Shown here one piece after another: positions 1 to 42,566 of a stretch of 42,566 nt of DNA. The stretch lies in NCBI GenBank assembly GCA_021777105.1, contig JAIQZQ010000010.1, positions 1 through 42,566 of the forward strand. Reading direction: 5' to 3'. Below the pieces are notes generated by a model that searched no databases, was not told the origin of the DNA, and saw only the letters and a program-made list of their open reading frames with translations. This DNA comes from Candidatus Anammoxibacter sp. (lineage in GTDB: Bacteria; Planctomycetota; Brocadiia; Brocadiales; Anammoxibacteraceae). Every line of letters starts with the position of its first letter. Positions within the stretch are counted from its first letter, which is position 1. The position numbers and the translations under genes are program-made.

Positions 1-318
1 CAAACTCAGCCATGGTTACAACTTGGTCAGCTTTTATAACATATTATGATATACATAGTTATGGAATTAGGAATTGATGTTAAATTTCCCGATTAGTCCG
101 AAACATGAAAAATGATACATGTGTGCCATATACTTTTTAATATCAAAGGCTTTACACAATATGCATAGTCATAAGTTTAGCTGAGTATTCTTGGTAACCA
201 TTAAAAGTTTTACACCGTGGTTATGCGGAATTAGATAAAACTATTGTGCTTTCAGTAAGATGGCCATCGTTGAACAATTACTAATTTACTAATTTCTAAA
301 AATTTAATCATTCTTAAT
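1..318. other. Intergenic, nothing recognised
   Basis: AT-rich stretch at the window edge, downstream of mtnA (which reads leftward and stops at 319). I see no convincing reading frame, RNA or strong hairpin. An 8-bp inverted repeat (ATGGTTAC near 13-20, GTAACCAT near 192-199) is too widely spaced and short to interpret. Confidence 0.5.
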
Positions 319-1368
319 CTAATCAATAAGCATTGCTTTTATATTTTCAGTATTTGGATTGTGGATCACGCCGCGTTCCGTTATTATTGCGGCAATATTT
401 GCGGCAGGTGTTACGTCAAATGCGGGATTAAATACTTTTACATCATTAGGGGCGGTTCTTTTGCCGAATCCTTCTGTAACTTCTTCAGAGCCTCTCTCTT
501 CAATAGGTATTTGTTCTCCAGTCTGTATTTCAAAATCAAATGTTGATTTTGGAGCTGCTATATAGAAAGGTATGTTGTGCTCTTTTGCCAAAATTGATAC
601 GCTGTAAGTGCCTATTTTATTTGCGGCGTCGCCGTTTGAGGCTATTCTGTCGGCGCCGACTACAACGCAATCTATTTTTCCAAGTTTCATAACATGCCCG
701 GCCATATTATCGCATATAAGAGTAACATCAATGCCTGCCTGCATAAGCTCCCATGTTGTTAATCTTGCGCCTTGTAGAAGCGGTCTTGTTTCGTCAGCAA
801 AAACCTTAATATTTTTGCCTTGCTCATTTGCTGAAAACATAACGGCAAGCGCTGTGCCGTAATCCGCCGTGGCAAGTCCACCGGCATTGCAATGAGTTAA
901 TACTCCCATACCGTCTTTTATAAGCGTGGCGCCGTGTTTGCCTATGTTGCGGCAACACTCCTTATCTTCAGTATGTATTTTTAACGCTTCATTAAACAGG
1001 CTTGTTTTAATTTCAGAGACTGATTTATCCTTGCTTTGATCGGCAACCTTTTTCATTCTATCAAGCGAATTAAAGAGGTTTACGGCTGTTGGTCTTGATG
1101 ATCCAATATATTTTAAAGCTTCATCAAATTTATCTAAGAATTCCGCGGAGCTGTCTGTTTTAATTTCTCTTGCTCCAAGGTAGGCTCCCATTCCGGCGGC
1201 AATGCCTATTGCGGGCGCTCCTCTAACGCCAAGGCGTTTAATCGCATCCCATATGCTTTTAGTGTCGCCGCAATTAATATATTTTAATTCGCCTGGTAAA
1301 ATAGTCTGTTCTACTAATTTAATGCTGCCGTTTTCGTCGCCTTCCCATTCTATTGTGGATATTGTCAT
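319..1368 (-). CDS. mtnA: S-methyl-5-thioribose-1-phosphate isomerase
   Basis: 349 residues, the usual length of MtnA, which isomerises 5-methylthioribose-1-phosphate to 5-methylthioribulose-1-phosphate in cytosolic methionine salvage. Diagnostic elements visible: RGAPAIG at about residue 49-55, the catalytic cysteine in LTHCNAGG (Cys160) and the catalytic aspartate in VGADRIASNGDAANKIGT (Asp240). Both sit at the positions known for characterised MtnA, so start and family are secure. The ATG at 1366-1368 is the only sensible start, although no clear Shine-Dalgarno sequence precedes it. It lies 36 bp downstream of a nucleosidase gene on the same strand, which would supply methylthioribose from methylthioadenosine, so the two plausibly form a salvage pair. 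An eIF2B-alpha-like paralogue is the only alternative and is unlikely given both catalytic residues. Confidence 0.95.
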   Translation of the reverse strand: MTISTIEWEGDENGSIKLVEQTILPGELKYINCGDTKSIWDAIKRLGVRGAPAIGIAAGMGAYLGAREIKTDSSAEFLDKFDEALKYIGSSRPTAVNLFNSLDRMKKVADQSKDKSVSEIKTSLFNEALKIHTEDKECCRNIGKHGATLIKDGMGVLTHCNAGGLATADYGTALAVMFSANEQGKNIKVFADETRPLLQGARLTTWELMQAGIDVTLICDNMAGHVMKLGKIDCVVVGADRIASNGDAANKIGTYSVSILAKEHNIPFYIAAPKSTFDFEIQTGEQIPIEERGSEEVTEGFGKRTAPNDVKVFNPAFDVTPAANIAAIITERGVIHNPNTENIKAMLID

Positions 1369-1404
1369 AATATTTTTTCTATATTGTGTTTAATGTAAAT
1401 TTTA

Positions 1405-2184
1405 TTAAATTTTATTTGATAACTCTTTTATTAAAATGAATATTATTCTTGATAAACTATTAGAGGCTATAGCGGCTTGTTTTTTTAGCTTTAATAAATG
1501 CGGAATATATTGAGCGTTCTTTATCGCTTTTACTCCTGATTTTGTTATGTCAATTTTGCCGTCTTCCGTCATTTCGCTTAATTTATCAAGATGCAGATCA
1601 GATTTAACGTCGTCTGAAATTGATCTTACACATATAAACGGCACATTATTATTAACCGCGGATTCAGCAATGGAGAATGTTTCCATATCTACGGATATTG
1701 CTGAAGAAACTTTTCCTAATTTGTCTTTTTCAGAAGCGTTGGATATTACTCTATTAACTGTTATTGCGTCCCCAATGTGAAACGGTATCTCTTCATCTTT
1801 GCATAAATTTTCAACTAATTTACTATACTCCTGATTAGATCCATATTTATTATCATCTATAATAATTTCTTCACTGGTATCGTCTACTTTTGTTGAAAGT
1901 AGAACATTATTAGAGTATACAACATCGCCGACTTCGATGCCGTCTTTTAAAGCTCCGGCAATTCCTGATGAAATTATAAATTTTATATTGTTATCTTTTA
2001 ATATATTGTCTGCAGCGTCTTTTGCATTCTTAATTCCTACCCCTGTTTGAACAAGCGCAATATTAACGCCGTCAAACCTTGCCTCAGTAATATTCGAGCT
2101 TCCGACTTTATATTCATTTATAATGTCGATTTTTTTCTTAAATCTTCCTATTTCATTTTTTAAGGCAAAAAAGAGGGCTATCAT
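1405..2184 (-). CDS. MTA/SAH-type nucleosidase (phosphorylase superfamily)
   Basis: 259 residues of the PNP/UDP phosphorylase superfamily. Seen: an N-terminal ALKNEI with Glu11 at the position of the nucleosidase water-activating acid, TGVGIKNA (about 47-54), SSGIAGALKDGIEVGDVV (about 72-89), VDMETF (165-170) with the ribose-contacting Glu168, and VRSISDD (186-192) with Asp191 at the purine-protonating position. This is the MtnN pattern, which hydrolyses 5-methylthioadenosine and S-adenosylhomocysteine to adenine plus the thioribose. The adjacent mtnA supports MTA salvage. The alternative is an HpnG-type adenosylhopane nucleosidase, which shares the same active-site pattern; no other hopanoid gene is in view. 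The C-terminal 40 residues are extra relative to MtnN (about 230 residues) and lysine/leucine-rich. No clear ribosome binding site. Confidence 0.75.
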   Translation of the reverse strand: MIALFFALKNEIGRFKKKIDIINEYKVGSSNITEARFDGVNIALVQTGVGIKNAKDAADNILKDNNIKFIISSGIAGALKDGIEVGDVVYSNNVLLSTKVDDTSEEIIIDDNKYGSNQEYSKLVENLCKDEEIPFHIGDAITVNRVISNASEKDKLGKVSSAISVDMETFSIAESAVNNNVPFICVRSISDDVKSDLHLDKLSEMTEDGKIDITKSGVKAIKNAQYIPHLLKLKKQAAIASNSLSRIIFILIKELSNKI

Positions 2185-2247
2185 TGAAGAACTATTGGGA
2201 TATGGAATATAACTACTATAATTAAAATAATTTTATAATCTAAATAT

Positions 2248-2709
2248 TTAAATATCTTTATTTCCTTCTTCTTTTTTATCTAATTCGTCAGTTTCAGTAT
2301 CGTAATCACTCTCAGTCTCTCTAATATAGCTAAAACCTTCGCCGTCAGGTATCATGTCATTTTCCTCTTTTTCTTTGCATCCAACGCATTGGGTAGCAAA
2401 AGGAATGGCCTTTAACCTCTCAAAATTTATATCACAACCGCAATTGACGCATAAACCGTAATTGCCTGCGTCTATCCTGTCAAGAGCGTCGTCAATCTGT
2501 TTTATGCTCTTAGCCTCTTCGCCGGCAACCATCATAGAGAGTTCATCCTGCAAACTCTGCGAAGCTATATCAGCTGGATCACTTAATTGAGGAATATCAT
2601 CAGTTTCATCTTTTTTTAAACGCTTATCAATTTCTTTTAAAAGTTCTTCGCGTTTTACTGTAAGAAGCTCTTTTTGTAAATCTAAGTTTTGTTGCCTGTT
2701 TTTTTTCAT
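2248..2709 (-). CDS. DksA/TraR C4 zinc-finger regulator
   Basis: 153 residues. The N-terminal third is a predicted charged coiled coil (about residues 8-35). A helix with LDRIDAGNYGLC leads into a C4 zinc finger formed by Cys87, Cys90, Cys108 and Cys111, followed by an acidic tail. This is the TraR/DksA family, whose members insert a coiled coil into the RNA polymerase secondary channel and modulate promoters, often with ppGpp. The DksA tip aspartates cannot be assigned by eye, so I do not claim ppGpp synergy. It sits 34 bp downstream of gyrB on the same strand. No clear Shine-Dalgarno; ATG 2707-2709 is the first start. Confidence 0.85.
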   Translation of the reverse strand: MKKNRQQNLDLQKELLTVKREELLKEIDKRLKKDETDDIPQLSDPADIASQSLQDELSMMVAGEEAKSIKQIDDALDRIDAGNYGLCVNCGCDINFERLKAIPFATQCVGCKEKEENDMIPDGEGFSYIRETESDYDTETDELDKKEEGNKDI

Positions 2710-2743
2710 AAATATATTTTATATTTAACTCAAAATAAAAAAA

Positions 2744-5200
<2,457 letters not shown>

Positions 5201-5220
5201 TTAAACAGGTTTTTATATTT

Positions 5221-5559
5221 TTATTTACCTGACTTAACTTTGAACTTAATATCAGATATAAACGTCTTTTTAGAATTTTCTTGAAATATATTTAGAATTT
5301 CATGTTTGCAGAAATTTGAAATGTGATGCAACCATGGATTTGAATCTACTTCTAAATAAAGCGAGCCCTTTTTAACTGAAACTATATTGCAATGTTCTTT
5401 AATGCTCGAATCTATAAAATTATCCCATACTTTAACAATATCGTCGTTAATTAACTTGTTTTTTTTTAAACCCAGTTCACTAAATACATCGCCTAATTTC
5501 TTTGCTGTATCTTTTTTACCATAAAAAAACTTATCAGGCAACTCTCTAAAACCGCGCAT
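5221..5559 (-). CDS. DUF721/DciA-like helicase-loading protein
   Basis: 112 residues with the DUF721 (DciA) core: a helical segment around VWDNFIDSSIKEHCNIVSVKKGSLYLEVDSNPWLHHISNF. This fits the family pattern of W..h...i..ht.....g.L.V.v.s..W...L. DciA is the widespread ancestral loader or operator of the replicative helicase in bacteria lacking DnaC/DnaI. Its position between dnaN and gyrB, where actinobacteria and others keep the same gene beside recF, supports the call. ATG at 5557-5559 lies 27 bp from the dnaN stop, so it is probably cotranscribed with dnaN and gyrB. The N-terminal 40 residues are basic, as expected for DNA binding. Confidence 0.8.
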   Translation of the reverse strand: MRGFRELPDKFFYGKKDTAKKLGDVFSELGLKKNKLINDDIVKVWDNFIDSSIKEHCNIVSVKKGSLYLEVDSNPWLHHISNFCKHEILNIFQENSKKTFISDIKFKVKSGK

Positions 5560-5586
5560 AAAACTTTAGTTTAAAAAAAAAGAAAT

Positions 5587-6876
5587 TTAATATTCGCTAT
5601 TTTCCTCGCCGCTATCCACATAATTTGCCGCTTCGCTATCAGCATATTCGTTATCTTCCTGGGCAACAGGCTTATCCTCAGACTCAGTCTCTTCATCCTC
5701 ATTCTTTAAATTTATAGGCATAACAACATGCAAAAATCCGTCATCTTCGTTGCCGTTTGATCCATCGCTCAACTCTTCATTTATAACGCCCGCTTTTCCC
5801 TGGTCAATAAATTTCATCTTAACAGTTGAATTGTCAACCACATTTAAAGCATCATTAATAAAATCAGGATTAAACCCTATCTCAAACCTTTCAGCGCCGT
5901 ATATAACATCCATCTCTACTTTTGAATTGCCCACTTCAGAAACCTCAGCGGTTAATAAAAGTTTGTTATTATCAAACAGAAACTTAACAAGTTTTGAACC
6001 GTCGTTAGTTACAACAGCGGCGCGTTTAACAGATGATTTAAGCCTGTTTGAATCTAAAAGAGCCTCAAAATTGCTCTCTTTAGGTATAATTTTTTCATAA
6101 TCAGGATAATCGCCTTCAATTAACTGAACGGATAAAATAAAATTTGCGGCTTTAAACAACACCCTATTCTCCTCAACCTTTATTTTTAGTTTTTCGCCGC
6201 CATTTTCAGTGTTTATTTTATCAGAAACTTTAAAATGGCTTGAAATAGCTTTATCCAACTGAACCAAACCTTTTACCGGTATAATGCAACTGCATTTTAT
6301 ACCATTTGGATTATCTATAGTTTTTTTTACTTTAGATAATCGTCTGCCGTCGGTTGAAACCATTTCAATTTTATTGCCGTCAACATTAAACAAAACTCCG
6401 CTTAATGTATATCTTATGCGTTCAGCAATTACAACGAACACGGTTCTCTTGATCATTTCATTAATTATAAGCGGATCTATTTCAAGGTAACCTTCATCGG
6501 GGAATTGGGGACTTGAAGGGAATTGTTCAGTATCGGTTTCGCAATTAATAGCAAAAGAGCTGTTTTTACCTGATATTTTACAGGCGTTTTTGTCATTATT
6601 TATTTCAATTAGTTCTTCATCCCACTCTCTTAAAATGCTTTCAAACTTATTTTCAGGGACAATAATGATGCCGTCTTCAAATTCATTGGATTCATTATTT
6701 ATATCAATAAAATATCTAACTCCAATCTCTAGATCAGTGGCAAATAGCTCTATTAAATTATTATTAACCTCTATCTTAACGTTTTGCAATATAGGTTTTG
6801 TAGTTGTGTTGCTTATAATGCCGCTAAGCAATTGAACACATTTGTAAAGAGAATTTCGATTGCATTTAATTTTCAT
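5587..6876 (-). CDS. dnaN: DNA polymerase III beta sliding clamp
   Basis: 429 residues, about 60 longer than the 366-residue E. coli clamp. Three clamp domains are recognisable: N-terminal MKIKCNRNSLYKCVQLLSGIIS and TTKPILQNVKI; middle ERIRYTLSGVLFNVDGNKIEMVSTDGRRLS; C-terminal AERFEIGFNPDFINDALNVV ending in HVVMPINL, the normal end of the family (hydrophobic cleft). Beyond that comes a 39-residue acidic, Glu/Asp/Ser-rich tail, and an acidic insert (EELSDGSNGNEDDGF) lies just before the last strand. The clamp tethers replicative polymerase and partners to DNA. It is downstream of dnaA across a 355-bp gap holding the putative origin, and upstream of the DUF721 gene, consistent with a dnaN-dciA-gyrB operon. 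Confidence 0.95.
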   Translation of the reverse strand: MKIKCNRNSLYKCVQLLSGIISNTTTKPILQNVKIEVNNNLIELFATDLEIGVRYFIDINNESNEFEDGIIIVPENKFESILREWDEELIEINNDKNACKISGKNSSFAINCETDTEQFPSSPQFPDEGYLEIDPLIINEMIKRTVFVVIAERIRYTLSGVLFNVDGNKIEMVSTDGRRLSKVKKTIDNPNGIKCSCIIPVKGLVQLDKAISSHFKVSDKINTENGGEKLKIKVEENRVLFKAANFILSVQLIEGDYPDYEKIIPKESNFEALLDSNRLKSSVKRAAVVTNDGSKLVKFLFDNNKLLLTAEVSEVGNSKVEMDVIYGAERFEIGFNPDFINDALNVVDNSTVKMKFIDQGKAGVINEELSDGSNGNEDDGFLHVVMPINLKNEDEETESEDKPVAQEDNEYADSEAANYVDSGEENSEY

Positions 6877-6890
6877 TTTTCTATTTAAAT

Positions 6891-6919
6891 GAACACTGAG
6901 CAGCTTATCTGCTCTAGTG
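6891..6919 (-). other. Hairpin in the dnaN leader
   Basis: CACT-GAGCAG (6894-6903) pairs with CTGCTC-(T)-AGTG (6909-6919) around a five-base loop, ten pairs with one bulge. It is followed by the ten-base palindrome CCCCTTGGGG (about 6930-6939). No T-tract follows on either strand, so I do not call a terminator; it could be a dnaN leader structure or an origin element. Confidence 0.4.
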
Positions 6920-6993
6920 AGAATTATGCCCCTTGGGGACTTATATATATATTATATTATATTTTAAATTAAAATATTACTTCTTATTATAGG

Positions 6994-7011
6994 TGTTGAT
7001 AATGTTGATAA
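6994..7011 (-). promoter_or_regulatory. Tandem DnaA-box-like 9-mers
   Basis: Two directly abutting copies of TGTTGATAA, i.e. TTATCAACA on the minus strand, with no spacer. They may serve the origin, dnaN regulation, or both. Confidence 0.55.
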
Positions 7012-7179
7012 CTAATGCAACTTCAATAATTGCAAAGGTTAATGATATAAAAACAATGTAAATAAAATACAAATAGCTGTATAAATATTTGTTTATAATA
7101 TGATAATAAATTTTTATTAAACTAAATTATAAACAATTTCTAATATTTTATTTACATTATATTAATATATTTATATAAG

Positions 7180-7188
7180 TTATCAACA
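7180..7188 (+). promoter_or_regulatory. DnaA-box-like 9-mer, inverted to the pair
   Basis: TTATCAACA, identical to the abutting pair at 6994-7011 but in the opposite orientation, 44 bp from the dnaA stop codon. Confidence 0.5.
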
Positions 7189-7231
7189 AGTTATTGACAT
7201 GTTAAATAAGCGAAAAACAAGATCTGTTTTA

Positions 7232-8563
7232 TTAACATCTTCGTAATTCAGTTTCTATTTTTGTTAATAAAGATTTTCTGCCCTTGTCCTCATCTTTTGA
7301 TTTTCTTATCTTTTCATACGCGTGCATAACAGTTGTGTGATCGCGGCCTCCAAAGTAGTACCCTATCTCATTATATGAAAGATCCGTCATCTTTCTAGTC
7401 AAATACATAGCAATTTGCCTGGGCAATGTTACTGATTTTGTCCTGTTTTTTGATAAAAGCCTGGTAACGTTTAAGTCAAATTCGCTGGAAATTACTTTTA
7501 AAATAGTTTCAACGCTTATATTCTTTTTATCATTAATGTATTCGTAAAGAACGCTTTTTACAAGATCTAAAGTAATTTGCTGTTTGCTAACCGAAGCGCT
7601 CTCTTTTATTTTAAGGATTGTTCCCTCTATTTCACGTATATTTGAAGTAATATTTTCAGCTATAAATTGTCTTACATCAAGAGGTAGTTTTACGCCAAGT
7701 GAACTTGATTTTTTGTCAAGAATAGCAGAGCTTGTTTCCATATCAGGCGGTTCAAGTTTGCACTTTAGCCCCCAATTAAATCTGGATATTAACCTCTCTT
7801 CTATATTTGGTATCTCTTCAGGAAGCCTATCGCTGGATATTACAATTTGCTTATGCGAATTAAACAATGAATTAAAAGCGTGAAAAAATTCATCTTTTGT
7901 TTTTTCAGAGTCGGCGAGAAACTGGATATCATCTATTAATAAAATGTCAACTTCTCTAAATATTTTTCTAAATTCATCAATATTTCCATTTTTTACTGAT
8001 GAAATCATTTCATTAATTAAATCCTGGCATGTAATATACATTGCGTTTTCATTATTAGTGCGCAATAAATATGAAATGTATATTGATTGCAAAAGGTGTG
8101 TTTTGCCCATTCCGGTGGGACCGTGGATATAGAGTGGGTTGTACATATATCCGGGCGATTCTATAATTGACTGCGCCGCAGCGTTGGCTAACATATTACA
8201 ATTGCCAACCACAAAGTTATCAAATGTGAAATTTCTATTTAAAGTTGATATATGATCGTTAAATATATCTCTTTTGCGAGGTTTTAACTTTTTTTTGTTT
8301 TTTGCTACTGTTTCGCTATTGCATAAAAATACAATTTCAGGCTCTATTTCGCATACTTTTTTAATAGATGAATTGATGAGTTTTAGATAGTTATTTGTAA
8401 GACATTCCTTAACGAAAAGATTTGGAACTACTATTCTTACGTATCTTTTTGTAAAGGAATTGACTTTTAATTTTGAGAACCATGTTTGGTATTGATCAGA
8501 TGTTATATTTTCGTTTATTAGATCAAGTACTTTGTTCCAAATTAACTTATGTTTTGTATTCAT
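7232..8563 (-). CDS. dnaA: Chromosomal replication initiator DnaA
   Basis: 443 residues with the full DnaA layout: domain I with the WFSKLKV motif (about 28-34), a short linker, AAA+ domain III with Walker A GPTGMGKTHLL (148-158), Walker B DILLIDDIQFL (206-216), sensor regions and the ISRFNWGL arginine-finger region. Domain IV carries the DnaA-box-binding signature GGRDHTTVMHAYEKI near the C terminus. It binds ATP and DnaA boxes to unwind oriC. The ATG at 8561-8563 gives a normal domain I. It is the first gene of the leftward replication block, and its upstream gap separates it from rightward genes. The linker domain II is short (about residues 85-105). Confidence 0.97.
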   Translation of the reverse strand: MNTKHKLIWNKVLDLINENITSDQYQTWFSKLKVNSFTKRYVRIVVPNLFVKECLTNNYLKLINSSIKKVCEIEPEIVFLCNSETVAKNKKKLKPRKRDIFNDHISTLNRNFTFDNFVVGNCNMLANAAAQSIIESPGYMYNPLYIHGPTGMGKTHLLQSIYISYLLRTNNENAMYITCQDLINEMISSVKNGNIDEFRKIFREVDILLIDDIQFLADSEKTKDEFFHAFNSLFNSHKQIVISSDRLPEEIPNIEERLISRFNWGLKCKLEPPDMETSSAILDKKSSSLGVKLPLDVRQFIAENITSNIREIEGTILKIKESASVSKQQITLDLVKSVLYEYINDKKNISVETILKVISSEFDLNVTRLLSKNRTKSVTLPRQIAMYLTRKMTDLSYNEIGYYFGGRDHTTVMHAYEKIRKSKDEDKGRKSLLTKIETELRRC

Positions 8564-9079
8564 AGATAGTTACGAGAAAATCATAATATATTATAACGTA
8601 ATATGTTGTGAGATAATAACTTATGACTTTTGATAAACATGAGGATTTATGCGCTGAAAGTTAGTGTGGATGGATGATATCATTGCTGTTAAAGATTGTC
8701 AATTAAAAAAAACTTATTAAAAATTTAAATGCGTTTTTTAGCTAAAATCCGGCAAAAAAAACAAAAAAAACTATTTTTTTTTATATAAAAACTATTCAAT
8801 TTTATATTCCTTATTCCTTGAAAATTATTCTTCATTTTGCTACCATTGCTGATTAATTTAACCAATGTTATTGTTGCTCTTTAAATTAATGGAATATATT
8901 ATTGTTTAAACCATTAAATTTAAGTTGTTTTACAAAAAAGTAAGTTATATAAAAATTTATTAATAAATGATTGCTGTAAACCATATTCATGAATTTTTAT
9001 GAGTTTTAAAGCATTATATAATAGATATTTATGATTTTTTTTATAAGCTAGAATCAATTTTTAATGATAAATAGAGTAA
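8564..9079. other. Divergent intergenic gap, AT-rich
   Basis: 516 bp between divergently transcribed dnaA and the prepilin peptidase gene. It contains long A and T runs (8752-8790), and an inverted repeat with arms TTAAATTAATGG (8881-8892) and CCATTAAATTTAA (8911-8923). I found no exact TTATNCACA or TTATCAACA. It must hold promoters for both flanking genes and could be a second origin sub-region, but no gene or RNA is evident. Confidence 0.45.
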
Positions 9080-9943
9080 TTGAGCTTAATAATTATAATA
9101 ATATGGGCTGTTTTATTTGGAGCTGTTGTAGGCAGTTTTTTAAATGTGTGCATTTACCGCATACCTGAGGATATGTCAATTGTGTACCCGGGTTCGTCAT
9201 GTCTAAAATGCGGAAAGAAAATATCCTGGTATGATAATGTGCCTCTATTAAGCTATTTAATACTTGGAGGCAAATGCAGAAACTGCAAAGTCAAAATATC
9301 AATTGTCTATTTTATAGTTGAATTAATATCGGGATTGCTTAGCGGAGGGTTATTTTACTCGTTTTTCTTAAACGGAACCGGCTCATTTGAAACAGCTATA
9401 GTTTACATATTACTAAGTTACGCGTTAATTGTAATTACATTTATAGATTTTAAACATCAAATTATACCGCTCAATATTACATTTGGCGGAATAATTATTA
9501 TATTATTAATAAGCGTTATAATTCCCGAGACATATTGCGCTAAAGTATTAAGAGATATTTTTGTTTTAAGGCCTGTTTCCCGTTTATATTCATTGAAAAT
9601 GTGCTTGCTTGGCATTTCAGTGTCTGGTGGCCTGATATTTGTCACTGAAATATTTGGCAGATATATATTTAAAAAAGAAGTTATGGGCCGCGGCGACACC
9701 TACCTTATGTGCATGGTTGGCGGAGTTATAGGGTGGAAGTTAGGTGTAGTTGTATATTTTACAGCTCCGTTTTTTGGACTTTTAATGGCTATACCAGTGG
9801 TAATTAGAAAAAAAGCGCACAGCGTTCCAATACCGTATGGCCCATTTTTATCAATAGCAGTTATATTAGCGCTGTTTTTAAGAAACTATTTTTTAAGAAT
9901 AATAGACACTTATATTATCTATTTTAAATTGTTATTATTGTAA
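9080..9943 (+). CDS. Prepilin peptidase / leader methyltransferase (A24)
   Basis: 287-residue polytopic inner-membrane protein of the bifunctional PilD type. The N-terminal cytoplasmic domain has paired zinc-binding cysteines Cys41/Cys44 and Cys66/Cys69 inside SSCLKCGKKISWYDNVPLLSYL and the GGKCRNC segment. The peptidase half carries the two catalytic aspartates, Asp123 in TFIDFKH and Asp205 in GRGDTYL, the GxGD-type motif. It cleaves type IV prepilin or pseudopilin leaders and N-methylates the new terminus. The start is a TTG (9080-9082): no in-frame ATG exists before the conserved GAVVGSFLNVCIYRIPED segment. The ribosome binding site is weak (ATAGAG). Pilin genes themselves are outside the window. 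Confidence 0.92.
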   Translation: MSLIIIIIWAVLFGAVVGSFLNVCIYRIPEDMSIVYPGSSCLKCGKKISWYDNVPLLSYLILGGKCRNCKVKISIVYFIVELISGLLSGGLFYSFFLNGTGSFETAIVYILLSYALIVITFIDFKHQIIPLNITFGGIIIILLISVIIPETYCAKVLRDIFVLRPVSRLYSLKMCLLGISVSGGLIFVTEIFGRYIFKKEVMGRGDTYLMCMVGGVIGWKLGVVVYFTAPFFGLLMAIPVVIRKKAHSVPIPYGPFLSIAVILALFLRNYFLRIIDTYIIYFKLLLL

Positions 9944-9995
9944 AATTTTATTTTTGAGCGAACCATTATTCCTTATTTTTTAAAAGGAGACGTTT

Positions 9996-10652
9996 ATGAA
10001 GCTAAATAACTTTTTTAGAAATTTTACCTATATAATTGCGCCCATTCTTTGTTGTGTAGTTATGGCGGGATGTTTTAAAGGATTTAGGCGTAAAAAGAGT
10101 GTTGAGGTAGATCCTCAATACGAACAACGCATTATAGAGCTTGAAAATGAAAACAGTTCCCTTCTAAGCGAGGTTGAAATAATAAGGCAGAAGGAGGCTG
10201 AAACAAATAATATTAGAAGCGTAGCTGAAGAAAATCTTGCCGGCACAGGCATATCTGTAAGAGTTAAAGGAGATGGAGACGTCTCGCTAATGCTGCCTTC
10301 ATCAGCTTATTTTAGCGCCGGCAAAGCCACGCTTAAAAAGGAGGCTAAATCAAAGCTTAAAAAGATAAGCCGAATGCTAAATCAACAATTTTATAATAAT
10401 AGAGTAAGGATTGAAGGACACAGTGATAATCAGCCGATCAGGCGCAAAAAGAATATATATAAAACAAATTGGGAACTTTCAGCAGCCAGGGCAATATCAG
10501 TGCTTTACTATTTTATAGAAGAGTGCGGTGTTAATCCTTCAAATATTTATATAGCCGGCTTTGCGGAACACGAACCAATTGCAAGCAACAGCTCAAAGAC
10601 AGGCAGAGGAAACAACAGACGCGTTGAGGTTGTAATTACTTCGCTAAATTAA
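9996..10652 (+). CDS. OmpA-family outer-membrane lipoprotein
   Basis: 218 residues. A lipoprotein signal peptide ends in the lipobox VMAGC (Cys26), followed by a basic stretch, a predicted coiled coil (about 40-68, ELENENSSLLSEVEIIRQKEAE) and a C-terminal OmpA peptidoglycan-binding domain. Motifs visible: YFSAGKATLKKEA, RIEGHSDNQPI, NWELSAARAISVLYYFIEE and the closing GRGNNRRVEVVI. The two diaminopimelate-contacting residues expected in NxxLSxxRA and NRRVE are present (Asn/Asp-type WELSAARA, NRRVE). It probably anchors the outer membrane to peptidoglycan. It has a good AAAAGGAG ribosome binding site before ATG 9996 and an intrinsic terminator directly downstream, so it is the last gene of its unit. 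A MotB-like role is less likely because no transmembrane stator helix is present. Confidence 0.85.
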   Translation: MKLNNFFRNFTYIIAPILCCVVMAGCFKGFRRKKSVEVDPQYEQRIIELENENSSLLSEVEIIRQKEAETNNIRSVAEENLAGTGISVRVKGDGDVSLMLPSSAYFSAGKATLKKEAKSKLKKISRMLNQQFYNNRVRIEGHSDNQPIRRKKNIYKTNWELSAARAISVLYYFIEECGVNPSNIYIAGFAEHEPIASNSSKTGRGNNRRVEVVITSLN

Positions 10653-10674
10653 AGCAAATTAAAAAATTAAAAGT

Positions 10675-10697
10675 CCCACTCTAATAAGAGTGGGTTT
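10675..10697 (+). terminator. Intrinsic terminator after the OmpA lipoprotein gene
   Basis: Perfect 8-bp stem CCCACTCT / AGAGTGGG with loop AATA, followed by TTTAT. It starts 22 bp after the stop codon. Confidence 0.8.
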
Positions 10698-10771
10698 ATG
10701 GGTATGTATAAGCGCGCTAAATAAAGGATAATAATTACAAAATTTTTTTAAAATATAAAAATAATAAAATT

Positions 10772-11413
10772 ATGTCTAACACAATAGCAATAATAGACTA
10801 CGGCATGGGCAATCTCCGAAGCGTTCAAAAAGCTTTTGAAAAAATAGGAGTAAGCGCAATTGTTACTTCCGATCCAAAAGAGCTTGATTCAGCCGGCAAG
10901 ATTGTTTTTCCCGGAGTCGGCGCTTTTCAGGACGCAATGGATGAGTTGCAAAAGATGAATCTATTGCAAAGTATTGTAAACAATATAGAAAAAGGCAAAC
11001 TCTTTTTAGGCATATGTTTAGGATTACAATTACTATTCTCAAAAAGTTTTGAGGATGGAGAGCATGAAGGTTTAGGCATTATAAATGGCGATGTTATAAG
11101 GTTTAATAACAATTTAAATACATCAGGCGATAACGAAAAACTTAAAATACCGCATATGGGATGGAACGTGGTAAATTTTGAGGACTCCGCTTCCCCTTTA
11201 TTTGAAAATGTATCAAACAACTCGTATATGTATTTTGTTCATTCTTATTATGTAAGTCCTGATAACAACGACGTTGTAATAGGCAAAACTGATTACGGAA
11301 TAGATTTTCCTTCTGTTGTTTGTAAGGATAATGTTTACGCGACACAGTTTCATCCTGAAAAAAGCCAGGATGCCGGATTGCAAATATTAAAAAATTTTTC
11401 AAAATTAAATTAA
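10772..11413 (+). CDS. hisH: Imidazole glycerol phosphate synthase, glutaminase subunit
   Basis: 213 residues, normal HisH length. Class I glutamine amidotransferase: AIIDYGMGNLRSV (6-18), the oxyanion strand PGVGAF, nucleophile Cys82 in LGICLGLQLLF, and the His-Glu pair in QFHPEKSQ near residue 193. HisH releases ammonia from glutamine and channels it to HisF to build imidazole-glycerol phosphate and AICAR in histidine synthesis. hisA starts 18 bp downstream; hisF is not adjacent. No Shine-Dalgarno is visible before ATG 10772, which begins after an A/T-rich leader. Confidence 0.95.
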   Translation: MSNTIAIIDYGMGNLRSVQKAFEKIGVSAIVTSDPKELDSAGKIVFPGVGAFQDAMDELQKMNLLQSIVNNIEKGKLFLGICLGLQLLFSKSFEDGEHEGLGIINGDVIRFNNNLNTSGDNEKLKIPHMGWNVVNFEDSASPLFENVSNNSYMYFVHSYYVSPDNNDVVIGKTDYGIDFPSVVCKDNVYATQFHPEKSQDAGLQILKNFSKLN

Positions 11414-11431
11414 AAATCTGAGATAAATTAA

Positions 11432-12151
11432 ATGGAAATATTTCCCGCAATAGATTTAAAAAACGGCAACTGTGTAAGGTTGGTTCAAGGCGACTATAAT
11501 AAAGAGACTATCTATTTTAATAATCCGGTTGAAGTAGCAAAAAAGTGGAATGACAAAGGCGCTACAAACTTGCATGTAGTAGATCTTGACGGCGCCGCTG
11601 AAGGGTTGCCTGTAAATATAAAGATAATTGAAGATATTATTAAAAACATTCCGGATGTAAATGTTCAGGTCGGCGGTGGAATAAGGACAAACAACACTGT
11701 TCAACAATTGGTAAACGCCGGAGTTAAACGGGTAATAATTGGGACAAAAGCGGTAAAAAATCCCGAGTGGGTTGAAGAATTATGCGGATTGTTCCCCGGA
11801 CAAATAGCAATTTCCATTGATCTTAAAAACGGCTTTATTGCCACCCAAGGCTGGTTGGAAACAGAGGGCGTAAAAGGCATAACATTCGCCAAAGAGATGC
11901 AAAAGCATAAACCATGCGCAATGATTGTAACCGACATAAGCAAAGATGGAATGCTTAAAGGTCCAAATCTTGATCTAATGAAAGAATTTAAGGCAGAAGT
12001 TGGCACTCCGGTTATAGCTTCAGGCGGTGTAACGTCTATAGAAGATATTGAAAATTTAAAGGAAATAGATGTTTACGGAGCTATTATAGGAAAGTCCCTT
12101 TATGACAACATGATAGATTTATCAGATGCTATTAAAATTTGCAAAAATTAA
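11432..12151 (+). CDS. hisA: Phosphoribosylformimino-AICAR-phosphate ribotide isomerase
   Basis: 239 residues, (beta/alpha)8 barrel. Hallmarks: MEIFPAIDLKNGNCVRLVQGD with catalytic Asp8, VGGGIRTN, the second phosphate-binding half with AISIDLKNG (Asp near 130), VTDISKDGMLKGPN and PVIASGGVTSIEDI. The Amadori rearrangement of ProFAR to PRFAR directly precedes the HisF-HisH step. The VQGD and DGML elements favour a real HisA over a HisF paralogue. It follows hisH by 18 bp, so the two are cotranscribed. Confidence 0.95.
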   Translation: MEIFPAIDLKNGNCVRLVQGDYNKETIYFNNPVEVAKKWNDKGATNLHVVDLDGAAEGLPVNIKIIEDIIKNIPDVNVQVGGGIRTNNTVQQLVNAGVKRVIIGTKAVKNPEWVEELCGLFPGQIAISIDLKNGFIATQGWLETEGVKGITFAKEMQKHKPCAMIVTDISKDGMLKGPNLDLMKEFKAEVGTPVIASGGVTSIEDIENLKEIDVYGAIIGKSLYDNMIDLSDAIKICKN

Positions 12152-12254
12152 CAATATGAAAGGATAGCGCAACAGGTATTATATTTTTTAACAACAGTTT
12201 TGTTAAAATCTTTCTATTTAAATTACAATTAACTCGTTTAAACAGGAGATATTA

Positions 12255-14303
12255 ATGGCAAATTACGAAGTTAAAGATATTAGAAATATAGCGCTTATTG
12301 GGCATGGTTCCAGCGGCAAAACATCCCTTGGCGACGCAATGCTTTTCGCCGCAAAGGCCACAAAGCGGTTGGGAAGCGTTGATGAAGGCACATCCACATT
12401 TGACTACGAGGCTGATGAAATTGATAAAAAGATTTCAATAGACTCCTCCATAGCTTTTTGCAACTGGCAAGGCAAAGAGATAAACATTATAGACACCCCC
12501 GGTTATCCTGATTTCGTATCCCAGGTTATATCATCGTTAGCAGCGGTAGACATAGCCCTTGTTGAAATATCCGCAGTTGACGGCATACAAATAAACACAC
12601 GTAAAGTATGGCAACTGGCAAAAGACAACGGCAACTGCACAGCCATTGTAGTAACAAAGATGGACGGCGATAATATTAATGTAGAAGAATTATTAGAGTC
12701 TATTCATGAGACTTTCGGCAAAGAGTGTGTTCCGTTAAATTTACCGAAAGGCAGTGGCTCTGATTTTAAAGGAGTCGCAAAAGTATTACATCTTGAAACT
12801 TCCGACGATGTAATTGGCGATATTACTAAAATAAATGAGCAAGTGATAGAGGCCGTTGTCGCGGTAGATGACGATTTAATGGAGAAGTATCTTGAAGGAG
12901 AAACAATCGACGACGAGAAACTCCATGTATGTTTTCGCCAATCAATGAAAGAAGCATCCCTTACACCGATATTTTTCTGCTCAAGCCGCAAAGGCGAAGG
13001 AGTAAAAGAGATATTAAATACAATTGCCGAATTTTTTCCATCACCTGAAACTTTTGAAAAGACCGGTTTCAAAGATATTGATTCAGGTGAGGAAATAAAA
13101 ATTGATCCGAGTTTAGACTCCGCATTCAGCGCGCAGGTATTCAAATCCGTTATAGATCCTTTTGTAGGCAAACTCAGTTATTTTAGAGTTTTCTCCGGCA
13201 AGATAGATGAAGGTGAACAGCATCTTTGCAATAGCAGAACCGAAAAGAGAGAGAAAGTAAGCCATTTTTACAAAATGTTCGGCAAAGAACAAAAGCTCAT
13301 TGAAACGGCTATGGCCGGCGATATATTAGCCGTTCCTAAACTCGAAGATGTAGAGATCTCTGACACCCTGTGCATTGATAAAACCCACGGCAAATTTGAT
13401 GAAATTAAATTTCCCACCCCCATGGTGTCGCTTGCGCTTATGCCAAAAGGCAAAGGCATTGAGCATAAAGTAAGCGCGGCGTTAACAAAGCTGGCAAGCG
13501 AGGACAAAGCATTTGTTGTTTCCCACGACCTTGAAACTAACGATCTGGTTGTCACCGGAGCCAGTTCTCTTCATTTAAAAATAATGATTGAACGAATGAA
13601 GAATAGGTTTGATATTGAAGTCGACACAAAACCTCCAAAGATTCCATACAAAGAGACTATAACAGGCAAAGCCGAGGCAAAATATAAACATAAAAAGCAA
13701 TCCGGCGGTCATGGGCAATATGGAGATGTGCAAATACGCATTGAACCCCTTGAAAGAGGCGCCGGATTTGTGTTTAAAAACTCAATAGTCGGCGGTTCCA
13801 TACCAAGCCAATACATACCGGCAGTTGAAAAAGGAATGAAAGAAGTTTTAAACAAGGGATTTTTATGCGGCCACCCTATGGTTGACTTTCAGGTAGACCT
13901 GTTTTACGGATCTTTTCACGCAGTGGATTCATCAGAAGCCGCGTTTAAAATAGCCGGCGTAAAAGCTTTGCAAGAGGCCTTTACCAACGCCAACCCCGTT
14001 TTATTAGAGCCTGTTGTAAATATAGAGGTTGTTATACCCGGCGAATTTATGGGCGAAATATCAGGCAACCTTTCCGGTCGGCGTGGCCGTATTCAGGGCA
14101 TGGACGCAATTGGGGATATGCAGGTTGTAAAAGCTTCAGTTCCAATGGCTGAAATTACAAATTATGAATCAGAGCTAAAATCAATAACCGGCGGGCAGGG
14201 CTCATACACAATGGAATTTTCCCACTACGACGTTGTCTTGCAACATATAGCCGACGCTATTATTAAAAGCGAAAAACAAGAAGCCGAACACCATGAAAAA
14301 TAA
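12255..14303 (+). CDS. Elongation factor G-2-type translational GTPase
   Basis: 682 residues with EF-G architecture: G domain, domain II, III, IV and V. The nucleotide motifs are atypical of canonical FusA: G1 is GHGSSGKTS (not AHIDAGKTT), G3 is DTPGYPDF and G4 is TKMD (not NKMD). Domain IV has KHKKQSGGHGQYGDVQIRIEP and GGSIPSQYIPAVEKGM, and domain V ends in TGGQGSYTMEFSHYDVVLQH. This pattern matches the EF-G-2/EF-G-like subgroup found beside a canonical fusA in several phyla; its role is unsettled (ribosome-dependent GTPase activity has been described for some members). Good AGGAG ribosome binding site before ATG 12255. It is not in a str operon context, which supports a paralogue rather than the housekeeping factor. 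Confidence 0.85.
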   Translation: MANYEVKDIRNIALIGHGSSGKTSLGDAMLFAAKATKRLGSVDEGTSTFDYEADEIDKKISIDSSIAFCNWQGKEINIIDTPGYPDFVSQVISSLAAVDIALVEISAVDGIQINTRKVWQLAKDNGNCTAIVVTKMDGDNINVEELLESIHETFGKECVPLNLPKGSGSDFKGVAKVLHLETSDDVIGDITKINEQVIEAVVAVDDDLMEKYLEGETIDDEKLHVCFRQSMKEASLTPIFFCSSRKGEGVKEILNTIAEFFPSPETFEKTGFKDIDSGEEIKIDPSLDSAFSAQVFKSVIDPFVGKLSYFRVFSGKIDEGEQHLCNSRTEKREKVSHFYKMFGKEQKLIETAMAGDILAVPKLEDVEISDTLCIDKTHGKFDEIKFPTPMVSLALMPKGKGIEHKVSAALTKLASEDKAFVVSHDLETNDLVVTGASSLHLKIMIERMKNRFDIEVDTKPPKIPYKETITGKAEAKYKHKKQSGGHGQYGDVQIRIEPLERGAGFVFKNSIVGGSIPSQYIPAVEKGMKEVLNKGFLCGHPMVDFQVDLFYGSFHAVDSSEAAFKIAGVKALQEAFTNANPVLLEPVVNIEVVIPGEFMGEISGNLSGRRGRIQGMDAIGDMQVVKASVPMAEITNYESELKSITGGQGSYTMEFSHYDVVLQHIADAIIKSEKQEAEHHEK

Positions 14304-14370
14304 TTTTCATTTTTAGTTTATTAGAGCAAAATAATTATGCCAAAGTTAGATGTTGGTGTGCCTTTATTTT

Positions 14371-14461
14371 TTTTAACCCCAAAGGGGTAATTTATTAAAG
14401 CCTAGGGCAACGCCCTAGGTATGGAATATATACGAATTATAGCCCTGAAAGGGCGATTTAA
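14371..14461 (+). repeat. Three-hairpin dispersed repeat, copy 1
   Basis: Three successive hairpins: ACCCC-AAA-GGGGT (14376-14388), CCTAGGGC-AAC-GCCCTAGG (14401-14419) and GCCCT-GAA-AGGGC (14442-14454). The linkers (TAATTTATTAAAG and TATGGAATATATACGAATTATA) are shared with the inverted copy at 22011-22097. Stem bases differ in a compensatory way between copies. It resembles REP-like non-coding mobile repeats. Confidence 0.7.
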
Positions 14462-14495
14462 ATTTTTCGCTAATAAAAAAAAATAAAAAACCATC

Positions 14496-15053
14496 ATGAA
14501 AACAGAATCAAAAAAAGAGCTCTTAAAAATAGCCCGCAAAAGCGTTGAAGCAGCGGTCAACTACCAACCCGCATATATCAGCGACTCCGCTAATCCCGAG
14601 CTTAAGGGCAAACAGGGCACGTTTGTAACATTAAAAAACAAGGGAAGATTAAGAGGTTGTTTGGGAAACTTTACATCAAACATCCCGCTTCACGAACAAA
14701 TATCAAACAACGCCGCCTCATCCGCCACTCAAGACAGCCGATTTGCCCTTGACCGCATAACCCCTGCGGAACTTGATGAACTTGATATAGAAATATCCGT
14801 CCTCTCCCCAATGCAACGAATTGACAATCCACTTGATCTGGAATTAGGCGTACATGGCATCTATATAAAAGACGGCTTCAACGCCGGCTGCTTCCTGCCG
14901 CAAGTAGCCGTAGAAACCGGTTGGACAAAAGAAGAGTTCCTCTCAAAATGCTGCCAAAGCAAAGCCGGCATGTCCCCCAACGCCTGGAAAGATAAAAACG
15001 TAGAAGTCTCCGTATTTACAGCCGAAATTTTTGGTGAAAAGAGTTTAGGTTAA
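14496..15053 (+). CDS. AMMECR1-domain protein
   Basis: 185 residues covering the whole AMMECR1 fold: GKQGTFVTLKNKGRLRGCLGNF with the invariant LRGCLG (52-57), then HEQISNNAASSATQDSRF, ELDELDIEISVLSPM, GVHGIYIKDGFNAGCFLPQVA and WTKEEFLSKCCQSKAGM. The family is conserved from bacteria to humans, has no established biochemical activity, and in some bacteria is a component (protein A) of the three-gene AmmeMemoRadiSam set. Here no Memo homologue is adjacent, and the radical SAM gene at 22252 belongs to a different type. It follows the hairpin repeat, with no clear ribosome binding site at ATG 14496. Confidence 0.9.
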   Translation: MKTESKKELLKIARKSVEAAVNYQPAYISDSANPELKGKQGTFVTLKNKGRLRGCLGNFTSNIPLHEQISNNAASSATQDSRFALDRITPAELDELDIEISVLSPMQRIDNPLDLELGVHGIYIKDGFNAGCFLPQVAVETGWTKEEFLSKCCQSKAGMSPNAWKDKNVEVSVFTAEIFGEKSLG

Positions 15054-15121
15054 CGCCGTCGTCAGATTTCTGCCCTGTAAGGTTTACATAATGCTGCGCT
15101 TTCTACCTTAAAATAAACATC

Positions 15122-15649
15122 ATGGATAATGCTAAAATTATAGTTAGTTCCTGCCTCCTTGGCGAACGAACGCGTTTCGACGGAAAACAGCGTTTTTATG
15201 AAAACGTAATTTTAAAGCGTTGGCTTGATGAAGGGCGTATTATATCTTTTTGCCCTGAAGTTAAAGCCGGATTGCCGGTTCCCAGGCCTCCCGCTGAAAT
15301 TGTAAATAGCGATGGAAATAATGTTATTAACGGCGCCGCAAAAGTTAAAAATATTAACGGTAAAGATGTTACAAACTACTTTATAGACGGCGCTCAAAAA
15401 GCGTTATTTATTGCGCGGGAAAATGATGTAAAAATAGCAATATTAAAGGATGGAAGCCCATCTTGCGGCAAAAGCTATATATACGATGGAAGCTTTTCAG
15501 GTAATAAGAAGTTGTCTAAAGGCGTTACAGCTACGCTGCTTGAACAAAATTGCATCTATGTTTTTAATGAACATGAAATAAATGAAGCTTCAGAACGTTT
15601 AAAACGATTAGAAACGTCAACAACAAAAAGTTTTGCAAAACCAATTTAG
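15122..15649 (+). CDS. DUF523 (TudS-like) iron-sulfur protein
   Basis: 175 residues of the DUF523 family. Three conserved cysteines are present: Cys11 in SSCLLG, Cys44 in FCPEVKAGLPVPRPPAEI and Cys115 in DGSPSCGK. In the characterised member TudS these ligate a [4Fe-4S] cluster that accepts sulfur from thiouracil (desulfidase). The GLPVPRPPAEI and LKDGSPSCG signatures make the family assignment firm, but the substrate here is inferred only. It sits 68 bp after the AMMECR1 gene on the same strand. The C-terminal 20 residues (SERLKRLETSTTKSFAKPI) are not conserved. Confidence 0.88.
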   Translation: MDNAKIIVSSCLLGERTRFDGKQRFYENVILKRWLDEGRIISFCPEVKAGLPVPRPPAEIVNSDGNNVINGAAKVKNINGKDVTNYFIDGAQKALFIARENDVKIAILKDGSPSCGKSYIYDGSFSGNKKLSKGVTATLLEQNCIYVFNEHEINEASERLKRLETSTTKSFAKPI

Positions 15650-15696
15650 TAATGTAGTGTAGGCGCGTCTTTGCGTTGTGACGTTTAAGGCGAGTA

Positions 15697-15912
15697 ATGT
15701 TTATCATATTTTACCAATACTATTATGTTAATAACCGCGTTGGAAAGAGAAAAAAAGAGACTATTGAAAAAGGCTTACATAAAGGAAAACATGATGGAAA
15801 ACTGGAAGGCAAGCCGGAAGACGCAAATGTAATGATTTCTAAAGGAATGAATAGCTCTCTAATATTTTAAGTAACAGAGTTTTCGGCTGAAGAGATTGGT
15901 AAATTGAAATAA
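15697..15912 (+). pseudogene. Remnant of an Rpn/PD-(D/E)XK transposase-like nuclease C terminus
   Basis: Reading from 15739 gives ETIEKGLHKGKHDGKLEG, then PEDANVMISKGMNSSLIF, an in-frame TAA (about 15868), and, still in the same frame, VTEFSAEEIGKLK to the final TAA at 15910-15912. The KGxxKGxxxGKxEG repeat followed by a ..LSxEEIxKLK ending is the typical C terminus of Rpn-family (recombination-promoting nuclease, PD-(D/E)XK) proteins. The catalytic N-terminal domain is absent and the family's Glu codon has become a stop. It marks the left edge of the accessory island. Confidence 0.65.
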
Positions 15913-16040
15913 ATAAATTATCAGGAATAATTTTTTATATATTAGCTAAATTAAGCAATTTCTTTTCAAATTGGACTACAAATACTATATATATTGAAAA
16001 ATTTATGAAAGTGCCCCGGCAGAATTAATAGAGGTTTAAA

Positions 16041-16280
16041 ATGTGGAATAATGCTGTTGTTGAAAGAGTTAGAGAAATCAGGTTACAAATTGAGGCTAAA
16101 TGCAATAACGATATGGATGAAATTTATGAAACGACATTAAAATTTCAAAAAAATCAAAAGCCTGAACTTGTTGTAAAACCGTTTGCCTCAAACCAATTGC
16201 GAAGTTATTTCAAACGTTTAAAGCTAAAAAATATTCATCTTACTTCCAAATTAAGGTTTTGTAACCAGAGTTGTAGTTAA
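16041..16280 (+). CDS. Small hypothetical protein, possibly truncated
   Basis: 79 residues, with an AGAGG ribosome binding site seven bases before ATG 16041. The N-terminal 45 residues (starting MWNNAVVERVREIRLQIEAK, then CNNDMDEIYETTLKFQ) are helical and charged. They recall short antitoxin-like or accessory proteins that begin MW..xIVxEVRxIR. The C-terminal 30 residues are basic and unlike that part, which suggests a frameshift or fusion to non-coding sequence. No toxin gene follows. Function unknown. Confidence 0.45.
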   Translation: MWNNAVVERVREIRLQIEAKCNNDMDEIYETTLKFQKNQKPELVVKPFASNQLRSYFKRLKLKNIHLTSKLRFCNQSCS

Positions 16281-16363
16281 ATTCACAGTTTTTGGAGTGC
16301 AGTTTGCAATATATGAATTATTACATTAGCAAAAGCAAGTAAAAAAATTGTTATTCATAGCTA

Positions 16364-17104
16364 TTAACTAAAAGCTATGTCTGAAGAGTTAAATTTAACC
16401 AAAGCTTCCCAATCTATTTTCCCTTCAGAACAATAATCTTTGCCAAATTCAAATGTAAATTTATTTATGATTTGTGAATATTGATTAAAAAATTCTTCGT
16501 TATTTTCTTTTGCTTTATGACCTAATGGAACAATGATATCAACATATAAATTGTCATTATTTGAAATAAATTCCCAAAATTTTTGGCCGCAAAATTTGAA
16601 ATAATCGCCTTTGTCTGGTTTATTGTCAATACCATAACAACATCCATTTACAGCGACTATATTGAGATTTGAATTACTGGTTCTTAATATTCGTATAGCC
16701 TTTTTAAAACAATCTTTCATTTTATTAATTTGGCTGCTGTTCCCCCAATTTGGTCCTGATTTGATACCAACTATGTATCTTTTATTATCATTGTCAAATT
16801 CAAGGTCAATACCTTCAGCTGAAGATTTTTTTCCACCATAAACTTGCCCATTTATAAAAATTGCAAGTCCTTCCATAAAATCACCAAAAATTGTCTCTTC
16901 TTGTGAAGAAAGATGCGCATCTAGAAGAGTTTTCACTAAATCTTGTGCAGTCAAAATATTTTTTGCTTTAAAAAGGTATGGATTTTTTCTTTTAAGAATT
17001 TTGCTTAACTTTAATTTTTCAAGACTTTGAATACGTTTAGAATGAAAAACATGTATATTATTTTTTACATATTTTTTAACCTCTAGGTTTTTTATTGGTT
17101 TCAT
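16364..17104 (-). CDS. Type II restriction endonuclease, PmeII-like
   Basis: 246 residues. SAEGIDLEFDNDNKRYIVG followed by IKSGPNWGNSSQ gives a PD-(D/E)XK-like centre with Asp100 and Lys115 (ID...IKSG). HLSSQEETIFGDFMEGLAIF upstream and NIVAVNGCCYGIDN downstream match what I recall of the PmeII-type restriction endonuclease family. Its start lies inside the 3' end of the methyltransferase gene (29-bp overlap), the classic arrangement in which the methylase is translated first. It should cleave double-stranded DNA at the site protected by the partner; the site cannot be read from the sequence. It appears intact. The family name is from memory and less certain than the role. Confidence 0.78.
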   Translation of the reverse strand: MKPIKNLEVKKYVKNNIHVFHSKRIQSLEKLKLSKILKRKNPYLFKAKNILTAQDLVKTLLDAHLSSQEETIFGDFMEGLAIFINGQVYGGKKSSAEGIDLEFDNDNKRYIVGIKSGPNWGNSSQINKMKDCFKKAIRILRTSNSNLNIVAVNGCCYGIDNKPDKGDYFKFCGQKFWEFISNNDNLYVDIIVPLGHKAKENNEEFFNQYSQIINKFTFEFGKDYCSEGKIDWEALVKFNSSDIAFS

Positions 17105-17942
17105 TTTTTTTACTCTTTTTAAATAATAAATCTTCTTTTTGGTCTATTATAGTTGATACTAACGTACAATATTTTTCTTGTATATCAATCCCAATGGAGT
17201 TTCTTTTAAGAAGATGTGCAACCTTTATAGTAGTTCCTGAACCCATAAATGGATCTAAAACGAGATCTTCTTTTTTAGTAAAAAGATTAATAAACCACTC
17301 AGGAAGTGATTCAGGAAATGCCGCACTATGATTTTTATTATTGCATTCTGTAGCCGTGTGTATTACATTTGTAGGATACACCATATCCCTTTTTGTCCAA
17401 TTAGAAATATTTTTACCAAATCCACTTCCAACTTTAGATTCATCTCGTATTTTGTCTGTTTTGCTCAAGTTCTTTAACCTTATTTTTGCCCAATCTCCCA
17501 TAGGAACCATAACAGCTTCCTGATACATTTTAAACTTCCTGTTTTTGTTAAACTGTAATAGTCTTTCCCATGAATCTCTAAACCTATTTGGCCATTTCCC
17601 TGGATAGCTATTTTTTTTATGCCAAATAAACTCTTCTGTCCAAAGCCAACCATGTTTACGCATAGCCAAAATAAGTTCTAAAACATATGGATGCCTTTCA
17701 CCATTAACGACTCTCTCTTTAATATTAAGGATAAACGACCCTGTGGGTTTGATAACTCTTAGAATCTCTTTTGATATTGGCAAAAACCATTCTACATATT
17801 CATCAGGTTTAATACCTCCATATGTATTTTTCCGTTGATCTGCATATGGTGGTGATGTGAAGACAAGGTCAACGGAATCATTCTCTAGTTCTTTTAACTT
17901 TTTAGCACAATTTCCATTTAATATTTTAGTAAATATTTTCAT
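17076..17942 (-). CDS. Type II DNA methyltransferase (probably N4-cytosine), beta class
   Basis: 288 residues. Motif IV TSPPY is at 29-33 near the N terminus, and SAM motif I (DPFMGSGTT, about 243) is near the C terminus, followed by GIDIQEKYCTL: the beta-class order. TSPPY rather than DPPY is typical of N4-cytosine methylases, though some N6-adenine enzymes also use it. The target-recognition region lies between (about 100-215). The gene overlaps the endonuclease by 29 bp and both appear intact, so a functional type II restriction-modification system is likely. The leader is AT-rich with an AGAGGAAG about 19 bases before the ATG, farther than usual. Confidence 0.88.
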   Translation of the reverse strand: MKIFTKILNGNCAKKLKELENDSVDLVFTSPPYADQRKNTYGGIKPDEYVEWFLPISKEILRVIKPTGSFILNIKERVVNGERHPYVLELILAMRKHGWLWTEEFIWHKKNSYPGKWPNRFRDSWERLLQFNKNRKFKMYQEAVMVPMGDWAKIRLKNLSKTDKIRDESKVGSGFGKNISNWTKRDMVYPTNVIHTATECNNKNHSAAFPESLPEWFINLFTKKEDLVLDPFMGSGTTIKVAHLLKRNSIGIDIQEKYCTLVSTIIDQKEDLLFKKSKKNETNKKPRG

Positions 17943-18234
17943 TTCGTTTATTGTAAATACTTCCTCTTTAGAATAGATTGGCTAGATGCAATAAAGCATC
18001 CATAAATAATTGTAATATAACAAAGTGGTGCATGATAGGAGTGAGTTTAATTGGTTTAAACCACAACATGTTGTAATGGGCCAGTAAGAAAATTAAAACG
18101 TAAAACGATTATAATGTACTTTCTTAAAAAGACTCTAAAATCTTAATGTCTGCACCAAAAAAGGAAACAATTTAAGAGGTTATATCACATAGTATTTATG
18201 AATGCAAGTATCAGATACTATTTATCTAAAATCA

Positions 18235-18252
18235 GGGCATATGTCCTGTACT
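18235..18252 (+). repeat. Left terminal inverted repeat of the DUF1670 element
   Basis: GGGCATATGTCCTGTACT; pairs with 20124-20141 with one mismatch. The core is nearly self-palindromic (GGGCATATGYCC). Confidence 0.6.
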
Positions 18253-18280
18253 CATCCTGCCCTCTACTAAGAAGACATCT

Positions 18281-19096
18281 CTAAAAAGGGATATCTTCAA
18301 TATTAAAAGATTTGTTTTGCTCTCTCAGATCCTCCATAAGATTTACATATTCTAGAACAAGATTCTTTGACACTTTAATTGCAAATGCCGTATCATTCAC
18401 CGAAAGTCCTTTTTCCAGATATTTATAAATCCTCTTAAAGTTAATAATATATCGTGTAACCGCTTCATTTGAATGGTTTGTCTCCTTTGCTGTCTCTTCT
18501 ATAGCCTTACCTTCCAAAATAACTTTTCTGCAAATAACTGCTTTGTGGGTGATGCTTCTGCCTATATCATGTATGGTTCCTCTTCTGGGTAAAAGACAGT
18601 CGTTTTCTTTTTCATATTCTCTTGCATATTTTGATATTGTTGCTGTCGATATCTTTGTCAATGCGGCTATATCTACTGCTGTTAAACAAACTCCTTGGGC
18701 AAAAGCTTCTTTTATAGCCGGGCCACCAACTCTTTCTTTATATCTCGTATCTTCTTTTTGTTAAAAAGTGATTCCAAATCTTCCGTATCACATATATTCA
18801 AAAATACTGGCTTTAACTTGGTATCTTCCAGTCGTTTACCATATGATTGTTTTTCTTCTTTGGCCACTCCTACCCACATTGTCTATCCCATTCTAACTCG
18901 TTCCGCTTGCGGGTAATAGGCATTTACTAACTTCTTTATCTCGTTTACTATTAAAGGTCGTACTAACTTGCCTCCTAACTGGGGGGAATTCTCGGGCAAA
19001 AAAGACTTCTAATGCTGTATCAAATGTTTTACTTTTTATTGAAGACTCTACTCCTTTTGTTGAATAGTATTTATCCTCTTGGCTTAGCTTGCTCAT
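18281..19096 (-). pseudogene. DUF1670 protein, second gene, frameshifted and interrupted
   Basis: Reconstructing the minus strand restores one DUF1670 protein. It starts at ATG 19094-19096 (AAGGAGG upstream) through TFDTALEVFFAREFP. A six-C run (18981-18986) holds one C too many, and the next frame continues QLGGKLVRPLIVNEIKKL and YYPQAERVRMG. An amber TAG (18883-18885) stands where family members have Gln before TMWVGVAKEEK. GKRLEDTKLKPVFLNICDTE follows, then an A-run (18755-18759) one base short. The last frame gives DTRYKERVGGPAIKEAF, then the helix-turn-helix TAVDIAALTKISTATISKYA, PRRGTIHDIGRSITHK and the end at 18281. The start overlaps the upstream gene's stop by 4 bp (ATGA). DUF1670 function is unknown; the HTH content suggests DNA binding. 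Confidence 0.75.
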
Positions 19097-19953
19097 TTCG
19101 TCCTCCTTTCGTTGCGCAAAGTTTTTTTTAAACTATCTATGGCTTCGAAAAAAGGTAGAACTCGGTTCTCTACTTCTATTAACCTTTCTTTGTATTCTGC
19201 TTTGTTTTTATATTCTTTATATAGATTAATGCACGTTATACTTAAAGAATATGATATTCCCACTGTAAAAGATATTTGTAGTGGATTAAATTTTTTTGTA
19301 TATAAAAATACCACTCTTGAAAATATATTTACATATCTTTCTACGGCTTTAAGTGTATGCTTAATTTGCCTTGCTATCTCCAAGGGCTCCTTACTATCCA
19401 TAAAATGTCGAATAGCTTGTTCTCTATGCGAAATAGTCGGCCCTATATCTTTCTGCTGCCCTCTGGTCGGGATGTTAAATCCATCTTTTTTAAAGTAAGC
19501 TATATCTCTACGTATTGTTCTGACGTCGCAACAAAAAAGAAACGCAAGGTCTTCTTGTTTAAACAATCCTTTTTGTTGCATCGCTTCATCACATACACGA
19601 GATATCCTATGACGTCGCAATGCGTCCATCACGTCTTTTTTATATACTTCTACATCTTCTTCGCCTCCATCAAATGTTATTAAAGCGTATGTATAACTGC
19701 ACTCTTTCAGCTTTTTACCGGCAGATTCTTTTGATGAAATTAATAATTTCTTCATCCGGCCAGGCTTTAACATTTCAAGGTCGCTATGCTCATTTAATAG
19801 AAATACTTCTTTGACTTTTTCTACTATTTGTTCTGATTCAAATCTTGAACAATTTGTTCCTCCGAAAACTATTTTGTACAACATATTTTCGCACGTCTTT
19901 ACATCCAGGCGTTGTAAATATTTTTCCTTTTGTGTATCATAACTATTATTCAT
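19093..19953 (-). CDS. DUF1670 protein, first gene of the element
   Basis: 286 residues, intact. The C-terminal two-thirds is the DUF1670 pattern: GKKLKECSYTYALITFDGGE, VMDALRRHRISRVCDEAMQQ, a helix-turn-helix FKQEDLAFLFCCDVRTIRRD, then PTRGQQKDIGPTISHREQA, SKEPLEIARQIKHTLKAVER (second HTH-like) and FSRVVFLYTKKFNPLQISF. It contains no DDE, serine or tyrosine recombinase motif that I can recognise. A strong AAGGAGG lies upstream of ATG 19951-19953, and the next DUF1670 copy is translationally coupled by an ATGA overlap. The two copies are divergent paralogues rather than a recent duplication. The role is unknown; being the only intact gene between inverted repeats makes it a candidate transposition or maintenance factor. 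Confidence 0.75.
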   Translation of the reverse strand: MNNSYDTQKEKYLQRLDVKTCENMLYKIVFGGTNCSRFESEQIVEKVKEVFLLNEHSDLEMLKPGRMKKLLISSKESAGKKLKECSYTYALITFDGGEEDVEVYKKDVMDALRRHRISRVCDEAMQQKGLFKQEDLAFLFCCDVRTIRRDIAYFKKDGFNIPTRGQQKDIGPTISHREQAIRHFMDSKEPLEIARQIKHTLKAVERYVNIFSRVVFLYTKKFNPLQISFTVGISYSLSITCINLYKEYKNKAEYKERLIEVENRVLPFFEAIDSLKKTLRNERRTK

Positions 19954-20123
19954 GGGCTTCCTCCTTTTTTTAAGTTATTGGTTTCTTAGCAGAATCAATT
20001 TTAACTAAAAAGAGGGCTGGAATCTCATTGTTTACAACTTGTGGATTTAAGCCAGTTTACATAATCACTCCAAAATTTTCAAAATTGTATTTCGATTTTT
20101 TGTGATACTCTATGCAATTAAGC

Positions 20124-20141
20124 AGTACAGGGCATATGCCC
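20124..20141 (-). repeat. Right terminal inverted repeat of the DUF1670 element
   Basis: AGTACAGGGCATATGCCC, the inverse of 18235-18252 with one mismatch. It contains the perfect 12-bp palindrome GGGCATATGCCC. Confidence 0.6.
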
Positions 20142-20196
20142 GAAACGGAAATTCATTTAACTGAAGGAAACCGCGCTGATTTTGCATAAAAATATG

Positions 20197-21357
20197 TCAT
20201 TTCATAATCTCCCCCGCCCACAGTTTTTGCAGGAAGATGTTCCATGGCATGATTTTGATATTGTCTTCAGTCAATCGGGGTTGAGAATCCAGCGAAACTA
20301 AAATGCTGTTGTGTGTTGAGTACTCTTCATTAAAACTGCGAAGGCCTTTTAAATGGGTGGCATTTGCCAGGGTTGTTGATTTAACTTCAATTGCCGTTTC
20401 ATGATCGCCTAAAATAAAATCAACTTCAATTCCTGATGAAGTCCTCCAGAATGCAATTGGGTAGTCCAAATCCGAGTAACTTGAATGAGCCAGAATCTCC
20501 ATCCATATAAAATGCTCAAAAGCGCGGCCAAACAATTCCGAGCCCTGTTGCACATTTCCGCGTTTTGTTAAATATATAACAGGCGCAAGATCAAAAAAAT
20601 AAAACTTTGGGTTTTGAATAAGCCGGCGTTTTTTTCGTTTTTGAAAGGCGCGTAAATATCTGCCGATCAATGTGTCTTCCAATATTTGAAAATATTCCTT
20701 TACTGTGGGGTTTGATACACCACACTCTCTTGCAATATTGGCGCAATTAATTAGCTCGCCGTTTGACAAAGCAGCCACTTCCAGAAACCGGCTAAACGCC
20801 GGCACATTTCTTGTTAACGCTTCAGCTGCTATCTCTTCTTTCAGATACGTCCCCACATAAGCCTGCATTAATTTATTAGGCGCGGGGCTATTATAATGTC
20901 GCGGAATTAGACCGGAATTTAACGCTTTTGTTAAAGAAAAATTGGCTATTTCAGGATAAACCAGAGGAAAAAGCTCGTAACTAACAGCTCTGCCGCCTAA
21001 TAAATTAGCGTGGCCGCGCCGCAATTTACGCGCGCTTGATCCGCAAAAAACAAATCTGAGGCCCTTGTTTACCATAAGCCAATGAGCTTCATCTAAAAGA
21101 GACGGTATTTTTTGCACTTCATCAATAATAATAGGCTGTTTCTGGTTTTCACCTGTAAATCCATGGGCAAGACACTGCTCGCGTATTAATTGGGGTTGTT
21201 TTAAAAGTTTTTGATAATCAGTTGATAGAAGCAGATCAAAATATTGGGCGTTTGGAAAAAGCGCTTTCAAAAGCGTGCTTTTGCCGGTCTGCCTTGGTCC
21301 CCATAAAAAACAGCTCTCACTGTTGCTTAATTCTAATTGCTGCTTACGATTATGCAT
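20197..21357 (-). CDS. AAA_14 / DUF4143 ATPase
   Basis: 386 residues. P-loop ATPase with Walker A GPRQTGKST (20-28), Walker B PIIIDEVQK (Asp79, Glu80), and sensor FVFCGSSARKLRRGHANLLGGRA. Next comes a winged-helix-like region (NCANIARECGVSNPTVKEYF). The C-terminal DUF4143 segment has a PD-(D/E)XK-like core, SGIEVDFILGDHETAIEVKS (about 315-340). These proteins are common, mobile and functionally unassigned, and some are discussed as defence or toxin-antitoxin-like ATPases. No operon partner is present. The region directly upstream is a cluster of 31-bp palindromic repeats, suggesting autoregulation. It appears intact. The start ATG 21355-21357 has no strong ribosome binding site. Confidence 0.88.
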   Translation of the reverse strand: MHNRKQQLELSNSESCFLWGPRQTGKSTLLKALFPNAQYFDLLLSTDYQKLLKQPQLIREQCLAHGFTGENQKQPIIIDEVQKIPSLLDEAHWLMVNKGLRFVFCGSSARKLRRGHANLLGGRAVSYELFPLVYPEIANFSLTKALNSGLIPRHYNSPAPNKLMQAYVGTYLKEEIAAEALTRNVPAFSRFLEVAALSNGELINCANIARECGVSNPTVKEYFQILEDTLIGRYLRAFQKRKKRRLIQNPKFYFFDLAPVIYLTKRGNVQQGSELFGRAFEHFIWMEILAHSSYSDLDYPIAFWRTSSGIEVDFILGDHETAIEVKSTTLANATHLKGLRSFNEEYSTHNSILVSLDSQPRLTEDNIKIMPWNIFLQKLWAGEIMK

Positions 21358-21368
21358 GGAATATTCAA

Positions 21369-21525
21369 GTACCGTCTTTAAATATATATGTAAATTTAAA
21401 ATACAGTCTTAATTTTACATGTATATTTAAAGCATAGTCTTAAAATTACATGTAAAATTAAAGTATAATTATATGCCGTGTATTAGTTAATGTCAATGAA
21501 AGTTAATGGAACAAAAGGATTTATG
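21369..21525 (-). repeat. Cluster of 31-bp near-palindromic repeats, block A
   Basis: Units at 21369-21400, 21401-21431 and 21432-21462, each of the form RYAYAGTCTTAAaTTACATGTAaAtTTAAA with a palindromic TACATGTA core. A conserved 63-bp tail follows (21463-21525, GTATAATTATATGCC...). The block starts 12 bp upstream of the DUF4143 ATPase start. Strand is given relative to that gene. Confidence 0.75.
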
Positions 21526-21683
21526 CGGCAATTGAAACAAATATTGCAAATAATTACAAAATTTTATTTGGGAGGGATATAATAAAAGCACAATCTGTAT
21601 TGAGCCTGATTTTTAGTTTTTCCAATTATCAAAATTTTTTTCATGACAGAGTTTACTGAGAGTAAAACAGGTTTTCAATCAAT

Positions 21684-21808
21684 AATAATTTTAAAAAATG
21701 CATGTAATATTAAAACACGGTCTTAAAAATACATGCAATTTTAAAGTACGATTATATGCCATGTATTAATTAATATTAATGAAAGTTATTGATATTATAA
21801 GATTTATG
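21684..21808 (-). repeat. 31-bp palindromic repeats, block B (diverged duplicate)
   Basis: Two units (ending at 21714, and 21715-21745) with TGCATGTA and TACATGCA cores, followed by a tail at 21746-21808 that matches 21463-21525 over about 63 bp. Whole block B parallels 21401-21525 at a 283-bp offset. No ATPase gene is attached to this copy. Confidence 0.7.
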
Positions 21809-21910
21809 ATGTGAGTGAAATAATAAATGGAGAATAACAACAAATTTTCTTGATTTTACCTTATCTGGACAAGCTTTTGCTTTTCTCAATGAATTTACAG
21901 ACCCCTCGTT

Positions 21911-21928
21911 CCCCTCTTTTTAGAGGGG
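21911..21928. other. Hairpin CCCCTCT/AGAGGGG
   Basis: Perfect 7-bp stem with a TTTT loop and no following T-tract. A short dispersed hairpin of the island; termination is uncertain. Confidence 0.4.
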
Positions 21929-22010
21929 AGGTTTATAAACATCCTTTCATTTAATGCTGAAACAGTATTGTAGATTACGCCGGCAAGAGACTTCGTTACA
22001 TGATTCATTA

Positions 22011-22097
22011 AATAGCCCTTACAGAGCTAAAATTCTTATACATTCCATACCCAGGGCGTTGCCCTGGGCTATAATAAATCAGCCCTTCGGGCTTTAA
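22011..22097 (-). repeat. Three-hairpin dispersed repeat, copy 2 (inverted)
   Basis: Inverse of 14371-14461. Hairpins at 22014-22028, 22050-22068 (CCCAGGGC-GTT-GCCCTGGG) and 22081-22093 (AGCCC-TTC-GGGCT). The middle and outer stems carry paired base changes relative to copy 1 that preserve pairing. The third stem has a G-T wobble when read on the minus strand. Confidence 0.7.
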
Positions 22098-22199
22098 ATC
22101 AAAAAATGTGTATAAACTTCAGCTTTTTAGAGGGAAAGTTAACCGCTTTTGTTTTTCCTGTTATTTTGTTAGCCGGTTTAAAATGTTATAGCTTTTATC

Positions 22200-22244
22200 C
22201 GCGCAAATCCGCGTCATCTGCGTCATCCGTGTTCTATGCTTTTG
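22200..22244 (-). repeat. Dispersed intergenic repeat of the CGCGGATTTGCGCGGAT type
   Basis: The plus strand reads ATCCGCGCAAATCCGCGTC, then ATCTGCGTCATCCGTGTTCT. It consists of short imperfect reiterations of (A)TCYGCGTCA. I recognise this word from intergenic regions of many environmental bacterial genomes, by memory only. It lies just beyond the stop of the radical SAM gene. Confidence 0.4.
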
Positions 22245-22251
22245 CTTTTTT

Positions 22252-23136
22252 TTATTCCGCCAGTCGCAATCCTTTTTCCCTTGCGTAATTATAAACATCA
22301 TAAAATTCATCTGAAGTTATTCGGCGTGAAATCTCTTTAAATTGTGAGGCATTAAAAACAGGCCTGTATTGTTCCATTACGTTAACATATGTGTCTTGCG
22401 ATATATCATTTGCCAGAAAATCTATTATCTCTTTGCTTCCGCAAACATTTTCAGGCATAACGAGGTGGCGAGCAAGCAGTCCGTGTGTTGCAAGGCAGTT
22501 TATAATTTGTAAATCGCCTGTTTGCCTGTGCATCTCTTTAACGGCTATTTTCATAATATCGTAATAATCTTCGGCAAAAGAGAGTTTTTTGGGCCAATAT
22601 TTTCCGCTGTATTTAACGTCGGGCATGTAGATATCGACAAAGCCTTCGAGCAGTTTTAATGTCTCTAGCGATTCATATCCGCCGCAATTATATATAATAG
22701 GGATATCTAAACCCATTTTCCGCGCAAGATAAATAGACTCAATAATTTGAGGCGAAACATGGGTGGGGGTGACAAAATTTATATTGTGGCAGCCCTTATT
22801 TTGGATTTGCACCATAATTCCGGCAAGATCTACCGGCTCTATAGTGTTCAGTCGATCATTTTCCGTCACATGGCTAATATCATGATTTTGGCAAAACACG
22901 CATTTAAGGTTGCAGCCGGCCATAAATATTGTGCCTGAACCACGCAATCCCACAAGGGGCGGTTCTTCGCCAAAATGGGGGCCGAATGATGAAACAACAG
23001 CCTTGTTTCCAATGCCGCAAAAGCCTGTTTCGCCTTTTAAACGGTTAACTCCGCAATTTCTTGGGCAAATTGAGCAGTTTTTAAGAAGTTTGCGCGCTTT
23101 ATCAATTTTTTCTTTAAAAATGGACTCTTTTAACAC
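22252..23136 (-). CDS. Radical SAM protein, PflA/COG1313-like
   Basis: 294 residues. Radical SAM triad CxxxCxxC: Cys75, Cys79 and Cys82 in MAGCNLKCVFCQNHDISH. An N-terminal Cys motif, Cys21-x2-Cys24-x3-Cys28 and Cys40 (CSICPRNCGVNRLKGETGFC), probably binds an auxiliary cluster. NFVTPTHVSPQI and IIYNCGGYESLETLKLLEG follow, typical of the pyruvate-formate-lyase-activase-like COG1313 group. It generates a 5'-deoxyadenosyl radical from SAM; the substrate is unknown. It differs from the AmmeMemoRadiSam enzyme, so the AMMECR1 gene 7 kb away is not evidence of a shared system. It stands alone on the minus strand, with a clean start at 23134-23136. Confidence 0.88.
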   Translation of the reverse strand: MLKESIFKEKIDKARKLLKNCSICPRNCGVNRLKGETGFCGIGNKAVVSSFGPHFGEEPPLVGLRGSGTIFMAGCNLKCVFCQNHDISHVTENDRLNTIEPVDLAGIMVQIQNKGCHNINFVTPTHVSPQIIESIYLARKMGLDIPIIYNCGGYESLETLKLLEGFVDIYMPDVKYSGKYWPKKLSFAEDYYDIMKIAVKEMHRQTGDLQIINCLATHGLLARHLVMPENVCGSKEIIDFLANDISQDTYVNVMEQYRPVFNASQFKEISRRITSDEFYDVYNYAREKGLRLAE

Positions 23137-23300
23137 TTTTTAAGATACTCCAAGATAAAAATTATGGTAAAATAATAACCAAAATTAGGTTTGCAATACC
23201 ATGTGATTATTCTTATGTATATCGCGGGTTGCGGGTTCTAACTTATTTGCGCCTTAAGACTTAAAAAAATATAAAAGAGGCTAAAAATGGCCTTTTTTTG

Positions 23301-23330
23301 TTGGAAATGCAGTAATAGTTGTGTTATACT
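23301..23330 (+). promoter_or_regulatory. Candidate sigma-70 promoter for rpsO-pnp
   Basis: TTGGAA (23301-23306), 18-bp spacer, TATACT (23325-23330). It would start transcription near 23337, giving a leader of about 330 nt to rpsO. Confidence 0.5.
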
Positions 23331-23479
23331 AAAAAACTTTTGCTGTAATTTTACGATTATTTCTTGTAAATATAGCTTTTTTTTTATTATAGAATTGAAG
23401 ATTTGGCTGGTCGCAGCCATTTGGTAAACAGGTAGATCACTTCCATATTACACCATTCGGATTATTATGCAAAGCGTTA

Positions 23480-23521
23480 GCTTTCAGAACAACCGCATGT
23501 ATAGCTGGAAAGCCCGGTTGT
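23480..23521 (+). promoter_or_regulatory. Possible H-type pseudoknot in the rpsO leader
   Basis: GCTTTC (23480-23485) pairs with GAAAGC (23508-23513), and ACAACCG (23489-23495) pairs with CGGTTGT (23515-23521). The interleaved order makes an H-type pseudoknot of 6 plus 7 pairs. S15 autoregulates rpsO through leader structures, including a pseudoknot in E. coli. This one ends 146 nt before the start, so direct control of initiation is uncertain. Confidence 0.4.
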
Positions 23522-23667
23522 CATTTCTATTAACATATTCAAACCTAAATATTTACAAAGAAGCGTTGTTTTTTTTAAAGCAAATTCTATTTAGAAGTGT
23601 TGCGCTTTGATTTTGATTGAGCGCAACTTATTATTTTTTAATTTTTTAACAAAAAGAGAGGTGTTGG

Positions 23668-23940
23668 TTGAGGTTAGACAAGGAGGTAAAACAGAGGACA
23701 ATAGGCGAATTAAAAACACACGATACAGATACGGGTTCGCCTGAAGTTCAAGTAGGTATAATTACTGAGAAGATCAGGAATTTAACCGAGCATTTAAAAA
23801 TGCATAAGAAGGATCATAGTTCACGCAGGGGTTTAATTAAACTTGTGGGACAGCGAAGTTCGCTGTTAAAGTACTTGAACAGGAATGATGGAGATAGACA
23901 TAAAAAATTAATTTCGAAGCTAAAAATAAGAGGCGGGTAA
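23668..23940 (+). CDS. rpsO: 30S ribosomal protein S15
   Basis: 90 residues, the standard S15 length. Signatures: DTGSPEVQVGIITEKIRNLTEHLKMHKKDHSSRRGL, then LVGQRSSLLKYLN. S15 binds 16S rRNA helices h20-h22 early in 30S assembly. The start must be TTG 23668-23670, because no ATG or GTG is in frame before the conserved N terminus; it is preceded by AGAGAGG. pnp follows after 25 bp, reproducing the widespread rpsO-pnp order. The leader contains a candidate promoter and pseudoknot. Confidence 0.96.
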   Translation: MRLDKEVKQRTIGELKTHDTDTGSPEVQVGIITEKIRNLTEHLKMHKKDHSSRRGLIKLVGQRSSLLKYLNRNDGDRHKKLISKLKIRGG

Positions 23941-23965
23941 AGAAAAGAAGAGAGGGAGAGTAAAT

Positions 23966-26059
23966 TTGGTATATAAAGCAGAAAGAACTATAGGCAAGAA
24001 TCAGTTAACTATTGAGACTGGCCATTTGGCAAAACAGGCAAACGGCTCGGTTCTGGTTAGTTCAGGCGACACTGTGGTATTGGTGACGGTCGTGGCCAGC
24101 AGCGAAGCGAGGGAAGGCATAGATTTCTTCCCAATGAGCGTTGATTACAGGGAAAAGACATACGCGGCCGGCAAATTTCCAGGCGGTTTTTTCAAAAGAG
24201 AAGGCAGGCCCACAACAAAAGAGATATTAACAATGCGGCTTATTGACAGACCGTTGAGGCCGTTATTTCCAAAAAATTATTTAAATGAAGTTCAAATTAT
24301 GGCGCAGGTTCTCTCGGCAGACAAGGATTCCGATCCGGATGTCCTTGCCATGGTTGGAGCATCCGCGGCAGTGTCAATTTCAGACATACCAATGTCTAAG
24401 GTTGTTGGGGCGGTAAGAGTCGGCAGGGTAAACAACGAGTTTATTATTAATCCGACTTACGCGGAATTGGAAGAGAGTGATTTGGAGCTTATTGTTTCCG
24501 GATCGGAAGATTCCGTCCTGATGGTTGAAGCCGGGGCAAAGGAAATTAGTGAGAATGATGTTATTGACGCTATATTGTTTGGACTCGAAGCAATAAAAGA
24601 GATTTGTAGTCTTCAAAAGGAATTGATAGATCAATGCGGCAAGGAGAAGATAGTTGTTCCTGAAATTGAAGAGAACAAAACATTATATGAAGAACTAAAA
24701 TCAAAATATTACGCGGAGATTAATGAGAAGAACCAGACACTTGGCAAGATGAAGCGAAGCGCCGCGTTAAAAATTATAAAGAGAGAGATGGTTGCCGCCT
24801 ATTGCGGCGAAGGCGTTGACGAGCCTAAATATAAGGTAAGCGAAATAAAAGAGATGTATGACAAACTTGAAACTGAGGCTGCCAGAACATTGATATTAGA
24901 TGATAGCAAAAGGCTTGACGGCAGAGGTTTGGCGGATGTTAGGCCTATAACTTCTGAAGTTGGAGTTTTGCCGCGCACTCATGGTTCGGCTGTTTTTACA
25001 AGAGGCGAGACACAGGCTCTGGTTGTGGCTACGCTCGGCACGTCAATGGACGAGCAGAGAGTTGAAGGTTTGGTTGATGAACACACCAAGAAGTTTATGC
25101 TTGATTACAATTTCCCTCCTTTTTCAGTTGGCGAGACAAAACCGCTTCGCGGCCCGGGCCGTAGAGAAATAGGACATGGAAATCTTGCGGAACGGTCGTT
25201 GCTGGCAGTATTGCCCGCTGCGGGTAAATTCCCTTACACGATTCGAATCGTGTCTGAAATTTTAGAGTCAAACGGTTCATCTTCAATGGCTTCTGTTTGC
25301 GGAGGCACTCTTTGTTTGATGGACGCCGGAGTTTCAATCGCTAACCCGGTTGCCGGTATAGCCATGGGCTTGATAAAGGGCGATGACAAACTTCGCATTT
25401 TGTCAGACATTACAGGCACCGAGGATCATTTTGGAGATATGGACTTTAAAGTCGCCGGCTCACAAAACGGAATTACCGCTTTGCAGATGGACATAAAGAT
25501 TGACGGCATTGACAAGGACACTATGACAAAAGCCCTTGAACAGGCCAAAGAAGGCAGGATGCATATTCTTCGCGAGATGATAAGCACTATTGAAAAACCG
25601 CGAACCGATATATCAAGGTACGCGCCAAGGCTGTGTCAGGTAAAGATTAATCCTAGCAAAATAGGAATGTTGATCGGGCCGGGCGGCAAAACAATTAAAA
25701 AATTGCAGGAGGAAACCGGAGCGCGCATTGAAATTGACGACGACGGAACCGTCACAGTTTCATCAACTAACGCAGACGGAGCCGACAAGGCCAGGGATCT
25801 GGTTCAGAAAATGACTGAAGAGGTCCAGATTGGAAAGATCTATGATGGAAGAGCAACATCTATAAAAGATTTTGGAGTCTTTGTGGAAGTGTTGCCCGGC
25901 CAGGAAGGTCTTGTGCATATTTCAGAGTTATCCAACGATTACGTGGATAAAGTTGAAGATATTGTTAAAGTTAACCAGGCAATCCAGGTAAAGGTTATCG
26001 GCATTGATGACCAAAAGAGGATAAGGCTTAGCGCGAAAGCGGCTGTTGCGCCTGAGTAA
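23966..26059 (+). CDS. pnp: Polyribonucleotide nucleotidyltransferase
   Basis: 697 residues. Two RNase PH cores (first with FKREGRPTTKEILTMRLIDRPLRPLFP; second with RTHGSAVFTRGETQALVVATLGT, then LRGPGRREIGHGNLAERSL and DITGTEDHFGDMDFKVAG), an intervening helical domain, a KH domain (IGPGGKTIKKLQEETGARIE) and an S1 domain (YDGRATSIKDFGVFVEVLPG, QEGLVHISEL). It degrades RNA phosphorolytically 3' to 5' and can add tails. It starts at TTG 23966 after GAGAGGGAG, the second TTG start in a row in this operon. The Asp pair of the second core (DxxxxGDMD) is present, so it should be active. Confidence 0.97.
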   Translation: MVYKAERTIGKNQLTIETGHLAKQANGSVLVSSGDTVVLVTVVASSEAREGIDFFPMSVDYREKTYAAGKFPGGFFKREGRPTTKEILTMRLIDRPLRPLFPKNYLNEVQIMAQVLSADKDSDPDVLAMVGASAAVSISDIPMSKVVGAVRVGRVNNEFIINPTYAELEESDLELIVSGSEDSVLMVEAGAKEISENDVIDAILFGLEAIKEICSLQKELIDQCGKEKIVVPEIEENKTLYEELKSKYYAEINEKNQTLGKMKRSAALKIIKREMVAAYCGEGVDEPKYKVSEIKEMYDKLETEAARTLILDDSKRLDGRGLADVRPITSEVGVLPRTHGSAVFTRGETQALVVATLGTSMDEQRVEGLVDEHTKKFMLDYNFPPFSVGETKPLRGPGRREIGHGNLAERSLLAVLPAAGKFPYTIRIVSEILESNGSSSMASVCGGTLCLMDAGVSIANPVAGIAMGLIKGDDKLRILSDITGTEDHFGDMDFKVAGSQNGITALQMDIKIDGIDKDTMTKALEQAKEGRMHILREMISTIEKPRTDISRYAPRLCQVKINPSKIGMLIGPGGKTIKKLQEETGARIEIDDDGTVTVSSTNADGADKARDLVQKMTEEVQIGKIYDGRATSIKDFGVFVEVLPGQEGLVHISELSNDYVDKVEDIVKVNQAIQVKVIGIDDQKRIRLSAKAAVAPE

Positions 26060-26076
26060 CAAGAAAGTTGAATTTA

Positions 26077-26132
26077 AAAGGCACAAAGAACTCCATGAGG
26101 TTTCAAAAACCAACGGAGCCATTTGTGCCTTT
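26077..26132. repeat. Long hairpin repeat after pnp
   Basis: Outer arms AAAGGCACAAA (26077-26087) and TTTGTGCCTTT (26122-26132), then inner CTCC/GGAG and GGTTT/AAACC pairs, form one extended hairpin 18 bp after the pnp stop. No clean T-tract follows. The TTTGTGCCTTTGTGGTTAA end resembles a common dispersed intergenic word. Confidence 0.55.
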
Positions 26133-26182
26133 GTGGTTAATAGAGCAAATTAATAATATATCGGGCATATTAGGTTTAAAAA

Positions 26183-26887
26183 GTGGGAAAAGATATCGCT
26201 ATGTTTAACAGATTAGCGTTCATAGGCGCTCTTGCCGGCGGGTTGGCCCATGAGATAAAAAATCCTTTAAGCTCAATGAATCTAAATCTTCAACTTTTAA
26301 AAGAGGATATTAAACAGACTCCGGAAAATGAAAAACTGCATAAAAAGATTGATATTATCCAACGGGAGTCTATACGGCTTGAAGATATACTTAATGATTT
26401 CTTAAGATTCGCTAAAAGAAAAGAGCCGCAATTGCGGTTGGAAAGCCCGGATGAAATTGTAAATGAAATTGTCGTCTTTATGGCTCCGGAAGCCAGGCAA
26501 AATTCAGTGGTTATTAAAAAAGAGAGCAATGCAGACATTCCTAAAGCCCTCATTGACCGCAATCTTTTCAAACAGGCCCTGCTCAACATCGTTATCAACG
26601 CGGAGCAGGCAATGCCTGACGGCGGCGAATTAACAATCAAAATTTCATATAAAACCGGAAAAATTGTATTTGATATTTTAGACAACGGCAAAGGCATTAA
26701 ACCTGAAAATATTGACAAGATTTACGATATTTACTATTCAACTAAAAGCTCAGGTTCCGGGTTGGGATTAGCCACGGCAAAACGCATTATAGAAGATCAT
26801 GGAGGCGCTATTAGTGTGACGTCAAAAGTTAACGAGGGCAGCTGTTTTACGATTGAAATCCCCGTCAATGCAGGCGCTGATAATTAA
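26183..26887 (+). CDS. Sensor-less histidine kinase (NtrB/AtoS type)
   Basis: 234 residues containing only the transmitter. HisKA H-box LAHEIKNPLS with His23 sits almost at the N terminus. The HATPase_c domain has N-box LLNIVINAEQAMPDGGEL, G1 DNGKGI and G2 GSGLGLATAKRI. There is no transmembrane helix or PAS/GAF input, so it is a cytosolic kinase that must receive its signal from a partner protein. The start is GTG 26183, with ATG 26201 as a fallback that still keeps the H-box. The NtrC-type regulator 54 bp downstream is the obvious phosphoacceptor. Confidence 0.9.
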   Translation: MGKDIAMFNRLAFIGALAGGLAHEIKNPLSSMNLNLQLLKEDIKQTPENEKLHKKIDIIQRESIRLEDILNDFLRFAKRKEPQLRLESPDEIVNEIVVFMAPEARQNSVVIKKESNADIPKALIDRNLFKQALLNIVINAEQAMPDGGELTIKISYKTGKIVFDILDNGKGIKPENIDKIYDIYYSTKSSGSGLGLATAKRIIEDHGGAISVTSKVNEGSCFTIEIPVNAGADN

Positions 26888-26941
26888 AAATTTAGGCTTG
26901 TTTTTAAAATAGATTTTTACATTGAAAACCAGGTTTTTGAA

Positions 26942-28339
26942 ATGATTGCTGAAAATTCGGAACAGAAAGAACTGGCTGAAACGCAATATAAATCAAATAT
27001 ATTAGTTGTAGACGACGATAAAACGCACGCCGAAGCTATAGCCGAAGCTATTGAGCGCATGGGCCATGTTTGCTATGTTACGACAACCGCCAATGAGTGT
27101 TTAAGTGTTATAAAGCAGGGAAATATAGATATAGTAGTAACCGACCTTATAATGAAGGAGATAGACGGCCTTGAAATTATGAAGAGGTCAAAACAGGCAT
27201 TGCCCGATGTTGAGGTTATACTAATAACCGGTTACGGCACGGTTGAAACGGCTGTTGACGCTATGCAAAAAGGCGCGGCGACATTTTTGTTAAAACCGCT
27301 AAACGTCAGCCAGCTAAGAAGCGTGGTTGATAAAATAGTTGAGAAACAACGTCTTGCCAGAAAAAATATAGAGCTTCAGGAGCAGTTGGATGAACGGTTT
27401 GGTTTTTCCGGGATCATAGGAAATAGCTCAAAGATGATTCGCGTCTTTGACACGGTTAAACAGGTGTCAAACACTTCAGCCACTGTTCTAATTACAGGAG
27501 AAAGCGGAGTAGGAAAGGAGCTGATAGCTCACTCAATACATCACAACAGCTCAAGGAAAGATTTGCCTTTTGTTGTTTTGCATACTTCAGCAATTTCTCA
27601 AAGTTTAATTGAAAGCGAATTGTTCGGCCATGAAAAAGGGGCATTTACAGGCGCGCTATCATCCAGAAAGGGCAAATTTGAATACGCCAACAACGGCTCG
27701 CTGTTTCTAGATGAGCTTGGCGATATGTGCCTCTCTACACAGGCTAAACTTTTGCGTGTAATTGAAAACGGCAAGGTGACAAGGCTTGGCAGCAACACTA
27801 CGATAGATATTGACGTTAGAATAATTGCGGCAACAAATAAAAATCTGGAGGAGCTTGTTAAAAAGGGCGAATTTAGGGAAGACCTCTATTACAGAATTAA
27901 CGTTGTATCAATAAAACTGCCGTCGTTAAAAGAGCGCAAGGAAGATATACCACTTTTGATTGACGCGTTTATTAATGAGTTTTCAAAATCTCATGGACGT
28001 AAAATTAAAGAGATCAGCGTTGACACGCGCAAGATTTTGTATAGATATCCCTGGCCCGGCAACGTCAGGGAGCTTCGCAACTGTATTGAAAGCATGGTTG
28101 TTGTAAACAGGTCTGGTTCGCTTAACAACGAAGATATACCGGACCATATATATAGCGATGATAGTTTTACGCCGCCTGATTCCAATGTGTTTGCGGGCAT
28201 GTCACTTGCCGAGACGGAGAAACAGTTAATAAAATCAACCTTGGCCTCCACCGGCGGTAAAAGGGAAGAGACGGCAAAACTACTCGGCATCGGCGAGAGA
28301 ACATTGTACAGAAAACTTAACATATACAATCTCAAATAA
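26942..28339 (+). CDS. NtrC/AtoC-family sigma-54-dependent response regulator
   Basis: 465 residues. Receiver domain with acidic pocket VVDDD (22-26), phosphoacceptor Asp68 in VVTDLIM and Lys118 (LLKPL). AAA+ domain with Walker A GESGVGKE (186-193), the sigma-54 contact loop GAFTGA (233-238), Walker B LFLDE (Asp257) and sensor I IIAATN. C-terminal FIS-type HTH (KREETAKLLGIGERTLYRKL). It oligomerises on enhancers and remodels sigma-54 RNA polymerase when phosphorylated by the preceding kinase. All catalytic residues are intact, so it serves as the internal reference for the degenerate AAA+ protein at 33351. Confidence 0.95.
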   Translation: MIAENSEQKELAETQYKSNILVVDDDKTHAEAIAEAIERMGHVCYVTTTANECLSVIKQGNIDIVVTDLIMKEIDGLEIMKRSKQALPDVEVILITGYGTVETAVDAMQKGAATFLLKPLNVSQLRSVVDKIVEKQRLARKNIELQEQLDERFGFSGIIGNSSKMIRVFDTVKQVSNTSATVLITGESGVGKELIAHSIHHNSSRKDLPFVVLHTSAISQSLIESELFGHEKGAFTGALSSRKGKFEYANNGSLFLDELGDMCLSTQAKLLRVIENGKVTRLGSNTTIDIDVRIIAATNKNLEELVKKGEFREDLYYRINVVSIKLPSLKERKEDIPLLIDAFINEFSKSHGRKIKEISVDTRKILYRYPWPGNVRELRNCIESMVVVNRSGSLNNEDIPDHIYSDDSFTPPDSNVFAGMSLAETEKQLIKSTLASTGGKREETAKLLGIGERTLYRKLNIYNLK

Positions 28340-28353
28340 AGCGGAGAAAGAAA

Positions 28354-28782
28354 ATGCCTGGCATACAAATTTGTAGCAGTTGTAAACGCTCCGTCTCTGT
28401 CAAAGATATTAAATCCGGCATGGCGTTGCAAAATGACTCAAAGACATTATGCCCAAACTGCGTTCAAAATGTGGGAAATATGGGAGGCATGGGAAATAAT
28501 GCGATTAGCGCGGGAAATATGAACGCAAGACGAAGTGGCGGAGGTTCGGAAGAGAGCGTTTTTATCTTGCAGGCGATGTTGAATGTTGTTAAAAATATAA
28601 ACCGGGCCGTTACATACGAGAAAAGCTCGTGGTTAAATATTTTTGGCGTGGTTGTTCAATGTCTTGTTTTTGGTTTGCTTGTGTTTGCCTGCTTAAGCAG
28701 AAAAGAGATTACGCAGACGGCTTTAATGCTTGCCCTTATTTTTCAGGTAATGGCTCTTACTTTTTTTGTAATAAAAAAATGA
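28354..28782 (+). CDS. Zinc-ribbon membrane protein of unknown function
   Basis: 142 residues. An N-terminal zinc ribbon is formed by CSSC (7-10) and CPNC (33-36), a Gly/Met/Asn-rich linker (about 40-65) follows, and two C-terminal transmembrane helices (about 94-115 and 122-140) end in IKK. The ribbon would face the cytoplasm. It starts 14 bp after the response regulator with a GGAG ribosome binding site, so it is in the same transcript. The ribbon resembles those at the start of regulatory or adaptor proteins, but I do not recognise a named family. Confidence 0.75.
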   Translation: MPGIQICSSCKRSVSVKDIKSGMALQNDSKTLCPNCVQNVGNMGGMGNNAISAGNMNARRSGGGSEESVFILQAMLNVVKNINRAVTYEKSSWLNIFGVVVQCLVFGLLVFACLSRKEITQTALMLALIFQVMALTFFVIKK

Positions 28783-28849
28783 AATGAAAGGTTTCTATTT
28801 GGATTTTAACATCCGCATTTTTGTTAAAGTCTGAATTTTTACTATTTAT

Positions 28850-29713
28850 ATGCAATATTTAGCAATGGTGCGTTACGGCATCCTGACCGCGCTTGGCGAA
28901 TTTCACACAAAAATAGAGGGGCTTAAACAAGGCGATGTTGTTGTTATTCGATCAAACAGGGGCATTGAGTTTGGCGAGATTGTCCAGGTTCTTGGAGAAA
29001 CAACAAAGGAGTTTAAGGAAGATGCCCCTGATGAAATTGTGCGCCTGGCTGACGATAATGATAAAAAGAAACATGCGGTTATAGAAGAGGAGACTGTGCC
29101 GGGCGAGCGCAAGTATTGCCAAAAAAAGATACAGGAACTTAAAGTTCCCATGAAATTAATCGGCATTGAGCATCTTTTTGATGAAAAGAAGATAATAATA
29201 TATTACATTGCGGAAAAAAGGATTGATTTCAGGGAACTGGTAAAAGACCTTGCCAGAGAGTTCCACGCAAGAATAGAGATGAAACAGATCGGCGTCCGCG
29301 ACGAAGCCAGAATGCTTGCTTTTTATCAACATTGCGGCAGAGAGTTGTGTTGCAGGTCGTTTTTGAAAAATCTTGATCCCGTTGCGATGAAGATGGCAAA
29401 GAGGCAAAAAGCCACTATGGACCCCGCCAAAATTTCAGGCCGTTGCGGAAAGTTGATGTGTTGTTTGCGTTACGAAGACGCTGTTTATGAAGAGTTAAAA
29501 AATAATTTGCCGAAAAAAGGGGCTCTTGTAAAAACAGAGAAGTGCGAAGGCGAAGTGCTTGACTATGAAATACTTTCCCAAAATGTCCTAATCGAAACTA
29601 AGGAAGGGAATAAGCTAACCATTTCAGCCAAAGATATTATAGGGCAAAAAAACGCTAAACAGCCCGTAAAGTTAAGCAAAAAGAAAAATTGTCAATCTAC
29701 ATGCAAGAAATAA
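28850..29713 (+). CDS. PSP1-domain protein, RicT/YaaT-like
   Basis: 287 residues with a full PSP1 domain: RSNRGIEFGEIVQ (about 34-46), then KIIIYYIAEKRIDFRELVKD, and the cysteine block CGRELCCRSFLKNL...KISGRCGKLMCCLRYE (about 165-205). In Bacillus the homologue RicT/YaaT is part of an Fe-S-associated complex affecting RNase Y, phosphorelay and competence; elsewhere its role is less clear. The cysteines are retained. A basic Cys-containing tail ends the protein (KKKNCQSTCKK). metG starts 18 bp downstream, a common arrangement. Confidence 0.88.
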   Translation: MQYLAMVRYGILTALGEFHTKIEGLKQGDVVVIRSNRGIEFGEIVQVLGETTKEFKEDAPDEIVRLADDNDKKKHAVIEEETVPGERKYCQKKIQELKVPMKLIGIEHLFDEKKIIIYYIAEKRIDFRELVKDLAREFHARIEMKQIGVRDEARMLAFYQHCGRELCCRSFLKNLDPVAMKMAKRQKATMDPAKISGRCGKLMCCLRYEDAVYEELKNNLPKKGALVKTEKCEGEVLDYEILSQNVLIETKEGNKLTISAKDIIGQKNAKQPVKLSKKKNCQSTCKK

Positions 29714-29731
29714 TTTGATCTAATATTACAT

Positions 29732-31288
29732 ATGAATAGCGAAACTCAAAACGAACAGACTTCAAATAAACCCCCTTTTTATATAACGACTCCCATCTAC
29801 TATGTAAATGACTATCCGCATATTGGGCATGCGTATACCACCATAGCGGCCGACGTCCTTGCGAGATACAAGAGGCTTAAAGGGTATAACGCTTTTTTTC
29901 TTACCGGCACTGATGAGCACGGACAGAAAATTCAAAAAGCCGCCGAAGCTAAAAATATTTCACCAAACGATCTTACCGACGAAGTTGTCGAGCGATTTAA
30001 GCATGTTTGGGATAGATTAGGCATTACAAATGACGATTTCATAAGAACAACGGAAGATAGACACTTACGCCAGCTCAATAAACTCTTTAAAGCTCTATAC
30101 GACAAAGGCGATATATATTTAGGCGAGTATGAAGGTTGGTATTGCACGCCTTGCGAAAGTTTCTGGACTGAATCTCAATTAATTGAGGCAAACTGCCCTG
30201 AATGCTCCAGGCCTCCTGAAAGACTAAAAGAGGAGAGCTATTTTTTCAGGCTATCAAAATATCAGGATTTTATGCTGGAATATTTTGAGAAAAATCCTAA
30301 ATTTGTTCAGCCGGAGTCGAGGCGCAACGAATTGCTAAACAGGATAAAGTCAGGCCTTGAAGATATAAGCGTGAGCAGAGCAGCAGTGCAGTGGGGCGCC
30401 ACGGTGCCTATGAATGATAAACACACAATCTATGTCTGGGTAGATGCGCTATTTAATTATATTACTGCGCTCGGTTATGACGAAGAAGGAAGGTTCCAAA
30501 CATTCTGGCCCGCAAACATACATTTTATCGGCAAAGAGATTTTATGGTTTCACGGCGTTATTTGGCCCACATTGTTGAAGGCGTTGGATATAGAGTTGCC
30601 TCTTCAGGTCTATTCGCACGGCTGGTGGACTATTGAAGGCAAAAAAATGTCAAAATCTCTTGGCAACGCTATTGATCCCATCGCGATTACAGATGAATAT
30701 GGCGTTGACCAATTCAGGTATTTCTTGCTTCGCGAAGTTCCTTTTGGCCTTGACGGCAACTTCTCATATACCGCTCTAAAAAACAGGACGAATAATGAAC
30801 TGGGCAACGATCTCGGCAACCTTTTGTATAGAACCCTCTCTATGACGGAGAAATATTTTGAAGGCATTGTCCCTGAAAGTGACGAAGGTTCGGGCAACGA
30901 AAATCTATTGGCTGAAAATGCCCCATTAATTAACGCCCGCATGGACGAACATATGAACAATTGCCAGTTTAGCCTTGCGTTGGAAGCGGCTTGGGAATAT
31001 ATAAGAATGGCTAATAAATACGTTGAAGACTCAAAACCCTGGAAGTTGGCTAAAGATCCTGATCGCCGGGGCGAACTGGCCGCGATCATGTATAACCTTG
31101 CTGAATCATTAAGAATTATAGCAATATTTACGACGCCTGTTATGCCTGAATCAAGCGAAAAAATGTTTCGGCAGTTAGGCTTTTCAGATGATGATGTCGA
31201 AGCGCGTTCAAACACAAAGTGGGGCATCCTTAAAGCCGGAACTAAATTTAAAAAGGAAAAACCCCTTTTTCCAAGGATAGAGGATTAG
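29732..31288 (+). CDS. metG: Methionyl-tRNA synthetase (short form)
   Basis: 518 residues, class I synthetase. HIGH-type motif HIGH (30-33) in YPHIGHAY, zinc-knuckle cysteines in CTPC and CPEC (about 140-165), KMSKS in EGKKMSKSLGN (about 308-312), then the anticodon-binding helical domain with WKLAKD. It charges tRNA-Met. It ends after the catalytic and anticodon domains, so it lacks the C-terminal tRNA-binding/dimerisation domain of E. coli MetG. It is cotranscribed with the PSP1 gene (18 bp gap). Confidence 0.96.
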   Translation: MNSETQNEQTSNKPPFYITTPIYYVNDYPHIGHAYTTIAADVLARYKRLKGYNAFFLTGTDEHGQKIQKAAEAKNISPNDLTDEVVERFKHVWDRLGITNDDFIRTTEDRHLRQLNKLFKALYDKGDIYLGEYEGWYCTPCESFWTESQLIEANCPECSRPPERLKEESYFFRLSKYQDFMLEYFEKNPKFVQPESRRNELLNRIKSGLEDISVSRAAVQWGATVPMNDKHTIYVWVDALFNYITALGYDEEGRFQTFWPANIHFIGKEILWFHGVIWPTLLKALDIELPLQVYSHGWWTIEGKKMSKSLGNAIDPIAITDEYGVDQFRYFLLREVPFGLDGNFSYTALKNRTNNELGNDLGNLLYRTLSMTEKYFEGIVPESDEGSGNENLLAENAPLINARMDEHMNNCQFSLALEAAWEYIRMANKYVEDSKPWKLAKDPDRRGELAAIMYNLAESLRIIAIFTTPVMPESSEKMFRQLGFSDDDVEARSNTKWGILKAGTKFKKEKPLFPRIED

Positions 31289-31390
31289 ACGTTATAACAT
31301 TTAGATGAATTTTCCGGTAAATTTTGGTTTGTTGTTTTGTTTATAGATTATGTCAGGATTTATTCTTTTAAAAATTTGAAGGGAGAAAAA

Positions 31391-31840
31391 TTGGCAGACA
31401 TAGAAAACGTGTATGAGAAACTTAAAGAAGTTTTAAAGAAAGATAGCCGCTATTCAATGTACGCTTATCAATTTGTTTTTGAAGCGTTAAGTTATACGGC
31501 AAAATCGCTTGGCAAGGATTCAAGCAGCCCCAAGGAAGAAGACCGGCATATTGACGGCAGACAACTTTTAGAAGGCATAAAAAATTACGCTCTTGATCAA
31601 TACGGCTATATGGCTTATACATTATTTAAATATTGGGGTGTTAACAATGACTTTGATTTTGGCGAGATAGTCTTTAATCTTGTTGAAAACGGCCTTATGG
31701 GCAAAACGGAAACCGATTCACGAGAAGATTTTAAAGGCATTTATGATTTTAAAACGGTTTTTGATGATGAATTTAAGTTTGACGAGAAATTTGATATAAA
31801 AATGGAGTGCGATTCCGCAGGCAAAGTTACTATAAGATAA
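31391..31840 (+). CDS. Minf_1886-family conserved protein
   Basis: 149 residues from a TTG start (31391) that has GGGAG five bases upstream. An upstream extension to 31337 has no ribosome binding site, so I prefer the shorter form. The sequence matches the Minf_1886 family, which I recall chiefly from planctomycetes and verrucomicrobia: KDSRYSMYAYQFVFEALSY, then HIDGRQLLEGIKNYALDQYG and DFGEIVFNLVENGLMGKTE, ending SREDFKGIYDF. The function is unknown. It lies between metG and the selenocysteine tRNA on the same strand and is useful as a lineage hint. Confidence 0.8.
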   Translation: MADIENVYEKLKEVLKKDSRYSMYAYQFVFEALSYTAKSLGKDSSSPKEEDRHIDGRQLLEGIKNYALDQYGYMAYTLFKYWGVNNDFDFGEIVFNLVENGLMGKTETDSREDFKGIYDFKTVFDDEFKFDEKFDIKMECDSAGKVTIR

Positions 31841-31855
31841 CTTCTTGTTTTTTAT

Positions 31856-31953
31856 GGGAATGGATGGGTTCCGGTGGACCTGACGGATTTCAAATCCGAT
31901 TTGCCGCGTCCAAAAACGCGGCAGGTGGGTTCGACTCCCACACGTTCCCGCCA
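31856..31953 (+). tRNA. selC: tRNA-Sec (UCA anticodon)
   Basis: A 95-nt body plus encoded CCA, matching the unusual selenocysteine tRNA layout. The acceptor begins GGGAATG and ends CGTTCCC. The 6-bp D stem is GGGTTC/GGACCT with only a four-base loop. The anticodon stem-loop is CGGA-TTTCAAA-TCCG with anticodon TCA. A long variable arm forms an 8-bp stem, TGCCGCGT / ACGCGGCA. The T arm is GTGGG-TTCGACT-CCCAC. The eighth acceptor pair is a mismatch. The TCA anticodon, short D loop and extra-long variable arm exclude tRNA-Ser and tRNA-Leu. It implies that the organism decodes UGA as selenocysteine; selA, selB and selD are not in the window. Confidence 0.93.
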
Positions 31954-31978
31954 TAATTTTTTTTAGTAAAAATATAAA

Positions 31979-31996
31979 CTCTGCGCATTTGCAGAG
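31979..31996 (+). other. Small hairpin between selC and the EgtD-like gene
   Basis: CTCTGC-GCATTT-GCAGAG, a 6-bp stem 13 bp before the EgtD-like start, too close to the ATG to be a useful terminator. It may affect translation initiation of that gene, which lacks a Shine-Dalgarno. Confidence 0.3.
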
Positions 31997-32008
31997 CATA
32001 CAAATCAA

Positions 32009-33007
32009 ATGACATATAATTACACAAATTTAGCTCCGGCAAATATTGTAACCGCCGATGTTCATGATTTAGCCCTTTCAGTTTTAGAAGGGCTTTCAGG
32101 AAAACCTAAAAAATTAAATTCCGCTTATTTTTACGATCATGTTGGCAGCGGAATTTTTCAACAAATAACTGAGCTGAGCGAATATTATTTAACAAATTGC
32201 GAATTTGAAATTTTAAGGAACCAGAAAGAGTCGATTTCCAATATTTTTAACGACCGCCCTTTTAACCTCATAGAATTAGGCGCCGGCGACGGCAGAAAAA
32301 CATTGACCTTGCTTGAAGAGTTTATAAAACAGGGCCAGGATTTTAAATATATTCCTATTGATATATCAGCTAAGGCTATGGAATCGCTTTTTGAAAGATT
32401 AAAAGATAATCTTGATGGACATGATTTAGCTGTGGAAGGTTTAGTCGGCGACTATTTTGACGGCATTAACGCTTGCTCTCAACAAACCGACAGGCAAAAT
32501 TTTGTGCTTTTTATAGGCTCAAGCATCGGCAACTTTAACCATGCCGAGGCCGAGAAATTTCTGCGTCATCTCTGGTATAGTTTAAATCCGGGCGACTATG
32601 TCTTGATAGGTTTTGATCTTAAGAAAGATCTCAATATCCTACATGCCGCGTATAATGATTCAAAAGGAGTGACAAGCGAATTCAATCTTAATCTTCTAAC
32701 TCGGTTAAACGAAACGCTTGACGCTAATTTTAACCGCGAAACCTTCCATCATCAGGGCATATATAATGTGCAATTAGGGGCGATGGAGAGCTATCTTATA
32801 AGCAAGGTGAAACAGACGGTTAAAGTCGGCGCTCTGGATAAAGAGTTTCACTTTAAACCATGGGAAGGCATACATACGGAATATTCATACAAATATACCC
32901 AATACGAGATTGAAATGATCGCAAAGGACACAGGCTACGAAGTAGTCAACCACCTCTTTGACTCCAAACATTACTTTGTTGACTCTGTATGGAAGGTTCG
33001 TAAATAA
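32009..33007 (+). CDS. EgtD-like histidine N-alpha-methyltransferase
   Basis: 332 residues of the EgtD/DUF2260 family. Seen: the N-terminal KKLNSAYFYDHVGSGIFQQI and TELSEYYLTNCEFEIL, then SAM motif ELGAGDGRKTLTLLE (about 92), PIDIS, IGSSIGNFNHAEAEKFL, PGDYVLIGFDLKKD and the C-terminal substrate region GAMESYLIS with YTQYEIEMIAKDTGY. EgtD trimethylates histidine to hercynine, the first step to ergothioneine or selenoneine. No egtB or sulfur-transfer partner is adjacent, so the end product is unresolved. The E-x-S/Y substrate residues cannot be checked confidently by eye. Confidence 0.82.
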   Translation: MTYNYTNLAPANIVTADVHDLALSVLEGLSGKPKKLNSAYFYDHVGSGIFQQITELSEYYLTNCEFEILRNQKESISNIFNDRPFNLIELGAGDGRKTLTLLEEFIKQGQDFKYIPIDISAKAMESLFERLKDNLDGHDLAVEGLVGDYFDGINACSQQTDRQNFVLFIGSSIGNFNHAEAEKFLRHLWYSLNPGDYVLIGFDLKKDLNILHAAYNDSKGVTSEFNLNLLTRLNETLDANFNRETFHHQGIYNVQLGAMESYLISKVKQTVKVGALDKEFHFKPWEGIHTEYSYKYTQYEIEMIAKDTGYEVVNHLFDSKHYFVDSVWKVRK

Positions 33008-33155
33008 GATTTTAAAAACAGATGACGGAGGCTAAATAAGTTATTTTGACTTAAATTTTGCGATTCTTGGATGATATAGAGCTCTAACTTCTTTAAATAA
33101 TGGTAATTACGAAGAATTAAACATTCACCCAATAAGTGAAAAGCAATTACAACCG

Positions 33156-33229
33156 TGTCGTTTCGAACGGAGAGAGAAATCTTATAACACTTACGGGTTT
33201 AAAGATTTCTCCCGATGGTCGAAATGACA
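33156..33229. repeat. Imperfect inverted repeat (dispersed-repeat type)
   Basis: The left arm TGTCGTTTCGAACGGAGAGA-GAAATCTT (33156-33183) pairs imperfectly with the right arm AAGATTTCTCCCGATGGTCG-AAATGACA (33202-33229), with an 18-base loop. It resembles the TCATTTCGACC...GAGAAATCTT palindromes seen between genes in many environmental genomes (from memory). The rest of the 33008-33350 gap contains no gene; an overlapping 66-codon frame is an artefact of the repeat. Confidence 0.55.
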
Positions 33230-33350
33230 AATCGTGTTACAGAATCGCTCAGTTTAGGTTTGAAATACTTCGCCGGCTCTTGCCCTTATCCTGTAAAACC
33301 TTTCTTTTTGCTTTTCCGCCAATTGCTTACCCCTAAATGCTTTTTACATT

Positions 33351-34109
33351 TTATCCCCTTCTATTGATCTTGCCGTATGATCTCTTTGTTCTTACAAGCC
33401 TTGAGTTATTGCTTTTTTTTCGTATACCGGTAATTCTTGTTTCTAACGAAGCAAACTTGTGCATGTTTTTACCTTTAAAAGCATCTTCAATCTCCGGCAT
33501 TGCAGAATCCACAATAAAAGACCGTGTTTTGTCTGGGTATTTTTTTACATATTTTGACAATATTGTGTCTACGCTATTTCCTGGAGGATAAACTTTATAA
33601 CATTTTTTGCTTCTCTTATTGGAAGATGAGATGTCCACAAACTCAAACAGTTCAGGGCACACTTCCGAGAACTCCTTTGCCGCGTTTACATCCTTGACCG
33701 TGGCGACAAAAAGATTGTTTTTAACAATGTTTTTCATTAGTCCATTTTTAAAACCGGCGGCGTCATATAGAGCGAATTCGGAGACATCGTATAAAACACA
33801 AAGCGTATTAAAAAAATCAGTACTCTCTCCTTGTTGTTCGCCGCTATATAACGCGCCGTTTTTATATTCATATATTTCACTCTTAATCTCGGAAATGTCT
33901 TTATCAAGGCACGGAATCTTTACAACGTTATTAAAGGAATGCCCGCTAACAAAATCAACACATGCGTCGCGAACCGTTATTGAGCCGCCGGCCAGTATTA
34001 TATGCTTTTTGAATCTCTTCTTTTTCTCAATATTGTCTCTAAACTTTACAACTTTCGGGTAGTTCGATACTATTTTGAACAAGGGGGTAGTTCCAGGTGT
34101 ATTAATCAT
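33351..34109 (-). CDS. Degenerate sigma-54-activator-like AAA+ protein under riboswitch control
   Basis: 252 residues with no obvious family at first sight. Laid beside the intact activator at 26942 it matches in order. LFKIVSNYPKVVKFRDNIEK (10-29) aligns with its FSGIIGNSSKMIRVFDTVK; ILAGGSITVRDACVDFV (38-54) with LITGESGVGKELIAHSI; NGALYSGE (84-91) with KGAFTGAL; VLYDVSEFALYDAAG (105-119) with LFLDELGDMCLSTQA; LFVATVKDVNAAKEF (133-147) with IIAATNKNLEELVKK. The spacing is similar (41 to 85 to 108 against 186 to 233 to 257). The Walker A Gly-Lys is gone, GAFTGA is not preserved, no receiver or FIS domain exists, and the end is a basic tail. It is unlikely to hydrolyse ATP and may be a decoy or adaptor. 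AAAGGAAG precedes ATG 34107-34109. Two riboswitches lie in its leader. Confidence 0.55.
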   Translation of the reverse strand: MINTPGTTPLFKIVSNYPKVVKFRDNIEKKKRFKKHIILAGGSITVRDACVDFVSGHSFNNVVKIPCLDKDISEIKSEIYEYKNGALYSGEQQGESTDFFNTLCVLYDVSEFALYDAAGFKNGLMKNIVKNNLFVATVKDVNAAKEFSEVCPELFEFVDISSSNKRSKKCYKVYPPGNSVDTILSKYVKKYPDKTRSFIVDSAMPEIEDAFKGKNMHKFASLETRITGIRKKSNNSRLVRTKRSYGKINRRG

Positions 34110-34186
34110 TTTTCTTCCTTTCTATTTTAAGTTAATGAAAGATGATTACATTAATTCACCATGCCCCAGGTTTGTAATTGCGCAAT

Positions 34187-34220
34187 AAAAAAACCCAAGC
34201 GTGATTTAACACGATTGGGT
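34187..34220 (-). terminator. Terminator of the proximal riboswitch
   Basis: Minus-strand hairpin ACCCAA-T-CGTG / CACG-C-TTGGGT with a TTAAAT loop (34193-34220), followed by a run of seven T. It shares the distal terminator's structure, with T-A in place of C-G in the inner stem. Confidence 0.85.
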
Positions 34221-34240
34221 CTTTTGTGCAGTTGCGTAAT

Positions 34241-34311
34241 TTCGGCAACCTGGCAATCTTTTTAAAAAGACCCATGGCTTTGCGTCTCAACCTCGCGATT
34301 GATTTGCCTTT
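34241..34311 (-). promoter_or_regulatory. Proximal cyclic-di-GMP-I (GEMM) riboswitch aptamer
   Basis: Minus-strand order: AAAGGCAAAT, then a perfect CAATC-GCGA-GGTTG hairpin with a GNRA tetraloop (34288-34301), then the GEMM core GACGCAAAGCC (34276-34286), then ATGGGTCTTTTTAAAAAGAT as a variable stem, then CCAGGTTGCCG (34243-34253). This is the class I cyclic-di-GMP aptamer pattern, with GCAAA plus the P1b hairpin, ACGCAAAGCC and a 3' GGTTGCC strand. A downstream GCAAC can pair with GTTGC of the 3' strand, a plausible switch into the terminator-permissive fold. Confidence 0.85.
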
Positions 34312-34400
34312 ATCATTAAAATATACATATTACGTATAACAATCACAGCCTGCTATACGCATTTGTCATTCAGTTATTTAGACGCTCCTTTAAAATATTC

Positions 34401-34438
34401 AAAAAAAAAGACCCAAGCGCGATTTGACGCGATTGGGT
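34401..34438 (-). terminator. Terminator of the distal riboswitch
   Basis: Minus-strand hairpin ACCCAA-T-CGCG / CGCG-C-TTGGGT with loop TCAAAT (34411-34438), flanked by AAG/CTT and followed by nine T (34401-34409 on the plus strand as A). A strong intrinsic terminator. Confidence 0.88.
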
Positions 34439-34459
34439 CTTCTTGTACAGTTGCGTAAT

Positions 34460-34530
34460 TTCGGCAACCTGGCAATCTTTTTAAAAAGACCCATGGCTTT
34501 GCGTCTCAACCTCGCGATTGATTTGCTTTT
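34460..34530 (-). promoter_or_regulatory. Distal cyclic-di-GMP-I (GEMM) riboswitch aptamer
   Basis: Nearly identical to the proximal copy: AAAAGCAAAT, CAATC-GCGA-GGTTG (34507-34520), GACGCAAAGCC (34495-34505), the same variable stem and CCAGGTTGCCG (34462-34472). The clearest difference in the aptamer is A instead of G just before GCAAA. With the copy at 34241 it forms a tandem pair, each aptamer having its own terminator. Confidence 0.85.
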
Positions 34531-34545
34531 AACAATGCGGTCAAT

Positions 34546-34574
34546 ATACTATTTAAAATCAGAGTAAAAATCAA
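34546..34574 (-). promoter_or_regulatory. Candidate promoter of the tandem-riboswitch transcript
   Basis: On the minus strand TTGATT (34569-34574), 17-bp spacer, TAGTAT (34546-34551). It places the start near 34539, about nine bases before the distal aptamer, as expected for a riboswitch leader of about 430 nt. Confidence 0.55.
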
Positions 34575-34687
34575 GATAAAATTTAACATTAAACATGTTC
34601 TCCTATAAGCAGGCATATTATAATTTTGAATTTAACTAAACCTATAGCTTCTTAAAGTCTTCACTATACGGCATGGCGATATCGTGG

Positions 34688-34693
34688 TATAAT
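34688..34693 (+). promoter_or_regulatory. TATAAT box upstream of the GH13 gene
   Basis: TATAAT at 34688-34693 within GTGGTATAATTTTTT. No good -35 hexamer lies 16-18 bp upstream. It is the only -10 candidate for the rightward phosphorylase-pyk unit. Confidence 0.4.
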
Positions 34694-34771
34694 TTTTTTT
34701 ATTTTTAAATTACCACAAAACTGTTTAAAATTATAAAATATTTTTTATTTTTGGTTTAGCAAGGTTTGAAG

Positions 34772-36664
34772 ATGGAAGCAAATACAACTAACTGTGAAGT
34801 CTTTAAAATGGGCAGGAGACGCTATGAAGGTTACAAATTCCCTCATAGCAAAACGCCTGATAAACAAAAGGCGGATATAAACATTCCCTCCTGTGTGGAA
34901 AAAAGGATCCTGAATAAATTAATCCTTTTATATGGTGAACGTTCCGCAAAAAAGACCTTGTATGAGCTTTTGAACATTTGCAAGGCCTATTGCGCATATA
35001 AAACAGACGATATGATTAGGGTGGAAAAGACGTTCGACCCTAAAAACAGGTTTACAGAGGAAGATGTTATTCTTATAACTTACGGCGATTTGATTTATGA
35101 GGAAGGAGAGCCGCCCCTTACCACTCTTTCAACATTTTTCGGCAAACGTAAAGAAACGACCATTAACACTATTCATATTCTTCCATTTTTCCCATACTCT
35201 TCAGATAGGGGATTTTCAGTTATCGATTTTAAAACAGTTGATCCCAAGCTTGGCTCTTGGGAAAATATTGAGGATTTGGAGTCTCGTTACAAGCTTATGT
35301 TCGACGGCGTGATAAATCATGTGTCGTCACAAAGCGAGTGGTTTCAGGAATTTTTATTGGGAAATCCTTATTTTGAGAACTTTTTCATAAGTTACAATTC
35401 TATGGACGATCTGCCGGCTTATGAACGGGGCATTATATTTCGTCCGCGCACGTCGGATATTTTAACAAAGTTTGAAACAGCCAAAGGCGACAGATATGTC
35501 TGGACGACTTTCTCTGAGGATCAGATTGATCTTAATTATAAAGAGCCCCAGGTCTTGTTGAATGTAATCGAAGCGCTTTTGTTTTACGTTCGAAAAGGGG
35601 CTGACATAATAAGGCTTGACGCAGTGACATATCTATGGGCAAACCCGGGCACCACATGCGCTAACCTTGAGCAAACGCATGTAATTGTGCGGTTGTTAAA
35701 TGATGTGCTCGAGCTTGTTGCGCCTCATGTGGCCATTCTTACGGAATCAAACATACCTCATAACGACAACTTAACATATTTCGGCGCCGGCTCGGACGAG
35801 GCGCATATGATATACAACTTTGCGCTGCCGCCTCTTACGCTATACGCGTTTTACAAACAGGACGCTACGCAACTTTCTGAATGGGCTGCGACCCTGGACA
35901 ATGTGTCGGATACTACCACGTTCTTTAATTTTTTAGACTCTCATGATGGGATCGGGTTTATGTCGGTTAAGGACATCTTGCCTAAAGAGGAGATTGATTT
36001 TATTATTCAAAATGCGACTGAACGCGGCGGATTAATTTCGTACAAACTTGACAAGGACGGGGTTAACTCGCCGTATGAGATAAATATAACCTGGTTTAGC
36101 GCGCTTAACAGAGATGACGGGTCTGAAAGCGTCGACTTTCAGGTCAAGCGCTTTATTGCGTCGCGGGCAGTGGCGTTGGTTATCCAGGGTGTGCCCGGCA
36201 TTTATATACACAGTTTTTTTGGCACTAAAAATGACAAAGACGCTGTTATAAAAACCGAGTCAAACAGGGAGATTAATCGCGCGATTATTAATTACGAATC
36301 GCTTTTAAACGAATTAAACGACCCTGATACGCTAACATCTAAAATAAGCCGCAAATTGTACGACCTTATCGCAATAAGGACAAGGCAACCCGCTTTTCAT
36401 CCCAACGCTTGCCAGCATATTTTATACATTTCACCAAGGATTTTTGCGGTTTTAAGAATGATTCCTGCGGATGATGATCGTATTTTATCTTTAATTAACA
36501 TATCTGACAAGATTGAAAACGCGGTTATATCTTTAAAAATGCTTAAAACAGATAAAAAGGAGTGGCGGGACATAATTAGTAAAAGAAAATTTAAATTTGA
36601 GAATGAAAATCTGGAGATTAAATTAGAGCCTTATGACGTGTTATGGCTAAAAGGGAAACAATGA
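34772..36664 (+). CDS. GH13_18 sugar phosphorylase (glucosylglycerate/sucrose phosphorylase-like)
   Basis: 630 residues from ATG 34772 (AAGG seven bases upstream; a TTG two codons earlier is too close to it). Alpha-amylase-type barrel with the sucrose-phosphorylase signature ILPFFPYSSDRGFSVIDF, region II IIRLDAVTYLW with the predicted nucleophile Asp283, acid/base Glu325 in LTESNIPHND, and FLDSHDGIG. GH13 subfamily 18 enzymes phosphorolyse sucrose, sucrose-6-phosphate or glucosylglycerate to glucose-1-phosphate. The unusually long N-terminal part (about 100 residues before the barrel) is seen in the glucosylglycerate phosphorylase-like branch, so that is my first guess; the substrate is not decidable here. 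It overlaps pyk by 22 bp, linking it to glycolytic carbon flow. Confidence 0.85.
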   Translation: MEANTTNCEVFKMGRRRYEGYKFPHSKTPDKQKADINIPSCVEKRILNKLILLYGERSAKKTLYELLNICKAYCAYKTDDMIRVEKTFDPKNRFTEEDVILITYGDLIYEEGEPPLTTLSTFFGKRKETTINTIHILPFFPYSSDRGFSVIDFKTVDPKLGSWENIEDLESRYKLMFDGVINHVSSQSEWFQEFLLGNPYFENFFISYNSMDDLPAYERGIIFRPRTSDILTKFETAKGDRYVWTTFSEDQIDLNYKEPQVLLNVIEALLFYVRKGADIIRLDAVTYLWANPGTTCANLEQTHVIVRLLNDVLELVAPHVAILTESNIPHNDNLTYFGAGSDEAHMIYNFALPPLTLYAFYKQDATQLSEWAATLDNVSDTTTFFNFLDSHDGIGFMSVKDILPKEEIDFIIQNATERGGLISYKLDKDGVNSPYEINITWFSALNRDDGSESVDFQVKRFIASRAVALVIQGVPGIYIHSFFGTKNDKDAVIKTESNREINRAIINYESLLNELNDPDTLTSKISRKLYDLIAIRTRQPAFHPNACQHILYISPRIFAVLRMIPADDDRILSLINISDKIENAVISLKMLKTDKKEWRDIISKRKFKFENENLEIKLEPYDVLWLKGKQ

Positions 36665-38088
36665 TATTAAAAAAAACAAAAATAGTATCCACATTAGGTC
36701 CAGCCTCTTCTTCGCCTCTGATGATGGGAAAGCTGATAAAGGCGGGCGTTAATATTTTCAGAATTAACGCTTCGCATGGCGATTTAAGCCGTATAGAAAA
36801 AGTGGTGGCAAATATTCGCATGGCGGCTAAAGAGCATGGCGCGTTTATAGGCGCGCTTTTAGATTTACAGGGCCCAAAAATACGCGTTGGAGATCTTGAA
36901 AACGGAACTGTCGAGTTACGCGAGGATGAAATATTCGTATTTACAACTGAGCAACTGATTGGATCCGGCAACCTTGTGCCTATACAGTACAAAAAATTTC
37001 ATCTCGATGTTAAACCGGGAGACAGAGTATTTTTAGATGACGGTAATTTATGCGTTGTTGTAGAAAAAGTCGAGGGCAAACGGGTGACGGTAAAAGTTCT
37101 GAAGGGTGGATTGCTTTCAGACCACAAAGGCATAAACTTGCCGGAGGCATCTATCTCGCAAGCGGTTATAACGAAAAAAGACAAAGAGGCATTGTCATAT
37201 GGTTTGAAAGCCGGAGTAGATTTTGTGGCCCTCTCGTTTGTAAAAAGCGAAGATGATATAAAAAAACTAAGAGCCCTAATCAGAAAAGTAAATAGCCGGG
37301 CAAAGATTATTGCCAAGATTGAAAGACATGAAGCTATTAAAAATCTGGACGGCATTATCAGGGAATCCGACGGCATAATGATTGCAAGGGGCGACATGGG
37401 GGTTGAGATTTCGTTTGAAAAGGTGCCGGTTGTTCAAAAGGAGATTATACGCAAATGCAGCAAGGTCGGTAAACCCGTTATTATTGCCACTCAGATGATG
37501 GAATCTATGATAAAAAATCACAGGCCGACACGGGCGGAAGTGTCGGACATTGCAAACGGCGTTAGTTATTACTCCGATGCCCTTATGCTTTCAGCGGAAA
37601 CCGCTGTGGGCGCTTATCCTGTGGAGACGGTTAAAGCTATGACGGATACGGCGTTGACAATGGAAGATTATCAATTTAATAATCACAAAATACTTCCCTG
37701 GTGGATACCTCCCGGTGAAATAGCGCCGATTACACACGGCATCACATATGCGGCCAACCAACTAGCCGAACAAATGGAAGCCTCAGCGATAATTGTGTTT
37801 ACAATGTCTGGGGAGACGGCGGTCCAGGTCTCAAAACCAAGGCCCTCTATGCCTATTTTTGCCTTTACGCCGGACATAACAGTAGCGCGGCAATTAACAA
37901 TAAACAGAGGTGTTAATCCTTTTCTAATTGAAGATAAGGAGGTTTTAAAAAAGCCTTTAAAATATATTTTCAATTTTCTGAAGAGGAAAAAGTTTATCAA
38001 AAAAGACGACCGCGTAATACTTACCGCCGGTCTTCCTATGTTTAAAACCGGCAACACGAACATGGTTCGCATTGAGATTGTCAGGTAA
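36643..38088 (+). CDS. pyk: Pyruvate kinase
   Basis: 481 residues. KTKIVSTLGPASSS near the N terminus, FRINASHGDLS, LLDLQGPKIRVG, then B domain, the IIAKIERHEAIKNLDGI lysine region, ARGDMGVEI with metal ligands, ATQMMESMI and the family signature region DALMLSAETAVGAYPVETV (usual form DAVMLSGETA). Transfers phosphate from PEP to ADP. The first ATG, 36643, lies inside the preceding gene (22-bp overlap); an alternative ATG at 36661 would overlap by 4 bp and still leaves an intact N terminus. The usual Asp-Gly of NAVLDGTDA is replaced by SYYSDA. Cotranscribed with the sugar phosphorylase, which could feed glucose-1-phosphate into glycolysis. Confidence 0.95.
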   Translation: MAKRETMILKKTKIVSTLGPASSSPLMMGKLIKAGVNIFRINASHGDLSRIEKVVANIRMAAKEHGAFIGALLDLQGPKIRVGDLENGTVELREDEIFVFTTEQLIGSGNLVPIQYKKFHLDVKPGDRVFLDDGNLCVVVEKVEGKRVTVKVLKGGLLSDHKGINLPEASISQAVITKKDKEALSYGLKAGVDFVALSFVKSEDDIKKLRALIRKVNSRAKIIAKIERHEAIKNLDGIIRESDGIMIARGDMGVEISFEKVPVVQKEIIRKCSKVGKPVIIATQMMESMIKNHRPTRAEVSDIANGVSYYSDALMLSAETAVGAYPVETVKAMTDTALTMEDYQFNNHKILPWWIPPGEIAPITHGITYAANQLAEQMEASAIIVFTMSGETAVQVSKPRPSMPIFAFTPDITVARQLTINRGVNPFLIEDKEVLKKPLKYIFNFLKRKKFIKKDDRVILTAGLPMFKTGNTNMVRIEIVR

Positions 38089-38099
38089 CGGGAATTTGA

Positions 38100-40589
38100 T
38101 TAACGCCTAATGATAAAATGAGCAAGCAACACGGCAACGGTAAGATTAACGGCGGCGATAACAAAACAGGCTCCGCTTATGCCTAAAATCGGGGCAAGAA
38201 TAACGCCTGTTAGGACGGCCCCGATAAACGCGCCAAAATGATCAGCTGCGTCAACCATTCCCGCAGTGATTGATAGCCCGCTTCCTTGTTTTAAATGACT
38301 ATTTTCTATATTTTGAAGTTTTGCCTTCATAAACAGTTTGCCGCCAAGAGGGAAACCAAACCCCGTCATTATGCCGGCAATAGCAATTAACAGGAACAAT
38401 ATCCATAATGAGGATGTGCCGGAGTATGGAAGGACCTTAAATATAAATGGAATCGTAGGCAATAACAATGCGGCAAATATTTCAACCGCAAGCAGCCTTT
38501 TTGTCCAAAATTTTAAATTGTTATTTACAAACAGACCTTCGTCTTTTAAGTTGAGTTCTTCCAGAGTTTCGTATTTTTTAACTATCCTGTTGGCAAAAAC
38601 AGCCCCTAATGCAAGCCCAAACATAAATATGGCTACAACCAGCCCGATCTTTTCGTAAATATATCCAAAAACATTTTGAAACTCAAAAATTATAATAATT
38701 TCAAGAGCAATGCCCGTAAACCCAAGGCTTGATATGGCCGCAAGGCTATTAAACCTTGCGCAGCGTGAAATCAGGTTTAATGGTTTACCGCGTATAGCGC
38801 CGGCCGACGCCGAATAATTAGCGCGATTTTTTATTATTTCAATATACGCCAACCTGAATAACAGAAATATAAAGATAGGCGCAAAATAATAGATTATATC
38901 TATTGCGCCAAGCAGGCGAAAAAAGTCGGCGAACCTGCTTCCCGTATACCTTCCCCACAATACAAGATTAAAAAAATATGTTAACGGTTGATGGTCAGTG
39001 TTTAAACCGGATATTTTTAAATTTTGGTATCGCTCTTTAACAGCCGCTACCTGCTCAGGCTGCAAGATAGTGTAAAAGTTGTATTCAGAAAAATAATCCG
39101 ACTCTATATTGCGTTCCCTGTGTCGTTTACCTAAAACATCTAAATCAAAATTCACGGTGTTTTTATCATTTGAGCAGAAGAAATAGTTTGTCGAGCCGGG
39201 CGATATCTTTATATATGGAAACACCGCTGTTAGAGCATGGTAAACGGACCCTGCATAGGCGGCCACATCAGCCCCAAAGTAATTTAAAGCAGCGTCGGCG
39301 CGAGCCACAAACACCCCGCCTTTTCTAAGCCGCGCTTTAGCCTCCCTGAAGAACTCTACAGTGTAAAATCTGTTTAAAGAGGCAGTTGAAGGATCTGGAG
39401 TATTTGAGAAAATCATGTCATATTTTCGAGCTTTCGAGCTTTTAATAAAAAACCTGCCGTCAACATTATGGATTGCAACTCTTTTGTCAGACAAGGCGTT
39501 AACATCATCAGTCCCTAAATATTTTTTAGTTAGACGAATCAGTTCCTGATCAAGCTCAACATAGTCTAACGCGCGAACAGGGTGTTTTAACATTTCATTT
39601 ATTAAACTCCCCAATCCACCGCCAACTAACAAGACGTTTTGCGGATCTGGATGTTGATTCATTACCAAGTGAGATATTTGCGCATTACCGTATTCATCTG
39701 GAAACGAAAAATCGTATTGCCCGTTAACAAACGCGCTATACTGCCCATCCTTTTCCCCAATAACAATATTGCCGTATTTTGAGTCAATTGATTCCACCAG
39801 TTTGATGGAATCGTTAAAAGTAGCCCATCTTTTCTTTGCCAGAAATTTGTCAATTCCTGTTGCCGAGCTTGATAAAAACAAAACCGTATAGATTGCCAAT
39901 AAAGCGCAAACAACAAACCGTGTCTTTTTAAGTCTATCTTTTAAACAAATCAGAAGGAAAAAAAGGGCTATAAAATTGACTATGTTAAATATTGCGATTA
40001 TTTCAAATGTTAAATACCTTGGGGCAAGCAAAAAGGTAAAAATTACTCCGGCAATGAGGCTGCCCACCCCTTCTAAAATATACACATTTCCAATGCCTCT
40101 AGATTTTGCGCTAGTTGCTTTTGAAAAAATAACACACGCTAATGGAAATATAAAACCTATGGCTATGCTTGCGGGTATAATTATTGCTGATGCTGTAAAA
40201 ATAACCGAGCTTATAGCCGCCGCCTGACCTGTTGGAATATCCAGAAATCCGCGAAAAACCCTTAACAACCCTGTCTGAACCGGCAACATAACGCTCATGG
40301 CAATAAACGCGGTTATAAACCAATGTAAACAGCCGTCAAGAGACGCTGTTTCTGAAGATATTCTTCCCCCAATCCACGCCCCAAACGCAACGCCAAAAAG
40401 CCACGCTCCCAGTATCAGCCCTATGCAAAGCTCATTTCCATAAAAGACAGCCAGAAACTCGCGAAACATCAAAGTCTGCGCAATAGTCGCATACACGCCT
40501 ATCATGATCGTAGAAAAAACCAGCGAAATTAATAAGCGGTTACTGTTTTGCAATGAATTTTGTTCTATTCTCATCTTTTTGATACACAT
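38100..40589 (-). CDS. Fused MFS-like / spermidine-synthase-like membrane protein
   Basis: 829 residues. N-terminal seven or so transmembrane helices (about 18-235). A soluble spermidine-synthase-like Rossmann domain (about 268-520) shows YGNIVIGEKDGQYSAFVNGQ, LLVGGGLGSLINEMLKH, DYVELDQELI and NVDGRFFI...YDMIFSNTPDPSTASLNRFYTVEFF. A second membrane block follows (about 545-825). In true spermidine synthases the catalytic Asp follows as DSTDP; here it reads NTPDP, so polyamine synthesis is doubtful. Such fusions are widespread and unassigned. It converges on pyk with 11 bp between stops. ATG 40587-40589, or an internal ATG six codons later, could be the start. Confidence 0.8.
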   Translation of the reverse strand: MCIKKMRIEQNSLQNSNRLLISLVFSTIMIGVYATIAQTLMFREFLAVFYGNELCIGLILGAWLFGVAFGAWIGGRISSETASLDGCLHWFITAFIAMSVMLPVQTGLLRVFRGFLDIPTGQAAAISSVIFTASAIIIPASIAIGFIFPLACVIFSKATSAKSRGIGNVYILEGVGSLIAGVIFTFLLAPRYLTFEIIAIFNIVNFIALFFLLICLKDRLKKTRFVVCALLAIYTVLFLSSSATGIDKFLAKKRWATFNDSIKLVESIDSKYGNIVIGEKDGQYSAFVNGQYDFSFPDEYGNAQISHLVMNQHPDPQNVLLVGGGLGSLINEMLKHPVRALDYVELDQELIRLTKKYLGTDDVNALSDKRVAIHNVDGRFFIKSSKARKYDMIFSNTPDPSTASLNRFYTVEFFREAKARLRKGGVFVARADAALNYFGADVAAYAGSVYHALTAVFPYIKISPGSTNYFFCSNDKNTVNFDLDVLGKRHRERNIESDYFSEYNFYTILQPEQVAAVKERYQNLKISGLNTDHQPLTYFFNLVLWGRYTGSRFADFFRLLGAIDIIYYFAPIFIFLLFRLAYIEIIKNRANYSASAGAIRGKPLNLISRCARFNSLAAISSLGFTGIALEIIIIFEFQNVFGYIYEKIGLVVAIFMFGLALGAVFANRIVKKYETLEELNLKDEGLFVNNNLKFWTKRLLAVEIFAALLLPTIPFIFKVLPYSGTSSLWILFLLIAIAGIMTGFGFPLGGKLFMKAKLQNIENSHLKQGSGLSITAGMVDAADHFGAFIGAVLTGVILAPILGISGACFVIAAVNLTVAVLLAHFIIRR

Positions 40590-40621
40590 TTTAGTAACTA
40601 AATATAAAGTCTAAACCGCTT

Positions 40622-40664
40622 TTAAATTCTATCGCTCTTCATATGTTTTTGCCACACTTTAATC
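40622..40664 (+). repeat. 43-bp direct repeat flanking the Uma2 gene, copy 1
   Basis: TTAAATTCTATCGCTCTTCA followed by TATGTTTTTGCCACACTTTAATC. About 34 of 43 bases match 41661-41703 on the same strand without gaps, and TTTTTGCCACACT is invariant. Confidence 0.5.
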
Positions 40665-40793
40665 ATATCCCAATGACGGTAATGAGTCGTTGATGACAGG
40701 TTTGATTAGGAAACGGCAATATTTAAAATAGAAATAGTTGAAACGCAAGGTTATAATAATAAGATAATATTTTTTATTAAGCAGGAGGTTGTC

Positions 40794-41351
40794 ATGACTC
40801 TGACAGTCGCGGAAAAGAAAACGTATACTTATGATGATTATCTTAGTGCCTCTGATGATGAAAGTTATGAACTTATAGAGGGAGAACTGCTAATGAATCC
40901 GTCGCCAACGCCGTATCATCAAAGAATTTCTGGAATTATTGAATTTGAGTTAAGAAAATTTGTCAACAATAACGGCCTTGGCGAGGTTTTTGACGCGCCA
41001 TGCGATGTGCATTTTGATGATGAGAATGTAATGCAGCCTGATATTATGTTTATTTCAAAAAACAGGCTCAACATAATTGGGGATAAAAACATCCAGGCCT
41101 CGCCTGATCTTGCAATTGAAATAGTTTCCGATAACAGCGTTTACCGCGATATGGAACAAAAAAAGAGGCTTTACGCTAAATTTGGCGTGCGCGAGTATTG
41201 GATAGTTATTCCTGAAACGAAAACAATAGAAGTTTATGTTCTTGATAATGGCGCATTCAAACTGGTTAATGAACCGGGCACGGCAGACCATATTGAATCG
41301 CCGATTATAAAAGGCTTAAAAATCGATTTTAAGACGATATTTAGTTTTTGA
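40794..41351 (+). CDS. Uma2-family (DUF820) putative endonuclease
   Basis: 185 residues. Typical Uma2 layout: YTYDDYLSASDDESYELIEG, ELLMNPSPTPYHQRISGIIE, MQPDIMFI (Asp of the PD-(D/E)XK core), SPDLAIEIVSDNSVYRDMEQ, KKRLYAKFGVREYWIVIPET. The family has a PD-(D/E)XK nuclease-like fold of unproven function and is often multicopy. AGGAGG ribosome binding site before ATG 40794. Isolated between two 43-bp direct repeats, with no partner gene. Confidence 0.88.
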   Translation: MTLTVAEKKTYTYDDYLSASDDESYELIEGELLMNPSPTPYHQRISGIIEFELRKFVNNNGLGEVFDAPCDVHFDDENVMQPDIMFISKNRLNIIGDKNIQASPDLAIEIVSDNSVYRDMEQKKRLYAKFGVREYWIVIPETKTIEVYVLDNGAFKLVNEPGTADHIESPIIKGLKIDFKTIFSF

Positions 41352-41806
41352 CCAACCCTTGTAATTTTTATAAACAGTGGCGCAGGCATTCGCCTGTGCT
41401 TCAATTGATCACAGGCAAGTTGCTTGCGCAACAAAAAAGAGTTTTATTTCGCTCCCAAACCAGGGTTTCACACACAATCGCGTAACTAAACAAAACATAC
41501 GCCTTTCGCTATAATTTACCAGATAATTCGAACTAAATACGTAATCCATGCCGTGTTTTATTTAACATCATAAGAAAATAAAGATTCTTTTGCTCCATCA
41601 AACAATGAATCATCAAGCCGCGCGACTTACAATGGAAAATTTAAGAAAGGCTTGTAATGATTAAATTTCATCGCCTTTTATATATTTTTGCCACACTATA
41701 TTCGATTCAAATTTTCTTTATTCCCTTGTGGCGGTTTTTGCAAGATGATAGTATAAAGACCTATTACCGAAACATTGATAAAAATACAAGAAAGAAGGAT
41801 TACGTC
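41352..41806. other. Intergenic with hairpin and direct repeat
   Basis: 455 bp. It contains an 8-bp hairpin GCGCAGGC-ATTC-GCCTGTGC (41381-41400) directly after the Uma2 gene, a second weak stem near 41412-41430, and copy 2 of the 43-bp repeat. A reading frame upstream of 41807 has no ribosome binding site or recognisable protein and I do not count it. Confidence 0.5.
41661..41703 (+). repeat. 43-bp direct repeat flanking the Uma2 gene, copy 2
   Basis: TTAAATTTCATCGCCTTTTA followed by TATATTTTTGCCACACTATATTC. Pairs with 40622-40664. The TTTTTGCCACACTATATT part could be promoter-like, which would explain conservation without mobility. Confidence 0.5.
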
Positions 41807-42193
41807 ATGCGAAATAAATATATTTGTTGTTTAGCGTTAATATTAGTTTTAGGCTTTGCCGGCAAAGCTGCTTTGGCGGATTCCGGCAAATTAGGAACGA
41901 GCGGCGCGTTGCCGGCCATGCGTGTTGATTGCAACAGCGAAACGACTATATACACAAACGCAACAAAAGATGTTGTGTTTGTGACTGTGCAAGCGCAGGA
42001 TGAGTGCGGTTTTACGCGTAAAGAGGGAAGCTTGTCATGTTTGAAAGTTTCAGGCGATAAAACGGTGTATGAGTTGCCCCCGGGCGGGGCAAGAGCCGCG
42101 ACTTTTGCCGTGCCGGAAAACGACGGCAGTGTAATATTAAGCTGCAAAGGCGAAATGGGCGAAGGCTGCGATTACACTTTGCTTATTCATTGA
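41807..42193 (+). CDS. Small secreted Cys-containing protein
   Basis: 128 residues from ATG 41807, chosen because AAAGAAGGA stands just upstream and the protein then begins with a clean signal peptide, MRNKYICCLALILVLGFAGK, cleaved around AALA-DS (residue 24/25). The mature part is a compact beta-rich domain of about 100 residues with five cysteines (42, 67, 78, 113, 121). No lipobox, so a soluble periplasmic protein is likely. Function unknown; it may bind a ligand or pilus component, but nothing in the sequence shows this. Confidence 0.7.
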   Translation: MRNKYICCLALILVLGFAGKAALADSGKLGTSGALPAMRVDCNSETTIYTNATKDVVFVTVQAQDECGFTRKEGSLSCLKVSGDKTVYELPPGGARAATFAVPENDGSVILSCKGEMGEGCDYTLLIH

Positions 42194-42293
42194 AATCTAG
42201 GTTGAGCGATTAAAAAATTACATATTAAATTCTGACAATTTTTGACAAGATATTAAAATATAAATATTAAACTCAAGTTACGCGGGCAATAAA

Positions 42294-42566
42294 ATGAGCG
42301 AAGGCAAAATATTAATTGTTGAAGACGAAAGAAACATTGCTGATTTAGTTAAATACAATCTTGAAAAGAACAATTATTACTGTGTAACAACATCTAACGG
42401 CGAAGAGGCTTTGTCAATACTAGGTAAACAGACATTTGACCTGATAATATTGGATTTAATGCTTCCTAAAATGGATGGCCTTGATGTGTGCAGACATATA
42501 AGACGAGACAACAATACATCTTCAATTCCTGTTATCATGCTGACGGCTAAAGGAGAAGAGACCGAT
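42294..42566 (+). CDS. Response regulator, PhoB/OmpR-type receiver, cut by the window end
   Basis: 91 residues visible from ATG 42294. Receiver domain: ILIVEDERNIADLVKYNLEK with the acidic pair, phosphoacceptor Asp in LIILDLMLPKMDGLDVCRHI and PVIMLTAKGEE. The pattern is that of PhoB/PhoP-like regulators, which would continue with a winged-helix DNA-binding domain beyond the window. No clear Shine-Dalgarno at the ATG. Confidence 0.85.
   Translation, partial: MSEGKILIVEDERNIADLVKYNLEKNNYYCVTTSNGEEALSILGKQTFDLIILDLMLPKMDGLDVCRHIRRDNNTSSIPVIMLTAKGEETD

Follow-up and report, generated by a model that had tools for sequence, protein, structure and literature searches.

Tandem riboswitches of the c-di-GMP-I (GEMM-I) class are common and described: a survey of tandem riboswitches places 347 doublets and 12 triplets under pseudo-cooperative systems (PMC9481103), and in the Bc3-5 triple tandem of Bacillus c-di-GMP-I aptamers stand in series (PMC4759541). 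Pairs of GEMM-Ib riboswitches, which bind c-AMP-GMP (3',3'-cGAMP), occur in G. sulfurreducens (PMC6456294). Two aptamers with separate expression platforms on one gene can also form a two-input gate, and Table 2 of the survey gives NOR for SAM-I/AdoCbl and NOT A AND B for AdoCbl/C-AMP-GMP (PMC9481103). A pair of c-di-GMP-I and c-AMP-GMP aptamers is absent from that logic-gate table, and among the papers listed by the literature searches no title or opening line of an abstract describes a tandem of these two types.

Here we analyze a tandem leader in a 42,566-nucleotide stretch (the window) of the genome of Candidatus Anammoxibacter sp. As in the c-di-GMP-I doublets, triplets and Bc3-5, several aptamers stand serially before one gene, and as in the two-input gates two aptamers with separate platforms act on it. 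Since tandems of this class are common and described, the layout is ordinary. The window tandem stands out in two respects: its copies carry unlike ligand-selecting bases, and a protein of predicted AAA+ fold is its target. What would be new is the pocket-base difference between copies, together with predicted OFF wiring, on a known kind of tandem.

Results

Two aptamers, each with its own terminator, stand in series before one gene

In a cmscan search at gathering thresholds, the minus strand of the window gave two aptamers of the c-di-GMP-I clan, matched at 34459-34536 and 34240-34317. Aptamer 1 (upstream; 34460..34537; A at position 20) scores 69.9 bits with RF01051 and 61.9 bits (E 2.2e-12) with RF03167, the c-di-GMP-I-GGC model; aptamer 2 (downstream; 34241..34318; G at position 20) scores 74.5 and 69.8 bits (E 1.2e-14), respectively. 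Both copies exceed the gathering cut-offs of both models (35 bits for RF01051, 59 bits for RF03167), and RF01051 gives more bits in each case. Clan competition lists the RF03167 match, but the GGC variant was dropped: the base immediately following P2, a G in the RF03167 consensus, is A in both copies (34500 and 34281), and for this reason both are classed as RF01051. The sequence-only reading, which saw two GEMM aptamers in series on the minus strand before a single gene, is borne out by these two significant matches and the one open reading frame downstream; the aptamer motifs that it quoted are present in both copies. Further Rfam matches near the leader (nqrA-Marinomonas, NsiR1 twice, NrrF and RUF1) scored under their gathering thresholds and were dropped.

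The three-way junction of P1, P2 and P3 has no broken pair in any of this genome's three cassettes (the two described here and one on another contig). Among 14 aptamers of the order, a set that takes in these three, 98.9% of cells are paired and 12 of 20 pairs are changed on both sides. When the partner is slid by one column, pairing in this set falls to 40-46% – a control that favors the drawn structure, because that structure comes from the Rfam consensus. Folding z-scores for aptamer plus terminator are -3.27 and -3.31.

Behind aptamer 1 a hairpin (34440-34409; -19.0 kcal/mol) runs into a T-run (34409-34401), and behind aptamer 2 a second hairpin (34221-34192; -14.3 kcal/mol) runs into another (34193-34187). 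Together with the predicted antiterminator partners (34434-34444 and 34216-34225), these intrinsic terminators span 34401..34444 and 34187..34225 of the minus strand. The built-in terminator scan of positions 33000-36000 called none, probably because the stems carry an internal mismatch. Complete terminators after each aptamer had been claimed from the sequence, and the folds agree; with aptamers and separate terminators in series, transcription must indeed pass two checks.

The cassettes are near-identical from aptamer to terminator, and their flanks are dissimilar. The 78-nt aptamers differ at four bases, all of them in P1 and J1/2, and are identical from P2 onward; the stem of terminator 2 carries a compensatory change of C-G to U-A relative to terminator 1. 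The first T-run lies 82 nt from aptamer 2. A scan for sigma-70-like promoters gave no minus-strand site near either cassette (9 sites found in all, against 8.5 expected by chance).

Several other features of the window were recorded. Divergent from the tandem leader and upstream of it is an alpha-amylase-family gene (PF00128, E 1.2e-21; 34766-36664, plus strand). A selenocysteine tRNA gene (31856-31949, plus strand) lies just before a gene for a histidine-specific methyltransferase (PF10017; 32009-33007), and an Acido-Lenti-1 RNA (22050-22094, plus strand) scores 42.4 bits against a cut-off of 37.

The copies differ at the ligand-selecting base

Positions 20, 47 and 92 are given in what we take to be Vc2 numbering. 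Base 20 of aptamer 1 (34527, minus strand) is A, the c-AMP-GMP-type signature; it was found by pattern match and, in alignments, immediately precedes P2 on the 5' side. In aptamer 2 the aligned base (34308, minus strand) is G, the c-di-GMP-type signature, a difference that the sequence-only reading had passed over. Equivalents of A47 and C92 are kept in both aligned copies. In the solved cGAMP riboswitch the ligand-contacting A14 directly precedes P2 (C15-G40) (PMC6274999), and A likewise stands directly before P2 in the c-AMP-GMP riboswitches of Geobacter and Desulfobacca, as it does in aptamer 1. According to the survey, one ligand-contacting base separates the two classes, being G in c-di-GMP aptamers and A in c-AMP-GMP aptamers, and the A form of a Desulfobacca acetoxidans aptamer is reported there to bind c-AMP-GMP markedly better and c-di-GMP perhaps slightly less well (PMC9481103); on our reading, the base circled there is the base 20 compared here. 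From the pocket bases we accordingly predict that copy 1 senses both ligands or leans toward cGAMP and that copy 2 senses c-di-GMP; sensing of cGAMP by aptamer 1 in the cell is weakly suggested. The difference at base 20 could be due to chance, because only four substitutions separate the aptamers and any of them could fall there.

Throughout the order, RF01051 has matches in 44 of 59 genomes (649 in total, by our own sum). GEMM-I aptamers are numerous in five genomes of one genus (g7: G018, G029, G021, G053 and G048), with 42 to 56 aptamers each in about 4 Mb. When 62 genomes of the order were searched with an A-form pattern, 26 matches came back, four of which were judged to be A20 aptamers. 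Two of the four belong to this genome (copy 1 and its third aptamer), and G029 and G046 hold one each. Among the others, five are G-form aptamers picked up by way of an upstream word, and 17 are apparently chance matches. Four is a lower bound, because the pattern needs exact flanks. A20 seems to be rare in the order. A sample of 37 aptamers from 32 sources has 34 with G and three with A, one of the three (L065) having been chosen for its base 20. In this genome, two of the three aptamers carry A20.

The second of these is the third GEMM-I aptamer of the genome (L003/L006; G000:C105:51554-51630, minus strand), which has the same antiterminator and terminator layout and stands before a Cys-rich open reading frame of ~89 aa with no Pfam family. 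The sample does not support the idea that mixed A/G tandems characterize the order, given that its other same-strand pairs are all G/G (4 of 4: L007, L018 and L025, within 400 bases, and L030, with a gap of 455).

Outside the order, a scan of genome contigs from other lineages with the A-form pattern returned at least 120 stretches, of which 80 loci were listed and all used. A covariance search of these 80 loci yielded 103 aptamers and, among the loci listed, 15 same-strand pairs no more than 400 bases apart. Twelve of the pairs contain an A form, and these – at loci picked by their A form – are A/G in seven cases, A/C in three and A/A in two. Since seven of the 12 are A/G, mixed pairs are not unique to the window. 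Record titles place the seven A20/G20 tandems (L091, L095, L115, L118, L123, L136 and L147) in Anaerolineales/Anaerolineaceae, Clostridia and other Bacillota. Some have weak partners: the first aptamer of L115 scores 42.0 bits, and the first of L123 scores 42.7 bits and has G at position 92. A terminator-like hairpin within 130 nt follows six of their 14 aptamers (the first of L091, L123, L136 and L147; the second of L095 and L118), and with terminators so patchy the same device is not established at those loci.

Further base combinations were seen in these searches. C stands at base 20 in L070, L079, L090 and L123, the last three with an A20 partner copy. A20 combined with U at the C92 position is found in L065 (G029:C1:3564248), L093 and L108, aptamers of 36 to 48 bits that could be decayed.

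The folds predict OFF switches

In each window cassette the P3 5' strand, UGGGUCUUUU, is complementary to the terminator's 5' arm in the same cassette; the pairing segment of that arm is AAAAGACCCA in copy 2, and in copy 1 it is AAGAAGACCCA, where the duplex includes one G-U pair. In minimum free energy (MFE) folds of partial transcripts, the predicted antiterminator strand of aptamer 1 (34483..34493, minus strand) pairs with 34434-34444, and that of aptamer 2 (34265..34274, minus strand) pairs with 34216-34225. As the transcript grows, this antiterminator is seen from the point at which the 5' arm has been made, in all three cassettes of the genome. Forcing the aptamer with only the 5' arm out costs 12.9, 13.7 and 18.3 kcal/mol in the three cassettes, in a folding model that leaves out tertiary contacts and ligand.

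A second predicted hairpin, GGUUGC...GCAACU, occupies the 3' strand of P3 and the junction in many unliganded folds. In copy 1 (34449..34469, minus strand) this anti-aptamer hairpin appears in MFE folds at 96-102 and 132-148 nt, with a variant hairpin in its place at 108-126 nt; its MFE counterpart in copy 2 lies at 34230..34250 of the minus strand, and in the third cassette the hairpin has a different sequence, UUGCCA/UGGUAA. After synthesis of the 3' arm, the MFE structure contains the terminator whether the aptamer is formed or not. Because the full-length MFE structure thus has the terminator even without ligand, switching must be kinetic.

These folds suggest how the cassette would work. 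Without ligand, the antiterminator would form as soon as the terminator 5' arm is made, and the hairpin taking the aptamer's 3' strand would help it to form; with ligand, P3 would be held, the antiterminator could not form and the terminator would fold. As ligand would hold P3, termination is favored, and we infer from the modeled structures that each switch would be an OFF switch in the cell.

The pairing was compared with that of other cassettes in the order sample, in which only 13 of 37 aptamers have a terminator-like hairpin within 200 nt. The P3:terminator pairing is the best duplex in six of the 13 (this genome's three cassettes plus L013, L015 and L031 from other genomes of the order), and in five of the 13 the cassette's own pairing is weaker than the mean of swapped arms. 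For this genome's three cassettes, 2, 3 and 5 of 12 swapped arms pair at least as well, in a control with little resolving power, since the word AAGACCC recurs in several arms.

The target is a predicted AAA+-like protein

The gene behind the tandem (33351..34109, minus strand; AAAGGAAG precedes its ATG) is one open reading frame of 252 aa. Its product has no Pfam or NCBIfam family and does not resemble a cyclase, pilin or chitin-binding protein, as the sequence-only reading had suggested. That reading called it undescribed, which holds for the absence of a family and less so for the fold: an AAA+ fold is predicted for residues about 10-162, followed by a helical C-terminal part. A single-sequence homologue search returned only the protein itself. 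A profile search returned five family proteins, three of them from this genome, with P0004 the closest homologue of the target. The family occurs in two of 62 genomes of the order – its own and G001, which has a distant protein of 344 aa – and a family-profile scan of genome contigs found no relative.

The Walker A loop (GxxxxGK[ST]) is missing in all five family members; in its place GG(S/G)...TxRDAC was read by eye. The target differs in this loop from the AAA+ domain of RFC-like clamp loader small subunits, with which it has about 13% identity. Sigma54_activ_2 (PF14532) falls below its cut-off in two of the five members (E up to 1; the best match has E 0.0077 and 16.9 bits against a cut-off of 25) and does not match the window protein, and a sequence search of solved structures with the target gave weak matches only (best E 0.035). 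Both paralogues of the target adjoin KaiB-domain genes and lie near two-component genes (L037, L038, L039 and L040). The target would be a non-hydrolysing AAA+-like partner protein, from a family that appears linked to KaiB and two-component genes.

No cGAMP synthase was detected in the genome

If aptamer 1 reads cGAMP, a source of the molecule might be expected. Hypr cyclases, the GGDEF enzymes found in Geobacter alongside GEMM-Ib, are marked by a signature Ser (PMC6456294). The genome assembly (93.6% complete, 5.5% contamination) encodes 18 GGDEF domains, of which 15 have Asp (14 as GHxxGD and one as GRAAGD); one of the remainder has Asn and a degenerate motif, and two lack the motif. At the place within the GGDEF motif that we take to be that of the Hypr Ser, none of the 18 has Ser. 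SMODS, the only CD-NTase family searched, has no match in the genome. Unlike Geobacter, then, which holds Hypr cyclases, this genome gave none, and the absence of a detected cGAMP synthase is the main result against a two-signal reading.

Discussion

The reading that we prefer is that of serial OFF cassettes, each of which would stop transcription on binding its cyclic dinucleotide: the first switch would answer to cGAMP and c-di-GMP, the second to c-di-GMP. Base 20 being A in the first copy and G in the second, we would expect the gene to be expressed only at low levels of both signals. We give this reading, in which the first cassette likely reads cGAMP plus c-di-GMP and the second c-di-GMP, an even chance; our views on which ligands bind, on their switching the gene off in the cell and on what the product does all derive from sequence and folds. 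The sharper version – a NOR gate made by riboswitch duplication and a change of one pocket base, in which the first copy reads cGAMP, the second c-di-GMP, and either silences an AAA+-like regulator – we regard as rather unlikely. The sequence-only reading had offered two-input logic or a steeper response; the first is favored by the difference between copies at the ligand-selecting base and opposed by the failure to find a cGAMP synthase. A two-signal gate stays the minority reading until cGAMP is shown in the lineage.

As the search for a cGAMP synthase came up empty, a steeper response to a single ligand, c-di-GMP, is almost as likely. Both switches would then sense only c-di-GMP, with A20 lowering the affinity of the first copy to give a steeper or two-threshold OFF response, much like the described pseudo-cooperative tandems; the 15 canonical-Asp GGDEF domains, the 347 doublets and 12 triplets of the survey (PMC9481103) and the predominance of G20 in the order sample (34 of 37) are all consistent with this, and we consider it a serious possibility, if somewhat short of an even one. 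What speaks against it is the concentration of A20 in this genome, in two of three aptamers, yet in at least four within 62 genomes as against 649 RF01051 matches in 59. It is also conceivable, though improbable, that the first copy is a decaying duplicate, or that transcription from a promoter lying between the cassettes leaves the second copy as the one switch that truly controls the gene. The dissimilar flanks outside the cassettes, the 82 nt between the first T-run and aptamer 2 (room enough for a promoter) and the three further aptamer differences, which like base 20 fall in P1 and J1/2, would fit such a history. Decay is hard to reconcile with aptamers identical from P2 onward and a compensatory change that keeps the terminator stem; the promoter scan places no minus-strand site nearby, but its total is no higher than chance.

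The direction of the switches, on which the sequence-only reading was silent, has also to be weighed. The GEMM-Ib switches of Geobacter raise expression, whereas those of the window are predicted to be OFF; in G. sulfurreducens, transcription behind GEMM-Ib riboswitches falls when gacA is deleted (PMC6456294), and by analogy ligand binding might here prevent termination. We strongly doubt this: the terminator hairpin begins 19 nt past the aptamer and has no strand in common with it, and the mutually exclusive pairing seen in the folds is that of an antiterminator, which aptamer formation destroys.

Returning to the serial OFF cassettes with two signals, this reading, if true, points to cGAMP signalling in a genome in which no known synthase was found, perhaps with an unknown cyclase as its source. 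Should the NOR version hold, mixed A20/G20 tandems would form an unlisted and widespread class of cyclic-dinucleotide gate, extending over Chloroflexota, Bacillota and anammox-related bacteria. Sharing one leader and with no aptamer difference from P2 onward, the two copies also offer a natural experiment on base 20 and the choice of ligand. If the two-signal reading is true, one duplication and a few base changes would be enough to make, out of a switch for one signal, a gate in which a common scaffold serves to compare two second messengers.
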